From positions 1 to 58,284 of the forward strand of contig JADHWK010000012.1 in the NCBI GenBank assembly GCA_016783505.1: a stretch of DNA of 58,284 nt, read 5' to 3'. This document shows, in pieces, positions 1-58,284 of the stretch. Below the pieces are notes generated by a model. The model ran no database searches and was not told where the DNA came from. It saw nothing but the letters and a program-made list of their open reading frames with translations. The position numbers were made by a program, and so were the translations under genes. This DNA comes from Candidatus Zhuqueibacterota bacterium. GTDB taxonomy: Bacteria; BS750m-G25. Numbering within the stretch: position 1 is the first letter of the stretch; each line of letters opens with the position of its first letter.

Positions 1-90
1 ATTTTTATCAAATTTTTTTGTATATTTAGGCCAATTATTAACAAAAGATGCGGTGAATTAATGATGATTAATTGGATGAAGGGTTAGGAA

Positions 91-951
91 ATGGAATCGG
101 ATGTTATTATAGATACTATTCCAAGAATTCTGGAGAAGCATGATGGGAGTCGGGGGGGGCTCATCTCAATGCTTCAGGACATCCAGGCTAAGTATGGCTA
201 TCTTCCTGTAGATGCGCTAAAGATAATGGCTGAAAGGACGGGTCGTTCTCTGGTTGACATATACGGGGTGGCAACCTTCTACAAGTCCTTCAGCCTGACC
301 CCTCGGGGCAGGCACCTTGCTTCGGTCTGTCTGGGCACGGCCTGCCACGTCCGCGGCGCACCTTTCATCGCTGAGGAGTTCGAGAGACAGCTGGGCGTCA
401 GTGCCGGCGGGACAACTTCGGATAAGGAATTCACGCTGGAGACAGTGAACTGCCTGGGTGCCTGTGCGCTGGGGCCAATCGTTGTCATAGATGGCCATTA
501 TTTTTCAAACGTTAAGACCGTAAAGGTAAAGCAAATACTGAAGAAAGCCCGCGCTGGGCTCGACAAGGTCGAAGTCAAGGCGGACAAGCGAATCTTCCCC
601 GTTGAGGTCAGCTGTCCCCACTGCAACCACAGCCTGATGGACCCGAGCCATCTTGTTGATGGTTACCCATCAATCCGGGTGACGGTATCTTTCGGGCGCA
701 AGCACGGCTGGCTCAGGTTATCCTCACTGTACGGCAGCTACAATATCGAATCAGAGTACGAGATCCCTATGGATACCATAGTTCACAATTTCTGTCCCCA
801 TTGCCATGCGGAGCTTGTTCGGGCCTCAAGCTGCCCGGAGTGCGGTGCGCCGATGGTTCCGATGATCGTTCGCGGGGGGGGCATGGTGGAGATCTGCTCG
901 CGCCGCGGGTGCAAGAGTCATAGGTTGGACCTGAACGGCGTAAATTTTTAA
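91..951 (+). CDS. NuoE/HydC-like [2Fe-2S] subunit with Cys-rich C-terminal tail
   Basis: 286 aa. Residues 1-155 match the thioredoxin-like [2Fe-2S] subunit of complex I and of multimeric hydrogenases (NuoE/HydC/HoxE family). The four ligands are visible as C80, C85, C121 and C125 (motifs CLGTAC and CLGAC). The family normally ends near residue 160. Here about 125 residues follow, with paired cysteines at 175/178, 235/238, 248/251 and 269/274 that look like zinc ribbons or a further metal site. The protein should pass electrons between the flavin subunit encoded 7 bp downstream and the other Fe-S proteins. First gene of a four-gene run. Family assignment is firm; the role of the tail is unknown. 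Confidence 0.9.
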   Translation: MESDVIIDTIPRILEKHDGSRGGLISMLQDIQAKYGYLPVDALKIMAERTGRSLVDIYGVATFYKSFSLTPRGRHLASVCLGTACHVRGAPFIAEEFERQLGVSAGGTTSDKEFTLETVNCLGACALGPIVVIDGHYFSNVKTVKVKQILKKARAGLDKVEVKADKRIFPVEVSCPHCNHSLMDPSHLVDGYPSIRVTVSFGRKHGWLRLSSLYGSYNIESEYEIPMDTIVHNFCPHCHAELVRASSCPECGAPMVPMIVRGGGMVEICSRRGCKSHRLDLNGVNF

Positions 952-958
952 CTGAACA

Positions 959-2809
959 ATGAAAAGACTAAAATCTATAGATGATTTCAAGGCACTTCAG
1001 GGGCTAATAATTGCTGACCGGGACCCCAGTATTTCCACCATCGTTATTCCGGCGGGGACCTGCGGGCAGGCGAGCGGTGCCAATGATCTCATGCGCATAA
1101 CGAAGCGTGAGCTTCTGGCCAAGGGACTGACCGATAAAATTCATCTGCGCATCACCGGCTGCCATGGATTTTGTGAGATGGAACCGTCGGTACTCATCGA
1201 ACCCCAGGGAACCTTCTACCCGAAAGTAAGCATTGAGGATATGGTGCGGATCGTCGAGGCCATTGAAAAAGGGGAGGTTCTTGAAGATTTGTTCTTCGTA
1301 GACCCGGAAACCGGGGTGGCGGTGGAAAAGCAAGACGACATTCCTTTCTTCAAAAAGCAGGTTAGGACCATCCTGGCCCGCAACGAGAGAGTTGACCCGA
1401 TTCGTATTCATAATTACATTGAGAGCGGCGGTTATTCGGCCTTGGCTGGGGTGCTTACGAATGGTAAACCCAAATGGGTGGTGGAGCAGGTCAAGTCGTC
1501 CGGGCTGCGCGGCCGCGGGGGGGCTGGTTTCTCCACTGGCCTGAAGTGGGAGATGCTGGCGGGGCAATCGAATGGGCATGGCAAATTCCTCGTGTGTAAT
1601 GCAGACGAGGGCGATCCCGGTGCCTATATGGACCGCAGCGTGCTCGAGGGCAACCCGCACTCAATCATCGAGGGAATGATCATAGGTGCCTATGGGACTG
1701 GAGCGACGGAGGGGGTGGTTTACGTCCGCAACGAGTATCCGCTGGCTATCAAGCACCTGGTCATCGCCCTCGGTCAAGCGCGTGGTCTGGGGCTCCTGAG
1801 TGATGACATCCTGGGAACCGGATTTTCCTTCGACATCAAGATCGTGAGGGGGGCTGGTGCGTTTGTGTGCGGTGAGGAAACGGCGTTGATCAGGTCCATT
1901 GAAGGAAAGATGGGCGAGCCGCGCCAAAGACCCCCTTTTCCCGTGCAGAAAGGTATAGATGGTAGGCCTACGGCGATTAACAACGTGGAAACCTGGGCCA
2001 ACATTCCCATCATCATCGGGGATGGCGCCCAGCAGTTTGCGAAGATCGGAACGAAAGGGAACTCCGGCACCAAGATATTCAGCCTGGTCGGAAAGATAAA
2101 GAACACCGGCTTGGTTGAGGTGCCAATGGGCATCACCATCGGCGAGATCGTCTATGACATCGGCGGCGGTCCAGTGGACAAGGCGAAGATCAAGGCGGTG
2201 CAGACGGGGGGCCCCTCCGGCGGCTGCATCCCGGCTCAGAAGTTTGACCTGCCCATTGACTACGACAGCCTGATCGAGGCGGGATCAATCATGGGTTCCG
2301 GCGGCATGATCGTCATGGACGAGAACACCTGTATGGTTGATGTCGCCAAATACTTCATGAACTTCCTGAAGGATGAATCCTGCGGCAAGTGTCTCACCTG
2401 CCGCAAAGGCACGCAGCGGATGTACGAGATCCTCGACGACATATCAAAGGGGCAAGCGACGCTCGAACACTTAGAGCTTCTTGAAGAACTAGCGGAAGTA
2501 GTGAAGGACACCACGATGTGCGGCCTGGGGCAGACGGCGCCGAACCCCGTTCTATCCACGATACGGTACTTTCATGATGAGTACATCGAACACATCAAGA
2601 ACAAGCGGTGCCCGGCGGGCGTCTGCAAGGAACTCATCACCTACTTCATCAACGAAAACTGTACGGGCTGCATGGTCTGCCTGCGGGATTGCCCGGAGGG
2701 GGCCATAACCGGCGAGAAAAAGGAATTACACGTCATTGACCCCAGCAAGTGTATTAAGTGCGGGGTTTGCAAGAGTGTCTGCAAGTTCGATGCCGTGGAC
2801 GTTAATTAG
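959..2809 (+). CDS. NuoF/HydB-like NADH-binding FMN/Fe-S subunit
   Basis: 616 aa. Domains in order: an N-terminal thioredoxin-like [2Fe-2S] region (C35, C68, C72); the FMN/NADH-binding core (GRGGAG at about 185-190, then NADEGDPGAY); an SLBB segment; the [4Fe-4S] site of NuoF (SCGKCLTCRKG near 474 with a distal CGLGQ cysteine); and a C-terminal 2x[4Fe-4S] ferredoxin (CTGCMVC near 567 and CIKCGVC). This is the long HydB-type architecture of electron-bifurcating hydrogenases rather than plain NuoF of about 430 aa. It is expected to oxidise or reduce NAD(P)(H) in the cytoplasm. It lies 7 bp after the NuoE-like gene and 31 bp before the next Fe-S subunit. Confidence 0.92.
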   Translation: MKRLKSIDDFKALQGLIIADRDPSISTIVIPAGTCGQASGANDLMRITKRELLAKGLTDKIHLRITGCHGFCEMEPSVLIEPQGTFYPKVSIEDMVRIVEAIEKGEVLEDLFFVDPETGVAVEKQDDIPFFKKQVRTILARNERVDPIRIHNYIESGGYSALAGVLTNGKPKWVVEQVKSSGLRGRGGAGFSTGLKWEMLAGQSNGHGKFLVCNADEGDPGAYMDRSVLEGNPHSIIEGMIIGAYGTGATEGVVYVRNEYPLAIKHLVIALGQARGLGLLSDDILGTGFSFDIKIVRGAGAFVCGEETALIRSIEGKMGEPRQRPPFPVQKGIDGRPTAINNVETWANIPIIIGDGAQQFAKIGTKGNSGTKIFSLVGKIKNTGLVEVPMGITIGEIVYDIGGGPVDKAKIKAVQTGGPSGGCIPAQKFDLPIDYDSLIEAGSIMGSGGMIVMDENTCMVDVAKYFMNFLKDESCGKCLTCRKGTQRMYEILDDISKGQATLEHLELLEELAEVVKDTTMCGLGQTAPNPVLSTIRYFHDEYIEHIKNKRCPAGVCKELITYFINENCTGCMVCLRDCPEGAITGEKKELHVIDPSKCIKCGVCKSVCKFDAVDVN

Positions 2810-2840
2810 CGGTTTGGATTGGAAACAAGGTCAGGATACA

Positions 2841-3518
2841 ATGATCAATCTTACCATCAATAGCTTGAATGTTTCGGTAGAGGAAGGCACAACCCTGTTA
2901 GAAGCGGCAAGATTTCTGGGATTTCATATCCCCACCCTGTGCTACATGGATGGGCTTTCGCCCTACGGGGCCTGCCGACTGTGTGTGGTGGAGATCGGGG
3001 AGGGTCCCAAAGCCAAACTGGTCTCATCCTGCACCTATCCTGCTGAGATGGGACTAAATGTACGGACGGCATCGTCGCGTGTTCGCCGGGCCCGTAAGAT
3101 GATCCTGGAGCTCTTATTAGCCTCATGCCCGCAGTCAAAGACCATCCAGGACCTGGCTGCGGCCCACGATGTACGCCAGCAGCGCTTCAAGCAGGAATAC
3201 GAGGACTGCATCCTCTGCGGTCTGTGCGTGCGAATGTGCGAGGAGCAGATGATGGCCAAGGCCATCGGCTTTCGGGGGCGTGGGGAGAACCGAAGTATTG
3301 GCACCCCGTTCGACATCACCTCGGATGTCTGTCGGCAATGCGGCGGTTGCATGTATGTTTGTCCTGCCTGTCAGCTCAGGTGTACATATACCGAGCCGGA
3401 AAAGGCCGTCTGCGGTGGCTGTGCGAACCTGAGCCCGCCCTGCCTCCAAAAGGAACAGTTTGACGATATGATGTGCTACATGGATCCCTGTGTAGCTTGT
3501 GAGATAAAGAAAGATTGA
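2841..3518 (+). CDS. HoxU/NuoG-N-terminal-like ferredoxin subunit, no catalytic domain
   Basis: 225 aa from the ATG at 2841; an in-frame upstream start at 2736 would run back into the preceding gene. A [2Fe-2S] ferredoxin fold has ligands C34, C45, C48 and C64. Two [4Fe-4S] motifs follow: C123/126/129/133 and C164/167/170/174. The HxxxCxxC cluster usual in NuoG/HydA between these parts is absent; only SCPQSK remains near residue 95. The last 45 residues carry further cysteines (177, 181, 191, 194, 201, 212, 217, 220). No H-cluster domain follows, so this is not a hydrogenase. It probably wires the flavin subunit to the FMN protein encoded next. Confidence 0.85.
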   Translation: MINLTINSLNVSVEEGTTLLEAARFLGFHIPTLCYMDGLSPYGACRLCVVEIGEGPKAKLVSSCTYPAEMGLNVRTASSRVRRARKMILELLLASCPQSKTIQDLAAAHDVRQQRFKQEYEDCILCGLCVRMCEEQMMAKAIGFRGRGENRSIGTPFDITSDVCRQCGGCMYVCPACQLRCTYTEPEKAVCGGCANLSPPCLQKEQFDDMMCYMDPCVACEIKKD

Positions 3519-3536
3519 AGAAAGGAGTATAAAACC

Positions 3537-5120
3537 ATGTCATTCTCGAGAGTAAATACTTCAGCGGCCACCCTTACCAAAAATAGGACCGAAGGTTCGG
3601 TAACGCCAATATCGGGTATGTGTGTAACCTGTGTGGACGGTTGCATTGGCATGTGCGAGATCGGCAAGTCAGCTTACCGGGGCCACGAGGTGATCTACCC
3701 GCAGCCGTTTGGGGTTATTACCACTGCTGCCGAAAAGGTATATCCTGTTGACTATTCACATTTCAATATCATGGGTACCGCCGTGGGCGCCCATGGCGTC
3801 AAGGCTGACAGCGATAAGGCCATCTTTCCGGCCGTGAAGCTTGAGGTTGCCTTCGGGCACGATAGGGGGATCAGGTTCCGTTATCCATGGGTTATCCCCG
3901 GTATTGGCTCCACCGACATTGCCAAGAACAACTGGGAAGGGTTGGCCATAGGGTCGGCGCTGGCGGGTACCGGTCTGACCATCGGTGAGAATGTGGTCGG
4001 TATGGACCCCGAAGCTGAGATAAAGAGAGGTCGGGTGGTGGATACGGTGGATTTGAAGCGTCGGGTGAAACTCTATAAGGATTACCAGCGTGACGGTTAT
4101 GGCGCCATCATCGTGCAGGCCAACATCGAGGATACCCGTCTGGGCGTACAGGAGTATGCCATCGAAAAACTCGGTGTTGAATGCGTGGAACTAAAGTGGG
4201 GCCAGGGCGCGAAGGACATCGGTGGTGAAGTCAAGATAAAAAACCTGAAGAAGGCCCAGATGTTGTATGATCGGGGCTACATAGTGATGCCCGACCCAAC
4301 CAATCCGGATGTGATCAAGGCATTCGAGCGGGGGACGTTCAAGGAGTTTGAGCGACATTCACGTATAGGTATGGTTACTGAAGAATCTTTTGCAAAACGG
4401 GTTGAAGAGCTGCGTAAAGCCGGTGCTAAATATATCTTCCTCAAGACCGGGGCTTATCGCCCGGCTGACCTGGCTCGGGCCATCCTGTTTGCATCCAAGT
4501 ACAAACTGGATCTTCTCACCGTTGATGGTGCCGGTGGAGGAACGGGCATGAGTCCCTGGCGCATGATGAATGAGTGGGGAGTGCCGCCGGTGGAACTCCA
4601 CTCCCTACTGTATCAATATGCAAAGCGTCTTGCTGACAAAGGAGAAAACGTGCCAGCATTGGCGTTGGCTGGTGGATTCACCTTCGAGGATCAAATCTTC
4701 AAAGGTCTGGCTCTGGGTGCCCCATTTGTGAAACTCATAGGAATGGCCCGGGCTCCGATCGCAGCCGCAATGGTAGGCAAGACGATCGGGATGGCGATCA
4801 AAAACCATCAAGTTCCTGTGTATATCGAGCGCTTCGGTAATTCGAAGGATGAGATTTTTGTGACCGCAGGTTCGCTGCGCAAGGAATTGGGCGACTCAGA
4901 ATTCGAGATAATACCAACCGGTGCCATCGGTCTGTATACCTATTATGAACGGCTGGCTCAGGGTCTACGCCAGCTCATGTGCGGCAGTCGGAAGTTTACA
5001 CTGGAGCACATATCACGTGATGATATAGCGACTTTGACCAGGGAAGCAGAAGAAATCAGCGGCATCAAATACATTATGAATCTGGATCGAGAAAAGGTGG
5101 ATCAGATTCTTGAGGGATGA
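3537..5120 (+). CDS. Glutamate-synthase-type FMN-binding protein
   Basis: 527 aa, preceded by a good Shine-Dalgarno (AAGGAG). Residues from about 60 onward match the FMN-binding TIM-barrel domain of glutamate synthase (GltB central domain): VDGAGGGTGMSP is the phosphate/flavin loop, followed by LALAGGF and LGAPFVKLIGMARAP. The protein has no glutaminase domain, and the usual [3Fe-4S] cysteine trio after the barrel is missing (only LMCGSRK). Instead the N-terminus carries C29-x2-C32-x3-C36-x3-C40. With the three preceding NADH/Fe-S subunits it probably forms a soluble oxidoreductase. Its substrate cannot be named; glutamate synthesis is one option and a bifurcating role another. Confidence 0.85.
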   Translation: MSFSRVNTSAATLTKNRTEGSVTPISGMCVTCVDGCIGMCEIGKSAYRGHEVIYPQPFGVITTAAEKVYPVDYSHFNIMGTAVGAHGVKADSDKAIFPAVKLEVAFGHDRGIRFRYPWVIPGIGSTDIAKNNWEGLAIGSALAGTGLTIGENVVGMDPEAEIKRGRVVDTVDLKRRVKLYKDYQRDGYGAIIVQANIEDTRLGVQEYAIEKLGVECVELKWGQGAKDIGGEVKIKNLKKAQMLYDRGYIVMPDPTNPDVIKAFERGTFKEFERHSRIGMVTEESFAKRVEELRKAGAKYIFLKTGAYRPADLARAILFASKYKLDLLTVDGAGGGTGMSPWRMMNEWGVPPVELHSLLYQYAKRLADKGENVPALALAGGFTFEDQIFKGLALGAPFVKLIGMARAPIAAAMVGKTIGMAIKNHQVPVYIERFGNSKDEIFVTAGSLRKELGDSEFEIIPTGAIGLYTYYERLAQGLRQLMCGSRKFTLEHISRDDIATLTREAEEISGIKYIMNLDREKVDQILEG

Positions 5121-5166
5121 TTCAGGAGAGTCATCAAATGGGACCTTTTTTAAATATTTGGGTAAA

Positions 5167-5190
5167 GAGGGGTGGCACCGGCCACCCCTC
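5167..5190 (+). terminator. Perfect 10-bp stem-loop after the oxidoreductase operon
   Basis: GAGGGGTGGC, loop ACCG, GCCACCCCTC, 46 bp after the stop of the FMN gene. The stem is very strong but is followed by ACAGTTAAAA rather than a T-tract. It may be a factor-assisted terminator or an mRNA-stabilising hairpin. Confidence 0.5.
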
Positions 5191-5244
5191 ACAGTTAAAA
5201 AAAGAATGTCCCTTGTTTATTAAACTTGACATAATGGATAAAAG

Positions 5245-7032
5245 ATGTTAAATTTAAATAAAATTTTATCATTTTTTTATGCGGGGCGGCGATTGCAGAC
5301 CATTTCCAGAAATTATACTCAAATTTACCGAAGGCTGAGATTAACCCTCTTTTTCCTTCTGATGGCGGTATTCATTTTTGCGCTGGTGTTTATGACCTTT
5401 CTTGTCCTGAACAACTCTCAGAATATAATGACCGAGAAGGTAAAAGAAAACCTCTCCGGCATAGCCCTGAATAAGGCCATAGCCATTGAAAATTGGCTGG
5501 CTGAGAGGATATCGGACGCCAAGGTGCTGACGGGGATGGTTGATGTTCGCAAGATAGTTAAGAACTTGATTGATACCCGCATCAGTGAGTATTCCAAGCG
5601 TAACCAAGGTGCGATCATTCGGGATTTGTTTACCCTGATGATTGAAAAATATGGGTGTTATGAAGAGATCTTTATCCTGGGGTCGGGTGGAGAACTGCTG
5701 GTCAGCTCTGGGGACGGAAATGGTCCTCGGGACTACCGGAAATTGTGGAATGATACCCCGAAGACCGGGGTTGAGATTACGGACATTTATCGGTCAGACA
5801 TTTATGATAAACCGATGATGCGGGTTTCTGCCCCCATCTATGATCTCGATGGATTCCTGATTGGGCTTTTGTTCGCGATGGTAAAAACGGACGGGATTAA
5901 GGACATCGTTAGCCAAATTGATCTGGGCGAAACGGGGGAAGCTTATCTTATAAATCAAGAGGGTATCTTCTTAACTGATTCCAAATTTGAACCGGGTTAT
6001 ATTCTATCAAAGAGGATTCATCCAGACGGAGTAGAGGGTTATCTAGGGGGAAAAGAATGGGTTGAAACCTATCAAGATTATCGCCAACGTGAGGTTTTAG
6101 GGGCTCACAGAAAAATCCCTGGGTTAAATTGGTTTCTGATCGCAGAACAGGATGCCCAGGAAGCCTTCAGAGAGGTCCACAGCCTTAGAATGAAAATCTA
6201 TCTGATCAGCATAGTGATTGTTATCCTGACGATTATTACCTCGGGTGAATTAGCCCGTAGGGTTTTCCGTCGTTTGAAGTCCGCTGACAGGGAGCTTGAA
6301 AACAAAAACGAAGAAGTTTTACGCTCTGGAAAGCTGGCCGCTGTGGGCGAAATGGCCGCGGGGATAGCCCATGAGGTAAATAACCCCCTGACTACCATTA
6401 AAACGCTAATTCAGTCTATCCTTGCCGATGCTAATGTTGATGATTTGATCCACAAAGATTTGGGAATTATTCAGAATGAGATTGACCGGATTAACCGCTT
6501 AATGTTAAGGTTTCTCCAATTTGCCCATCCCAATCCCCCGGAATTTGAAACCACTGAGATCAATCAGATTATCAGCCGCATCGTGTTATTACTCGAACAT
6601 CAGATGACCAAAGGGGGAATCCATTTTAAAGCGGCTTACGATAGATCCATTCCCAAATTAATGGTGGACCCTCACTTGTTTGGCCAGGCCTTTATGAATC
6701 TCCTGCTGAATGCCATACAAGCTACTCCGCGTGAAGGGGAAATCGAGGTGGCCACCGGGATAAATGGACAATACAAATTCGGGTCCACCAAGACCATAAA
6801 AGTAACCATTAAAGACACCGGTTGTGGAATACCCGATGGAATAAAGGATAGAGTCTTCGAGCCTTTTTTTACGACCAAACCTTCCGGAACAGGGTTGGGG
6901 CTTTCTATCTCTAAGAGTATTATTGAAAAACATGGAGGTAGTGTCGCCTTCGGTAGAAACGAGCGGGGGGGAACGATTTTTATCATTGAAATGCCCGTAG
7001 AGGAATTCGATGGAAAAGATTCTGATCGTTGA
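5245..7032 (+). CDS. Membrane sensor histidine kinase with extracytoplasmic Cache-like domain
   Basis: 595 aa. A first membrane segment at about 33-56 and a second at about 315-335 bracket a periplasmic domain of about 260 residues with double-Cache character (GETGEAYLINQEGIF near its end). The cytoplasmic part contains a HisKA dimerisation helix with the phospho-acceptor His in GIAHEVNNPL, an N-box NLLLNAIQA, a G1 box DTGCGIP, an F-box FEPFFTTK and a G2 box GTGLGLS. The gene overlaps the response regulator by 23 bp, so they form one two-component system. The start at 5245 has no strong Shine-Dalgarno. The signal sensed is unknown; Cache domains usually bind small molecules. Confidence 0.93.
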   Translation: MLNLNKILSFFYAGRRLQTISRNYTQIYRRLRLTLFFLLMAVFIFALVFMTFLVLNNSQNIMTEKVKENLSGIALNKAIAIENWLAERISDAKVLTGMVDVRKIVKNLIDTRISEYSKRNQGAIIRDLFTLMIEKYGCYEEIFILGSGGELLVSSGDGNGPRDYRKLWNDTPKTGVEITDIYRSDIYDKPMMRVSAPIYDLDGFLIGLLFAMVKTDGIKDIVSQIDLGETGEAYLINQEGIFLTDSKFEPGYILSKRIHPDGVEGYLGGKEWVETYQDYRQREVLGAHRKIPGLNWFLIAEQDAQEAFREVHSLRMKIYLISIVIVILTIITSGELARRVFRRLKSADRELENKNEEVLRSGKLAAVGEMAAGIAHEVNNPLTTIKTLIQSILADANVDDLIHKDLGIIQNEIDRINRLMLRFLQFAHPNPPEFETTEINQIISRIVLLLEHQMTKGGIHFKAAYDRSIPKLMVDPHLFGQAFMNLLLNAIQATPREGEIEVATGINGQYKFGSTKTIKVTIKDTGCGIPDGIKDRVFEPFFTTKPSGTGLGLSISKSIIEKHGGSVAFGRNERGGTIFIIEMPVEEFDGKDSDR

Positions 7033-8434
7033 TGATGACGAGAATATCCGCTATTCCTTCAGGCGGATGTTGAAAGATAAAGATTACCGGATTCTGGAGG
7101 TATCCACAGGGGAGGAGGCTATTAGGATAATATCAGAGGAATCTATAGATTTGGTCATCATGGATGTTCGACTCCCAGGAATGAGCGGGATAGAAGCCTT
7201 AAGACAAATTAAGGAAGGCCGTTCAAAATTACTTATTATCGTAATCACGGCCTATGGAACTACTGATCTGGCTATTGAAGCCATGAAGCGGGGGGCTTTT
7301 GATTATCTTCTGAAGCCCTTCGACATTGAAGAGATGAAGGATCTTATTGAGAAGGGATTGAGGATAAACCGGTTAATGAGGGACAGGGTCACCTTTCCGC
7401 TGGATGGTCAAAAAAAGGCAACCGGGGAGATGCCCATTATCGGGAAGAGTCGGAAGATGCAGGAGGTGTTCAAGACCATCGGACAGGTGGCGCAAAGCGA
7501 TGTGACCGTGTTGATTGAAGGGGAAAGCGGGACTGGAAAGGAATTAATAGCCCGGGCTATTTATCATCACAGCAACCTCGCCGATGGTCCGTTCTTGGCG
7601 GTTAATTGTGCAGCCATTCCGGAAACCCTGTTAGAGAGCGAACTCTTCGGCTACGAAAAGGGGGCCTTCACCGGGGCCACTTCTCTGAGGATTGGGAAAT
7701 TTGAACAGTGCCACCGGGGGACTATTTTCTTGGATGAAATAGGGGATATGAGCCCTTTGACCCAGACCAAAGTCCTGCGGGTACTTCAAGAACGTAAATT
7801 CGAACGGGTGGGTGGAAATAAAACGATTGAAGTGGATGTTAGGGTTATCGCAGCTACAAATCAAAATCTGTTGAAGGCTATCAAGGAAGGCAGATTTCGA
7901 GAGGATCTGTATTATCGGTTGAACACAGTGAACATCAAGCTCCCTTCCTTACGGGAGAGAAAAGAGGACATTTCAGAACTGGCCCAATTCTTCCTGGGAA
8001 AATACAATCAAGAATTTTGTCGAAACGTATATAGTATTTCAAAAGCGGCGTTAAGAAGGTTAAAAGCCTATTCCTGGCCGGGAAATGTGCGTGAATTGGA
8101 AAATGTCATTAAACGCTCGGTGTTGATGGCCAAGGGCGATACCCTCCTCCCCGACGATATAATGCTGGAGGAAGGGGATGTACCGTTGGTCGAAGAGACC
8201 CAGATTTCATCCCCAAAAGAGACTTTAGAATCACTAATTAAGAAATTTACTTATCTAGGGGATAAAGGTTCAAGGGGCCCTCTACTCCCTACCATAGAAA
8301 GACTTCTTATCATCCATGCTTTACGAGAGACCAACGGGAATCAGGTCAGGGCGGCAAAGCTACTGGGGATCAATCGGCATACCCTGAAGTATCGCATAAA
8401 AAAATACGGTATCAAAATGGATTTTAATATCTGA
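7010..8434 (+). CDS. NtrC-family sigma-54-dependent response regulator
   Basis: 474 aa. It has a receiver domain (residues 1-120, acceptor Asp in VIMDVRLPG), an AAA+ domain (Walker A GESGTGKE, sigma-54 contact loop GAFTGA, Walker B IFLDEIGD) and a Fis-type helix-turn-helix at the end (QVRAAKLLGINRHTLKYRI). All elements needed to activate sigma-54 RNA polymerase are intact. The start codon lies inside the kinase gene, implying coupled translation. Targets are not evident: I found no convincing -24/-12 promoter nearby. The preceding oxidoreductase operon is one candidate by position only. Confidence 0.95.
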   Translation: MEKILIVDDDENIRYSFRRMLKDKDYRILEVSTGEEAIRIISEESIDLVIMDVRLPGMSGIEALRQIKEGRSKLLIIVITAYGTTDLAIEAMKRGAFDYLLKPFDIEEMKDLIEKGLRINRLMRDRVTFPLDGQKKATGEMPIIGKSRKMQEVFKTIGQVAQSDVTVLIEGESGTGKELIARAIYHHSNLADGPFLAVNCAAIPETLLESELFGYEKGAFTGATSLRIGKFEQCHRGTIFLDEIGDMSPLTQTKVLRVLQERKFERVGGNKTIEVDVRVIAATNQNLLKAIKEGRFREDLYYRLNTVNIKLPSLRERKEDISELAQFFLGKYNQEFCRNVYSISKAALRRLKAYSWPGNVRELENVIKRSVLMAKGDTLLPDDIMLEEGDVPLVEETQISSPKETLESLIKKFTYLGDKGSRGPLLPTIERLLIIHALRETNGNQVRAAKLLGINRHTLKYRIKKYGIKMDFNI

Positions 8435-8527
8435 CCCCTTTTTCACCCCGAAAACTTCTCCTACCAATTGCCCACCTTTTAACCACCCCTGGATTTCCTT
8501 AATTACTAAGATGCAGCTTGGTACCAT

Positions 8528-9568
8528 TTATCGGGTAGCGATCGTCCCGAATGCAAGCCCGCTCAGGGTGGCCATTATCACAACCAATGCAATATACGTC
8601 AGGGTTTTCTTCGTTCCCAGAACACTTCTGATGGCCAGCATATTGGGAAGACTAAGGGAGGGGCCAGCTAAGATAAGGGCCAAGGCGGGTCCCTTTCCCA
8701 TCCCCAGCTCCATCAGCGCCTTGATAATGGGGACTTCGGTCAAGGTGGCAAAATACATTAGCGACCCGAACAGGGAAGCAATGAGGTTAGCCCTGAGGGA
8801 GTTGCCGCCCACCCAGCCGGTGATGAGGTCTTGGGGCAGAACCACCCGGAGCATCCCGGCCATAAATACCCCACCCAAAAGCCAGGGGATGATCTGTTTT
8901 ACGAAGGTCCAGGTGGAGGTGAGCCAGTCTATGCGGTCAGATCTCCTGAACCAGAGAATTAGGATTAATGTCAGCATGCCCAGTAAGCCTACGGCGATTC
9001 CCCAGCGTTTGGCGGCTCCGAAGATAAGAATGCCCACCAGGACCAGGAAGAAGAGAAGCCGCTTGGAGGCCGGGATGTCATCCCCCTCAGCAAACCCCAC
9101 CGTCAGCTCTTCGGGGGTACGTTCCTTTTCCTCCTGGCCGAACAGGAGGGTCATGATCAGGCCGATGATGACGGAAAAAAGGATGGCTCCCCCGGCCCTG
9201 GCGGCCCCGATGTCATATCCCAACAGGCGGGCCGAGTAGACGACAGCCAGGATGTTAATTGCGGGTCCCGAATAGAGGAAGGCCACCGCTGGGCCCAATC
9301 CGGCCCCCCGTTTATAGATGCCGGAAAACAGGGGCAGGACAGTGCAGGAGCAGACGGTGAGAATAGACCCGGAAACCGAGGCCACCGAATAGGAGAGCAC
9401 CTTTTTGGCCTGGGCTCCGAAATATTTTATCACCGCCCCTTGGGAGATGAAGACCGAAATGGCCCCGGCGATGAAGAAGGCGGGAACCAGGCAGGCCAAA
9501 ACGTGGGCGGAGAGGTAGTCCAGCAGGGCTGAAAATCCACCTTTGAAGAGATCAAGAATCAGGTTCAT
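8528..9568 (-). CDS. DUF318/UPF0718 permease, ArsP-like
   Basis: 346 aa from the ATG at 9568, which overlaps the stop of the upstream thioredoxin-like gene in an ATGA arrangement. A longer reading frame back to 9679 exists but runs through that gene. About eight to ten hydrophobic segments are visible. The family signature is present as VCSCTVLPLFSGIY followed by AFLYSGPAIN, and the second half repeats the pattern (LTEVPIIKAL, ILAGPSLSLPN). Members include ArsP, an exporter of trivalent organoarsenicals, and many uncharacterised permeases that travel with small CxxC proteins. Its place at the end of an arsenic gene group supports metalloid transport, but the substrate is inferred. Confidence 0.85.
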   Translation of the reverse strand: MNLILDLFKGGFSALLDYLSAHVLACLVPAFFIAGAISVFISQGAVIKYFGAQAKKVLSYSVASVSGSILTVCSCTVLPLFSGIYKRGAGLGPAVAFLYSGPAINILAVVYSARLLGYDIGAARAGGAILFSVIIGLIMTLLFGQEEKERTPEELTVGFAEGDDIPASKRLLFFLVLVGILIFGAAKRWGIAVGLLGMLTLILILWFRRSDRIDWLTSTWTFVKQIIPWLLGGVFMAGMLRVVLPQDLITGWVGGNSLRANLIASLFGSLMYFATLTEVPIIKALMELGMGKGPALALILAGPSLSLPNMLAIRSVLGTKKTLTYIALVVIMATLSGLAFGTIATR

Positions 9569-9816
9569 ATCTGTGCTGCCGCCTCCTGAAACCACCGCTT
9601 CAGCGTGGATGGGGAGGGGATCTTGCCCTGGGAAAAGAGCTTCCCGTTGATTAACAGCCCCGGGGTCATCATCACCCACTTTGAAATTTCATTTCGGTCG
9701 GTGACTAGCCGAACATCAGCGTCTATCCCCAGTTCAGCCAGGGCGTCAACGGTCAGTTGCTCCAGCTTGTGGCAGTTGGCACAGCCCGGTCCTAAAATTT
9801 TGATCTCCATATTCAC
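9565..9816 (-). CDS. Small thioredoxin-like redox-active disulfide protein
   Basis: 83 aa. The N-terminal motif GPGCANCHKLE gives a CxxC at residues 12 and 15. The rest fits the compact MTH895-type thioredoxin fold (VTDRNEISKW, TPGLLINGKL with the cis-Pro position). This family is usually encoded beside DUF318 permeases, as here, where the two genes overlap by 4 bp. It probably serves as a thiol reductant or metal(loid) chaperone for the permease in the cytoplasm. Confidence 0.88.
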   Translation of the reverse strand: MNMEIKILGPGCANCHKLEQLTVDALAELGIDADVRLVTDRNEISKWVMMTPGLLINGKLFSQGKIPSPSTLKRWFQEAAAQI

Positions 9817-9914
9817 TAGCTTTCACCTGAATAATACTCTTTTTACTCCCATCTCCTCCACCAGATGAGAGGAAACCCCATTTAAAATATCTTGTTTTCC
9901 CCCTTCCTTGATGG

Positions 9915-10027
9915 CTAACTAATACCCCTCCACTTAAATCCCCCTTTGAATCCCCCCTTTTATTCCCCCCTTTAGAAAAGGGGGGTTAGGGGGGATTTAG
10001 AGGGTTAAAGATGTGGGTATTAGTTAG
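9915..10027. repeat. 113-bp imperfect palindrome with 13-bp perfect terminal inverted repeats
   Basis: The ends are CTAACTAATACCC (9915-9927) and its exact reverse complement (10015-10027). The interior is also mirrored: TAAATCCCCC and CCCCCCTTTT blocks on the left face AAAAGGGGGG and GGGGGGATTTA on the right. There is no coding content. It looks like a small non-autonomous (MITE-like) or REP-type element and fills most of the 327-bp gap between two thioredoxin-like genes. Confidence 0.7.
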
Positions 10028-10119
10028 TGTTTGTAGAAGATAACTATATTTTTATGCTCCTTGGTCCCGAAAGTTGGGGATGATTGTTTCATTCTCTTTC
10101 ATGCAAGATCAAACCTAGC

Positions 10120-10138
10120 CGCAGACTTCATGTCTGCG
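10120..10138 (-). other. Short stem-loop downstream of the CxxC protein gene
   Basis: CGCAGAC, loop of 5, GTCTGCG, six bases past the stop of the minus-strand gene ending at 10144. No T-tract follows on the minus strand, so it is a weak terminator candidate at best. Confidence 0.3.
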
Positions 10139-10143
10139 TATAG

Positions 10144-10638
10144 TTACTTCGGGGAAGCGTCCCTGATCCATTCCCTCAGTTTCTCCTTAACCGGCACACG
10201 GCCGGAGGAGACCAGCTTTCGGTTAATCACCAGGCCCGGGAGGGGCACGACGCCGTGGCCGGCGATCTCGGTGGTGTCAGTGACATGAATCAGGTCAGCC
10301 CTGACATTAAGTTCCACCAAGACAGCCTGTATGTCCCGGAAGAGTTTATCGCAGTTGGGACAGCCGGGGCCCAGCACCCGGATGGTCAGCCCCTCCGCTT
10401 CTTCATCCACCGATTCCCCCAGGAACCGCCGGTATTCCCGGAACAGGGCTTTTTTATACGCTTTTTCCAAACTGGTAGGGACGTAATTGCCCTTTTTCAC
10501 CCCGTCCAGTAACCTTTGCTTTAAATTGTCCTCGCTGGGTGGATTTTCTGAATGAATGATCTCCAAGATGTGGTCAAGGCCGATGATGCCGACGGGAGAC
10601 CCAGCTATTGAGATCTGTTTGATCTTTCCTGTAGACAT
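10144..10638 (-). CDS. Thioredoxin-like CxxC protein with N-terminal helical domain
   Basis: 164 aa. The C-terminal half (from about residue 83) is a thioredoxin-like module close to the protein at 9565-9816: RVLGPGCPNCDKL holds the CxxC, then LIHVTDTTEIAGHG and PLPGLVINRKLV. The N-terminal 80 residues are a charged, mostly helical domain that I do not recognise by name; a similar extension is found on other thioredoxin-like proteins of anaerobes. The gene sits 179 bp after acr3 and 2 bp after the remnant at 10641-10785. It is probably part of the arsenic group as a redox partner. Confidence 0.8.
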   Translation of the reverse strand: MSTGKIKQISIAGSPVGIIGLDHILEIIHSENPPSEDNLKQRLLDGVKKGNYVPTSLEKAYKKALFREYRRFLGESVDEEAEGLTIRVLGPGCPNCDKLFRDIQAVLVELNVRADLIHVTDTTEIAGHGVVPLPGLVINRKLVSSGRVPVKEKLREWIRDASPK

Positions 10639-10640
10639 TA

Positions 10641-10785
10641 TTATTTATCCATCTCATTTAAAAAACTGAGAATCTTTTCCCGAATAATATCCCTGATTTT
10701 TCGAAAAAAAGCCAGCTTTTGCTCTTTAGTTCCCCTTATTCAAATCATACTGGTTGGGCAGGGAAATAGTGTATGATCTGGAATT
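10641..10785 (-). pseudogene. Frameshifted gene remnant
   Basis: Reading the minus strand, one frame gives about 17 plausible residues (YTISLPNQYDLNKG) up to about 10735, then stops. Shifting by one base in a GGGG run continues as KEQKLAFFRKIRDIIREKI and ends with a stop at 10641-10643, just before the next gene. Both halves read like protein, with a single-base slip joining them, and no start codon is evident. The parent family is not recognised. Confidence 0.4.
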
Positions 10786-10817
10786 TTACGATGGAATCAC
10801 CAGATTTTGTGACTCAT

Positions 10818-12005
10818 TTAGTTTATCCTCAGGGCGCTTTCTCCGGGAAACCAACCCCGGGTCCTCAGACAGATCTTCACCAGCATCAGCATTACCGGCA
10901 CTTCGATCAATACCCCTACCACCGTGGCCAGGGCCGCTCCAGAGTTGAGGCCGAATAACATCACTGCAGTGGCAATAGCTACCTCAAAATGGTTACTTGC
11001 CCCAATCATTGCTGAAGGAGCTGCATCCTGATAGCGCAATTTTATCAACTTAGCTAATCCATAAGTCATCCAAAAGATCAGGTTTGTTTGAATAAAGAGC
11101 GGAATTGCTATCCAAAGTATGGTAAGTGGTTGGGTCAGGATAGTATCTCCTTTAAAGGAAAAGAGTAAAATGAGAGTAAACAACAGAGCAATAATTGACA
11201 CTGGTGTTAGCAAATGTAAAAACTTTTCCTTGAACCATTTCTCGCCTTTTGCCTTTATTATCCATTTTCTGGAAAAATATCCGGCAACCAAAGGTAGTGC
11301 GACATAGATACCTATAGAAAGTAATAATGCCTCCCAGGGAACAGGCAAACGCCCAACCCCAAGGAGAAATCCGCCTAACGGTCCATATAAAAACAACATC
11401 GTTAAAGAATTAATCGCCACCATAACAAGGGTATGTCCATCGTTGCCTTTTGCCAGGTATCCCCACAAAAGCACCATAGCGGTGCAGGGGGCAATTCCCA
11501 GGAGGATACATCCAGCAAGATAACTCCTCCAGAGTGGAATCTCAAACATTTTCAATCCGTTATGCAGCACAACTGTCCCTGCACCTTGGACTGTTCCCAC
11601 GGCCCAGTCAGCGCCAGGAGGAAGTTTTACCAAATCAGTTGCATCAATACCAATGAATTTTTTGAAGAGAATTCCTAGAAAAAAAAGTGATATGGCATAC
11701 ATAGTGAACGGTTTAACTGCCCAATTGGCGAATAGAGTTAAAGCCACTGGTTTGGGAGTTTTCCCTGCTTTGACAATGCTGGCAAAATCTATCTTAACCA
11801 TAATCGGATACATCATAGAAAATAAACAGACTGCAATTGGAATGGAAACCACCGGCGCTTCCTTAACATAAATTGCCAGCCCATCCAGAAATTTCGCCAT
11901 ATTCGGTGCGACTTTACCAATAATAATGCCCGCCCCAATGCATAACAAAACCCAGACAGTAAGATACTTCTCAAAAACATTCAGTTTTTTTTCTTCTTTA
12001 ACTAT
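10818..12005 (-). CDS. acr3: ACR3-family arsenite efflux permease
   Basis: About 395 aa if read from 12005. Ten or so membrane segments are visible, with ACR3 signatures such as [20 protein letters not shown] (catalytic Cys), [10 protein letters not shown] and [16 protein letters not shown]3 exports arsenite through the inner membrane using the proton gradient. The first ATG/GTG/TTG-type start in frame is a TTG at 11948, which would cut into the first membrane segment. The family N-terminus ([14 protein letters not shown]) is encoded upstream, and a strong Shine-Dalgarno AAAGGAG (12019-12013) sits 7 nt before the codon ATA at 12005-12003. The start is therefore either an unusual AUA or a mutated AUG. 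Confidence 0.9.
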
Positions 12006-12017
12006 GACTGATCTCCT

Positions 12018-12188
12018 TTATGCTATCCAAATTATATATATTCCACCAAGAATGACAAGAACCCCACAATTTTTTTTAAGAATTATCGCTCCCTTAGATT
12101 TTTCGTTCCAGTTTAAAAAATGCTGAACAACTTCTGTAAAAGTCCCTGCAAAAACAATTACGGAGCAATGACCAACATGGTAAAGGGC
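12018..12188 (-). pseudogene. C-terminal fragment of a CcdA-like membrane protein
   Basis: Open minus-strand reading of 56 codons with a proper stop (12020-12018) but no start. It reads HVGHCSVIVFAGTF, then NWNEKSKGAIILKK and CGVLVILGGIYIIW, typical of the last two membrane segments of CcdA/DsbD-type cytochrome c biogenesis proteins that occur in arsenic operons. The 5' end merges at about 12188 with a fragment of an ACR3 gene in another frame. A deletion joining two genes would explain it. The stop lies just before the ribosome-binding site of acr3. Confidence 0.65.
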
Positions 12189-12223
12189 TCAACTGCCCAA
12201 TTAATAAAAATCCCCAAAGGGGC
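12158..12223 (-). pseudogene. Internal fragment of a second ACR3 permease gene
   Basis: About 21 codons ending in an out-of-place stop: LGIFINWAVEPFTMLVIAP. This matches ACR3, including the intact copy downstream ([17 protein letters not shown]). It overlaps the ccdA remnant in a different frame, so the two pieces were joined by deletion. It has no start and is not functional. Confidence 0.65.
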
Positions 12224-12252
12224 TAAATTCTAATTGGAGCGGCCTTGGTTTT

Positions 12253-12621
12253 TCATTGAACTTTCTGAGGCATCGGAATGCTGACGCATTTTCCGCCCGC
12301 GATGGCCTTATTCAGGGCGGTTCGATCCTTTTCAAAATGAGGATGCTGAGCAAAGGCGGTTTGTAGATATTCTTTAAGAAGGGAGAAAGATTCCTGGTCC
12401 AGTTTGGCCAGGGTATAAATGATCCACAGCCCCTCCCTTCGGTCTTCCACCAGCCCCGAGTTTTTCAGGTAAGCCAGGTGCCGGGAGACCTTGGGCTGAC
12501 AATAACCCAGGACACGCTGGATGTCACAAACGCAGATCTCCCCTGCGGTCATGATGAGGTTCAGTATCCTGAGCCGGGCTTCATCGGAGAGGGCTTTAAA
12601 AACCTGGGCTAATTCTTTCAT
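12253..12621 (-). CDS. arsR: ArsR/SmtB-family metalloregulator
   Basis: 122 aa. A winged-helix ArsR repressor. The N-terminal helix LAQVFKALSDEARLRIL is followed by EICVCDI, the vicinal-cysteine arsenite site (C-x-C) of classical ArsR, and by the recognition helix region CQPKVSRHLAYLKNSGLV. In this family As(III) or Sb(III) binding releases the operator. It is the first gene of the minus-strand arsenic group and most likely represses it from the AT-rich region immediately upstream. The C-terminal tail has one more Cys (GGKCVS). Assignment is secure at family level; the metal is inferred from the CVC motif and the neighbouring acr3. Confidence 0.92.
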   Translation of the reverse strand: MKELAQVFKALSDEARLRILNLIMTAGEICVCDIQRVLGYCQPKVSRHLAYLKNSGLVEDRREGLWIIYTLAKLDQESFSLLKEYLQTAFAQHPHFEKDRTALNKAIAGGKCVSIPMPQKVQ

Positions 12622-12690
12622 CTCTGTAACCTATATTTACTAATATGAATATATGCATAAACAAATATAATGAATAAAAAAATAAAAGTC
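12622..12690 (-). promoter_or_regulatory. AT-rich arsR upstream region, probable promoter/operator
   Basis: Very AT-rich with overlapping partial palindromes (TATGCATA, and ATATT...AAATAT around TTCATATTAGT). ArsR operators have this character, but I cannot fix the -35/-10 or operator with confidence. Confidence 0.35.
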
Positions 12691-12750
12691 AAGAGAAATT
12701 CTAAAAGGCGTGTATTCCAAGCGATTAGCTAGGAGCCAGTTTACCCTAAA

Positions 12751-13161
12751 TTATGATTCTATCTTCATTTCATAGCTAAATTCACAGACTTGCCTTAACA
12801 TAATAGATACGGCGCAATATTTTTCTTGGGAAAGATTAATCGCTTTTAATAGTTTATCCTCTGGAAGATTTTTCCCTTTAAAAATATAAATCAGTCTGAT
12901 TTCAGTAAATACCTTTGGATGTTCCCCAGCCAATTCGCTTTCAACCCTGATTTTTAGATTGAAGTTTTCCACCCTCATCTTTTGCAGAATAGAGACGACG
13001 TCCATCCCGGTGCATCCGGCTAATGCGGTTAATAGCAGCCCTTTGGGGCGGGGGCCTAAATCTTTCCCACCGAATTCAGGATTAGCATCGAGCGTTATTT
13101 CATGTCCATCCTGAAGGGCTTCAAATGCCATTCCCCCCTTCCAATTCAGTTCAGTTAACAT
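12751..13161 (-). CDS. OsmC/YhfA-family peroxiredoxin-like protein
   Basis: 136 aa. OsmC fold with the two reactive-cysteine motifs in place: GLLLTALAGCTGMDVVS for the peroxidatic Cys on the long helix, and SQEKYCAVSIML for the second Cys. Members reduce organic hydroperoxides or act as thiol-stress proteins in the cytoplasm. A Shine-Dalgarno (AAGGAG) precedes the ATG at 13161. It is divergent from the ECF sigma gene and shares the 196-bp control region with it. Confidence 0.9.
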   Translation of the reverse strand: MLTELNWKGGMAFEALQDGHEITLDANPEFGGKDLGPRPKGLLLTALAGCTGMDVVSILQKMRVENFNLKIRVESELAGEHPKVFTEIRLIYIFKGKNLPEDKLLKAINLSQEKYCAVSIMLRQVCEFSYEMKIES

Positions 13162-13269
13162 GATCCTCTCCTTAATAGATTTGTAAGATGAACATTATTG
13201 ATTTTCAAGTTAAGAAACCACAGCCTAAAATTCAAGAGAAAATTATGTTATCGGGAATAATTTTTTCCG

Positions 13270-13298
13270 TTGACATACACTTAAAAAATGTTTAAATT
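13270..13298 (+). promoter_or_regulatory. Sigma-70-type promoter before the ECF sigma gene
   Basis: TTGACA (13270-13275), 17-bp spacer, TAAATT (13293-13298). Close to consensus. It could supply basal expression of the sigma gene from about 50 bp upstream of its start codon. Confidence 0.55.
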
Positions 13299-13313
13299 GT
13301 TTTGGTTGTGATT

Positions 13314-13339
13314 CAAACAATTGGCGAAGTTATTCGTAT
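13314..13339 (+). promoter_or_regulatory. Putative ECF-type autoregulatory promoter
   Basis: TTCAAAC (core CAAAC at 13314-13318), 16-bp spacer, CGTAT (13335-13339). The pattern resembles the AAC -35 and CGT -10 elements used by ECF sigma factors, and recurs before cusC at 16791-16817 with a 17-bp spacer. The implied transcript would start only about 10 nt before the ATG, in line with the missing Shine-Dalgarno. Confidence 0.5.
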
Positions 13340-13357
13340 CATAAACGAGACCTCCTG

Positions 13358-13927
13358 ATGTCGAAACGGGAGATAGACCCCGGGGTCATACGCCGGGCCC
13401 AGGATGGGGATAGGCTCGCTTTCCGAGAACTGTTCGAGCACTATCGGGAGGATGTGGCCCGGGTGGCCTATCAGATGGTGGGGAATTGGGAGGATGCCCG
13501 GGATATCGCCCAGGAGGTCTTCATAAAGATTTTTCGCTCCCTTAACCAATTCGATCCCCGGAGGCGGTTCTTTACCTGGCTGTATCGGCTCACCGTGAAC
13601 GCCAGTATTGACTTCCTGCGAAGGAGGAAGCGGCATCCCGAATATAGTTCCCTGGAGTCAGCCGGCAATGGGCCCCCGACGGTGGGGGAAGCGGCCGGAT
13701 CTTTAGAGAGTCGGGAGATGATGGATATTTTTAAAGGACTGGCTCAGAAGCTGAACCCCAAACAACGATCGGCCTTCGTACTCTGTGACCTGGAAGGGTT
13801 TTCCCCGGCCGAGGCGGCGGGGATCCTAAGAGTTCCCCGGGCGACCCTGCGTTGGCAGCTTCACCAGGCCCGAAAACGATTAAAAGATGGGATCATCAAA
13901 AAATATCCTGAATATTTGCCGGGTTAA
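13358..13927 (+). CDS. ECF-subfamily RNA polymerase sigma factor
   Basis: 189 aa. Region 2 spans about residues 20-90 (NWEDARDIAQEVFIKIFRSL, then FTWLYRLTVNASIDFLRRR) and region 4 about 125-180 (LNPKQRSAFVLCDLEGFSPA, then a helix-turn-helix ATLRWQLHQARKRLK). Regions 1 and 3 are lacking, as in RpoE-type factors. The start at 13358 gives the normal N-terminus (IRRAQDGDRLAFRELF). A zinc-finger anti-sigma is encoded 1.1 kb downstream, separated by a small peptide gene and a CDF exporter. Expected to direct the envelope/metal stress genes that follow. Confidence 0.95.
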   Translation: MSKREIDPGVIRRAQDGDRLAFRELFEHYREDVARVAYQMVGNWEDARDIAQEVFIKIFRSLNQFDPRRRFFTWLYRLTVNASIDFLRRRKRHPEYSSLESAGNGPPTVGEAAGSLESREMMDIFKGLAQKLNPKQRSAFVLCDLEGFSPAEAAGILRVPRATLRWQLHQARKRLKDGIIKKYPEYLPG

Positions 13928-13965
13928 GCTGTAAAATTACATTAATCAGGGTGAAGGATTTTGCT

Positions 13966-14067
13966 ATGAAAATGAGAATAGTTTTAGTCATTCTGTGTCT
14001 GATTGCGTTCGGTTCTTCGGCTAAAGATCAAGCTAAAATTGTTCAATATTTTCAGGATACAAATTAG
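13966..14067 (+). CDS. Small secreted peptide candidate (33 aa)
   Basis: A GTGAAGG Shine-Dalgarno-like sequence precedes the ATG. The product begins MKMRIVLVILCLIAFGSSA, a textbook signal peptide ending in an AxA-like site, then only about 14 residues (KDQAKIVQYFQDTN). It could be a genuine micropeptide acting on the envelope side of the sigma pathway, or the 5' remnant of a lost exported protein. It sits between the sigma factor and the CDF exporter on the same strand. Confidence 0.45.
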   Translation: MKMRIVLVILCLIAFGSSAKDQAKIVQYFQDTN

Positions 14068-14112
14068 GTCATTACGAATAAATGATGATGACAAAATTAC
14101 CGTATAAATTGT

Positions 14113-15024
14113 ATGGGGTTTTCTAAGAAAATGAAGCATCCTCACAGACCTAAAATCAGGGATTCCTTAGATCATCTACATGAATATAGAAGGGTTGAGA
14201 GGAACAAGCTGAAGCTTACCATGGCCATCACTGGGAGTGTAATGGTCATTGAAGTAATTGGTGGCATTCTAACCAATAGTTTAGCCCTACTCAGTGATGC
14301 CGGTCACATGTTTACCCATTTTTTTGCCTTAGGGATTAGTTTTGGGGCAATTATTATAGCTTCCAAAGATCCTTGTCATCATAGAACATTTGGGTTTTAT
14401 CGGGTAGAAATCCTTGCGGCCCTTTTTAACAGTCTCTTCCTGTTTGCGGTGACCGCATACATACTTTACGAAGGAATCGAACGACTTATTCATCCTGAAT
14501 CCATTTTAGGACTTCAGATGTTCCTTGTAGCGGTAGTCGGTCTTATTGTAAATGTAATAAGTGTGTTAATTTTGCGGGGAAGCACAAGGGATGATCTCAA
14601 TGTCAGAGGGGCTTTTCTCCATATGTTAGCAGATACGGTTTCCTCTGTCGTAATTGTAATTGGGGCAATTATCCTTTATTTTACTAATTGGTATATTATT
14701 GATCCTTTGTTAGGCATTGGTATTTCATTGGTAATTTTTATGTGGGCGTGGGGTCTTTTTAGGGATGCTATTAATATTCTATTAGAAGCGGCACCTAGAG
14801 GAGTTAATATAGATGTTGTAAGCGCTGAACTTAAAAAAGAAGTCCCCGAGATTCAAGGTATCCACGATATGCACATCTGGGTGATTACCTCAAATATGTA
14901 TTCATTGACAGCGCATATAGGCATTGGCGAAAACCGGAGGAAATCAAAAGAAGTTCTTAAGAGAATAAATAGATTGTTGAATGAAAAATATGACATTGAA
15001 CATACTACAATTCAGTTTGATTAA
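14113..15024 (+). CDS. Cation diffusion facilitator (CzcD/ZitB-type) metal exporter
   Basis: 303 aa. Six membrane segments and a cytoplasmic C-terminal domain. The transport-site motifs are NSLALLSDAGHMFTHF in segment II and HMLADTVSS in segment V, giving the His/Asp set typical of zinc-exporting CDF proteins. The C-terminal domain carries DMHIWVITSN. It moves Zn(II) or similar divalent ions out of the cytoplasm against protons. An alternative ATG lies at 14131; neither start has a clear Shine-Dalgarno. The gene sits between an ECF sigma factor and its probable anti-sigma, so it is likely part of that regulon. Confidence 0.93.
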   Translation: MGFSKKMKHPHRPKIRDSLDHLHEYRRVERNKLKLTMAITGSVMVIEVIGGILTNSLALLSDAGHMFTHFFALGISFGAIIIASKDPCHHRTFGFYRVEILAALFNSLFLFAVTAYILYEGIERLIHPESILGLQMFLVAVVGLIVNVISVLILRGSTRDDLNVRGAFLHMLADTVSSVVIVIGAIILYFTNWYIIDPLLGIGISLVIFMWAWGLFRDAINILLEAAPRGVNIDVVSAELKKEVPEIQGIHDMHIWVITSNMYSLTAHIGIGENRRKSKEVLKRINRLLNEKYDIEHTTIQFD

Positions 15025-15042
15025 ATTGAGGGGGTAACAACA

Positions 15043-15630
15043 ATGGGTTGTCGAAAAGGTAGGCGATTGATCCAGCGTCATCTGGACGGTGACCTGAAGC
15101 CCGAGCGGAAAGCTTGGCTAAAGGCCCATCTGAAGGATTGTCCCGCTTGCAATCGGGAATTCCGACAACTGTCGGGCGCCGTTCAGTTAATGAGGAAAGC
15201 AGCTTCAATCCGGCAGACGCCGGATTTCGGGGAGGCCCTCTGGGCGGGGGTTTTGGATGGGCTGGAAAAGGAATCCCTTGGGGAGCGATGGAAGAGGCGC
15301 TGGTGGGAGTTCTGGGGTGAAATTCCCATTCCCTCCCTCCGGTTCATACCCATCCCCGCCCTGGCGGGTGGAATAGTGGTGTTAGCGGTTGTTCTGCTCC
15401 TTTCGTTGCTCCCCCGGACCGACAGGTGGGTTCCCGCTTATTCGCCCGGGGAACTGGTGATTGGGTTCCCCCAGCTCTTGGCATCGGGAACCGATGACCG
15501 AGGCTCAGTTTTGTATTACAGCTCTGGGGTAGGTGTGGAAACCCGCTATCCCCTGGAGACCCTCGACCCCGCCAAGGTCAATTACCGCCTTGTTCCGACG
15601 TCTACCATAGAGGTATTAGAATTGTTCTGA
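15043..15630 (+). CDS. Zinc-finger anti-sigma factor, single-pass membrane protein
   Basis: 195 aa. The first 45 residues form a zf-HC2/ZAS domain (RLIQRHLDGDL, then HLKDCPACNREF with the HxxxCxxC zinc motif), which in this family binds the cognate ECF sigma factor. A single membrane segment at about residues 108-125 is followed by a periplasmic tail of about 70 residues. It ends 10 bp before the HtrA-like lipoprotein gene, reminiscent of rpoE-rseA-degP-type arrangements. Release of the sigma factor would require proteolysis or a conformational change triggered outside the cytoplasm. Confidence 0.85.
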   Translation: MGCRKGRRLIQRHLDGDLKPERKAWLKAHLKDCPACNREFRQLSGAVQLMRKAASIRQTPDFGEALWAGVLDGLEKESLGERWKRRWWEFWGEIPIPSLRFIPIPALAGGIVVLAVVLLLSLLPRTDRWVPAYSPGELVIGFPQLLASGTDDRGSVLYYSSGVGVETRYPLETLDPAKVNYRLVPTSTIEVLELF

Positions 15631-15640
15631 GGAGGGATTC

Positions 15641-16687
15641 ATGAAAAGGATGTTCTGGGTCCTGTTGGGTGTTGTCTGGGTGGTGGCCGGTTGTGGGAGG
15701 GGGAGCGGGGACCAAGTGGTGGTAGTTCTGCAACAGGGCATAAGGAAAGCCGTTGAAGGGTCTAGGGGGGCAGTAGTCTCCTTGATGGTAAGACACGATC
15801 CCTGTCACTGCAGGGGCGAATGCACCTGCCCCCGGGCAGTGGGTTCCGGGGTGCACGTGGGGGATGGGTATATCGTGACCACTGAAGGATTACTGCACGA
15901 CGCTATGGGGGTTACCGTTTCCCTGCAGGATGGGGCTCAGGTGCCCGGTCAAATAGTGGGTAAAGATTTTGAAACCAATCTGGGGCTGGTGCGGGCGGAG
16001 AGGACTGATTTTCCCGCCATCCCCTGGGGAAATTCAGACCATGTCCACCGGGGGGATCTGGGCATTCTGGTGGGTAATACCTATTATTCCCTGGGGGTGG
16101 CAGCTTCGATGGGCATGCTGGGCCGGACCTGGATCGGTGGTGATGATGGATACGATGAACCCCTGCTGGTGCTTCATACGGCTTTAAATCAGGGCCAAAG
16201 CGGTGCCCCAGTGTTGACCATCAACGGGGAATGGGTGGGATTGGCCGATGGGAAAATCCAGGATAATGATAACGTTTGCACGATCATTCCAGTTAATACT
16301 ATCCGTAAAGTTTTTCCCTTGCTTAAAGAAAAGGGCGGGATCGCCCGGGGCTGGTTGGGCATAAAATCGGAGTTCCTCTGCGAGGATGAAAGACTGCGGG
16401 GAAAGGTGGAGGAGTGGAAGGATAAGGGGATAGTGGTGCTTGAGGTCATTCCCGATGGCCCCGCCGCCCGCGCCGGGCTCAGGATCGGGGATGTGATCGT
16501 AGAGATGGAGGATCATGAGATCTCCAACCTTGCAGACCTAAGGCCCAGAGTTACTACGATGCTAAAAGGAAAGACCGTAGAATTACAGATCCATCGTGAC
16601 GGTGAAGAAATGAAAATAAGGGTCACCTTAGGGGATCTTCGTCCGGAAGAAGACCGCATGAGGCGCTGCGGCAGCCGCTCTGTTTAA
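15641..16687 (+). CDS. HtrA/DegP-like lipoprotein with degenerate catalytic triad and CxC-x3-CxC motif
   Basis: 348 aa. Signal peptide with lipobox VVAGC (lipidated Cys18). A trypsin-like domain (about 45-230) and a PDZ domain (about 250-335, ending in the GKTVELQIHRDG pattern) follow the HtrA plan. The catalytic His of TNNHV is replaced (TTEGLLHDA, Gly at the aligned position). The Asp of TDIAL is replaced (TNLGL). The Ser loop survives as GQSGAP. Just before the first strand lies a metal- or disulfide-type motif, C55-x-C57-x3-C61-x-C63. It is probably a sensor or scaffold in the periplasm rather than a protease. It follows the anti-sigma gene by 10 bp. Confidence 0.82.
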   Translation: MKRMFWVLLGVVWVVAGCGRGSGDQVVVVLQQGIRKAVEGSRGAVVSLMVRHDPCHCRGECTCPRAVGSGVHVGDGYIVTTEGLLHDAMGVTVSLQDGAQVPGQIVGKDFETNLGLVRAERTDFPAIPWGNSDHVHRGDLGILVGNTYYSLGVAASMGMLGRTWIGGDDGYDEPLLVLHTALNQGQSGAPVLTINGEWVGLADGKIQDNDNVCTIIPVNTIRKVFPLLKEKGGIARGWLGIKSEFLCEDERLRGKVEEWKDKGIVVLEVIPDGPAARAGLRIGDVIVEMEDHEISNLADLRPRVTTMLKGKTVELQIHRDGEEMKIRVTLGDLRPEEDRMRRCGSRSV

Positions 16688-16731
16688 GCTTTAAATTAGT
16701 TAACATAAAAAATGTTGTCAGATATCTCTGC

Positions 16732-16762
16732 AAAAGGCATCGCATCACTCGGTGCCTTTTTT
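16732..16762 (+). terminator. Rho-independent terminator after the HtrA-like gene
   Basis: AAAAGGCA ... TGCCTTTT with a 13-nt loop, and a run of six T. It separates the sigma/anti-sigma transcript from the cusCBA operon. Confidence 0.8.
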
Positions 16763-16790
16763 GTTTCTGCAAGAATGCCCATAATCTTTT

Positions 16791-16820
16791 CAAACGCTCT
16801 TATGCGATTTTACGTATAAT
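16791..16820 (+). promoter_or_regulatory. Putative ECF-type promoter of the cusCBA operon
   Basis: TTTTCAAAC (core 16791-16795), 17-bp spacer, CGTATAAT (16813-16820). It matches the motif found before the ECF sigma gene (CAAAC-N16-CGTAT). The -10 also contains TATAAT, but no TTGACA-like -35 is at the right distance, which favours an ECF reading. The cusC start is about 75 bp downstream. Confidence 0.5.
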
Positions 16821-16895
16821 AGGTGGAAAGGTTAATGGTTGGAATGTTAATTTGGGTAGTTTTCATTCAGTCAGTTAATGTAAAAAGGGAACACA

Positions 16896-18194
16896 ATGAG
16901 GAATCTAAAGCCATTCGTCATTTTATTTTTCAACATTATCTTCTGGACGATCTTAGGTTCGGTTTCCCTGGCCTTGTCACCAGAGGATCATGGTAACGGC
17001 AGGGCGGTACTAGAAAGATACATTGAGGAAGCCCTGGAAAAGAACCCTGAAATAAAGGCCCTGGAGAGGGACCGGGATGCCTACCAGGCTCGGGTGCCCC
17101 AGGCCGGAGCCCTGCCCGATCCCCAACTGGGGATCAGCCTGATGAACCTGCCTGTCAACTCCTTCAGCTTCTCCCAGGAACCCATGACGGGCAAGGTCCT
17201 CACCGCCATGCAGATGGTCCCCTTTCCCGGCAAGCTGGACCTAAAGGAGAAAATAGCGGAAAAGGAAGCCCTGATTGCGGATCGACTCTATGAGAATAAA
17301 AGAAATGAGATCATAAGAAAGGTGAAAGAAACCTACTTTTACTTATACTTCATACGAAAAGCCATTCAGATTACTGAAAAGAACAAAAACCTGATGGCCC
17401 AGTTCGTTCAGATCGCCCAGACCAAATACGGTGTAGGGACTGGTATTCAGCAGGATGTCCTTCGGGCCCAGCTGGAGCTGTCCAAGTTTACCGATAGGTT
17501 GATCACCCTGGGGCAGAAGGAAAAGGCGTTAAAGGCCCGGTTGAACACCCTGCTTAACCGACCCCCAAGATCTGGGGTCAGTGATTTAGGGGAACTTGAA
17601 CCGACCCTTTTTGAACATACCCTCGATGACCTTGAGGGGCTGGTGATGGCGGATAACCCCATGCTTCAAGCCGCAAAGACCATGGTTGAAAAAGGGGAGA
17701 AGGGCTACCGTCTGGCTCAGAAGGATTATCTGCCAAACTTTGGCTTTTCTTTTAGTTATAATCAACGGGAGGAGATAGCCGGAAAGAGCGAAGGAAATGA
17801 CTACTTCTCGGGGATGGTCATCCTGAATATTCCCCTCTACTTCTGGCGGAAGCAGAGAAAACACGTGGAGGAGACCCAATTAAAGTTGTCCGCCGCTGAG
17901 GAGGGCTATCAACATTTAAAAAACGAGTTATCTTTCAAGATCAGCGATCTTTTTACGGATGCCTTAAAAGGGTGGGATTTGTTGGAACTATACAGAACGG
18001 GGATTATCCCTCAGGCAAGCCAGTCCCTGAATTCCACCCTGGCCGGCTATCAGGTCAACAAGGTGGATTTTCTGACCCTTTTGAACGGACAGATGACACT
18101 TTTTAAATATGAAGTCGATTACTACCGCATCCTGGCCGACTACGAGAAGGACCTGGCCGCCATTGAGATGGTGGTAGGAAAACGATTGTTCTAA
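16896..18194 (+). CDS. cusC: TolC/CusC-family outer-membrane efflux protein
   Basis: 432 aa. A signal peptide at 1-27 is followed by two repeated long-helix/beta-strand halves of the OEP family (YIEEALEKNPEIKALERDRD early; PDPQLGISLMNLP; later LAGYQVNKVDFLTLLNGQ). It forms the trimeric outer-membrane duct for the RND pump encoded next; the adaptor gene begins 23 bp downstream. No lipobox is present. Assigned to the metal-efflux type by operon context rather than by sequence alone. Confidence 0.9.
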   Translation: MRNLKPFVILFFNIIFWTILGSVSLALSPEDHGNGRAVLERYIEEALEKNPEIKALERDRDAYQARVPQAGALPDPQLGISLMNLPVNSFSFSQEPMTGKVLTAMQMVPFPGKLDLKEKIAEKEALIADRLYENKRNEIIRKVKETYFYLYFIRKAIQITEKNKNLMAQFVQIAQTKYGVGTGIQQDVLRAQLELSKFTDRLITLGQKEKALKARLNTLLNRPPRSGVSDLGELEPTLFEHTLDDLEGLVMADNPMLQAAKTMVEKGEKGYRLAQKDYLPNFGFSFSYNQREEIAGKSEGNDYFSGMVILNIPLYFWRKQRKHVEETQLKLSAAEEGYQHLKNELSFKISDLFTDALKGWDLLELYRTGIIPQASQSLNSTLAGYQVNKVDFLTLLNGQMTLFKYEVDYYRILADYEKDLAAIEMVVGKRLF

Positions 18195-18217
18195 GAAAAA
18201 TTTTTCCGGAGTTCGAC

Positions 18218-19744
18218 ATGAAGCCGATTAATATTAAAAGGTTTTGGTTGCCCATCCTCTTTTCCGTTTTGGTTCTCAGCCTGGCGGGCAATATCTGGTT
18301 GTTCTGGGGTAAAGGCTCAAGAACCCAGACTGAAGATAGGGAAATGACCCTTTCCGCTTCCCATCAGCATGAAGAAAGTGGAAAGCAACTGTATTCCTGC
18401 GGCATGCACCCCCAGGTTATTATGGACAAACCGGGCAACTGCCCCATCTGCGGGATGAAATTGACCCCGATCAAGGGAACGGGGGGGGAGGGGTCAAGGG
18501 CGACTAAGGAGAGGAAGATCAAATACTGGGTAGCCCCTATGGACCCCACCTATATCTCGGACAGACCGGGGAAATCCCCAATGGGGATGGACCTGGTTCC
18601 CGTCTATGAGGGCGAGGCGGAAGAATCAGGATCAATTATTCGTATAGATCCGGTTATAGTGCAGAACATGGGGGTGAAGACCCAGCGAGTCAAACGGATG
18701 GATCTGCGACGGAAGATTCGCACCGTGGGCCGGGTGGATTATGACGAGAAAAAGCTATATCGGATCAACACCAAGATCAGCGGCTGGCTCGAGAAGTTAT
18801 ACGTGAACTACACCGGTCAGGTGGTGAAAAAGGGAGAACCCCTGCTGGAGATTTACAGCCCCGAGCTGGTCACTACCCAGGAGGAGTTTTTGCTGGCGCT
18901 GAGGAACCGGGAACTATTAGGACCCAGTTCCTTCAAAGAGATCAGCCAAGGGGCTCAGGAGTTGCTGGAGTCCACCCGGCGGCGGCTAAAATATTGGGAC
19001 ATCCCCGATGAACAGATAAAACAGCTCGAGGAAGGGGGAAAGATCAGCAAGACCATGACCCTGGTAGCCCCGGTTACCGGTGTGGTGGTGCATAAGAACG
19101 CCGAAGAGGGGCTGCACGTCATGCCGGGAATGGACCTCTACCGCATCGCCGACCTTTCTACGGTCTGGGTATATGTGGACATTTACGAATACGAACTGCC
19201 CTGGGTCAAGGTGGGTCAACGGGTGGAAATGGAGCTTTCCTACACCCCAGGAAAGGTCTACCGGGGAAATGTTATTTACATCTATCCTTATCTGGACCCA
19301 AAGACGAGAACAGCCAAGGTCCGGCTTGAATTCGCCAACCCGGGGATGCGTCTAAAACCGGATATGTACGCCAATATCAAGATTCAACCGGTGGCTGCCA
19401 GGGATGTGGCGGTCGTTCCCGAAGAAGCGGTCATTCATTCCGGGGAGCGGACCCTCGTTTTCTTGGCAAAGGGGGAAGGCCGGTTCGAATCCCGGGATGT
19501 CACCCTGGGGCTGGAGGGGGAGGGGGGATATTATGAAGTGCTTGAAGGGCTGGAAGAAGGGGATGTGATTGTCACCTCAGCCCAGTTCTTACTGGATTCG
19601 GAGAGCAAACTCCAGGAAGCCATTCAGAAAATGCTGGCGGCTAAAGGGGGACACGGACAACAAGGGCACGAAACCATGAAGATGGAGGAGAGCCCGCCCC
19701 CAACAGGGTCTGTTAAACCCCCGGAATTGGTGCGTGAACAATAA
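18218..19744 (+). CDS. cusB: CusB-type periplasmic adaptor with N-terminal heavy-metal-binding domain
   Basis: 508 aa. An N-terminal membrane anchor or signal is followed by an HMBD module: YSCGMHPQVIMDKPGNCPIC is its core, and a second, Cys-poor copy reads WVAPMDPTYISDRPGKSPMG. The barrel-sandwich/lipoyl, alpha-hairpin and membrane-proximal domains of the HlyD/CusB family come next (VDYDEKKLYRINTKISGWLE; GVVVHKNAEEGLHV; YPYLDPKTRTAKVRLEF). It joins the RND pump to the outer-membrane duct and delivers Cu(I)/Ag(I). The C-terminal tail is rich in His, Met and Pro. Confidence 0.93.
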   Translation: MKPINIKRFWLPILFSVLVLSLAGNIWLFWGKGSRTQTEDREMTLSASHQHEESGKQLYSCGMHPQVIMDKPGNCPICGMKLTPIKGTGGEGSRATKERKIKYWVAPMDPTYISDRPGKSPMGMDLVPVYEGEAEESGSIIRIDPVIVQNMGVKTQRVKRMDLRRKIRTVGRVDYDEKKLYRINTKISGWLEKLYVNYTGQVVKKGEPLLEIYSPELVTTQEEFLLALRNRELLGPSSFKEISQGAQELLESTRRRLKYWDIPDEQIKQLEEGGKISKTMTLVAPVTGVVVHKNAEEGLHVMPGMDLYRIADLSTVWVYVDIYEYELPWVKVGQRVEMELSYTPGKVYRGNVIYIYPYLDPKTRTAKVRLEFANPGMRLKPDMYANIKIQPVAARDVAVVPEEAVIHSGERTLVFLAKGEGRFESRDVTLGLEGEGGYYEVLEGLEEGDVIVTSAQFLLDSESKLQEAIQKMLAAKGGHGQQGHETMKMEESPPPTGSVKPPELVREQ

Positions 19745-19803
19745 GGGTAGGAAAAATTTGTAAAGGTTTATAAAACCGCTTTATAAAATGTAATCTTAAC
19801 CAG

Positions 19804-19824
19804 AACCTTATCTTCAGATAGGTT
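19804..19824 (+). other. Intercistronic stem-loop between cusB and cusA
   Basis: AACC-T-TATC, loop TTCA, GATAGGTT: eight base pairs with one bulged T, within the 129-bp gap. It could adjust the relative expression of adaptor and pump. No T-tract is present. Confidence 0.35.
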
Positions 19825-19873
19825 AAGCGTAGCAAAGATTCCCTTCAGCGGACGTTCAGTTGGGAGAATAAAA

Positions 19874-22800
19874 ATGCTGGAAAAAATAATTGAAGCTTCG
19901 GTCAGGAATAAATTTCTGGTTATCCTGTTTACGATAATCGTTGTCATTCTGGGGTTGGTTAGCATGTTTCGCACCCCGGTGGATGCCATCCCCGACCTCT
20001 CCGACGTTCAGGTTATCATATTCACCGAATATCCGGGACAGGCCCCCCAAGTGGTGGAGGATCAGGTGACCTACCCACTGACCACGGCTATGCTGGCAGT
20101 GCCTTATGCTAAAGTAGTGCGGGGCTATTCCTTTTTTGGATTTTCTATGGTGTATATCATCTTTGAAGACGGCACTGATCTTTACTGGGCACGGAGCCGG
20201 GTGCTGGAATACCTGAATTACGTATCCGGCCGTTTGCCCAGAGGGGTAACCCCATCCCTGGGCCCCGACGCCACCGGGGTGGGCTGGGTGTACGAATACG
20301 TGCTGGACGGGGGGGACAAATATGACTTGCAGGAACTCCGCTCCATCCAGGACTGGTACCTGCGGTATGAATTGACTTCAGTCCCCGGGGTGGCCGAGGT
20401 GGCCTCCATCGGGGGATACGTGAAACAATATCAGGTAGTGGTGGACCCCAACAAACTGGTGGCCTATAACATTCCCCTGAGTAAGATCAAGATGGCCATT
20501 CAACGGAGCAATAACGATGTGGGGGGAAGGCTGCTGGAGATGGGGGAGACGGAATTTATGGTGCGGGGGCTAGGCTACATCAAGTCGCCGGAGGATGTGA
20601 AGAACATTCCCGTTGGTGTGAGCAAGGAGGGGACCCCCATCCTCATAAAGCACATAGCCCACGTGCAGATTGGCCCCGAGCTGCGGCGGGGGATCGCCGA
20701 CTGGAACGGTGAAGGGGAAGTCGTCGGGGGGATTATTGTAATGCGCTGGGGGGAGAACGCCCTGGAGGTGATAAAAAACGTGAAAAAGAAGTTAGAGGAC
20801 CTGAAATCGGGTCTTCCCGAAGGGGTAAAGATCAAGACCGCCTACGACCGGTCGGGGTTGATCCGGCGGGCTATTGAAAATCTCAGCTATAAGTTGCTAG
20901 AAGAGCTGGCGGTGGTAGCCCTGGTGTGTATCTTCTTCTTGCTCCATCTCCGCAGCGCCTTTGTGGCCATCTTCACCCTGCCGGTGGGCATTTTGATCTC
21001 TTTCATTGTCATGTACTACATGGGGATTAATGCAAATATTATGTCGTTGGGTGGTATCGCCATTGCCATCGGGGTCATGGTGGATGCGTCCGTGGTGATG
21101 GTGGAAAATGCCCATAAACACATCGAAAGGCAAAAGCTGAATCCGAAGGGTGAAATTTCCGACTTGGAACACGAGCAGATTATTCTGCAAGCAGCAAAGG
21201 AAGTGGGGCCGGCGTTATTCTATTCATTGGTGATTATTACGGTTTCTTTTCTACCAGTATTTAGCCTTCAGGCCCAGGAAGGGCGATTATTCAGTCCCTT
21301 GGCCTATACCAAGACCTTTGCCATGGCCGCCTCATCAATTCTGGCGATCACTATTATACCGGTGTTAATGGTTTTTTTCATACGGGGAAAAATTAGGCCG
21401 GAGGGAAAAAACCCCTTAAGCAGATTTTTCATTTTCCTTTATAGGCCCTTTATTAACCTAGTTCTTCGCTTTCCCAAAATAACGGTTATGTTGGCTTTGG
21501 TAATATTAATAGTCACCGTTTTTCCCTTTATGCAATTGGGATCGGAGTTTATGCCCCCCCTCAATGAAGGGGATCTGCTGTATATGCCCACTACCGATCC
21601 CGGGATTTCCATCACCAAGGCCAAAGAACTGCTACAGCAGACGGACAGGATCATCCAATCGTTCCCTGAAGTGCACCACACCTTTGGCAAGATCGGCCGC
21701 GCCGAGACGGCCACCGATCCGGCCCCGTTGTCCATGATCGAAACCACCATCATGCTGAAGCCCGAGGAAGAATGGCGGCCGGGGATGACCATAGAAAAGC
21801 TTACCGAGGAGCTGAATAATGCCATTCAGTTTCCGGGATTGACTAACGCCTGGACCATGCCCATCAAGACCCGGATTGACATGCTGTCCACGGGCATCAA
21901 AACCCCGGTGGGGATTAAACTGATGGGTCCCGATTTGGAAGTATTAGCGGATCTGGCCGAACAGATTGCCAGCGTTATGCGTCCCCTGCCGGGAACCCTG
22001 AGTGCCTTTCCCGAAAAGACGGTGGGCGGGAATTATTTTGATTATGTGATCAATCGGGAGGAAGCAGCCCGCTACGGTCTCACCGTCCAGGACATCCAGG
22101 ATGTCATCATGTCAGCAGTAGGGGGGATGAATGTCACCTACACCGTTGAAGGGCTGGAGCGGTATCCCGTCAACATCCGTTACAGCCGGGAACTGCGGGA
22201 TAACCTTTATGATTTAAAGAGGATTTTGATACCCACCCCTACCGGAGCCCAGATTCCCATCGGTCAGGTGACGGATATTCGGATCAGCAAGGGACCCCCA
22301 ATGATCAAATCTGAGAATGCCCGCCGCACCGCCTGGATCTACGTGGACCTTACCACCAGGGATGTGGGGGGATACGTCAAAGGGGCCAAGCAGGTGGTCA
22401 GCGAGAAAATAAAATTCCCCCCGGGCTATTCCATCGTCTGGTCGGGACAGTATGAGTATATGGAGCGAGCAGCGAAGCGATTAAGATTGGTTGTTCCTAT
22501 AACCATCGTGATCATTTTCCTTTTGCTATTCTTCCACTTTAAGAATTTGACTGAAAGCACGATCGTAATGGTTTCTCTTCCATTTTCCCTGGTTGGAGGG
22601 GTATGGCTAATGTATATCAATCATTTTAACATGAGTGTAGCGGTAGCGGTGGGCTTCATTGCTTTGGCCGGTTTGGCCGCTGAAACCAGTGTGGTTATGC
22701 TAATATATTTGGACGAAGCATTCGGACGATTTAAGAATGAGGGACGCATGAAAACCTGGGCAGATCTCAAAAGGGCCATCGTTGCAGGGGCGCTTATGAG

Positions 22801-23011
22801 GGTGCGGCCAGTGTTGATGACGGTGGGCACAACCCTGATGGCTCTTTTGCCAATCATGTTCGGTACTGCCACCGGTTCCCAGGTGATGAAGCGTATTGCT
22901 ACTCCCATGGTTGGCGGATTAATTAGTGCCACTATCTTAACCCTGGTCATAACCCCAGCAATTTATGCTTTATGGAAGAGAATAGGATTGCGAAAAATAT
23001 TTGGAGATTAA
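19874..23011 (+). CDS. cusA: CusA-type heavy-metal RND efflux pump
   Basis: 1045 aa, the usual length. Twelve membrane segments in two halves with large periplasmic loops. The HME-RND signature [17 protein letters not shown] is present, as is the segment IV region ([20 protein letters not shown]) with the Asp needed for proton relay. The specific signature and the methionine-rich adaptor upstream point to Cu(I)/Ag(I) rather than Co/Zn/Cd. The pump takes metal from the periplasm or inner membrane and exports it through the CusC duct. Confidence 0.95.
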
Positions 23012-23045
23012 AATGCGCTGTCCATAATAAAAATTGGAGGATATT

Positions 23046-23390
23046 ATGAAGACCTTAAAGAAGCGGACCATCTTAGTTAGGGGTTTGACCTGTGGGGATT
23101 GTGAAATTAAATTAGAGAGCGCACTTGGTGCTTTTAGGGGGGTCAAAGCGGTGGAGGTCAATCCCCAAAGGGGGGAGGTATGGGTGGAACACGACCTCGG
23201 TCTGGTTACCCTTTCTGAAATCGAGAAGGAAATTTCAAATCAGGGGTTTGAACTGGGTGTTGGAATGTTTGACCGGATAAGAAGGGGATGGGTTCACTTT
23301 ACAGAGGAAAACGAGAAGGGAAATCTGGAAACCGTGCCCACCAGTTGCTGTTCCAACCCCAAGGATATTTTGGAAAAAGCGGGCAAGTGA
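23046..23390 (+). CDS. HMA-domain copper-chaperone-like protein
   Basis: 114 aa from the ATG at 23046, chosen because GGAGG (23036-23040) lies just before it; an ATG at 23034 overlaps that site. Residues 1-70 form a heavy-metal-associated domain with the metal site GLTCGDCEIKLE. A C-terminal extension of about 45 residues ends in TSCCSNP, a further pair of cysteines. Probably a cytoplasmic Cu(I) carrier serving the ATPase or pump of this cluster. It follows cusA by 34 bp. Confidence 0.85.
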   Translation: MKTLKKRTILVRGLTCGDCEIKLESALGAFRGVKAVEVNPQRGEVWVEHDLGLVTLSEIEKEISNQGFELGVGMFDRIRRGWVHFTEENEKGNLETVPTSCCSNPKDILEKAGK

Positions 23391-23399
23391 GGGGATACC

Positions 23400-24122
23400 A
23401 TGGTAACGAACATATCGTTGATGCGGGTTCTGGCGATTATGGGGTTTACCCTTTTAGTTTTAGCCCCCTCCCTGAATGCTCAGGTGGAGAGGGTCATACC
23501 GGGGGACACCACCGCTGTTGATCCGGTGTGTGGGACGGTGGTGGAAAAAGCCCGGGCGGCGGGGATTACCGAGGTGGAGGGAGTCCGTTATTATTTCTGC
23601 TCCAAGACTGATCAATTAAAATTTGCTGAAAATCCCCTGAAATATATCAAACAGCTGATAACCCATCGCCCCATGATCAAAGGGGGCCCGGGGCGGGTTA
23701 AGGATTGTGGAGGGGGAGATTTTAAGCCGCAGAAAACCCCCTCCGCTCATCCCCTAACTTTAGATAAAAAAACTGGAGGACAAATGAAGATCAAAATCAA
23801 GTCCATTGAATTGCAATACTTTTCCGATTGCCCGAACTGGAAAAGGGCCCTTTCGGGCTTGAAAAAGGTGCTAAAGGGGCTGGGGATAGGGACCCCCATT
23901 CAGGTGACCCTGATCAAAGATGAGGCCGAGGCGGTGGCAAGAATTTTTTTGGGATCGCCCACCATTAAAATTGACGGGCAGGATATTGAAAGGGTGGGGG
24001 GGGAGCCCTTCTTTAGCTGTCGTATCTACCGATTCGAAGGAAAAAATTATGGCTATCTCCCACCCAAAATGATCCGGGAGTTTCTGCTTCACTTAAATAA
24101 TCGCAAGATCCAAAAAGCATAA
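23400..24122 (+). CDS. Exported YHS-domain protein fused to a thioredoxin-like (DUF2703-like) domain
   Basis: 240 aa. Residues 1-27 are a signal peptide (LLVLAPSLNAQ). Residues 40-85 form a YHS domain (VDPVCGTVVEK, then RYYFCSKTDQLKFAENPLKY). After a linker, residues 129-240 form a thioredoxin-like module (YFSDCPNWKRAL, FLGSPTIKIDGQDI, SCRIYRFEG) that normally exists as a separate cytoplasmic protein of about 100 aa. The linker DNA contains a ribosome-binding site and ATG at 23784, so the second module may also be made on its own. Either a lost stop codon created the fusion or both products are made. Confidence 0.75.
   Translation: MVTNISLMRVLAIMGFTLLVLAPSLNAQVERVIPGDTTAVDPVCGTVVEKARAAGITEVEGVRYYFCSKTDQLKFAENPLKYIKQLITHRPMIKGGPGRVKDCGGGDFKPQKTPSAHPLTLDKKTGGQMKIKIKSIELQYFSDCPNWKRALSGLKKVLKGLGIGTPIQVTLIKDEAEAVARIFLGSPTIKIDGQDIERVGGEPFFSCRIYRFEGKNYGYLPPKMIREFLLHLNNRKIQKA
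23775..23786 (+). promoter_or_regulatory. Internal ribosome-binding site and start codon inside the YHS fusion gene
   Basis: GGAGGACAA followed by ATG at 23784, in frame. Translation from here would give 112 aa beginning MKIKIKSIELQYFSDCPNW, exactly the start expected for the free thioredoxin-like family. Confidence 0.55.
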
Positions 24123-24147
24123 GCAGCAAATTAGAAAGGAGAGAATC

Positions 24148-24372
24148 ATGCATTGGTTGGGTTGGGGGGGCGGTTGGTTTATGATTGCGATTTGGTGGGC
24201 GCTCATTATCGTTGGCATATTTTTCTTGGTCAAATGGGTCAATACCCAGAGATCACAGTCAACAAAAGCGGACTCTGCTTTGGAGATTCTCAAAAAGCGG
24301 TATGCGCGGGGAGAAATTACCCAAGAAGAGTTCGAACAAATAAAAAAGGATATAAATGACTTGGAGGGATGA
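24148..24372 (+). CDS. Small SHOCT-domain membrane protein
   Basis: 74 aa. One membrane helix (FMIAIWWALIIVGIFFLVKW) and a C-terminal SHOCT motif (ALEILKKRYARGEITQEEFE). Such proteins are common in metal-resistance operons; the role of the SHOCT motif is probably oligomerisation. A Shine-Dalgarno (AGAAAGGAG) precedes the start. The stop overlaps the start of the next gene. Confidence 0.88.
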   Translation: MHWLGWGGGWFMIAIWWALIIVGIFFLVKWVNTQRSQSTKADSALEILKKRYARGEITQEEFEQIKKDINDLEG

Positions 24373-24944
24373 TGTTAGATATTACTTTACTCCATCCTAA
24401 AGTGGTGCACTTTACCATTGCCCTGTTTGCGATGGCGGTATTACTCGATCTTTTAGGGTTGATAATTAAAAACGAAAGGTTCCAAGGTGTGGCCTGGATC
24501 AATTTAATCTTTGCCGATGCGGCTGGGGTGGTGACTGTGATTACCGGTTTACTGGCGGCAAGCAATGTCCCCCACGCCGAATCCGCCCACCAGATCATGG
24601 AAATCCATCAAACCCTGGGATACATCGTGCTCGGGAGCATTGTCCTGTTGCTTATCTGGCATATCTTGTTAAAAGGTAAATTTCCCGTAAAAGCGGCTTT
24701 TCTTTATATTATCATTGGATTAGTAGGGGTTGGTGTTATGTTCGCCGGTGCCTATTATGGCGGAGAGATGGTCTATACCCACGGCGTGGCAGTAAAAGCC
24801 CTACGGGTTAGCGAAGAGGAAGCAGGACATCATCATGCCGAAGACAGAGAAGCCCATATAACCCGAGAAACGGAAAAAGTCGAGCATTATCACCAAGGCG
24901 ATCATGATCATCGGCATATTCAAGGCGAAGAAATGAATGAATAA
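24372..24944 (+). CDS. DUF2231-type four-helix membrane protein with His-rich tail
   Basis: 190 aa from the ATG at 24372; an ATG at 24369 is also possible but sits 1 nt after the GGAGG. Four hydrophobic segments, the first preceded by LLHPKVVHFTIALF, the DUF2231 signature with conserved histidines. The C-terminal 40 residues are rich in His, Asp and Glu (AGHHHAEDREAH, HYHQGDHDHRH), a likely metal buffer. The function of the family is not established. Overlap with the SHOCT gene implies translational coupling. Confidence 0.82.
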   Translation: MLDITLLHPKVVHFTIALFAMAVLLDLLGLIIKNERFQGVAWINLIFADAAGVVTVITGLLAASNVPHAESAHQIMEIHQTLGYIVLGSIVLLLIWHILLKGKFPVKAAFLYIIIGLVGVGVMFAGAYYGGEMVYTHGVAVKALRVSEEEAGHHHAEDREAHITRETEKVEHYHQGDHDHRHIQGEEMNE

Positions 24945-25025
24945 AAAGGTCGAAATAATCGATCTGGTAGATTTGATTCTCATGTCCCAAGATCGTTTCC
25001 CAAGACCCTTCGGGCCGAAAATTTC

Positions 25026-25054
25026 TTGCATAATTCCCTACTTTTGGCTATATT
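25026..25054 (+). promoter_or_regulatory. Sigma-70-type promoter before the DUF302 gene
   Basis: TTGCAT (25026-25031), 17-bp spacer, TATATT (25049-25054), 30 bp before the ATG. Confidence 0.55.
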
Positions 25055-25083
25055 AACGCTGAAAAATAAAAGGAGGTTGTAAA

Positions 25084-25479
25084 ATGGAGAAGACCGGCTA
25101 CGGAATACGGAAGGAATTGACGTTGCCCTATGAAGAGGTTGTCGCAAAGGTGAGGAAGGCATTGGCCGAGGAGGGTTTCGGGGTGCTGACCGAAATTGAT
25201 GTAAAGGAGACGCTGAGAAAGAAGCTGGATGTGGATTTCCGGAGGTACATTATCCTGGGGGCTTGTAATCCGCCGTTTGCCTACCAATCCCTTCAGGCCG
25301 AGCGGGACATTGGTCTCCTTTTACCATGTAACGTCATCGTTTATGAAGATGACAAAGGCCAGGCGGTAGTGGCCGCCATCGATCCGGAAGCGGCTATGGG
25401 GATGATAGACAATCCACAACTGACGGCCATTGCCTCCCAGATTAGGGAGAAATTGGAACGGGTTATCGAAAAGGTTTAA
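25084..25479 (+). CDS. DUF302-family protein
   Basis: 131 aa, preceded by AAAAGGAGG. The whole length matches DUF302 (LPYEEVVAKVRKALAEEGFG; VLTEIDVKETLRKKL; YIILGACNPPFAYQSLQ; LLLPCNVIVYED). The two cysteines sit at conserved positions of the family. These small cytoplasmic proteins are frequent beside copper and sulfur genes, but no activity is established. It has its own promoter, so it may be expressed apart from the cus operon. Confidence 0.88.
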   Translation: MEKTGYGIRKELTLPYEEVVAKVRKALAEEGFGVLTEIDVKETLRKKLDVDFRRYIILGACNPPFAYQSLQAERDIGLLLPCNVIVYEDDKGQAVVAAIDPEAAMGMIDNPQLTAIASQIREKLERVIEKV

Positions 25480-25544
25480 TCAAACATCAGGCTAAATGGT
25501 CAGAAAGTGGTTAGAAAGGTGTAAAGTCTAAAAGGGAGGGCAAA

Positions 25545-25841
25545 ATGAGAAAATGGATGATTTTCTTGGTAGGTTTGTTGATGCTGGGGGTCACTCTGGG
25601 ATGTACCAAGAAAAAAGTAGAGGAAAAGCCGGCCACCAAAGAGGAGGCGGTGGCGGCTATGGTGACCGACCCTGTCTGTGGTATGAAAATCGAGGCGGAA
25701 AAGGCGTTCAAGACGGTTGAATACCAAGGTCATAAATATTACTTATGCTCCGAGGATTGTGCCACTATGTTTGAAGAGGACCCTGGGAAATACGCGGCTA
25801 AAGGAGAAGTCCCGATGCCGGAAGGAATGCATCAAATGTAA
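25545..25841 (+). CDS. YHS-domain lipoprotein
   Basis: 98 aa. Signal peptide with lipobox GVTLGC, a charged linker, then a YHS domain (DPVCGMKIEAEKAFKTVEYQ, then YYLCSEDCATMFEEDPGKY) and a short Met/His tail (PMPEGMHQM). The Cys-x-Cys-containing YHS fold and the tail suggest a periplasmic, membrane-anchored copper-binding protein. Second of three YHS domains in this cluster; 100 bp before copA. Confidence 0.9.
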   Translation: MRKWMIFLVGLLMLGVTLGCTKKKVEEKPATKEEAVAAMVTDPVCGMKIEAEKAFKTVEYQGHKYYLCSEDCATMFEEDPGKYAAKGEVPMPEGMHQM

Positions 25842-25940
25842 CTCATTTCTCCCAGGGGAAAAATCAGGGGATATCTTTATTGGGTTCACAAAAAGTGTAA
25901 CAGCTCAGCGGGTACTCATCTAAATGTAAAGGGGTAAACG

Positions 25941-28580
25941 ATGCCCATTGATCCCATATGCGGCATGGAAGTGACCGCGGGTGAGGCCGTCGGTCGCTCC
26001 ACCTTTCGGGGTGAGGATTACTTCTTTTGTTCCGCATCCTGTAAAGAGAAATTTGACCGTAACCACGAGGATTACGTCACTCCCAGGGGTCATGTTGTGG
26101 CTGAGAGCACAGCAGAACCTACATCCCAGGTTGTAGGGAAGAAATCTCAAAGGATAGATCTGCCCATCAGCGGTATGTCCTTTGCTTCCTGTGCCCTGAC
26201 CATCCAGAGGGGAATAGGGAGTCTGGAGGGAGTGCAGAAGGTCAGCGTGAACTTCGCCAGCTCCCAGGCCACCGTCCACTACGACCCGGGACACGTTTCT
26301 AATTTAGATATGATTAAGAAAGTGAAGGAAGTGGGCTATGGGGTGGGAGCCGCCAAGGCCCGATTTAAGATTGGGGATATGCACTGTGCCTCCTGTGTGC
26401 ATAAGATCGAAAAGGCCTTAAAAGGCCTGCCTGGGGTGCTAAAAGCGGGTGTAAATCTGGCCGCCGAGGAGGCCCAGGTGGAGTACTTTCCTTCCCAGGT
26501 CACCCTGGCGGATATGAAGAGAGCGGTTCAGTCCACTGGTTATACTTTTCGGGAGATCGAAGGGGCGGCGGAAGAGGATATTGAAAAACAGCAACGAGGA
26601 CGGGAATATCTCCTGCTGAAGAGGAAATTAATTGCTGCCTTTATCCTGGCGGTCCTTATTTTCATCGGCTCCATGGGGCATTGGGTTCCTGGCCTGAAGG
26701 AGATTCCCCGCTCCTGGACACATATCATCCTCTTTCTGCTGACGACCCCGGTTCTGTTCTGGTGTGGGGGTCAATTCTTAAGGGGGGCCTGGGCTTCTTT
26801 CCGCCACCGGTCGGCGGACATGAACACCCTGATCGCGGTGGGAACCTCATCGGCCTATCTCTATAGCGGGGTGGTCACCTTTTTACCGGGCGTAGTGGCG
26901 GGTGCCGGTCAAAGCCCGGCGGTCTACTTTGATACCACCGCCTTCATCATCGCCTTAATCCTTCTGGGTCGCACGCTGGAATCCCGGGCCAAGGGACGAA
27001 CCTCCGATGCCATTCGCAAACTGATGGGGCTTAGGGCCAAGACGGCCCGGGTGATCCGGAACGGTCAGGAAATGGATATTCCGGTGGAAGAGGTACTGGT
27101 GGATGAAGTGGTAGTGGTGAGACCTGGGGAGAAGATCCCCGTTGATGGAGTGGTTACCGATGGGAGGTCCACTGTGGACGAATCCATGGTCACCGGGGAG
27201 AGCCTTCCGGCCGAGAAGCACCCAGGGGATGGGGTCATCGGGGCCACCATTAATAAGACGGGTAGTTTTAAATTCAGGGCCACCAAGGTGGGCAAGGACA
27301 CCCTTTTAGCCCAGATCGTGCGGCTGGTGCGGGAGGCTCAGGGTTCCAAAGCCCCCATTCAGCGGTTGGCCGATGTAATCTCTGGATATTTCGTGCCGGT
27401 AGTTATGGCAATTGCCATTGCCACCTTCATGATCTGGTTTGACCTGGGACCCCAGCCGGCCTTCACCCGAGCCTTGATCAACTTCGTAGCGGTGCTGATT
27501 ATTGCCTGTCCCTGTGCTCTGGGACTGGCCACCCCTACGGCCATCATGGTGGGCACCGGTCGGGGGGCGGAGAACGGAATTCTCATTAAAGGGGGGGAGA
27601 GCCTGGAAACGGCCCACAAGTTGACTACCATAGTTTTTGATAAGACGGGAACCCTGACCAAAGGGGAACCCGAGGTTACCGATGTCCTCCCCTTAAACGG
27701 ATTCTCCGGGGATGAGCTTCTCAAGTTTGCCGCATCCGCCGAGTCCGCCTCGGAACATCCCCTGGGGGAGGCGCTGGTCCGCCGGGCCCGGGAAAAGGGG
27801 ATCGAACTTTTGGAGCCAAAAGATTTTCAGGCCCTGGCCGGCCACGGCATCGAGGCCACCCTGAACGGGCGGAAAATCCTGGTGGGAAACGCCAGGCTGC
27901 TACGGGGTAATGGGGTTGACATAAAGGACCTTGAGGGTTATTTTGCGACCCTGTCGTCCCAGGGGAAGACCCCGATGTTTCTGGCCGTGGACGGGGTGTC
28001 CGCCGGGGTACTGGCGGTGGCTGATACCCTGAAGCCTGGATCCAAGGGGGTCGTGGAGCAGCTGCACCGGATGGGACTTGAGGTGCTCATGATCAGCGGG
28101 GACAACCGCCGCACCGCCGAGGCCATCGGAAAACAGATCGGGATTGGCCTGGTGCTGGCTGAGGTGCTTCCTGAAGATAAGGCCTCAGAGGTGAGTAAAC
28201 TTCAAGGGGAAGGGAAGGTGGTGGCCATGGTGGGGGATGGCATCAACGATGCTCCCGCCCTCGCTCAGGCCGACGTGGGGGTGGCCATCGGAACGGGGAC
28301 CGATGTGGCTATGGAAGCCTCGGACATTACCCTCATCAAGGGTGATCTTAGGGGGGTGGTGACCGCCATCCAGCTATCCAAACGAACAATGCAGATCATT
28401 AGACAAAACCTATTCTGGGCCTTCGCCTACAACACTGCCGGTATCCCCATTGCTGCCGGGATTCTCTATCCTTTCTTCAGCATTCTGCTTAGCCCGGTCA
28501 TCGCCTCGGCGGCCATGGCGGCATCATCGGTCTCAGTGGTTACCAACAGCCTCAGATTGAGGAGATTTAAGCCATTATGA
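25941..28580 (+). CDS. copA: P1B-type copper-transporting ATPase with N-terminal YHS domain
   Basis: 879 aa. Order: YHS domain ([10 protein letters not shown] ... [11 protein letters not shown]); a first HMA domain whose metal motif reads GMSFASC, so its first Cys is replaced by Phe81; a second, intact HMA domain (MHCASC, near 147); membrane helices; an actuator loop ([10 protein letters not shown]); the CPC transport motif ([13 protein letters not shown]); the phosphorylation site DKTGTLT; and the hinge [10 protein letters not shown]. It pumps Cu(I) out of the cytoplasm. The stop overlaps the next gene by 4 bp (ATGA), coupling it to a cupredoxin-like partner. Confidence 0.95.
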
Positions 28581-28954
28581 ACCTAATGCAAGTACTTGTA
28601 ACCCTGGGTGGTGTCCTGACAATTGGGTGGGTGATCTGGTTTTTTCTGTTGGCAAAAGGGGAATCAGCCCGGGCCCAGGCGGATACTTCAGGAATTCAAG
28701 AAGTGAGGGTGAGCGTCAAGGGGGGATATTCCCCGGACATCCTGGTGGTACAGAGGGGTAAACCGGTAAGGATTCATTTTTACCGCGACGAGACGGCGGA
28801 GTGTTCTGAGCGGGTGATCTTCAGCGATTTTGGGATTAATCAATTTCTGCCCGCTTATCAAACCACAATGGTGGATTTTACCCCGGACCGCCAGGGGGAG
28901 TTCGACTTCCACTGCGGTATGAACATGCTCCGGGGAAAATTAATAGTGGAGTAG
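28577..28954 (+). CDS. Membrane-anchored cupredoxin-like protein
   Basis: 125 aa. An N-terminal membrane segment (about 5-25) is followed by a cupredoxin fold ([38 protein letters not shown]). The EFDFHCGM segment supplies Cys, His and Met at the positions of type-1 copper ligands, though the upstream His is replaced by a CSERVIF segment. The ATGA overlap with copA suggests it receives exported copper on the periplasmic side. Could alternatively belong to the broader plastocyanin/azurin-like EfeO-type family. Confidence 0.8.
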
Positions 28955-28961
28955 ACATATT

Positions 28962-29414
28962 ATGGAAGAAGAGATCGGAACAATCGTTGAGGTGAAAGGG
29001 AATCAGGCGGCGGTGGAGATGGAGAAGGGGGGATATTGTAATCATTGCGCCGCAAAGACCGCCTGCCAACCCATGGGGGAAACCCGGCGTCGAGTTATGG
29101 TGACCAATACCCCAGGAGCCCAGGTTGGTGATCGGGTGGCCTTAAGCTACCAGGCCAAATCCAGGCTTATGGCAGCCTCAATAGTTTTTTTATTACCTAT
29201 CATCTGTTTGTTTCTGGGATATTTTCTGGGAAATTCCTTGTTTCAGGGCGAGGGCGTAAAAGTAATCAGTGCCCTGGTCGGTCTGGCGGTCGGGTTTTTG
29301 ATCCTAAAGGTTTTGAATACCCTGATGGCGGGCAGATCCGACCTGGCTCCCCAGATCATTCGGGTTGAACAGAGAGGACGCAGAATTCCTCAGAGGACGC
29401 AGAGAAAAGATTGA
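28962..29414 (+). CDS. rseC: RseC/MucC-family SoxR-reducing/sigma-E-modulating protein
   Basis: 150 aa. N-terminal domain with the RseC pattern: TIVEVKGNQAAVEMEKGGYC leads into a cysteine cluster CNHCAAKTAC (C-x2-C-x5-C); then GDRVALSYQAKSRL and two membrane helices. In enterics RseC is encoded with rpoE and tunes sigma-E signalling or SoxR reduction. Here it lies 15 kb from the ECF sigma gene but in the same metal island. The last 16 codons run into a repeat-like sequence (GGACGCAGA repeated), so the native C-terminus may be shorter. Confidence 0.85.
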   Translation: MEEEIGTIVEVKGNQAAVEMEKGGYCNHCAAKTACQPMGETRRRVMVTNTPGAQVGDRVALSYQAKSRLMAASIVFLLPIICLFLGYFLGNSLFQGEGVKVISALVGLAVGFLILKVLNTLMAGRSDLAPQIIRVEQRGRRIPQRTQRKD

Positions 29415-29544
29415 ATGAATTCCGAGTTCTTTGGGGAGGTTCTGAGCTTCTGTGTCCCATTTTTTGAACGATCAGACCAACAAAAGCAATTTCTTCAAAG
29501 AACAGATTGAAAAGAATATCAAGGTTTAAATTAAGGATTGAGGG

Positions 29545-31371
29545 ATGAAATCTTTGCCTCTTATCAGAGTCTTTTTAGTTTTCACTTCCCTTTGGGGCGG
29601 TTTTCATTCGCCCTCATGGGGTCAAGGGTTTCCAGATGACGCACAGGGTGTTGTCCAGGTAGAAACCCTGCTATCCTTTGATAAGGTCCATCCCGGCAGT
29701 CAGTTAAAGATCGCCGTAATCGCTCATATATCCCCGGGCTGGCACATCAACTCAAACCTGCCCCTGGATGAATTTCTTATCCCCACTGATCTTCAGTGGG
29801 AAGACGACCCCTATGTCAAGATACTGGATACCTTCTATCCAGAATCGGTTTTGAAATCCTTTTCTTTTACAACCCAGGAAATGGCCATTTACGAGGGTAA
29901 GGCGGTAATCGGCATTTTGACTGAGATTGATAAAAAAACCCCTTCGGGCCTTAGGAAACTCTCCGGACACCTCACCTATCAGACCTGTGATGATAAACAA
30001 TGCCTGGCCCCGGTTTCACTGAAGTTTTCTGTGCCCCTCGAGATGGTTGGCTTCGAAGTGCCCGTTAATCTGCTTCATGCAGAAGTTTTTTCTAAGATGA
30101 TCTTCAAATCCAGCCCCGGGGAGAGTGGGGATACTGGGGGGGGTCTGGGGGACTTAATCCGGGGAAAGGGGCTTTTCTTGGCCTTCATCCTTATCTTTGT
30201 TGGGGGCTTGGCATTGAACCTGACCCCGTGTGTGTATCCCTTAATCCCCATCACCGTCTCCTATTTCGGCGGTCAGGCGGGGGGAAGAATTGGAAAGATG
30301 TTCTCTCTGGCCTTAATTTACGTCCTGGGAATGGCCATTACCTATTCTGTTCTGGGGGTTATCGCCGCCCTAACGGGTGGTCTTTTGGGGGCGGCACTGC
30401 AAAACTCCCTGGTTTTGACCTTCATTGCCCTGGTGTTGGTAGCTCTCTCTTTGTCCATGTTCGGTCTGTATGAAATTCGGGTCCCCGCCGCCCTGGTCAG
30501 GATTAGCGGGGGGGCGAAGGGGGGCTATGGGGGGGCTCTGTTTATGGGACTTACAGTGGGGATCATTGCCGCCCCCTGCATCGGTCCTTTTGTATTAGGG
30601 TTGTTCCTTTACGTAGGAGAGACGGCCAATCCATTGCTGGGTTTCTGGATGTTCTTCGTCCTCGCCCTGGGGTTGGGGGTGCCGTTTATCCTGTTGGGGA
30701 CCCTCTCCGGCAATATCCACCGGCTGCCCCGATCAGGGGAATGGATGGTGTGGGTGCGAAAGATCTTTGGGTTCGTGCTGGTGGGAATGGCCTTTTATTT
30801 TCTGAGGACCCTGTTCCCGAGATGGGTTTACTGGTTGGGGATGGGCCTTTTAGCGGTAGTAGCCGGGGTATATCTGGGTTTTATCGATCGGACGGGAAAG
30901 AAAGCGATCCTCTTTCCCAAGGTTAAACTAACCGTGGGGATCCTATTTCTACTTCTGGCCCTGTGGCTCCTGGGAACACCGGGTCATCTCTTTTTAGCCA
31001 AAGCGCAAAAACCCGGACCCCAATGGCAACCCTACAGCGATGTCCTGATTCAACAGGCTCAGCAGCAGGGGAAACCGGTGGTCATAGACTTCTACGCCGA
31101 TTGGTGCATCCCCTGCCAGGAGCTAGATTATGTTACTTTTTCCGACGCCCGGGTGGTGGAAAGGATGAAGGGTGTCCTGCCCTTGAAAGCCGACTTTACC
31201 CACCCACTGGAACCATTGGTACAGAAACTAAGGGAGGAATATGGCATTGTGGGGGTGCCCACCATCGTTTTTTTGAACCGCTGGGGTGAGGAAATCCCGG
31301 GAATACGGGTTGCGGGTTTTATCAAGGCGGGCTCTTTTTTGGAAAGACTAGAAACGCTTTTAATAGAGTGA
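29545..31371 (+). CDS. dsbD: DsbD-type thiol:disulfide interchange protein
   Basis: 608 aa, three domains. A signal peptide; an immunoglobulin-like alpha domain (about 30-180) with the reactive pair in QTCDDKQCLAP; a CcdA-like eight-helix core with membrane cysteines in NLTPCVYPLIPI and IAAPCIGPF; and a C-terminal thioredoxin domain with ADWCIPCQEL. It passes electrons from cytoplasmic thioredoxin to the periplasm. Within this cluster it could keep metal-exposed periplasmic thiols reduced, together with the TlpA-like lipoprotein encoded next. Confidence 0.93.
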   Translation: MKSLPLIRVFLVFTSLWGGFHSPSWGQGFPDDAQGVVQVETLLSFDKVHPGSQLKIAVIAHISPGWHINSNLPLDEFLIPTDLQWEDDPYVKILDTFYPESVLKSFSFTTQEMAIYEGKAVIGILTEIDKKTPSGLRKLSGHLTYQTCDDKQCLAPVSLKFSVPLEMVGFEVPVNLLHAEVFSKMIFKSSPGESGDTGGGLGDLIRGKGLFLAFILIFVGGLALNLTPCVYPLIPITVSYFGGQAGGRIGKMFSLALIYVLGMAITYSVLGVIAALTGGLLGAALQNSLVLTFIALVLVALSLSMFGLYEIRVPAALVRISGGAKGGYGGALFMGLTVGIIAAPCIGPFVLGLFLYVGETANPLLGFWMFFVLALGLGVPFILLGTLSGNIHRLPRSGEWMVWVRKIFGFVLVGMAFYFLRTLFPRWVYWLGMGLLAVVAGVYLGFIDRTGKKAILFPKVKLTVGILFLLLALWLLGTPGHLFLAKAQKPGPQWQPYSDVLIQQAQQQGKPVVIDFYADWCIPCQELDYVTFSDARVVERMKGVLPLKADFTHPLEPLVQKLREEYGIVGVPTIVFLNRWGEEIPGIRVAGFIKAGSFLERLETLLIE

Positions 31372-31455
31372 TATTTAGGGGGTGTCGGTAAGTTCCCTAA
31401 AAGGGACATTTTTAACCTACAATTTCTGTCGGATAGTTTAGCGAAAGGAAAAAAG

Positions 31456-32028
31456 ATGTTCAAAAAAAATTTTTCCGGGAATAATGCATTGCTTGGCGTG
31501 GTTCTTTTGGTGATGTTCCTGGGGGGATGTCAGGAAAAGAAAGGAATAGCCCAGGGTAAGGGGGAAGCAGCCGGCGCTAAGGAGGGGACCTCTACCATAA
31601 ACCTGACCGATTTGGTTACCGCCCCCGATTTTATCCTCAAGGATTTGAACGGTAAAGAACACCGGCTCTTGGATTATCGGGATAAAGTGGTGATCTTAGA
31701 TTTCTGGGCCACCTGGTGTGGACCCTGTCGGATGGAAATCCCCCATTTCATCAATTTGCAAAAAGAGTTTGGGGATAAGGGCTTCCAGATGATCGGCATC
31801 GGTCTCGATAAAGGGGGAAAAGAGATATTGGCCCCTTTCGCCAAGAAGAAGGGGATCAATTACCCCATTCTCATTGGGGATGAAAGGGTGGTTAAAGATT
31901 ACGGGGGCATCCGGGGCATTCCCACCACGTTTGTGATAAGCCCACAGGGAAAGATATTTCGGAAATACGTGGGCTACCGGGGAAAATCCGTCTTTGAGAA
32001 CGACATCAAGACCCTGTTAGATTTATGA
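31456..32028 (+). CDS. TlpA/ResA-like thioredoxin lipoprotein
   Basis: 190 aa. Lipobox FLGGC, then an AhpC/TSA-type thioredoxin domain with FWATWCGPCRMEIPHF (CxxC) and GIPTTFVISPQGK with the cis-Pro. Such periplasmic proteins take electrons from DsbD/CcdA and reduce specific targets such as apocytochrome c or copper-site cysteines. It lies 84 bp after dsbD, which is its probable electron donor, and overlaps the next gene by 4 bp. Confidence 0.92.
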   Translation: MFKKNFSGNNALLGVVLLVMFLGGCQEKKGIAQGKGEAAGAKEGTSTINLTDLVTAPDFILKDLNGKEHRLLDYRDKVVILDFWATWCGPCRMEIPHFINLQKEFGDKGFQMIGIGLDKGGKEILAPFAKKKGINYPILIGDERVVKDYGGIRGIPTTFVISPQGKIFRKYVGYRGKSVFENDIKTLLDL

Positions 32029-33359
32029 CCGTTCAAGATATTATCGTTAAAAAGAGGGACGGGGGGGAGCTCTCATCGGCTGAGATTGACTTTCTGGTGA
32101 ATGGCTACTCAGAGGGGAAGATCCCCGACTACCAGATGGCGGCTTTTCTGATGGCGGTTTATTTTCAGGGGATGAATTTTTCTGAGACGGTGGCCCTTAC
32201 CCGGGCCATGATCGGGTCGGGAAAGACGGTGGACCTGGGGTCCATCCATACCCCCAAGGTGGATAAACATTCCACCGGTGGGGTGGGGGATAAGGTGAGC
32301 CTGGTGGTGGCCCCGTTGGTGGCCGCCGCCGGGGTAGCAGTGCCAATGATCTCGGGACGGGGGTTAGGTCATACCGGGGGGACCCTGGATAAGCTGGAAT
32401 CAATCCCGGGCTTTCGGTCTGACCTTTCGATTTCCGAATTTAAATCCGCTATCCGGAGGATCAGACTGGCTATCATCGGTCAGACCGACTCGTTGGTCCC
32501 CGCAGACCGGAAAATCTATTCCCTGCGGGACGTGACGGGGACGGTGAAATCCATCCCCTTAATCTCAGCCAGCATCATGAGCAAGAAGATTGCCGAGGGG
32601 ATTGACGCCCTAGTGTTGGACGTAAAAGTGGGGAAAGGGGCGGTTTTTCAGGAGTCCCTGAAGGCCCTGAAGCTGGCCAAAAACCTGGTGGCCATTGGGG
32701 AGGAATTTGGTAAGAAAACCGTAGCCCTGCTCACCCGGATGGATGAACCCTTGGGGTATGCAGTGGGGAACTGGGTGGAGGTCAAAGAGGCGGTGGATTG
32801 TCTGAAAGGGGCTACTGTTTCCGACCTGATGGAGGTTAGCTACGCCCTGGGGGCCCAGATGCTATTACTTGGGGGTAAAGTGAAATCCATCCCTGAGGGA
32901 TATCAGAGGTTGAAAGGATGCCTAGAGACCGGCGAGGCCCTCAAGAAGTTTTTAGAGTTTGTGGAAAACCAGGGGGGGGATACCTCCTATTTAGGGGGAA
33001 CCAGGGAATATCCGACGGCCAAACATTCGATTGAGGTGGGTAGCTCCCGGGAAGGAACCATTGCCGGGATTGACGCCGGCCTCATCGGGAGGATAGCCAT
33101 CTCCCTTGGTGCAGGGCGTAGGGAAAAAGAAGATGAAGTTGACCCCAAAGCGGGGATCATTCTTCACCGGAAGACCGGCGACTGGGTGGGGAAGGATGGG
33201 TTGCTGGCCACCGCTTTCACCGATCTTGATTTGGACATAGAGGAAATAAAGGAAAAAATTCTATCAGCCTTTAATTTTGGGGAGTCTGTACCCGGGGGAA
33301 AGGGCATGATCCTGGGGGTAGTGGACCGAGAAAGGGTTCGTGATTGGATTGTTACATAA
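32025..33359 (+). CDS. Thymidine/pyrimidine-nucleoside phosphorylase
   Basis: 444 aa. Phosphorylase signatures KHSTGGVGDKVSLVVAPLVA (phosphate-binding) and SGRGLGHTGGTLDKLESIPG are intact. The length and C-terminal alpha/beta domain (GIILHRKTGDWVGKDG) fit the DeoA/Pdp family. It cleaves thymidine or uridine with phosphate to base plus (deoxy)ribose-1-phosphate in the cytoplasm. ATGA overlap with the TlpA-like gene implies cotranscription despite the unrelated role. Whether it prefers thymidine or is broad cannot be told here. Confidence 0.93.
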   Translation: MTVQDIIVKKRDGGELSSAEIDFLVNGYSEGKIPDYQMAAFLMAVYFQGMNFSETVALTRAMIGSGKTVDLGSIHTPKVDKHSTGGVGDKVSLVVAPLVAAAGVAVPMISGRGLGHTGGTLDKLESIPGFRSDLSISEFKSAIRRIRLAIIGQTDSLVPADRKIYSLRDVTGTVKSIPLISASIMSKKIAEGIDALVLDVKVGKGAVFQESLKALKLAKNLVAIGEEFGKKTVALLTRMDEPLGYAVGNWVEVKEAVDCLKGATVSDLMEVSYALGAQMLLLGGKVKSIPEGYQRLKGCLETGEALKKFLEFVENQGGDTSYLGGTREYPTAKHSIEVGSSREGTIAGIDAGLIGRIAISLGAGRREKEDEVDPKAGIILHRKTGDWVGKDGLLATAFTDLDLDIEEIKEKILSAFNFGESVPGGKGMILGVVDRERVRDWIVT

Positions 33360-33377
33360 AGAATTTGGCGATTTGAA

Positions 33378-33407
33378 AAAGGCGACACTTGTTAAAACGT
33401 CGCCTTT
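33378..33407. terminator. Bidirectional terminator between convergent genes
   Basis: AAAGGCGAC, 12-nt loop, GTCGCCTTT; followed by ATTATTATT on the plus strand and by TTTTT on the minus strand. It serves both the phosphorylase gene and the converging PBP gene. Confidence 0.85.
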
Positions 33408-33411
33408 ATTA

Positions 33412-35601
33412 TTATAAACCAAAGGTTCTCTTTTTCTTTTTTTTCTGAATCACCCCGGTGTGCACGTCGCATCTTTCGGTGGGCATGTATTTGCGGTTGA
33501 AGATCTCTTTGACGGTGTTGGGACAGTAGCCGGTGGCGATCTTTTTGGTGTCCTTGCAGATCTCCAGTTCAACCACTCCCCCGGGTCGTTCGAAATCGGC
33601 CCATTTCCACTTCAGAGAATCGTAGGTCATCTTCATGAACCGGGCCCAGACCGGCAGAGCCGCCCGGGCTCCCTCCTGGTGCTCCCCTAAGGTTTGGGGA
33701 TCATCCAATCCTACCCATATGCCGGCCACAATTTGGGGGGTAAAGCCGATGAACCAGGCGTCGGTAAAATCATTGGTGGTGCCCGTCTTGCCCGCACAGG
33801 GGCGGTAGAACCCGAACTTCCATCGGCTGGACCCCCCGGTTCCCTCGGTCACCACACTCTTTAGCATGTCAGTCATGATGTAGGCCGTCTCCTCGCTTAA
33901 GGCCACGTACTGCTCGGGGGTGTTTTCATGAAGCAGGTTTCCGTACCGATCTTCAATCCTCAGGATGGCCACCGGCTTGACCCAGACCCCCTTGTTGGGA
34001 AAGACCCCGAATGCGGATACGATCTCTATGGGGATGACGGACGAAGCCCCCAGGGCCAGGGCGTCGTAAGGAGCCAGGGGGGTGGTGATCCCCATCCGCC
34101 GGGCATATTGAATGACCTGCTTTGGGCGGACGATCTCCTGGATCAGATGAACCGCAATCAGGTTTAAGGATTTGGCTAACCCCACCCGCAGGGTAGTGCG
34201 ACCCCCCCGGGATCGGTCGTAATTCTGGGGGGTCCAGCGGGTGCCGTCCTCCATGATGATTACCACATCTTGGTTCAGCAACTCATCGTAGGAAGGGGCA
34301 TAGCCGTTGTCCACGGCGGCGGTATACAGGAAGGGCTTGAAGGCCGACCCGGGCTGGCGCCGGGCTTGAACGGCCCGGTTGAATTTGGACTTGGCAAAAT
34401 CTCGCCCCCCAACCATGGCCCAGATATGGCCGTTTTGGGGGTTCAAAGCTACGAAAGCTACCTGAACGGTGGCATGTGCGTCAATGAGGGAATCCACAAA
34501 CTCAGAGTCGGCCAATAGGGAGTCTATCCCCACCGAATCAATGAGGCTGGAGTCAATGACGGAGATTATTTTTCCGCTCCCGATAAAATTTTCCTGAACC
34601 TTTTTTTGAAGCTCTGGTAGATGATCTTCAATAGCTTCCTCAGCAAACCGCTGTAGTCGGGCGTCGAGGGTGGTATAGATGGAAAGTCCCTCTCGATAGA
34701 TGTTTACGCCCAATTTCTTCTGCATGACCTCCAGTTTCTGCCGCACGTACTCGTCAAAGTAAGGGGCGATTTCCCCTTCTCTCTCGGCCTCCTTTAATAC
34801 TATAGGCATTGATTTCGCCAACCCATAAGCATCCCGGCTGAGGTATTCGAATCGGTACATGTTATAGAGGATCAGGTTTCTCCGGCGCAGGGCCGCCTCT
34901 GGACGGTAGAACGGGGAATAATGGGTGGGGGATTTCAACAAGGCCACTAACAAAGCTGCTTTCTCCGCAGAAAGATCCTCTACATTTTTATCGAAGTATG
35001 TCCGGGCGGCGGCCTGCACCCCGTAAGCCCCGTGGCCGAAATAAGACTGGGTGAGATACATCTCCAGGATCTCCCGTTTGGAATAGGTCCGCTCAATCTG
35101 GATGGCGGTAAGAATCTCCTTAAGTTTGCGGGTGATGGTCTTTTCCTGAGTGAAGTAGAGCATTTTGGCCAATTGCTGAGTGATGCTACTGAAACCCTCC
35201 CGGTAGCTTAAACTGCTGAGGTTGACTAGCACCGCCTTGAAAAATCGTTTCAGGTCCACCCCCCAGTGAAGGTAAAACCTTCGATCTTCGGTGGCGATCA
35301 CCGCCTGTTTTAATACGTTGGGCATTTGATCCAGGGACACATACACCCGTCTCTGGGTATAGATCTCCTTCAAAATTTCCCCATCCGAGGAATATATTCG
35401 GGTCACCAGCCGGGGGTCATATTGCTCCAGCCGGGTCAGGGAAGGGAGATCCTGGCGCAGATGGTTTAAAAAGAGTCCAAAAGCAACCATTCCCCCGATA
35501 GTCAGAAGCAAAACTATCAGGACAAACCGCAGATGGTGGGTTCTTTTTGGCGGGGGGTTTTTTACGCTTCGACGTCTCATCCTTCTTGACCTATACTTCA
35601 C
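33412..35601 (-). CDS. mrcA: Class A penicillin-binding protein (PBP1A type)
   Basis: 729 aa. A short basic N-terminus, one membrane anchor (about 25-48), a GT51 transglycosylase domain (AVIATEDRRFYLHWGVD; ITQQLAKMLYF) and a transpeptidase domain with SxxK in GSAFKPFLY, KSLN, and KTGT near 615. It polymerises and crosslinks peptidoglycan in the periplasm. A segment rich in DS residues between the domains (SVIDSSLIDSVGIDSLLADS, from about residue 350) looks like a low-complexity insertion, which is unusual. The C-terminus is Lys-rich (QKKKKKRTFGL). Confidence 0.95.
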   Translation of the reverse strand: MKYRSRRMRRRSVKNPPPKRTHHLRFVLIVLLLTIGGMVAFGLFLNHLRQDLPSLTRLEQYDPRLVTRIYSSDGEILKEIYTQRRVYVSLDQMPNVLKQAVIATEDRRFYLHWGVDLKRFFKAVLVNLSSLSYREGFSSITQQLAKMLYFTQEKTITRKLKEILTAIQIERTYSKREILEMYLTQSYFGHGAYGVQAAARTYFDKNVEDLSAEKAALLVALLKSPTHYSPFYRPEAALRRRNLILYNMYRFEYLSRDAYGLAKSMPIVLKEAEREGEIAPYFDEYVRQKLEVMQKKLGVNIYREGLSIYTTLDARLQRFAEEAIEDHLPELQKKVQENFIGSGKIISVIDSSLIDSVGIDSLLADSEFVDSLIDAHATVQVAFVALNPQNGHIWAMVGGRDFAKSKFNRAVQARRQPGSAFKPFLYTAAVDNGYAPSYDELLNQDVVIIMEDGTRWTPQNYDRSRGGRTTLRVGLAKSLNLIAVHLIQEIVRPKQVIQYARRMGITTPLAPYDALALGASSVIPIEIVSAFGVFPNKGVWVKPVAILRIEDRYGNLLHENTPEQYVALSEETAYIMTDMLKSVVTEGTGGSSRWKFGFYRPCAGKTGTTNDFTDAWFIGFTPQIVAGIWVGLDDPQTLGEHQEGARAALPVWARFMKMTYDSLKWKWADFERPGGVVELEICKDTKKIATGYCPNTVKEIFNRKYMPTERCDVHTGVIQKKKKKRTFGL

Positions 35602-35602
35602 G

Positions 35603-35744
35603 CGGTCATAATTTGCACTTTTTTAACCACAGATTACACAGATTATCACAGATAGATTTCAAAGTATAATTCTTTTAATTTTTGTGGAATCAGTGAAATC
35701 TGTGTTTTTATTCGTAAATCAATTAGAAGTGTAGCTTATGACCG
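35603..35744. repeat. 142-bp imperfect palindromic element with terminal inverted repeats
   Basis: Ends: CGGTCATAA...CACTT (from 35603) and the inverse reading from 35744 (CGGTCATAAGCTACACTT), about 14 of 18 matching. Inside, the 9-mer CACAGATTA occurs in tandem at 35628-35645 with a third partial copy at 35647, faced by ATCTGTG on the right. Non-coding and MITE- or REP-like. It fills the 173-bp gap between the PBP and LpxH genes. Confidence 0.65.
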
Positions 35745-35774
35745 TTTTGAGTATAATTTCTCTTGGCTAAATAA

Positions 35775-36497
35775 TCACCACCATTTTAATGAGAGCTGGC
35801 CCCCATCCAACTGACCGTAGCTGAAATGGGTCATCCAATCCCCCAGGTTGAGATAGACCTTCTTTCCGACCCTCTTTTCAAAAGGGCGGTGGGTATGACC
35901 CAGCACGACGCAGTCAAAACCCTGTTCAAACTGGACCCGGGCCAGCCTAAAAAATTTGAGGTCATCCTGAAAGTTTTGGTAGGTGGTATGCCGGCGGCTG
36001 ATGCGGGAGATAACCTCGGCCAGTTTCATACCCCAGTCGGGATGGAGGTGCTTGAACAGGGCGATGCTCACCGGATGTTGCATAATCCTTCGGTTTAGCT
36101 GATAGCCCCAATCCTCCGGGTCCAGGCCATCCCCGTGGGAGATGAAGAACCTCTGGCCGTTGAGGGTGACGTCCAGGGGGTCGGATTGGGTCAGGATGCC
36201 GATCTCTAATCTCAAAAAATCGGCTAAGTAAAAATCGTGATTTCCAGGGACATAATGGACGGATACCCCGGCCCGGGAGAGCGATGCCAGTTGACACAGG
36301 ACCCGGAAATACTTTTTGGGGATCACTTTCCTCCACTCGAACCAGAAATCGAAAAGGTCCCCGACGATAAACAGAGACCTCGCCGAGGCCTTGATGGACC
36401 CAAGGAAGGAGCATAACTTATCCACTTTAATCCGCTCAACGGGGGGGGGATCGCAACTCAAATGGGCATCAGAAATGAAATATATTAATTTAGTCAT
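35775..36497 (-). CDS. lpxH: UDP-2,3-diacylglucosamine diphosphatase
   Basis: 240 aa. Calcineurin-like metallophosphoesterase with all metal motifs: FISDAHL, VGDLFDFWFEW, VPGNHDFY, ISHGDGLDP and VVLGHTHRPFE. The FDFWFEW variant and the length are characteristic of LpxH, which hydrolyses UDP-diacylglucosamine to lipid X in lipid A synthesis at the inner membrane. This is the clearest single marker that the organism makes lipid A. A LpxG/LpxH-like paralogue of other function is less likely. Confidence 0.85.
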   Translation of the reverse strand: MTKLIYFISDAHLSCDPPPVERIKVDKLCSFLGSIKASARSLFIVGDLFDFWFEWRKVIPKKYFRVLCQLASLSRAGVSVHYVPGNHDFYLADFLRLEIGILTQSDPLDVTLNGQRFFISHGDGLDPEDWGYQLNRRIMQHPVSIALFKHLHPDWGMKLAEVISRISRRHTTYQNFQDDLKFFRLARVQFEQGFDCVVLGHTHRPFEKRVGKKVYLNLGDWMTHFSYGQLDGGQLSLKWW

Positions 36498-36570
36498 TAG
36501 TTCACTTGGTTATTATTTTAACTTTCAAATATAACAATTAATCCCTGAAAAAGCAAATGAATTTTAGCCC

Positions 36571-36599
36571 TTGACAAAGTGAAAAAATTTTTGTATTTT
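36571..36599 (+). promoter_or_regulatory. Sigma-70-type promoter before the small membrane protein gene
   Basis: TTGACA (36571-36576), 17-bp spacer, TATTTT (36594-36599), about 30 bp before the ATG at 36632. It is the probable promoter for the group 36632-37861. Confidence 0.65.
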
Positions 36600-36631
36600 G
36601 AAATAAGTTCAAATTTAACTCTTAAGTTAAC

Positions 36632-37030
36632 ATGTCGCCATCGAAGAAAGCACACAAGGATCGGTTCCGTTTTTTCAAAAAATACTGGAAACTCCTTTTG
36701 GTGTGGGTCATCATCATCGTCTTTGTGGAGATGGGGATCTTGCTGGGCTGGGATAAGAAGGTGATCGGGCTGGTGGTGGCCTTATTCGGGATTATCACCA
36801 GTGCCTTTACCGGTATGGTGGCCATCATCGGGCTGGTTCCCTTGGTAGGCCCGCTGGTAGCCAAGGTGCTAACTATCCCGATTATCTGGATCCTGAATGC
36901 CCTGGGCTATTTCGTCTCCATAATCGCTATTAAAAAGGGGTTCAAAAAGGAGGTGTTGGACTATCGGGTGTTAACGGTGAGCCTCCTTACCGGCGTCGTC
37001 ATTGGATATGTATTAGGAAAGTTAATTTAG
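36632..37030 (+). CDS. Hypothetical small membrane protein
   Basis: 132 aa; family not recognised. A basic N-terminus (KKAHKDRFRFFKKYWK) is followed by three or four hydrophobic segments (LLVWVIIIVFVEMGILLGW; VVALFGIITSAFTGMVAIIG; IPIIWILNALGYFVSIIAI; LLTGVVIGYVLGKLI). There is no cysteine, signal peptide or catalytic-looking motif. The stop directly abuts the ATG of the endonuclease-like gene, so they are cotranscribed, but no functional link is obvious. Confidence 0.75.
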   Translation: MSPSKKAHKDRFRFFKKYWKLLLVWVIIIVFVEMGILLGWDKKVIGLVVALFGIITSAFTGMVAIIGLVPLVGPLVAKVLTIPIIWILNALGYFVSIIAIKKGFKKEVLDYRVLTVSLLTGVVIGYVLGKLI

Positions 37031-37861
37031 ATGGATAAACTTTATTTTGGAACAGCAGGGATACCCTTAAGCGCCAAGGGGAAGGATCCCGTCGCTGGGA
37101 TAAAGAGGGTGCGGGAGCTCGGACTCGGTTGTATGGAGCTGGAGTTCGTCTACGGGGTGAGGATGTCCCCCCAGACTGCGGTTGGGGTGAGACAGGCGGC
37201 AGAGGAGACCGGGGTCATGCTGAGTGCCCACGGACCCTACTACATCAACCTGAGTTCTCAGGAGGTCCCAAAACGCGAGTCCAGCCGGGAGCGTATCCTG
37301 ACCACTGCCAGGATCGGCCATCTCTGCGGTGCCCGCTCGATTACCTTCCACGCCGCTTTCTTTCAAAAGCAAGACCCGGAAAGTGTGTATGGGACGGTTA
37401 AGGAAGAACTGAAGGACATCGTTGCCATTTTGAGGAAAGAGGGGAATTTCATCTGGGTGAGGCCGGAGCTGACCGGAAAATCCAGCCAATTCGGTTCCCT
37501 TGAGGAGATCATCCGGCTGTCTGGAGAACTGGAAGGGGTGATGCCCTGTGTGGATTTCTCCCACCTTCATGCCCGCACCGGGGGGGATTATAACAACTAC
37601 AAAGAATTCTGCTCTATCCTGGAGGCCGTTAAAAACGGACTCGGTGGACAAGCCATGGATGACATGCACATCCATGTCTCCGGCATTGAATACACCCCCA
37701 AGGGGGAGAGGAAGCATCTGAACATCTCCGATTCCGATTTCAATTATCCCGAGCTGCTTCAGGCCCTGAAGGAGTACGATGCCAGGGGGCTTCTGATCTG
37801 CGAAAGCCCCAACCTGGAGGAGGATGCCCTGCTGCTTCAGGAGGAATACATCAAATTGTGA
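37031..37861 (+). CDS. Endonuclease IV-like (Nfo) TIM-barrel protein
   Basis: 276 aa. AP-endonuclease-2 family barrel. Metal-ligand candidates are visible as SAHGPYYINL, ITFHAAFF, RPELTGK, CVDFSHLHAR, DMHIHVSGI and LLICESPNL. Typical Nfo enzymes nick DNA at abasic sites with three zinc ions and are about 280 aa, as here. Similar barrels include sugar isomerases, but the HGPY and SHLHAR motifs fit the nuclease branch common in archaea and deep bacteria. It begins immediately after the stop of the preceding gene. Confidence 0.8.
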   Translation: MDKLYFGTAGIPLSAKGKDPVAGIKRVRELGLGCMELEFVYGVRMSPQTAVGVRQAAEETGVMLSAHGPYYINLSSQEVPKRESSRERILTTARIGHLCGARSITFHAAFFQKQDPESVYGTVKEELKDIVAILRKEGNFIWVRPELTGKSSQFGSLEEIIRLSGELEGVMPCVDFSHLHARTGGDYNNYKEFCSILEAVKNGLGGQAMDDMHIHVSGIEYTPKGERKHLNISDSDFNYPELLQALKEYDARGLLICESPNLEEDALLLQEEYIKL

Positions 37862-37898
37862 GAGTGTTAATTATCAACTAAAAATAGGAGGCGATGCC

Positions 37899-39011
37899 AT
37901 GAAAAGGAATTGTAAATACTGGTGTATTATTCTTATCCTGGGTCTGGTCGGTTGTTTTCTGGTCGGCTGTGGGGCCACGGTGAGGGTTAATGTGCTAAAG
38001 CCAGCCGTAATCAACGTGGGGCCAGTCAAACGGCTGGCTGTGATGGACTTCGACGTGCCCGAAGGGGTGGATCCTTCGGTAGGTTTTGGGGTGGCCGAGA
38101 AGTTGACGGCTAAGCTGGTGGAGAACGGTTTCTACGACGTCATCGAGCGTAGAAAGCTGGAGGAGATCTTAAAAGAACATAAGCTGAGCTTGTCCGGGGT
38201 TGTGGACCAATTCCAGGCCCAGGATATCGGGGAGTTGGTTGGGGCAGATGCGTTGGTGTTTGGTAGCGTCAATACCTATTCCACCACCGATGGGGGTGGG
38301 GTAAAGGATTTCTCTTACTACAGCAAAAAGGAAAAAAAGAAGGTGGTGAATAAGAAGTACGAGATGGTGCGCACCGCCAACGTGACCATTACCTTCCGGG
38401 TATCCGATGTGAGGTTGGGGATGGTAGTGGCCTCTAAGTCAAATACCGCCACCGCCCGAGATCGGGCCCGAGAAAACATTGATACTTCAGCAGAGGAGGA
38501 GACCCGAAAGGCGGGCCTATTAGGGGTGATCGTGGATGCGGTATTGGATAAAAAAAAGGTCTCTCCTGAGGAGAGGGCCAAAAGGGCGGCCACCTCCAAG
38601 CTGGTTGACCCCAAGTTCTTGCTGGATAAGGCGGCGGACAAGATCTTGGACTCCTTCGTTCGCCAGATTGCCCCTCACTACGTGATGGAATATCGAAATG
38701 TGGAGTCGGGGAAGCATCCTATGATGAAATCAGGTCTGGAATACGCCAAGAGGGACATGTGGCCTGAGGCAAAGGAAGCGTGGGATGAAGTTTTGAAAAC
38801 CCTGGAGGCCAGGAAGGACCATCCCGTCGCCCATTACAATTTGGGTATCTATTATGAGATCAACGGTGACCTAGACCGGGCCGAGGAGGAGTTTACCACG
38901 GCGTTTAAGGCCACCGGTAAGAAAAAATACTTAGACGCTAAGGCCCGCATCCAGCGGAGGAAGAAGGAACAGGAGAAGCTGGAAGAACAGCTTAAAGAGA
39001 AAGGAGAATAG
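37899..39011 (+). CDS. CsgG-like lipoprotein with C-terminal TPR-like region
   Basis: 370 aa from the ATG at 37899, which follows AGGAGG and gives a proper lipoprotein signal (LILGLVGCFLVGC); the reading frame extends upstream to 37824 but without such a signal. Residues about 55-260 match the CsgG/FlgT-like envelope fold (RLAVMDFDVPEG, VIERRKLEEILKEH, GADALVFGSV). The C-terminal third is a helical repeat (HPVAHYNLGIYYEINGDLDR) ending in a charged coiled coil. Probably a periplasmic outer-membrane-associated assembly protein; no curli genes are nearby. Confidence 0.8.
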   Translation: MKRNCKYWCIILILGLVGCFLVGCGATVRVNVLKPAVINVGPVKRLAVMDFDVPEGVDPSVGFGVAEKLTAKLVENGFYDVIERRKLEEILKEHKLSLSGVVDQFQAQDIGELVGADALVFGSVNTYSTTDGGGVKDFSYYSKKEKKKVVNKKYEMVRTANVTITFRVSDVRLGMVVASKSNTATARDRARENIDTSAEEETRKAGLLGVIVDAVLDKKKVSPEERAKRAATSKLVDPKFLLDKAADKILDSFVRQIAPHYVMEYRNVESGKHPMMKSGLEYAKRDMWPEAKEAWDEVLKTLEARKDHPVAHYNLGIYYEINGDLDRAEEEFTTAFKATGKKKYLDAKARIQRRKKEQEKLEEQLKEKGE

Positions 39012-39023
39012 GGGAAATTACTT

Positions 39024-39123
39024 ATTGCCAAATAAATTTCAAAGAGTTCAAAGATTGCCTAAATTTCAAAAATTATATTATAAAAATCTTTGAAATTTTT
39101 GAACTTATGGCAATTTTGGCGAT
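39024..39123. repeat. Intergenic palindromic repeat, family A copy 1
   Basis: Left half ATTGCCAAATAAATTTCAAA and AAAGATTGCC, right half TCTTTGAAATTTTTGAAC and GGCAATTTTGGC, forming an imperfect hairpin. A second copy in reverse orientation is at 50738-50826 (shared blocks ATTTCAAAGA, TTCAAAGATTGCCTAAATTT and GGCAATTTTGGC). Non-coding. Confidence 0.65.
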
Positions 39124-39173
39124 TTATAAGCTTCTTAGCATCATTGTGACCTACTGATGATATAACAAGGGAG

Positions 39174-40493
39174 ATGGGATTTGTGGAACTCGTTGAGAAG
39201 ATCAAAAAGAAAGAGGCTTTGCTGGGAGTGGTGGGGCTTGGCTATGTAGGATTACCCCTGGTAAAAGAATTCCTTGCCGCCGGTTTTCGGGTGCTCGGCT
39301 TCGACACGGATAAGGGTAAGGTAGAGACTCTAAATGCTGGTGAATCATACATTTTAATGCTCCCCCCTGAACTAGTAAAGGCCTGGCGGCGAAGGGATCG
39401 CTTCGTAGCCACTACAGATGCAGCACGTCTCTGTGAGCCCGATGTCCTCCTGATTTGTGTGCCCACGCCCCTGAATAAGACCCGTGAACCCGAGCTTTGC
39501 TATGTCCGCCAGACCGCCGGGGACATCGGGCGTGCGCTCCGCCGGGGCCAGCTTGTGGTCCTGGAAAGTACTACCTATCCCGGAACCACTGCTGAAGTAA
39601 TGCAACCCTGTCTGGAATCCTTATCAGGACTGAAAGTCGGGGATGATTTCTACGTTGCCTACTCACCCGAGCGTGAAGACCCCGGCAACCAGAACTTTGG
39701 CTTGGGTACCACCCCGAAGGTTATCGGTGCTGATGACGAGGACAGCCTGTCTGCGGCCCTGGCGTTGTACGGGCAAATCGTACCGCACACCATAGAAGTT
39801 ACAAGTACGCGGGCGGCAGAAGCAGTCAAGCTGTTAGAGAACATCTTTCGGGCGGTGAACATTGCCCTCGTGAATGAATTAAAAATGATCTTTGATCGCA
39901 TGGGATTAGATGTCTGGGAGATTATTGAGGCGGCCAAGTCCAAACCCTTTGGTTTTATGCCATTCTATCCAGGACCCGGGCTGGGGGGACACTGCATCCC
40001 CATTGATCCATTTTACTTAGCTTGGAAAGCCCGGGAGTACGGGATGTCTACGCGGTTTATCGAGCTGGCCGGTGAAATCAATATCAGTATGCCCCGCTAT
40101 GTCCTGTCCCGGCTCCGGGAGGCACTCAACGACAAGGGGCAACCCGTGAAAGGCTCCAACATACTCGTCCTCGGGATTGCCTACAAACCCGACGTTGATG
40201 ACGCCCGGGAGTCACCGGCCCTGGGGATAATAGAGCTTTTGCTCAATGATGGCGCTCAGGTTGACTATCACGATCCCTATCTTCCCCATATGCACGGGTT
40301 CCGTAGCCACGATTTACATCTCGACTCGGTACCACTAACGCCGGAGACCCTGGCCGGTGCCGACTGCGTGCTCATCGTTACCAATCATTCCTGTATTGAC
40401 TATCAAATGGTGCTGGATCACGCTTCCTTGATCGTAGATTCCCGCAATGCATGTGCGGGACTTACAGGAGAAGCACGGGTCGTCAAGGCGTAG
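39174..40493 (+). CDS. UDP-N-acetylglucosamine/UDP-glucose-type nucleotide-sugar dehydrogenase
   Basis: 439 aa. An N-terminal Rossmann domain (LGVVGLGYVGLPLVKEF), a central domain with the catalytic Cys in PGPGLGGHCIPIDPFYLAWK, and a C-terminal UDP-binding domain (NILVLGIAYKPDVDDARESP). The GGHCIPIDP form and the FLAWKARE region are typical of the WbpA/WecC/TviB branch that oxidises UDP-HexNAc to the uronic acid. It is a stand-alone gene; no glycosyltransferase or polysaccharide locus surrounds it in this window. The ATG at 39174 was kept; a weak GGGAG precedes it. Confidence 0.92.
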   Translation: MGFVELVEKIKKKEALLGVVGLGYVGLPLVKEFLAAGFRVLGFDTDKGKVETLNAGESYILMLPPELVKAWRRRDRFVATTDAARLCEPDVLLICVPTPLNKTREPELCYVRQTAGDIGRALRRGQLVVLESTTYPGTTAEVMQPCLESLSGLKVGDDFYVAYSPEREDPGNQNFGLGTTPKVIGADDEDSLSAALALYGQIVPHTIEVTSTRAAEAVKLLENIFRAVNIALVNELKMIFDRMGLDVWEIIEAAKSKPFGFMPFYPGPGLGGHCIPIDPFYLAWKAREYGMSTRFIELAGEINISMPRYVLSRLREALNDKGQPVKGSNILVLGIAYKPDVDDARESPALGIIELLLNDGAQVDYHDPYLPHMHGFRSHDLHLDSVPLTPETLAGADCVLIVTNHSCIDYQMVLDHASLIVDSRNACAGLTGEARVVKA

Positions 40494-40567
40494 TTAGGCG
40501 CTATCGCTCATTTTAAAATGTAAAATGAATTAGTAAAGAAATTAATGTCATAGTAAAAGGCTTGCTA

Positions 40568-40864
40568 ATGATTACTGAAGATAAGGTGATGGAATCCCTG
40601 AAGGAGGTGATTGATCCCGAGCTGGGGTTGAACATTGTGGATTTGGGCTTGATCTATGATGTGAGAATTGGGGGGGATAAGGTGGCCGTCAAGATGACGC
40701 TGACCGCCCCCGGCTGTCCCCTGTACGAGACCATATCCGGCTGGGTGAGAAGCAAGTTGGAGGGCCTAAAAGGGGTCAACGATGCTAAGGTTGAGGTGGT
40801 CTGGGATCCGCCTTGGCATCCGACTATGATGGCCGAGGAGGCCCGAAAACGGTTCGGATATTGA
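40568..40864 (+). CDS. SufT/MIP18-family (DUF59) Fe-S assembly protein
   Basis: 98 aa from the ATG at 40568; a TTG six bases upstream is also in frame. DUF59 signatures VMESLKEVIDPELGLNIVDL and LTAPGCPLYETI, with the conserved Cys of free-standing SufT-like proteins. It supports maturation of Fe-S proteins. It ends 2 bp before queH, an Fe-S enzyme, and stands upstream of iscS and iscU-like genes whose product carries a second DUF59 domain. Confidence 0.9.
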   Translation: MITEDKVMESLKEVIDPELGLNIVDLGLIYDVRIGGDKVAVKMTLTAPGCPLYETISGWVRSKLEGLKGVNDAKVEVVWDPPWHPTMMAEEARKRFGY

Positions 40865-40866
40865 GG

Positions 40867-41406
40867 ATGAATAAACCTAAGTTGTTGCTTCATATCTGCT
40901 GTGCCCCCGATGCCACCGTGGTCTTTGAAAGGTTGATCCCCAATTATAATCTAACCGGCTACTTCTATAACCCCAACATCCATCCCCGAGAAGAATACGA
41001 AAAACGCCTGAAAGAAATGCAGGCACTGGCCTCAAAACTCAGCCTTCCCCTGCTGGTGGGGAAATATGACGATCACCGGTGGTTCAATCTGACCCGGGGT
41101 TATGAAAATGAAGAGGAGGGGGGGAAGCGATGTCCCATCTGTTTCACCTTGAGGCTTAGGGAGACAGCCCGATCGGCCAAGGAGGGGGGGATGGATTTTT
41201 TTGCTACGGTGCTGACTGTCAGCCCCCATAAGGATGCAGCCCTTATCAACACCATAGGAAGGTCCATTTCAGAGGAATTAAGCATCCCTTTTCTTGAGGC
41301 CGACTTTAAGAAAAAGGATGGGTTCAAACGGAGTGTGGAACTTAGCCAGAAGTTCGGCCTCTACCGACAGAATTACTGCGGTTGTGAATACAGTCGGAGG
41401 AAATAA
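40867..41406 (+). CDS. queH: Epoxyqueuosine reductase QueH
   Basis: 179 aa from the ATG at 40867, two bases after the previous stop; a longer frame from 40813 overlaps that gene. Family motifs: LLLHICCAPDA with the vicinal CC, then GYFYNPNIHPREEYEKRL, KRCPICFTLRL, and NYCGCEYS near the end. The cysteines bind a [4Fe-4S] cluster and a second iron. It performs the last step of queuosine synthesis in tRNA. Its metal requirement fits the Fe-S assembly neighbours. Confidence 0.92.
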   Translation: MNKPKLLLHICCAPDATVVFERLIPNYNLTGYFYNPNIHPREEYEKRLKEMQALASKLSLPLLVGKYDDHRWFNLTRGYENEEEGGKRCPICFTLRLRETARSAKEGGMDFFATVLTVSPHKDAALINTIGRSISEELSIPFLEADFKKKDGFKRSVELSQKFGLYRQNYCGCEYSRRK

Positions 41407-41623
41407 ACCTTTCCTTGATTTGTTAAAAAATCTTTTAAGAAAAGGGATTGTGAAAATATCTAATCTTGGATAAATGGATAGTTGGATAATGGGAAAAGTG
41501 GTAAGAAGGAGGCGATGGAGAAATGAAAAAATCAAAAGTAAAAAAAACCCTCTGAAGAGATGTTAGCAAGAATTCAGGCACTTAGGGGGATGAGAAGAAT
41601 ATGAGAACTTTTGGGGAGTTCAG

Positions 41624-42856
41624 TTGAAAACCATATATCTGGACAACAGCGATACCACCGCGATGCTGGACGAGGTGGTTGCGGCCATGTTGCCCTATTT
41701 TGGTCAAAAATATGGCAATCCCATCTCCCTTCACTCACTGGGCCTGGAGGCTGAGGAGGCCGTTTCCGCATCCCGGGAGAAATTGGCTTCATTCATCGGC
41801 GCAGGGGAAGAGGAGATCATCTTTACGGGCAGCGCCACCGAGGCCAATAATCTGGCGTTGTTCGGGGTGGCCCACGCCTATCGGGAGCGGGGAAATCATA
41901 TTATCAGCACCTCCATTGAACACAAGTCGGTACTCAATCCCTTGAGAAGGCTGGAGAGGGAGGGCTTTCGGGTGACCTATCTACCCGTGGACGTAGAGGG
42001 TTTTGTTGATCCTGACGATCTAAAAAAGGCCCTGTCCGACGAAACGATTTTAGTGTCCATCATTCACGCCAATAACGAGATCGGCACCCTACAGGATCTG
42101 GAGACCCTGGGAAAAATTTGCAGGGAGAGGGGGGTTCCCTTTCATACGGACGCCGCTCAGAGCTTCACCCGGGAAGAGCTGAGCGTCACAAAGCAAAACC
42201 TGGATTTGGTTTCCATCAACGCCCACAAGATCCACGGGCCCAAGGGGGTAGGGGCTCTCTACGTTCGGCGGGGAATTAGATTGGATCGATTGATGGAAGG
42301 GGGTGAGCAGGAGAGGAACCGGAGGCCAGGGACGGAGAATGTGCCCGGCATCGTGGGGTTCGCCAGGGCGGCGGAGATTGCAATGGATAGATTTGAGGAT
42401 AATCGCCAGCACATGCGGGAGCTCAGGGACCGGCTGGCCCGGGGTCTGCTCGCCATCGATCACACCTGGCTGAACGGTCCCAAGGGAAAAAATATTGAAA
42501 AAAGGTTGTGTAACAACGTCAATATCACCTTTCATTACATTGAGGGCGAGGCCATCTTGATGCACTTGAGCCTGCGGGGGGTTTTGGTTTCTTCGGGATC
42601 GGCCTGTTCCTCAAAGGACTTAACGCCCAGCCATGTGCTCACGGCCATCAGCCTAAAGCATGAGCAGGCCCACGGGGCCATCCGCTTCTCCCTGTCCAAA
42701 TTGAACACCGCTGACGAGGTAGATCGCACTATTGAAATTGTCAAGGAAGTGGCGGCTAAGCTTAGGGGGATGACTGCTTTTATTCCCGAAGAACATTCGG
42801 AGCTGGTCTCTAAAAAGGCAAAGACCTTTTACAAACCCAGGGGGGGTAGGGGATAA
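41624..42856 (+). CDS. iscS: Cysteine desulfurase (NifS/IscS family)
   Basis: 410 aa, beginning with TTG at 41624 after GGGGAG; this gives the canonical N-terminus KTIYLDNSDTTAMLDEVV. The PLP lysine lies in SINAHKIHGPKGVGALYV, the histidine in HTDAAQS, and the reactive Cys in SSGSACSS. It moves sulfur from cysteine to the scaffold proteins encoded downstream. The last 40 residues (ELVSKKAKTFYKP onward) extend slightly beyond the family norm. The 217 bp upstream hold no gene that I can support. Confidence 0.93.
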   Translation: MKTIYLDNSDTTAMLDEVVAAMLPYFGQKYGNPISLHSLGLEAEEAVSASREKLASFIGAGEEEIIFTGSATEANNLALFGVAHAYRERGNHIISTSIEHKSVLNPLRRLEREGFRVTYLPVDVEGFVDPDDLKKALSDETILVSIIHANNEIGTLQDLETLGKICRERGVPFHTDAAQSFTREELSVTKQNLDLVSINAHKIHGPKGVGALYVRRGIRLDRLMEGGEQERNRRPGTENVPGIVGFARAAEIAMDRFEDNRQHMRELRDRLARGLLAIDHTWLNGPKGKNIEKRLCNNVNITFHYIEGEAILMHLSLRGVLVSSGSACSSKDLTPSHVLTAISLKHEQAHGAIRFSLSKLNTADEVDRTIEIVKEVAAKLRGMTAFIPEEHSELVSKKAKTFYKPRGGRG

Positions 42857-42914
42857 GGGGACAGGCTGTCAAGGTGACGAAGCGAATATGCCATTTTCCC
42901 TTTATGGAGAGATC

Positions 42915-43559
42915 ATGGCCATAAAATATACCCAAAAGGTCATTGAGCATTTCGTCAATCCCCGCAACGTTGGTGAGCTGGCGGATGCTGACGGCATGGC
43001 TACCGAGGGAAGCCCGGCCTGCGGGGACATGGTGACCTTTAGCCTCAAGGTTAATCCCAAGACCCGGGTCATTGAGGATATCAAATTTCGCTCTTACGGT
43101 TGTGCCTCCAATATTGCCACCGCCTCCATCGCCACCGAGATGGCCATCGGTAAGACTATTGATGAGGTCAAGCGGATGAAGGCCGGCCAGCCCGCCCGGG
43201 AGCTGGGGGGATTGCCCCCAGTCAAGATGCATTGTTCGGTGCTGGCCATCAATGGGCTGAAAGCGGCCATCGAGGATTATGAGATTAGGCAGGGACTGAT
43301 CAAGGAAAAGGTAATCAGGCTTTCGGAAGAGTTCATCCACCGGGAGCTTAAGAAGGTCATCAATCCCGAGATCGGAATCAACATCGTGCGATTGAAGATG
43401 GTCCGGGAGATCAAGATTAAAAAAGGGGTGGTGTTCGTCCGCATTTCGCTGGGGAATACCGACGAGATGTATGCCCAAGCCATCAGCCAGGAGATTATTG
43501 ATCAATTAGAAGGGATCAAGGGCGTTAGACGGGTGCATGTGGAATTTGTAGAAAAATAG
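42915..43559 (+). CDS. IscU/NifU-N scaffold fused to a DUF59 domain
   Basis: 214 aa from the ATG at 42915 (GGAGA before it). Residues 1-125 are an IscU scaffold with all three cluster cysteines: C36 in GSPACGDM, C63 in YGCASN and C107 in KMHCSVL. Residues about 142-214 form a DUF59/SufT-type domain (LKKVINPEIGINIV) in place of the usual NifU ferredoxin or Nfu parts, and lack the TAPGCP cysteine motif of the free protein at 40568. It builds Fe-S clusters with the desulfurase encoded just upstream; the fused domain may target or release the cluster. Confidence 0.88.
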   Translation: MAIKYTQKVIEHFVNPRNVGELADADGMATEGSPACGDMVTFSLKVNPKTRVIEDIKFRSYGCASNIATASIATEMAIGKTIDEVKRMKAGQPARELGGLPPVKMHCSVLAINGLKAAIEDYEIRQGLIKEKVIRLSEEFIHRELKKVINPEIGINIVRLKMVREIKIKKGVVFVRISLGNTDEMYAQAISQEIIDQLEGIKGVRRVHVEFVEK

Positions 43560-43571
43560 GGGATTGGGTTT

Positions 43572-43934
43572 ATGTATTCCCAAAACTATCTGGGTCACTT
43601 TCAAAACCCCCGGAATATCGGTGAACTCGAAGATGCCGATGGCATCGGAGAAGTGAAGCATGAAGGGGGCGGGTGTTTCGACTGGGTGAAGGTTTATATC
43701 CGTACCGATGGGGACCGAATTTCCTTGGTGAAATACAAGACCAGGGGTTGCTCGGGGACCATCGCCGCCTGTTCGTTGATGTCCGAACTGGCCACTGGCC
43801 TTGTCCTTTCAGAACTGGATTCCCTTAATGACAAAAGATTGATAGATGAACTCAATCTGCCGGAACGGAAATTTCATAGTGCCGAGCTGGCTGTAAAAGC
43901 CCTGCGGAATGCGGTGGAAAAAGTGAAAAGGTAA
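43572..43934 (+). CDS. Second IscU-like scaffold lacking the third cluster cysteine
   Basis: 120 aa. IscU fold, similar from the N-terminus (YLGHFQNPRNIGELEDADGI). C35 (EGGGCFDW) and C60 (RGCSGTIAAC) align with the first two ligands of IscU, but the third position reads KFHSAELA with Ser103 for Cys. It could bind a cluster with other ligands, act as a carrier, or be inactive for assembly. It follows the IscU-DUF59 gene by 12 bp. Confidence in the fold is high; function is uncertain. Confidence 0.85.
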   Translation: MYSQNYLGHFQNPRNIGELEDADGIGEVKHEGGGCFDWVKVYIRTDGDRISLVKYKTRGCSGTIAACSLMSELATGLVLSELDSLNDKRLIDELNLPERKFHSAELAVKALRNAVEKVKR

Positions 43935-43963
43935 CAAATATTACTTGGAATATATTTATGCTC

Positions 43964-43987
43964 GTCGAGGATGTTATCATCCTCGAC
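43964..43987. repeat. Perfect hairpin, family B copy 1
   Basis: GTCGAGGATG, loop TTAT, CATCCTCGAC. The core GGATGTTATCATCC recurs exactly at 52223-52238, and the GTCGAGGATG arm recurs at 48948. It may also help end the Fe-S operon, though no T-tract follows. Confidence 0.6.
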
Positions 43988-43998
43988 AGACTTGGGAA

Positions 43999-44493
43999 AT
44001 GAAAATGAAGCTCAAACTGAATCTATTTCTGTTGATAGTAGTGTTGTTTGCTATCGCTTTTGCAAATTCTGGCTGTGCAGACAAAACTCCAACGGATTCC
44101 AATGAGGAGGATGAAATCACAATAACCTGGCAACAAACAAATGGACCCTATGGTGGAATTGTCTATTCCCTTACCATCAATTCCAATGGCATCTTTGCAG
44201 GTACTAATGGTGGTATTTTTCGTTCCACTGACGATGGTGTCAACTGGACACAAACCGGATTGATGAATTATGATGTTTGGTCTCTGACCATCAATTCCCT
44301 TGGTCTCATTTTTGCTGGGACTTATGGTGACGGTGTTTTTCGTTCTACAGACAATGGAGAATCCTGGACTCAAATCAATACCGGGCTAACGGATACTTAT
44401 GTCCCATCTCTTGCCATCAATTCAAGTGGGTACATTTTTGCCGGGACTGGGGGTAGCGGCGTTTTTCGCAGTGTACAGTCAACAACCGGCTAA
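43999..44493 (+). CDS. Short BNR/Ycf48-like repeat lipoprotein
   Basis: 164 aa from the ATG at 43999; the frame opens at 43945 but would pass through a hairpin repeat. Lipobox FANSGC. Three beta-propeller blade repeats follow (GGIFRSTDDGVNWTQ; DGVFRSTDNGESWTQ; GSGVFRS), each with a LTINSxGxIFAGT strand. A complete propeller needs six to eight blades, so the protein either oligomerises or is a truncated version of a longer repeat protein. The DNA is more AT-rich than the Fe-S genes before it. Confidence 0.75.
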   Translation: MKMKLKLNLFLLIVVLFAIAFANSGCADKTPTDSNEEDEITITWQQTNGPYGGIVYSLTINSNGIFAGTNGGIFRSTDDGVNWTQTGLMNYDVWSLTINSLGLIFAGTYGDGVFRSTDNGESWTQINTGLTDTYVPSLAINSSGYIFAGTGGSGVFRSVQSTTG

Positions 44494-44602
44494 ATTGACG
44501 ATATTTCTTTATCGTTTGAATGGGTAAAAGTATCTGTATGGGTAAATCCGACGTGAAAGGGTTAAAACTGTGACTCTTCAATGAAGTAATCTAAAATTTC
44601 TC

Positions 44603-44631
44603 TTGAAAAAGATGAAAAAATAACGTATATT
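44603..44631 (+). promoter_or_regulatory. Sigma-70 promoter of the riboflavin operon
   Basis: TTGAAA (44603-44608), 17-bp spacer, TATATT (44626-44631), ending about 9 bp before the FMN riboswitch. Confidence 0.75.
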
Positions 44632-44639
44632 TAGGTGTC

Positions 44640-44780
44640 TTCGGGGCGGGGTGGAAGTCCCCACCGGCGGTGAAGCTATCACTAAGTGACGGCGAAGCCC
44701 GCGACCCCTCCGATATATTGTCGGGGGATTGAACCGGTGAGATTCCGGTGCCGACGGTAAAAGTCCGGATGGGAGAAGAC
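44640..44780 (+). ncRNA. FMN riboswitch (RFN element)
   Basis: All the conserved blocks of the RFN aptamer are present in order: TCGGGGCGGGGTGGAAGTCC, CCACCGGCGGT, AGCCCGCGA, TGAACCGGTGAGATTCCGG, TGCCGACGGT and AAAGTCCGGATGGGAGAAGA. The variable arm closes as CCCCTCCGATATATTGTCGG. FMN binding should turn down the rib genes that follow. The 389-bp gap 44494-44882 is thus explained by promoter, aptamer and terminator. Confidence 0.97.
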
Positions 44781-44854
44781 ATAAAATACAGTTGTCAGTT
44801 ATCAGTAGGCGGTGATCAGTAAAAGATAACTGATTCTGATAATACAAATAGAAG

Positions 44855-44879
44855 CCCCGAAGATCAATCGGGGTTTTTT
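44855..44879 (+). terminator. Riboswitch expression-platform terminator
   Basis: CCCCGA, 7-nt loop, TCGGGG, then TTTTTT. It ends 3 bp before the ribD ATG at 44883. The only purine-rich stretch available as Shine-Dalgarno (CGGGG) is inside the stem, so the hairpin could both end transcription and hide the ribosome-binding site. Confidence 0.85.
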
Positions 44880-44882
44880 ATT

Positions 44883-45971
44883 ATGACAGATGACGAATTA
44901 TTTATCCGCCGAACCCTCAGGTTAGCAAAAAAGGGAAAAGGAAAGACCAGTCCCAATCCCCTGGTAGGGGCTATTTTAGTTAAAGATTGCAACGTGATTG
45001 CCGAAGGTTATCATAGGGCCTGGGGTGAGGATCACGCCGAATTGATGGCACTGAAAATGGCTGGGAAGAGAGCCCAGGGAGCCACAATTTATGTCAACCT
45101 GGAGCCCTGCTGTCACCACGATAAAAAAACCCCTCCTTGTGTTGATCGTATCCTGACTTCAGGTTTAAAAAAGGTGGTAGTAGGTTCCGAGGATCCCAAT
45201 CCCCAGGTATCGGGAAAAGGTCTCGGGATTTTAAAAAATCATGGTATAGAAGTCGTTTCGTGTGTCCTTGAAGATCAATGCCGAAGGTTAAACGAGGTCT
45301 ATTTCAAAAATATTCAAACCGGTCTTCCTTTTGTAACCCTGAAGATCGCCCAGACCCTGGATGGACAAATCGCCACCCCTACGGGGGATTCCCAATGGAT
45401 CACATCTGACCGGATGCGTAGGCTTGTCCATCGGCTGCGGGCGGAAAGCGACGCCGTCTTAGTGGGAATTGGGACGGTGAAGGCCGATGACCCCGAACTC
45501 ACGGTGAGATGGGTCAAAGGGAAAAATCCCGTTCGGGTAGTGCTGGATAGCCACCTGTCCATTCCCCTAACGGCTAAGGTCCTGAACGGAAAGGATCCGT
45601 CCAACACTATTCTGTTTACCGCCACCGATATGATTCCAAGCAGAGCCGATCCCGTCAAAAAGCAGGGGGCTCGGGTCTTTTCCGTACCCACCGTTGACGA
45701 TGGCCGGTTGAATTTAAAAGAAGTATTGGTCCGATTGGGGAAGGAGGGGATCAATTCTTTGCTGGTGGAAGGGGGAAGGGAAGTGTTCACTTCCTTTGTT
45801 AAATCCCGTTTGTTTGACAAGATGATCCTGTGTATTTCACCAAAAGTTATCGGAAAAGGTCTCGGGTCTCTGGGTGACCTGGGCATTAGTCGAGTTGGGG
45901 TAGCGGTCACCTTCTCCGGGGTTCACTACCGCAGATTGAGAGATGAAATGATAGTAGAGGTCTGGAAGTAG
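44883..45971 (+). CDS. ribD: Bifunctional riboflavin deaminase/reductase RibD
   Basis: 362 aa. The N-terminal deaminase domain has zinc motifs HAELMALKMAG and EPCCHHDKKTPPC. The C-terminal reductase domain (from about 150) begins VTLKIAQTLDGQIATPTGDS and contains RVVLDSHLSIP and LLVEGGREVF. It carries out the second and third steps of riboflavin synthesis from the GTP cyclohydrolase II product. First gene of ribD-ribE-ribBA-ribH behind the FMN riboswitch. Confidence 0.97.
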   Translation: MTDDELFIRRTLRLAKKGKGKTSPNPLVGAILVKDCNVIAEGYHRAWGEDHAELMALKMAGKRAQGATIYVNLEPCCHHDKKTPPCVDRILTSGLKKVVVGSEDPNPQVSGKGLGILKNHGIEVVSCVLEDQCRRLNEVYFKNIQTGLPFVTLKIAQTLDGQIATPTGDSQWITSDRMRRLVHRLRAESDAVLVGIGTVKADDPELTVRWVKGKNPVRVVLDSHLSIPLTAKVLNGKDPSNTILFTATDMIPSRADPVKKQGARVFSVPTVDDGRLNLKEVLVRLGKEGINSLLVEGGREVFTSFVKSRLFDKMILCISPKVIGKGLGSLGDLGISRVGVAVTFSGVHYRRLRDEMIVEVWK

Positions 45972-46030
45972 AACGCAGTGGAGCGAGGGAGCAGAGGGGA
46001 GGGGGAGACTAAAGAAGGGGTTATTTGCTT

Positions 46031-46681
46031 ATGTTTACCGGTCTTATTGAGGAAATTGGCCTTATCAAAGAAAGGTCCCCCATTCGGGAGGGCTTCCGGT
46101 TCACCATCGCTGCCCAGAAGGTTTTGGAAGACCTGAAAGTGGGCGACAGCATCTCGGTGGATGGCGTCTGTTTGACGGTCACCAATCTGTTCGGAGCTGG
46201 TTTTCAAGCAGAAGTGGTAGGAGAAACCCTGAGAAAGACCACCCTTCAATACGTTTATGTGGGAGATCGGGTAAACCTGGAAAGGCCTGTAAAGCTTACC
46301 GATCGCCTGGGGGGTCACTGGGTACAGGGGCACGTGGACGGGATCGGAAGGCTGGTTTCCGTCCGTGCTAAAGGCGAAAGTTTATGGATTAAGATAGAAA
46401 TCCCTTCCGAATTGATGGTTTACGTGGTCCCCCAAGGTTCGATAGCCGTGGATGGGGTCAGCCTCACCATAGCCGGGATTGAAAGCCGTCTCTTGGGTGT
46501 TTTCTTGGTTCCCCATACCTTGAAGGCAACAACGCTGGGCTTAAAGAAAGCAGGTGATCGGGTAAATATCGAAACGGATGTGGTGGGAAAGTATGTCCAA
46601 GGTTTTTTGTCGGGGTCTCAGAAGGAGTTGACTAAGAAATGGATTTTTGAGCGGGGATTCGATCTAAGTAACCAAACTTGA
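46031..46681 (+). CDS. ribE: Riboflavin synthase alpha chain
   Basis: 216 aa from the ATG at 46031. Two homologous lumazine-binding repeats: MFTGLIEEIG ... VGDSISVDGVCLTVT, and GHWVQGHVDGIG ... PQGSIAVDGVSLTIAG. It converts two molecules of 6,7-dimethyl-8-ribityllumazine to riboflavin. It sits 59 bp after ribD in the riboswitch-controlled operon. This is the symbol for the synthase (ribC in some organisms). Confidence 0.96.
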   Translation: MFTGLIEEIGLIKERSPIREGFRFTIAAQKVLEDLKVGDSISVDGVCLTVTNLFGAGFQAEVVGETLRKTTLQYVYVGDRVNLERPVKLTDRLGGHWVQGHVDGIGRLVSVRAKGESLWIKIEIPSELMVYVVPQGSIAVDGVSLTIAGIESRLLGVFLVPHTLKATTLGLKKAGDRVNIETDVVGKYVQGFLSGSQKELTKKWIFERGFDLSNQT

Positions 46682-46735
46682 TAAATTTTGAGATGTTCCA
46701 GAGACACCGTTACGAATCAATCAGGCGCCTGACAG

Positions 46736-46905
46736 AAGCACGAAATCCGAAATCCGAAGATCGAAACAAATAAAAATGACCAAAACATAAAATTCGAAAC
46801 TATATGATTTAAACGTTTTGAATCCGCCTGCGGTGGAATATTTGAATTTTGAGTTTGTTTCGGATTTCGATATTCGAATTTCGGATTTATTTGATTTTGA
46901 ACTTA
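46736..46905. repeat. Large intergenic palindrome, family C
   Basis: Left arm CGAAATCCGAAATCCGAA and ATCGAAACAAA; right arm TTTGTTTCGGATTTCGATAT and TCGAATTTCGGATTTAT. The arms pair imperfectly over about 35 bp. It is of the widespread AAATCCGAAA-type intergenic palindromes and fills most of the 298-bp gap between ribE and ribBA. Confidence 0.65.
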
Positions 46906-46979
46906 GAACATTTGTCCTGAATACAACAAATTTATTATCCCTAAAACGGATAATTCTGTAGGTATTTTTAGGAGGAGCT

Positions 46980-48179
46980 TTGTTTAGCACCACTGGAGAG
47001 GCTATTGAGGCGATCCGGAATGGGAGGATGGTCATCGTAGTGGATGACGAGGACCGGGAGAACGAGGGGGACTTCATTATGGCGGCCGAGAAGGTTACCC
47101 CGGAGACCATTAACTTCATGGCCCACCACGGCCGGGGGTTAATCTGTGTTGCCATGCTCCCCGATCGGTTGGTACAGTTGAACCTGAAGCCCATGGTAGA
47201 GGATTCCACCGCGCTGCACGGCACGGTGTTTACTGTTTCGGTGGATGCGGCTCGCAATACCACTACGGGTATTTCCGCCCATGATCGGGCTGAGACCATT
47301 CGGGTGTTGATCAACCACAAAAGTCGTCCGGATGATTTGGTGAAACCGGGTCATGTTTTTCCCCTGATAGCCAGGAAAGGGGGGGTGCTTCGTCGGGCGG
47401 GACACACTGAAGCTGTCGTTGACTTGGCCAGGTTGTCCGGGCTTTATCCCGCCGGGGTCCTATGCGAGATCATGGACGAGGACGGCCATATGGCCCGGGT
47501 GCCCAAATTGGCCGAACTTGCCCGAAGGTTCGATCTGAAGCTGATCACCATCAAGGACCTGATCGAATACCGCCAGCGTTCAGAAAAGCTCATCGAGCGC
47601 CGGGTCGAGGTGAACCTTCCCACCCGGCACGGAAGGTTCAAATTATTTCACTATGTAAGCATTCTGGATGGACGAAACCATCTGGCCATGGTGAAGGGTC
47701 GCGTGGACGACGGGCGCCCGGTGTTAACCCGGGTGCATTCGGAATGTCTGACCGGTGATCTCTTCGGTTCCCTGCGCTGCGATTGCGGGGAACAACTCAA
47801 CCGGTCCTTAGACATGATCGCCCGGGAGGGCCGGGGTGTGTTTCTGTATATGAGGCAGGAGGGTCGGGGGATCGGCCTGGCCAATAAGCTTCAGGCCTAC
47901 AAGCTTCAGGACGAGGGCAAGGATACAGTGGAAGCCAATGAAGCCCTGGGGTTTAAGGCCGATCTCAGGGACTATGGGATCGGGGCCCAGATTCTGGTGG
48001 ATCTGGGGGTCAAAAAGCTGCGGCTGTTGACCAACAATCCCAAGAAGATCATCGGGCTGGAGGGGTATGGACTGGAGGTGGTGGAGAGGGTGCCCATTGA
48101 GGTCGGACCCACCGTGGACAACCGGGACTACCTGAAGACGAAACGGGATAAATTGGGACATTTAATATTGAATCATTAA
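46980..48179 (+). CDS. ribBA: Bifunctional 3,4-DHBP synthase/GTP cyclohydrolase II
   Basis: 399 aa, start TTG at 46980 behind AGGAGGAG; the sequence begins [20 protein letters not shown] as in the family. The RibB half shows [19 protein letters not shown] and THAxxx-type catalytic segments ([14 protein letters not shown]). The RibA half (from about 205) has zinc cysteines in [20 protein letters not shown] and the active-site [13 protein letters not shown]. It makes both precursors of lumazine from ribulose-5-phosphate and GTP. Confidence 0.97.
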
Positions 48180-48220
48180 TGACTTTCCGCAATTGCTGTA
48201 AATTAAGGGACTTGTTTTTT

Positions 48221-48243
48221 GAACCGCTCTAAAGGGACGGTTC
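48221..48243 (+). other. Short intercistronic stem-loop before ribH
   Basis: GAACCG, 11-nt loop, CGGTTC in the 93-bp ribBA-ribH gap. No T-tract; possibly an RNA-processing or stability element. Confidence 0.3.
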
Positions 48244-48272
48244 TGGATGAAAGATAGGCAAAAGGAGGCAGA

Positions 48273-48743
48273 ATGAGTGCTGAACTGAAGGGAAGGTTAA
48301 AGGCTGAGGGTTGGAAATTCGGTATCGTCGTCTCGAGGTTCAACGAATTTATTGCAAAGGAGATGCTGGCCGGGGCGCTGGATTGTCTGGGACGGCATGG
48401 GGGGCAGGAGGAGAATATCCAGATCGCTTGGGTGCCGGGATCATTTGAGATCCCCATGGTGGCAAAGCGGATGGCCCTGACGGGCCGATATGACGCCGTT
48501 ATCTGTCTGGGGGCCATCATCCGGGGGGGAACTCCCCACTTCGAATATATCGCCTCGCAGGTGACCAGGGGCATCGCCCAGGTGGGATTGGAGACCGATG
48601 TGCCCACCATCTACGGGGTAATTACCACCGACGATTTGGAACAGGCCATCGAGCGGGCCGGAACCAAGGCGGGCAACAAAGGCTGGAATGCGGCCGAATC
48701 GGCAATGGAAATGGTTGACCTGTTCAAACAGATGGAAAAATAA
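48273..48743 (+). CDS. ribH: 6,7-dimethyl-8-ribityllumazine synthase
   Basis: 156 aa, preceded by AAAAGGAGG. Lumazine synthase motifs: VVSRFNEFIAKEMLAGALD, WVPGSFEIPMVAKRMA, LGAIIRGGTPHFEYIA and YGVITTDDLEQAIERAG. The usual GxTPHF loop has Gly where Asp or Glu is common. It condenses the DHBP and ribityl-pyrimidine products and assembles into large shells. Last gene of the riboflavin operon. Confidence 0.96.
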   Translation: MSAELKGRLKAEGWKFGIVVSRFNEFIAKEMLAGALDCLGRHGGQEENIQIAWVPGSFEIPMVAKRMALTGRYDAVICLGAIIRGGTPHFEYIASQVTRGIAQVGLETDVPTIYGVITTDDLEQAIERAGTKAGNKGWNAAESAMEMVDLFKQMEK

Positions 48744-48838
48744 TCACCCACAAAAGGCGGAAGGATTTTGTTCTTTACGCTTTTCAGGGCAAACCAAGCA
48801 GGAGTTGGATTCAGGGGCATTCGGATAGGTTTTTGTTG

Positions 48839-48867
48839 TTGACACTCTGGGCTTTTTTTATTATATT
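48839..48867 (+). promoter_or_regulatory. Sigma-70 promoter upstream of recN
   Basis: TTGACA (48839-48844), 17-bp spacer, TATATT (48862-48867). A consensus-like promoter giving a leader of about 165 nt that contains the hairpin repeat at 48948. No LexA-type operator was recognised beside it. Confidence 0.7.
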
Positions 48868-48947
48868 AAATTCACAACTCTTGCTCCCGGTGGATGTTGC
48901 CCTACGGGTGGGCCATACGTCTGGATTCTTGGAGGGGCGATATAATA

Positions 48948-48998
48948 GTCGAGGATGACCTGCCTGCCGATCTTTGGCGAGCAGGCAATATCCTCGGC
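48948..48998. repeat. Nested hairpin, family B copy 2
   Basis: Outer stem GTCGAGGAT with ATCCTCGGC; inner stem TGCCTGC (48961-48967) with GCAGGCA (48981-48987). It shares the GTCGAGGATG arm with the hairpin at 43964, and the CTCGGCGAGC end resembles CTCGACGAGC near 52269. Confidence 0.55.
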
Positions 48999-49037
48999 GA
49001 GCATGGGGGTCCCAATTTTTAAATGTTTTTTTGATTC

Positions 49038-50738
49038 ATGCTACAAAGTCTTACCATAAAAAACTATGCCCTATTAAGGGATGTAACCGTCCACTTTGAG
49101 CCGGGACTGAACATTCTCACCGGGGAAACCGGAGCCGGGAAATCCATCCTTGTGGGGGCGTTGGGGATGATTCTGGGGGGTCGCACTCCACCGGAGACAG
49201 TGGGAAAATACGGGGACAGGACGGTGGTGGAGGGGGAATTTTATCCCGGAAACAGCGATCGGTTTTTATCGGTTGCCGCTAAGCTGAAGTTTAATCTCGA
49301 GGGGCCCCTGCTGGTGCGTCGGGAGATAAGGCGTAACGGTCAGGGCCGCTGCTTCATCAACGATTCTCCGGTCACCCTAACTGTCCTGCGAGAAATCGGG
49401 GTTGTCCTGGTTGACCTCCATGGCCAGCATGAACATCAGTCCCTGCTTTCTCCGGCAAGTCATCTGGAATACCTGGACGGGAGCGGGGATTATCAGGGGC
49501 TTCGCCGGAGGGTGAGGGAGCTGTTCTATCAGGTTCAAACAAAGAAGTCCGATCTGAACAAATTGGAGGAAAAAGGCCGCCTGGCCCAGGAGAAAAGGGA
49601 ATTGCAGGAGTTTCAGCTTCAGGAAATCAAGGGGGTCAATCCTCAACCCGATGAAGAGGGGGAATTGGAAAGGGAAAGAATTCTGTTGGAAAATTCCGAG
49701 AGGCTGTCTGATCTTACCCATGAATTGGTGGACGGGCTTTATGAAGGGGAGGATGCCCTTTACGACCGCTTGGTCCGAATGGAACGGCTGTTTGAAGAGC
49801 TGAAAAATATTGACGGCCAGTTTGGAGATCCCTGGAATGAAATCCAGAACGTCAAGATTTCCCTGCAGGAGGTGGCCCGTTTTGTCCAGAACTACCGTGA
49901 GAGGATCGAATTTGATCCCCAGCGGCTGGAGGATGTCCGGGAACGGCTGGGGGCCTTTGCCCGGTTGAAGAAAAAGTATGGGGGATCCATAGATGGGGTT
50001 CTTCGACATCGGGACTATCTCCGGGATCAACTGGCACTGGTGGAAAACTTAGATGATGAACTTAGTAAGCTTCAAGCCGAACTGGAGGACCTTTGCCAGG
50101 AATTATCGGAAAAGGGGGGGGAATTGTCGGGGAAGAGGGAACAGGCGGCGGCCCAGTTCGAGAGAGCCTTGATTCAAAATCTGGGGGAATTGGGAATAAA
50201 AAGGGGTAAATTTAAAGTTTCCATTACCCATACTGAAAGCCCAGACGGTTTGGTGTCTTGGGACGGGGAAAGGGTGCAGGCTAAGGAAACGGGGATTGAT
50301 GCGGTTGAGTTTTTGATCTCCACTAACGTGGGCGAGGAGCCCAAACCCCTGGCCCGGGTGGCCTCTGGGGGAGAGATCTCCAGGATCATGCTGGCCTTTA
50401 AGTCCATCCTGGCGGGAAAGGATGCTATTGATACTCTGATATTCGACGAGATTGATATTGGCATCTCGGGCCGCATTGCCCATATCGTGGGCCAGAAGCT
50501 AAAAGCCCTGGCCCAGCACCACCAGATTATCTGCATTACCCACCTACCCCAGATCGCCTCCTTAGCCGACCGCCATTTTGCGGTGGAAAAACGGGTCGTC
50601 AAGGGGCGATCGGAAACCCAAGTTAAGGAACTGACCTTTGAAGACCGGGTGCTGGAGGTCGCCAAGCTGATCGGGGGTGAAAGGGTGACCCCTACCAATC
50701 TCCAGAGCGCAAGGGAAATGCTGGAGGATAGGGGGTAA
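49038..50738 (+). CDS. recN: DNA repair ATPase RecN
   Basis: 566 aa, SMC-like. N-terminal Walker A GETGAGKSILVGALGMILGG, followed by VDLHGQHEHQSLL; a central coiled coil with many Glu/Leu/Lys residues; a C-terminal ABC signature VASGGEISRIMLAFK, Walker B IFDEIDIGISGR and the switch His in CITHLPQIASLAD. It acts in double-strand break repair in the cytoplasm. The gene has its own promoter; a family A repeat lies directly after its stop. Confidence 0.96.
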   Translation: MLQSLTIKNYALLRDVTVHFEPGLNILTGETGAGKSILVGALGMILGGRTPPETVGKYGDRTVVEGEFYPGNSDRFLSVAAKLKFNLEGPLLVRREIRRNGQGRCFINDSPVTLTVLREIGVVLVDLHGQHEHQSLLSPASHLEYLDGSGDYQGLRRRVRELFYQVQTKKSDLNKLEEKGRLAQEKRELQEFQLQEIKGVNPQPDEEGELERERILLENSERLSDLTHELVDGLYEGEDALYDRLVRMERLFEELKNIDGQFGDPWNEIQNVKISLQEVARFVQNYRERIEFDPQRLEDVRERLGAFARLKKKYGGSIDGVLRHRDYLRDQLALVENLDDELSKLQAELEDLCQELSEKGGELSGKREQAAAQFERALIQNLGELGIKRGKFKVSITHTESPDGLVSWDGERVQAKETGIDAVEFLISTNVGEEPKPLARVASGGEISRIMLAFKSILAGKDAIDTLIFDEIDIGISGRIAHIVGQKLKALAQHHQIICITHLPQIASLADRHFAVEKRVVKGRSETQVKELTFEDRVLEVAKLIGGERVTPTNLQSAREMLEDRG

Positions 50739-50826
50739 ATTTCAAAAATTGCCAAAATTGCCTTAGCTTCAAGTGAGTTCTTAAAATTTAGGCAATCTTT
50801 GAAATCTTTGAAATTTAGGCAATTCG
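50738..50826. repeat. Intergenic palindromic repeat, family A copy 2 (inverted relative to copy 1)
   Basis: It starts at the recN stop: AAATTTCAAAAATTGCC, CAAAATTGCC, then TTTAGGCAATCTTTGAAATC and TTTGAAATTTAGGCAATT. The reverse complement aligns with 39024-39123. The two copies lie about 11.7 kb apart. Confidence 0.65.
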
Positions 50827-50908
50827 ATATAGTCTTGACTGATTGTGAGGCACTGATGATTAAAAGTGAATTTAACAAAATGTCGAACATTAACGTTGAG
50901 GTATTCCC

Positions 50909-52168
50909 TTGGACAAAATTGTCATAAACGGCGGCCGGAGACTTCATGGTCGGGTTGAAATCAGCGGTGCCAAGAACGCCGTTCTCCCGATGATGGCAGC
51001 TTCTCTGTTGGCCCCGGGAAAATATACCATCGAGAACTGCCCCGACCTCCGGGATGTGAAGACCATGTCCCACCTCCTACGGATCATCGGGGCCAAGGTG
51101 GAGCTTTCCGATCACACCCTCAATATTGATACTGAAAGCTCTAATTTCTTCGAGGCCCCTTATGAGTTGGTGAAGACTATGCGGGCCTCCATATACGTGT
51201 TGGGGCCTCTATTGGCGCGGCACGGCCAGGCCAGGGTATCCCTGCCCGGGGGATGTGCCTGGGGCCCCCGGCCGGTGGACCTGCACCTGAAAGGTTTGGC
51301 CCGAATGGGGGCTTCCATCGAACTGGAGGGGGGGTATGTTATCGCCAGGGCCCGTAGGCTTAAGGGCAGTCGGTTAAATTTTGACATCTCAAGCGTGGGG
51401 GCCACAGCCAACCTGTTGATGGCGGCTACGCTGGCCGAAGGGACCACCGTGATCGAGAACGCCGCCCAGGAGCCGGAGATCGAAGCCCTGTCACGATTCT
51501 TGATCAATATGGGTGCCAGGATTGAGGGGGTGGGAACAAGGCGGCTGGTGGTGCAGGGGGTAGACAATCTGGCTCCCACCACCATGGAGAACATCCCCGA
51601 CCGCATCGAGGCGGGTACCTTCCTCATCGCCGGGGCCATTACTCGGGGTGAGGTGGAGCTGGAAGGGGCTGAGCCAGATCACCTGAGCGCTCTGCTGGCA
51701 AAGCTTGAGGAAGCAGGGGCGGGTGTAGAGATAGAGGGGAAAAAGGTCGGGTTGAAGGTGGAGAAAAGACTCCAGTCTGTAGATATTACTACCGCCATCT
51801 ACCCGGGGTTTCCCACCGACCTTCAGGCCCAGTGGATGGCCTTGATGGCCCTGGCCGATAGAAGCTGTCTGGTAACCGATACCGTTTTTCTGGACCGATT
51901 TACCCACGTGGCTGAACTTAAACGACTGGGGGCCGACATCCGGATGGATAAGAACACCGCCCTGGTGACCGGACGTGAGAAGCTGAAGGGAGCCCCGGTA
52001 ATGTCCACCGATCTCCGGGCTTCCGCCTCTCTCATTTTAGCCGGCCTGGCCGCCGAGGGCCGCACTGACGTCTCCCGGGTCTATCACATTGATAGGGGCT
52101 ACGAGAAGATCGAAGAAAAATTGAAAGCCCTGGGGGCGGACATCCGGCGGGAAGGAGAGACATCGTAA
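50909..52168 (+). CDS. murA: UDP-N-acetylglucosamine 1-carboxyvinyltransferase
   Basis: 419 aa, start TTG at 50909 after GAGGT; the first residues DKIVINGGRRLHGRVEISGA match the family. The substrate-binding Lys/Asn are in SGAKNAVLP, and the catalytic loop Cys (fosfomycin target) is in LPGGCAWGPRPVDLH. It transfers enolpyruvate to UDP-GlcNAc, the committed step of peptidoglycan synthesis. No frameshift or odd insertion is seen. Confidence 0.96.
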   Translation: MDKIVINGGRRLHGRVEISGAKNAVLPMMAASLLAPGKYTIENCPDLRDVKTMSHLLRIIGAKVELSDHTLNIDTESSNFFEAPYELVKTMRASIYVLGPLLARHGQARVSLPGGCAWGPRPVDLHLKGLARMGASIELEGGYVIARARRLKGSRLNFDISSVGATANLLMAATLAEGTTVIENAAQEPEIEALSRFLINMGARIEGVGTRRLVVQGVDNLAPTTMENIPDRIEAGTFLIAGAITRGEVELEGAEPDHLSALLAKLEEAGAGVEIEGKKVGLKVEKRLQSVDITTAIYPGFPTDLQAQWMALMALADRSCLVTDTVFLDRFTHVAELKRLGADIRMDKNTALVTGREKLKGAPVMSTDLRASASLILAGLAAEGRTDVSRVYHIDRGYEKIEEKLKALGADIRREGETS

Positions 52169-52220
52169 AACCGTATGGAATAATGGAAGGTTTGAAGATC
52201 GGAAATAATCTTAAGCTCCA

Positions 52221-52240
52221 GGCGGATGTTATCATCCGCC
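52221..52240. repeat. Perfect hairpin, family B copy 3
   Basis: GGCGGATG, loop TTAT, CATCCGCC. It has the same loop and GGATG/CATCC core as 43964-43987. A second imperfect stem follows (GTTGGGGAAG at 52249 with CTTCCTCGAC near 52262). Confidence 0.6.
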
Positions 52241-52329
52241 GAAATATAGTTGGGGAAGACAACTTCCTCGACGAGCTGGGTTGTGCAAAATAAGATTTGG
52301 CCATAACATGTTTATATAAGAAAGCTACC

Positions 52330-53349
52330 ATGAAACAAAGGGCATTATTATTAGCTATACTGCTATTAGTGTTTATTGTTATTGGGGTTATTCCTTTCGC
52401 ATCGAATTTGGGAAATATCAAGCATATAACACAAAAATCAAATGCTTCACTTATTGTTGAAGAATATAGGATTATCTCTCAGGATTTTGATACCCCTGAT
52501 CATCTGGAATTCTGCGATAAGATAGATTCCAAAATTTTGGAAAAAAGAAAAAAATGGCGAGAAGCAGGAATTCACAAGGACAAAATGTCCTGTATAAATG
52601 AAGAACTGGGTGTATTTAAATACAAACTGGTTAGAAATGAGAAACCGTCAAGATTTCAGCCTTCTTATAATATTTATTATGATCAAGATTTAATATTGCC
52701 TGCCATTAGTGGTATTCGATGCTTCAGAATCACTAAAAAAAGAGATAAGTTTTTGTTTGTCGCTTCCCAACCATTGGAAAACGGTCCACCTTATGGTCGT
52801 GATTTATTGTTCCTTAATGGAGAGATTCAAGAATGGAATAATTGGGAACATGACTATACTTGTCCTATTTTTGTTGACGATACCTTAATGACTGTTGATA
52901 GATTAACAAAAGAAAGAAAGAAAATGCCTCCTCATGGGATATATCAATTTGCTGTGAGAAAGGGGTCTCAAACTGTCTATTCTTTTTCCGCTAAAGAAAT
53001 TACAGATAATGCTGTTAAATCATTTTTTGCATGGGATGACGATTGGATTTTAGAATATCAAGATATTGTTATTATTAGTCGTGTCAACATTGGAGAGAAG
53101 AATAATTACTCGAAGGTATTTTACTATCGGAAATTAAAAGGGAAACCTTTCTATTTCTTTGAACAAAACAAGAAAATTCATATTTCATATGACGATGAAG
53201 TCTTACCCTATAAGTATGATGAAGTAATACACAATAGGTGCTGCGGGCCCGCTGCTTTCAATATTAGAGGAAATGAAAATATGATTTGGTTTTATGCTTC
53301 AGAAGATGGATTCTGGTATTATGTAGAAGCTGGAATTTATAAAGAATGA
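52330..53349 (+). CDS. Hypothetical exported protein, AT-rich
   Basis: 339 aa from the ATG at 52330; the frame opens earlier (52297) but this ATG begins a clean signal or anchor sequence (MKQRALLLAILLLVFIVIGV). The rest is hydrophilic, with many Tyr/Trp/Lys and beta-type stretches, and an RCCGPAAFNIRG segment near the C-terminus. No family recognised. Base composition is visibly more AT-rich than murA and dnaE on either side, suggesting recent acquisition. It is flanked upstream by a family B hairpin. Confidence 0.7.
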   Translation: MKQRALLLAILLLVFIVIGVIPFASNLGNIKHITQKSNASLIVEEYRIISQDFDTPDHLEFCDKIDSKILEKRKKWREAGIHKDKMSCINEELGVFKYKLVRNEKPSRFQPSYNIYYDQDLILPAISGIRCFRITKKRDKFLFVASQPLENGPPYGRDLLFLNGEIQEWNNWEHDYTCPIFVDDTLMTVDRLTKERKKMPPHGIYQFAVRKGSQTVYSFSAKEITDNAVKSFFAWDDDWILEYQDIVIISRVNIGEKNNYSKVFYYRKLKGKPFYFFEQNKKIHISYDDEVLPYKYDEVIHNRCCGPAAFNIRGNENMIWFYASEDGFWYYVEAGIYKE

Positions 53350-53545
53350 CTATGTTTAGCGCCTTACATTCGCACAACACCTGAATCTGTCGAAAAATCC
53401 ACTATTTCTGGTATTATTTCCCATTGTAGAAATCTGCCATTTTCTAAGTTGTTGTTTTTCGGATATGTCGAGGGTTTTTTTAATAGGATGACAACATCCC
53501 GACCAATTCTGTCTCAACTAATAATCTTCCAATCAATCTTACGCT
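53350..53545. other. Intergenic region before dnaE
   Basis: 196 bp, AT-rich. No convincing promoter, repeat or small ORF found. The dnaE start has no Shine-Dalgarno (TTACGCTATG). Confidence 0.4.
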
Positions 53546-56500
53546 ATGACCGATTTCGTCCACTTACATAATCATACCCATTACAGCATCCTCGATGGGG
53601 CCATAAGGATTCCGGATATGGTGGCTGAGGCCAAAAAGCAGGGTATGAAAGCCCTGGCCATCACCGATCACGGATGCATGTTCGGGGTGATCGAATTCTA
53701 CCAAGAGTGCCTCCGGGCGGGAATTAAACCCATCGTGGGGATGGAGGTCTACCTGGCCCCGGGGAGCCGGCTGGATAAAACCACCAATAAGGGCCCATAC
53801 GAAGGGGCTTATCACCTGACCCTTTTGGCCAAAAACATGGCCGGCTACCGAAACCTGATGAAGCTTTCCAGCATTGGGTATCTGGAGGGTTTTTACTACA
53901 AACCCAGGATTGATAAGGAAGTGCTGACCCGCTGCCATGAGGGGTTAATCTGTCTCTCAGGGTGCTTAAAGGGGGAATTAGCCCAGGCGCTTAAGGCTGG
54001 TAAGGGCAAAAAGGCCCGGGGGATAGTAGAGGAATTCCAAGGCATTTTCGGGGAAGACTACTACATCGAGGTGATGAATCACGGGCTGGACGAAGAGGTC
54101 ATGGTCGGGGAACGATTGGCAGATATGGCCGCCGGGATGGATTTAGAGCGGGTGGCCACCAACGACGTCCATTATCTCAAACATGAACATGCCCAGGCCC
54201 ACGACATCCTGCTCTGTATTCAGACGGGGAAGGACCGGGAGGATCCCAAGAGGCTACGGTTTAACACGGATCAGATATACTTTAAAAGCCCCCAGGAAAT
54301 GGCTCAGGCTTTTCAGGGGAGCGAGGATGTATTGGCGAACACCTTGAAGGTGGCTGAGAATTGTAATCTGGTGTTGGATTTTGGGGAGAGGCACTTTCCT
54401 CATTACTTACTTCCTGAGGTGGAAACAGCCCGGGATTTGAACGAATATCTGGGGAAACTGGCCCGGTCGGGGCTGGAGAGGCGCTATGGGTCACCCAGTT
54501 TGGGGATGCGGGACCGGCTGGAATATGAATTGGGGGTGATCGGCCGCATGGGTTTTGCCGGATATTTTCTCATTGTAAAAGATTTCATTGACTATGCCAG
54601 AAGCCAGGACATTCCGGTAGGGCCGGGAAGGGGTTCGGCGGCCGGGAGCTTAGTCTCCTACTGCCTGGGGATCACCAATATTGATCCCATTAAATTCGAT
54701 CTTCTTTTTGAACGGTTCTTGAACCCGGAGCGTTTGTCCCTACCGGACATTGACATTGATTTTTCCGACGCCGGACGGGACCGGGTGATTGACTATGTAC
54801 GTCAGAAGTACGGGACGGGCAACGTGGCCCAGATCATTACCTTCGGCAAGATGCTGGCTCGAGGGGTGATCAGGGACGTGGGTCGGGTGCTCAAAATTCC
54901 CTACGGGGAGGTGGACCGGCTGGCCAAGCTGATCCCCTTTGGTCCCCAGGTTTCCCTGACCCGGGTCTTAAAAGAAGTGAAAGAGTTTCGGGAGGCTATT
55001 GAGGATAACGAGATCTATCAACAATTAATTGAGCACGCCTTGGTTTTGGAGGGGTTGAACCGTAATGCCTCTACCCACGCCGCCGGGGTGGTCATGGCGC
55101 CATCCGAGCTGATTAATTTCGTTCCCCTGTTTAAGCCTTCCAAGGGGGAAGAGATCACCACCCAGTATGACATGGACGCCCTGGACGAAATCGGACTTTT
55201 GAAGATGGATTTTTTAGGCCTCCGCACCCTGACGGTGATTGATGAAACACTGAAAATGCTTCACCACCGGGGGGTTGACCTGGAGATTGACAAAATCCCA
55301 ATGGATGATACCCGAACCTTCCAGCTTTTTTCCAACGGGGAGACGGTGGGTATCTTTCAATTTGAATCCAGCGGTATGAGGGATTGCCTGCGAAAGCTCC
55401 AGCCGGAGAGGTTGGGTGACCTCATCGCCCTGAACGCCCTCTACCGCCCCGGACCCATGATTCACATTGACGAGTTCATCCAGCGCAAGCACGAGACCAA
55501 GGATATTAAATATCCACATCCCCTGCTGGAGCCTATATTGAAGGAGACCTACGGGATCATCGTCTATCAGGAGCAGGTGATGCGGATCGCCTCTGATTTC
55601 GCCGGCTTCAGCCTGGCCAGGGGGGATATTTTGCGAAAGGCGATGGGCAAAAAGCAGACGCGGGTGATGAAATCCCTGGAGGCTGAGTTCATCGCCGGGG
55701 CGGCGGCAAAAGACATTGATGAGGAAACGGCCCGGAAGGTGTTTGACCTCATCTCCCGGTTTGCCGAATATGGGTTCAACAAATCCCACTCAGCTGCCTA
55801 CGCCCTGTTGGCTTACCAGACAGCCTACCTGAAAGCCCATTACCCGGTCGAGTTTATGGCGGCTTCCCTCTCCAGTGAAATGGATTCCAGCGATCGGATT
55901 ATGGTTTTGTTGGATGAGTGTCGGCGAATGGACATAGTGGTGCAACCCCCGGATGTCAACCAGGGATTTTATAAATTTACGGTTGTGGACGGCAAGATAG
56001 GATTTGGGCTGGGAGCCATCAAGAACGTGGGCCAGGGGGCCATCGAATCCATCATCCAGGCGAGGGAGCAAAAGGGCTCCTTTCATACCTTGTTTGATGT
56101 GGTGGAGGGGGTGGATACCAGGTTAGTCAACAAAAAGGTGCTGGAGAGCCTGATCAAGGCTGGGGCTATGGACTCATTGGAAGGCCATCGGGCCCAGCTT
56201 TTAGCCGGGGTGGAGATGGCCACCGCCTACGCCCAGGGCTTTCAAGAGGATCGGGAGTTGGGGCAGACCAGTATCTTCGACCAGGGCCACGAAGCGGGAG
56301 GGACTTTTGGACGCCACCAGCCCCACCTTCCCGGGGTGGACCCCTGGACGAAAACCGAATCCCTGTCCCGGGAGAAGGAACTTCTGAGTTATTACATTTC
56401 CGGACACCCCCTCAACAAATTCCGTGATGAGGTGGAGGCTTTTTCTTCCTTCAAGTTCGATGATACCGATTCCGTCAAGGATGGGCGGTTGGTGCGGGTG

Positions 56501-56983
56501 GGGGGGATTATTACCAGGGTAAAGACCCATCAGGCCCGAAACGGCCGTATGGCTTTTGCCACCCTGGAGGATTTTACCGGAACAATCGAGCTTTTGATCT
56601 TCTCTGATACCTATCAAAAGTTCCGCCGGCTGGTTCGGGCCGACTCCATGGTAATGGTCATCGGTCGTGCCTCTACAAAGGAAAACGAGAGCATAAAGGT
56701 TATCGCTGAGCGGATTATCCCCCTGACAGAGGCCCGAAGCAGGTTGGCCAAACGGGTCTGCCTTTCCCTGTCCACTCAGGGCCTGGGCGGGGAAACACTG
56801 AATGAAATTGACCGCATCCTGGGACAGCACGGGGGAAAATGTGCGGTAGTCATGAAACTTAAGACCGAATCAGGGGAGGAGCTGTTCATCAGATCGGACA
56901 AATATAGGGTGGACCCCAGCCATGGGTTGATTGATGAACTGAAAGACATCCTGGGCCGAGAGAACGTCTGGATTGAGGGATAG
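53546..56983 (+). CDS. dnaE: DNA polymerase III alpha subunit
   Basis: 1145 aa, normal for DnaE1. N-terminal PHP domain ([27 protein letters not shown]), palm with the catalytic aspartates in [14 protein letters not shown] preceded by [15 protein letters not shown], fingers ([20 protein letters not shown]), and an OB domain near 990-1060 ([20 protein letters not shown]). It is the replicative polymerase catalytic subunit. The PHP His/Asp residues appear intact, so proofreading activity in cis is possible. Confidence 0.97.
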
Positions 56984-56988
56984 TGCCG

Positions 56989-57426
56989 ATGAGGGTTGTT
57001 CTTCAACGGGTGAAGGGGGCTTCTGTTTCGGTTTACGGGAAGGTGGTGGGAGAGATCGGGAGGGGATTGGTGTTGCTGATGGGGGTAAAGGAAGGGGATG
57101 GTGAAAAACAGGCCTTGACTCTGGCGGAAAAATGTTTGAACTTAAGGGTTTTCGAGGATGAGAAGGGGAAGATGAATCTCTCTGTCCGGGATATAGGGGG
57201 TGAAATCCTGGCCGTCTCTCAGTTTACTCTTTATGGGGATTGTCGCAAGGGGAGAAGACCCAGCTTCGTGGAAGCGGCTCCTCCCCAAGTGGCCGCTTTT
57301 CTTTATAATAAATTTATAGAATGCCTTAGTGAAAGCGGGTTAAGGGTAGAAAAGGGGGTCTTCGGGGCCAAAATGCTGGTAAACATCCAAAACGATGGGC
57401 CGGTGACTTTGGTGCTGGAAAGTTAA
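56989..57426 (+). CDS. dtd: D-aminoacyl-tRNA deacylase
   Basis: 145 aa from the ATG at 56989; a GTG at 56983 overlapping the dnaE stop is possible but would add only MP before the canonical [15 protein letters not shown]. Signature motifs [20 protein letters not shown] and [10 protein letters not shown] are intact. It removes D-amino acids (and glycine from tRNA-Ala) from mischarged tRNAs. Confidence 0.95.
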
Positions 57427-57579
57427 AAATTTATTTTTGACCTCATCGGGTAAGACCACCCCATTTTTAGTTTGGCGTCTTTGTTGGAGCAGTTGTTTTG
57501 GGTAGATCCGACAGGTGCCTGACCGATAGGTTTCCGGTGCCATAGGTTCTCGTAGTTTTTTAGGGATCAAAAGAACCAT

Positions 57580-57658
57580 ACAAATTCATTTGTGCAAGCA
57601 GAAAATGCAGTTCTCCAGGACTAATCCACAGGATTTTTCTGGGGCGGAATGAATTTGT
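57580..57658. other. Widely spaced 11-bp inverted repeat
   Basis: ACAAATTCATT (57580-57590) and AATGAATTTGT (57648-57658), 57 bp apart. It is in the 381-bp gap between dtd and the hutH-like gene; possible regulator site pair or hairpin. Nothing else in the gap before the promoter is recognisable. Confidence 0.35.
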
Positions 57659-57736
57659 CCGAAGCGCCCTAGGGGATTACGGCATAAAGGTGGGGAGGTT
57701 TTTCCGGACCCCTCCAAAGTTGCGTTCTAAAATAGC

Positions 57737-57765
57737 TTGATTTTTATCCTTTTGTTCCGTATATT
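57737..57765 (+). promoter_or_regulatory. Sigma-70-type promoter before the hutH-like gene
   Basis: TTGATT (57737-57742), 17-bp spacer, TATATT (57760-57765), 42 bp before the ATG. Confidence 0.6.
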
Positions 57766-57807
57766 TTTATTCAAAGTTAGAAATTATTCCCAAAAGAGCG
57801 AGCACTG

Positions 57808-58284
57808 ATGAAGAACGTGAGTATTGATGGAAAACATCTATCAGTTAATAAACTGATGAGGGTAGCTGTAAAGAAGGCCGGCCTCAGTCTGGCGAAATCG
57901 GTTGTTCAGCGTATCGGGCGGGCTCGGGCAGTGGTGGAAAAGGTAATTGAAAGCGGAGTGGTGAAATACGGGATTAATACCGGGTTCGGTAAGCTTTCTG
58001 AGTTGATCATCACTGGGGATCAGATGGATCAGCTTCAAGAAAATCTAATCCTCAGTCATGCCAGTGGGGTGGGAAGTCCGCTTCCAGAGGAGATCGTACG
58101 GGCGATTATGGTTCTCAAGGTACACAACCTGGCTGCCGGATATTCGGGATGTCGGCTTGAGGTGGTCAAGACGTTAGTGGATATGATCAACGCCGGGGTC
58201 CATCCCATTATTCCAGAGAAAGGGTCGGTGGGCGCCTCGGGGGATCTGGCCCCCCTGGCCCACATGGCGCTGGTAATGATCGGT
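57808..58284 (+). CDS. hutH: Histidine ammonia-lyase, 5' part (cut by window end)
   Basis: First 159 codons, open to the last base. The sequence fits aromatic amino acid lyases: KYGINTGFGKLSEL, then LSHASGVGSP, LKVHNLAAGYSGCR, and GSVGASGDLAPLAHMA, whose Ala-Ser-Gly forms the MIO cofactor. Histidine ammonia-lyase, making urocanate, is the usual function; tyrosine or phenylalanine lyases share the motifs. The gene has its own promoter at 57737. Confidence 0.88.
   Translation, partial: MKNVSIDGKHLSVNKLMRVAVKKAGLSLAKSVVQRIGRARAVVEKVIESGVVKYGINTGFGKLSELIITGDQMDQLQENLILSHASGVGSPLPEEIVRAIMVLKVHNLAAGYSGCRLEVVKTLVDMINAGVHPIIPEKGSVGASGDLAPLAHMALVMIG

Follow-up and report, generated by a model that had tools for sequence, protein, structure and literature searches.

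The window analysed here comprises positions 1 to 58,284 (58,284 nucleotides, forward strand) of contig JADHWK010000012.1 from a Candidatus Zhuqueibacterota bacterium (assembly GCA_016783505.1). Four closely spaced genes near its start raise the question of what kind of enzyme is made when the electron-carrying subunits of a bifurcating hydrogenase stand beside a flavoprotein of the glutamate synthase kind. A sequence-only reading of the locus had proposed an uncharacterised oxidoreductase acting on NAD(P)H, ferredoxin and a further substrate. That interpretation is partly supported by the present analysis: the set appears to encode an undescribed redox enzyme that combines a bifurcating-hydrogenase electron core with an FMN subunit resembling glutamate synthase.

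The gene set in the window

The four open reading frames are all intact, lie on the forward strand and are separated by gaps of 7, 31 and 18 bases. The first gene (E; positions 91–951, 286 residues) encodes a HydC/NuoE-like thioredoxin-fold [2Fe-2S] protein with a C-terminal Cys-rich, zinc-ribbon-like domain, and the second (F; 959–2809, 616 residues) a HydB/BfuB-like NADH/FMN protein of a short form that ends in a ferredoxin tail with two [4Fe-4S] clusters. The third (A; 2841–3518, 225 residues) encodes an Fe-S protein that resembles HoxU and the N-terminal part of HydA and has no H-cluster; it is taken to start at a conserved ATG at 2841, the mechanically called open reading frame beginning upstream at a TTG. 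The fourth (G; 3537–5120, 527 residues) encodes a glutamate-synthase-like FMN (beta/alpha)8 barrel, the predicted catalytic subunit. The intact reading frames and the Pfam matches confirm the four HydC-, HydB-, HydA-N- and GltB-like genes described earlier. No H-cluster, formate dehydrogenase or GltD is encoded in the 8.4 kb inspected on and around these genes, in agreement with the three absences claimed earlier from the sequence.

Conservation and spread of the module

Relatives of G were found on at least 578 contigs in a scan of species-level genomes, some of them not linked to the module. The best 80 of these are 81–87% identical over approximately 525 residues and come from the Planctomycetota, Zixibacteria, Calditrichota, Acidobacteriota, Coatesbacteria, KSB1, Neomarinimicrobiota, Ignavibacteria/Bacteroidetes, Latescibacterota, Armatimonadota, LCP-89, Thermodesulfobacteriota and others. 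The locus is complete on 67 of the 80 contigs, and the gene order is E-F-A-G in all 67; in the remaining 13 the module runs into the contig end. Its presence, in identical order, in 12 or more named phyla shows that the arrangement is not due to chance, and the survey of neighbourhoods that had been suggested as a check confirms that the four genes are a real, widespread conserved module. An apparent natural fusion of A and G at one locus (L087) was ruled out, the two genes being in different frames.

When 45 diverse G proteins were placed on a tree, those linked to E, F and A made up one side of a single branch with a support of 99. Given this one supported clade, it is probable that G became linked to the other three genes on a single occasion and stayed so. 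The high identity across phyla and the mixing of phyla on the tree of F suggest that the module has spread horizontally between phyla.

These observations also bear on the idea that G works independently and only shares a transcript with a Bfu-type electron unit serving other partners. G homologues do occur alone or with other partners, but all of the module-linked G proteins fall in one clade, all 77 loci that could be measured share the gene order and a short gap between A and G (median 28 bases), and A carries no other catalytic domain to feed. We therefore consider a separate G enzyme to be quite improbable. That the four subunits would assemble into one complex is well supported.

The E, F and A subunits

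E matches the Pfam family 2Fe-2S_thioredx (PF01257; E value 1e-44, residues 12–153) and shows traces of a DZR zinc ribbon. Its Cys residues 80, 85, 121 and 125, together with 175, 178, 235, 238, 248, 251, 269 and 274, are kept in 56–57 of 57 homologues. F combines the Pfam domains Complex1_51K, NADH_4Fe-4S and SLBB with a C-terminal Fer4 pair, and also has an N-terminal thioredoxin-type cluster region. Its best match in the PDB is 7t2r_B, the BfuB subunit of the NiFe-Bfu hydrogenase (E value 1.5e-222, residues 28–613), followed among solved structures by HydB and other HydB-like subunits, whereas NuoF and formate dehydrogenase subunits match only at about 1e-116 and weaker and without the C-terminal part. 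The alignment with 7t2r_B extends from one end of F to the other and takes in the B1- and B2-type Cys residues, the two [4Fe-4S] motifs at the C-terminus and the His/Cys site. Conservation extends to the Cys residues of the N-terminal cluster, of NADH_4Fe-4S and of both ferredoxin-type clusters, and to the His/Cys site.

Three residues of A. mobile BfuB (F182, A202 and M204) have been described as distinguishing bifurcating members from those that do not bifurcate. Two of them have counterparts in F, A222 for A202 and M224 for M204, and F182 could not be placed in the alignment. Non-bifurcating homologues have been described as lacking clusters B2–B5 (PMC9304861); by this criterion F, which has the B2–B5-type Cys residues, groups with the bifurcating members. 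The features that define the Bfu type, namely the FMN/NADH domain and clusters B1–B5 of BfuB and the [2Fe-2S] cluster of BfuC, are all recognisable in F and E by sequence. On this basis the E-F pair is a Bfu-type core, in agreement with the earlier proposal that these are the B- and C-type subunits of a bifurcating enzyme.

A contains the Pfam domains Fer2_4 and Fer4_7, which correspond to one [2Fe-2S] and two [4Fe-4S] clusters. The NCBIfam model FeFe_hydrog_A6 also matches A, which covers only the N-terminal part of the model; neither Pfam nor NCBIfam detects an H-cluster domain, only Fer2 and Fer4 domains, and Pfam detects no GltD domain. In A, 21 Cys residues are kept in 65–67 of 67 homologues, and eight invariant ones lie beyond the hydrogenase-type clusters.

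The tail of F is exchangeable

The C-terminal tail of F (positions 2645–2797, forward strand; Fer4 residues 563–613) is the counterpart of the ferredoxin-facing clusters B3 and B4 of the Bfu family. Full-length homologues of F (n = 71) are of two kinds, 48 long (approximately 1,050–1,120 residues) and 23 short (approximately 616–690 residues). In the long proteins B3 and B4 are missing and the ferredoxin tail is replaced by Fer4_20 and Pyr_redox_2, a GltD (NADPH) domain; the same replacement has been reported for the sub-type I [FeFe]-BfuB of Hydrogenedentota (PMC11406978). The statement that there is no GltD-like subunit is thus correct for the window and incorrect for the family, two thirds of which carry GltD fused to F, and the short F of the window is atypical. 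On a quick tree built from the region common to both, long and short proteins interleave, and the starred branches force nine or more switches between them; on this phylogeny the tails have therefore been exchanged repeatedly.

A GltD-like NADPH domain in most relatives of F is reminiscent of StnC (PMC10482914) and would suit a Stn/Nfn-like transhydrogenase of NADH, NADPH and ferredoxin in which the flavoprotein G has a regulatory role or is a vestige rather than being the site of catalysis. However, the GltD tail is missing in a third of the homologues and has been swapped at least nine times, while G is present in all, and the invariant pocket motifs and four Cys residues of G described below are unexpected of a vestige. 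Further, the window genome already has a separate NfnAB-like pair. A transhydrogenase is accordingly an unlikely explanation of the module.

The G subunit

The Pfam match of G is weak but significant (Glu_synthase, PF01645; 56 bits, residues 279–400 only). There is no match in NCBIfam, and a sequence search of the PDB gives no natural protein, its matches being low-scoring designed TIM barrels. When 24 G sequences were combined into a profile, this nevertheless matched the GltB profile with a probability of 97%. In the profile alignment (hhalign) the stretch K220-W-G-Q223-G-A-K226-D-I-G-G-E231 (positions 4194–4229, forward strand) is the counterpart of KxxQGAKPGxGG in glutamate synthase (GltS), K220, Q223 and K226 aligning with its K, Q and K. 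The corresponding residues of Synechocystis Fd-GltS are presumably K966, Q969 and K972, which we take to be 2-oxoglutarate ligands. The K..QGAK..GG pattern is invariant in 76 of 76 G proteins and also across subfamilies down to 41% identity; the next residue of the GltS 2-oxoglutarate site, a Gln, is Glu231 in G. The GGTG loop (positions 4536–4547, forward strand), the counterpart of GGTGASP in GltS, is found in all 121 G rows and all nine GltB references.

G differs from GltB in its cluster motifs. The [3Fe-4S] motif that follows the barrel in the nine GltB references is present in none of 76 G proteins. Instead, an N-terminal CxxCxxxCxxxC motif (C29, C32, C36 and C40; positions 3621–3656, forward strand) is kept in 120 of 121 G rows, is invariant down to 41% identity and may bind a [4Fe-4S] cluster through which electrons enter. 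The active-site signature of FMN 2-hydroxyacid oxidases, (S)NHGxRQ, is absent from all 121 G sequences, although the fold is common to both.

Two structural models of G were compared with known folds. With the first (pLDDT 79), GltS could not be separated from hydroxyacid oxidases. For the better model (pLDDT 83, pTM 0.86), the first Foldseek match by E value is GltS with bound 2-oxoglutarate (1ofd), and among the Foldseek matches listed none has a higher TMq than the GltS chains (0.48–0.49). Hydroxyacid oxidases, type 2 IPP isomerase and IMPDH match this model almost equally, tying with one another in VIA (Z of 24–25), and GltS is absent among the VIA matches listed. The profile and model comparisons indicate that G is a glutamate-synthase-like FMN barrel and a very divergent relative of GltB. 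Its description as a stand-alone glutamate-synthase FMN domain is too simple, given the divergence, the different cluster motifs and the occurrence of G in clades without E, F and A.

These paralogues of G stand alone, beside GAF-ANTAR proteins or in haem-oxygenase-like operons. One operon type consists of a sigma-54 regulator, a haem-oxygenase-like protein and G, and hemerythrin also adjoins G paralogues. Neither neighbour is predicted by glutamate synthesis, and the haem-oxygenase-like operons suggest that some subfamilies of G may carry out a different chemistry.

Nitrogen metabolism of the module genomes

No glutaminase domain (PF00310) was detected in the module itself or, in cis or in trans, in any of 18 module genomes; most of the data come from metagenome-assembled genomes, which can be incomplete. 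When two comparison sets were pooled, the domain was found in none of 12 module-type genomes compared with 79 of 173 G-negative genomes (p = 0.001, uncorrected for relatedness); the search can miss divergent split glutaminases, of which there is one likely case (L105). In 14 of the 18 genomes there is no other strong GltB-type barrel, and the remaining weak matches look IMPDH-type. One candidate for a second such barrel in the window genome (C10) was ruled out, being an IMP dehydrogenase by sequence.

Glutamine synthetase is present in 24 of 24 genomes checked, and glutamate dehydrogenase (GDH) of the ELFV type in 16 of the 18 module genomes. The module is therefore not the only route to glutamate in these hosts, a coexistence that does not fit simply with a glutamate-forming module. 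GDH genes lie near the module in approximately ten loci, and directly after G in one closed genome (L110). The closed chromosome CP070718.1 (L038/G061) carries the module and glutamine synthetase, with no ELFV-type GDH, large-type GDH or GOGAT detected, so that the module alone is left as a recognised candidate for its net production of glutamate. The Geobacter GSU1235–1239 'GOGAT' operon, for which a predicted RpoN promoter has been reported (PMC2725144), was considered as a cultured example and dropped, since its annotations fit a split archaeal-type GOGAT equally well.

Much of the above could also be accommodated by a Bfu-type complex in which G acts on another 2-oxo or 2-hydroxy acid, another amino-acid imine or an unknown compound, its GltS-like residues binding a related dicarboxylate. 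The distant kinship with GltB and the lack of a natural sequence match in the PDB point this way, as do the equally good fit of FMN hydroxyacid oxidases and IPP isomerase to the model, the change from Gln to Glu at the 2-oxoglutarate site, the haem-oxygenase-like neighbours of the paralogues and the GDH of most hosts. On the other hand, G keeps both GltS-like motifs and not the hydroxyacid-oxidase signature, glutaminase domains are undetected in the module genomes, and the adjoining GDH genes and GAF-ANTAR proteins suit nitrogen metabolism. We regard another substrate as a serious possibility, though a doubtful one. For the module G, 2-oxoglutarate and ammonia are predicted as substrates with moderate confidence only, on account of the haem-oxygenase-like operons of its paralogues.

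Proposed mechanism

From the gene set and its conservation, the Bfu-type core, the GltS-like barrel, the lack of detectable glutaminase domains and the sigma-54-like sites described below, all read from sequence, we infer a single complex, an electron path, confurcation and a substrate. Tentatively, and with slightly less than even confidence, we propose that E-F-A-G is an electron-confurcating, amidotransferase-free glutamate synthase that works as a single cytoplasmic enzyme. E and F would form the electron core, with FMN and clusters, in which NADH donates electrons at F. A second input would come through the exchangeable tail, from reduced ferredoxin at the two [4Fe-4S] clusters in the window or from NADPH at the fused GltD in most relatives. 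A would pass the electrons along its Fe-S chain to G, where they would enter through the N-terminal four-Cys cluster and reduce the FMN of G. The reduced FMN would in turn reduce the imine of 2-oxoglutarate, so that 2-oxoglutarate and ammonia give L-glutamate. As no glutaminase domain is present, the ammonia would be free or delivered.

The 2-oxoglutarate and ammonia/glutamate couple lies at approximately -0.12 V, well above NADH and ferredoxin. Bifurcation from glutamate is therefore not feasible, and in this mechanism the electrons must converge downhill, that is, confurcate. A downhill merging of electrons has been proposed for Nuo-Bfu and Rub-Bfu (PMC9304861). As NADH on its own already suffices to make glutamate formation exergonic, it is not obvious why a bifurcation-type core should be needed. 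A possible gain would be the synthesis of glutamate when ammonium is low, with no need for the ATP that GS-GOGAT consumes.

A wider claim is that the module represents an undescribed, phylum-hopping class of glutamate synthase that uses neither glutamine nor a glutaminase, confurcates NADH with ferredoxin or NADPH through a swappable low-potential input (ferredoxin tail or GltD) and replaces the ATP-costly GS-GOGAT route in many uncultured anaerobes. We would sooner doubt than assert this claim, plausible as it is. If true, it would describe an overlooked ammonia-assimilation enzyme common in sediments and the subsurface, given the number of G relatives, not all of them module-linked. It would offer anaerobes a possibly different route to glutamate, and would explain the glutamate supply of those, such as CP070718.1, without detectable GDH or GOGAT. 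The swapped inputs would also provide a natural series in which to test the way Bfu enzymes split electrons or merge them.

Comparison with known enzymes

The module shares with the Bfu family (BfuABC; HydABC, NiFe-Bfu, Rub-Bfu and Nuo-Bfu; PMC9304861) a BfuB/BfuC-type core with the same cluster Cys residues and, with its Type 2/3 layout, a BfuA-like subunit plus an extra subunit for the third substrate. It differs in two respects. The extra subunit is an FMN barrel of the glutamate synthase kind, which Table 1 of that classification does not include among its third reactions, and most members have GltD in place of B3/B4, in contrast to the absolute conservation of the core stated there. Known Bfu-type cores have hydrogenase, formate, CO, quinone and other ends; the classification paper (PMC9304861) lists no amino-acid-forming end, and the word 'glutamate' does not occur in it. 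The Bfu type is thus already known, and the glutamate-synthase-like end is new relative to the published classification. The set matches no Bfu member in that classification, as the sequence-only reading had expected, and no description of it was found in the literature searched.

Among hydrogenases, HydABC differs from the module in the H-cluster domain that A lacks. The sub-type I [FeFe]-BfuABC of Hydrogenedentota (PMC11406978) resembles the relatives with a long F, its B3/B4 being replaced by DPD_II and FAD domains, and differs in having an H-cluster hydrogenase rather than a GltS-like barrel at the catalytic end. StnABC and the Sporomusa-type Nfn (PMC10482914, PMC7483475) have no FMN barrel like G, and their GltD-like NADPH domain is on the NuoG-like subunit, whereas in the module it is fused to the B subunit, F, in relatives and absent from the window.

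With glutamate synthase (GltB/GltD and Fd-GltS) the module has in common the FMN barrel with the K..QGAK..GG and GGTG motifs and, in most relatives, a GltD-like NADPH domain. Both the glutaminase domain and the [3Fe-4S] motif were looked for and not detected, so the module is not a glutamate synthase proper; it has the N-terminal four-Cys motif instead, and electrons would reach G through a Bfu-type core. The archaeal-type split glutamate synthase (references L116, L117, L125 and L126) likewise has a free-standing FMN-domain subunit, which unlike G carries CxxCxxC ferredoxin-type motifs and the [3Fe-4S] motif and has a separate glutaminase subunit.

Regulation

Directly after G (5245–8434) the window encodes a kinase and a sigma-54 response regulator. 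The first is a histidine kinase with a dCache sensor that adjoins the module and is its probable regulator (positions 5245–7032, forward strand; Pfam dCache_1, HisKA and HATPase_c). The second is a sigma-54-dependent regulator of the NtrC/AtoC type and the probable activator of the operon (7010–8434, forward strand; Response_reg, Sigma54_activat and HTH_8). No sigma-54 site was found before the module of the window itself in the 90 bases up to the contig end. Pairs of a kinase and a sigma-54 regulator lie near the module, mostly upstream, in approximately half of the loci, and the response regulators near the module in relatives are approximately 40–43% identical to that of the window. Sigma-54-like promoters were found in 23 of 57 operon-start regions compared with 3 of 259 other genes of the same loci, a difference in rate not explained by the greater length of the test regions (738 compared with 510 bases for the controls); on the opposite strand of the operon-start regions there were 2 in 57. 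These sites are consistent with a dedicated sigma-54 two-component system that would switch the operon on.

Features in and next to subunit E and a second Bfu-type operon

The C-terminal domain of E, the NuoE/HydC-like [2Fe-2S] subunit of the module (window 91-951, + strand), spans residues 165 to 286 approximately. No clear family could be assigned to this domain, and eight of its cysteines are kept in 57 of 57 homologues. A small protein carrying two copies of a four-cysteine motif (similar to CTCCxxxxxCTYP...CDEF), for which there is no Pfam family, is encoded immediately 5' of E in 24 of 80 loci (for example L089, 4163-4510) and seems to be joined to the N-terminus of E in L030 and L064.

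The genome to which the window belongs also has a second Bfu-type operon (contig C61, L134, 2761-8701), which encodes a NuoE-like protein, a small protein resembling the BfuB N-terminus, a BfuB-GltD fusion of 1013 residues and a 582-residue subunit. The latter is NuoG/HydA-like at its N-terminus, matches HdrA2 over the rest of its length and lacks an H-cluster domain. The operon looks like one for an Hdr-linked Bfu enzyme.

Other gene neighbourhoods

A separate subfamily of G, the glutamate-synthase-like FMN-barrel subunit, is 53-55% identical and lies in operons without E, F or A (L129, 7816-13482; L132, 6696-12961; L133, 6473-13193). These operons contain a sigma-54 regulator, a kinase, one to three haem-oxygenase-like proteins of the CADD/PqqC type and G, with an additional hemerythrin in L129.

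The window itself carries a metal/metalloid resistance island (8528-31371) encoding an ArsP-type permease, an SBF/ACR3-type transporter, CDF efflux, a P-type heavy-metal ATPase, outer-membrane/HlyD/RND efflux with heavy-metal-binding domains, small thioredoxins and a DsbD-like protein. Genes for riboflavin, a flavin precursor, are found at window 44883-48179, RibD and RibBA among them, and riboflavin-type genes lie immediately 3' of the module and the GDH gene in the closed genome L110.
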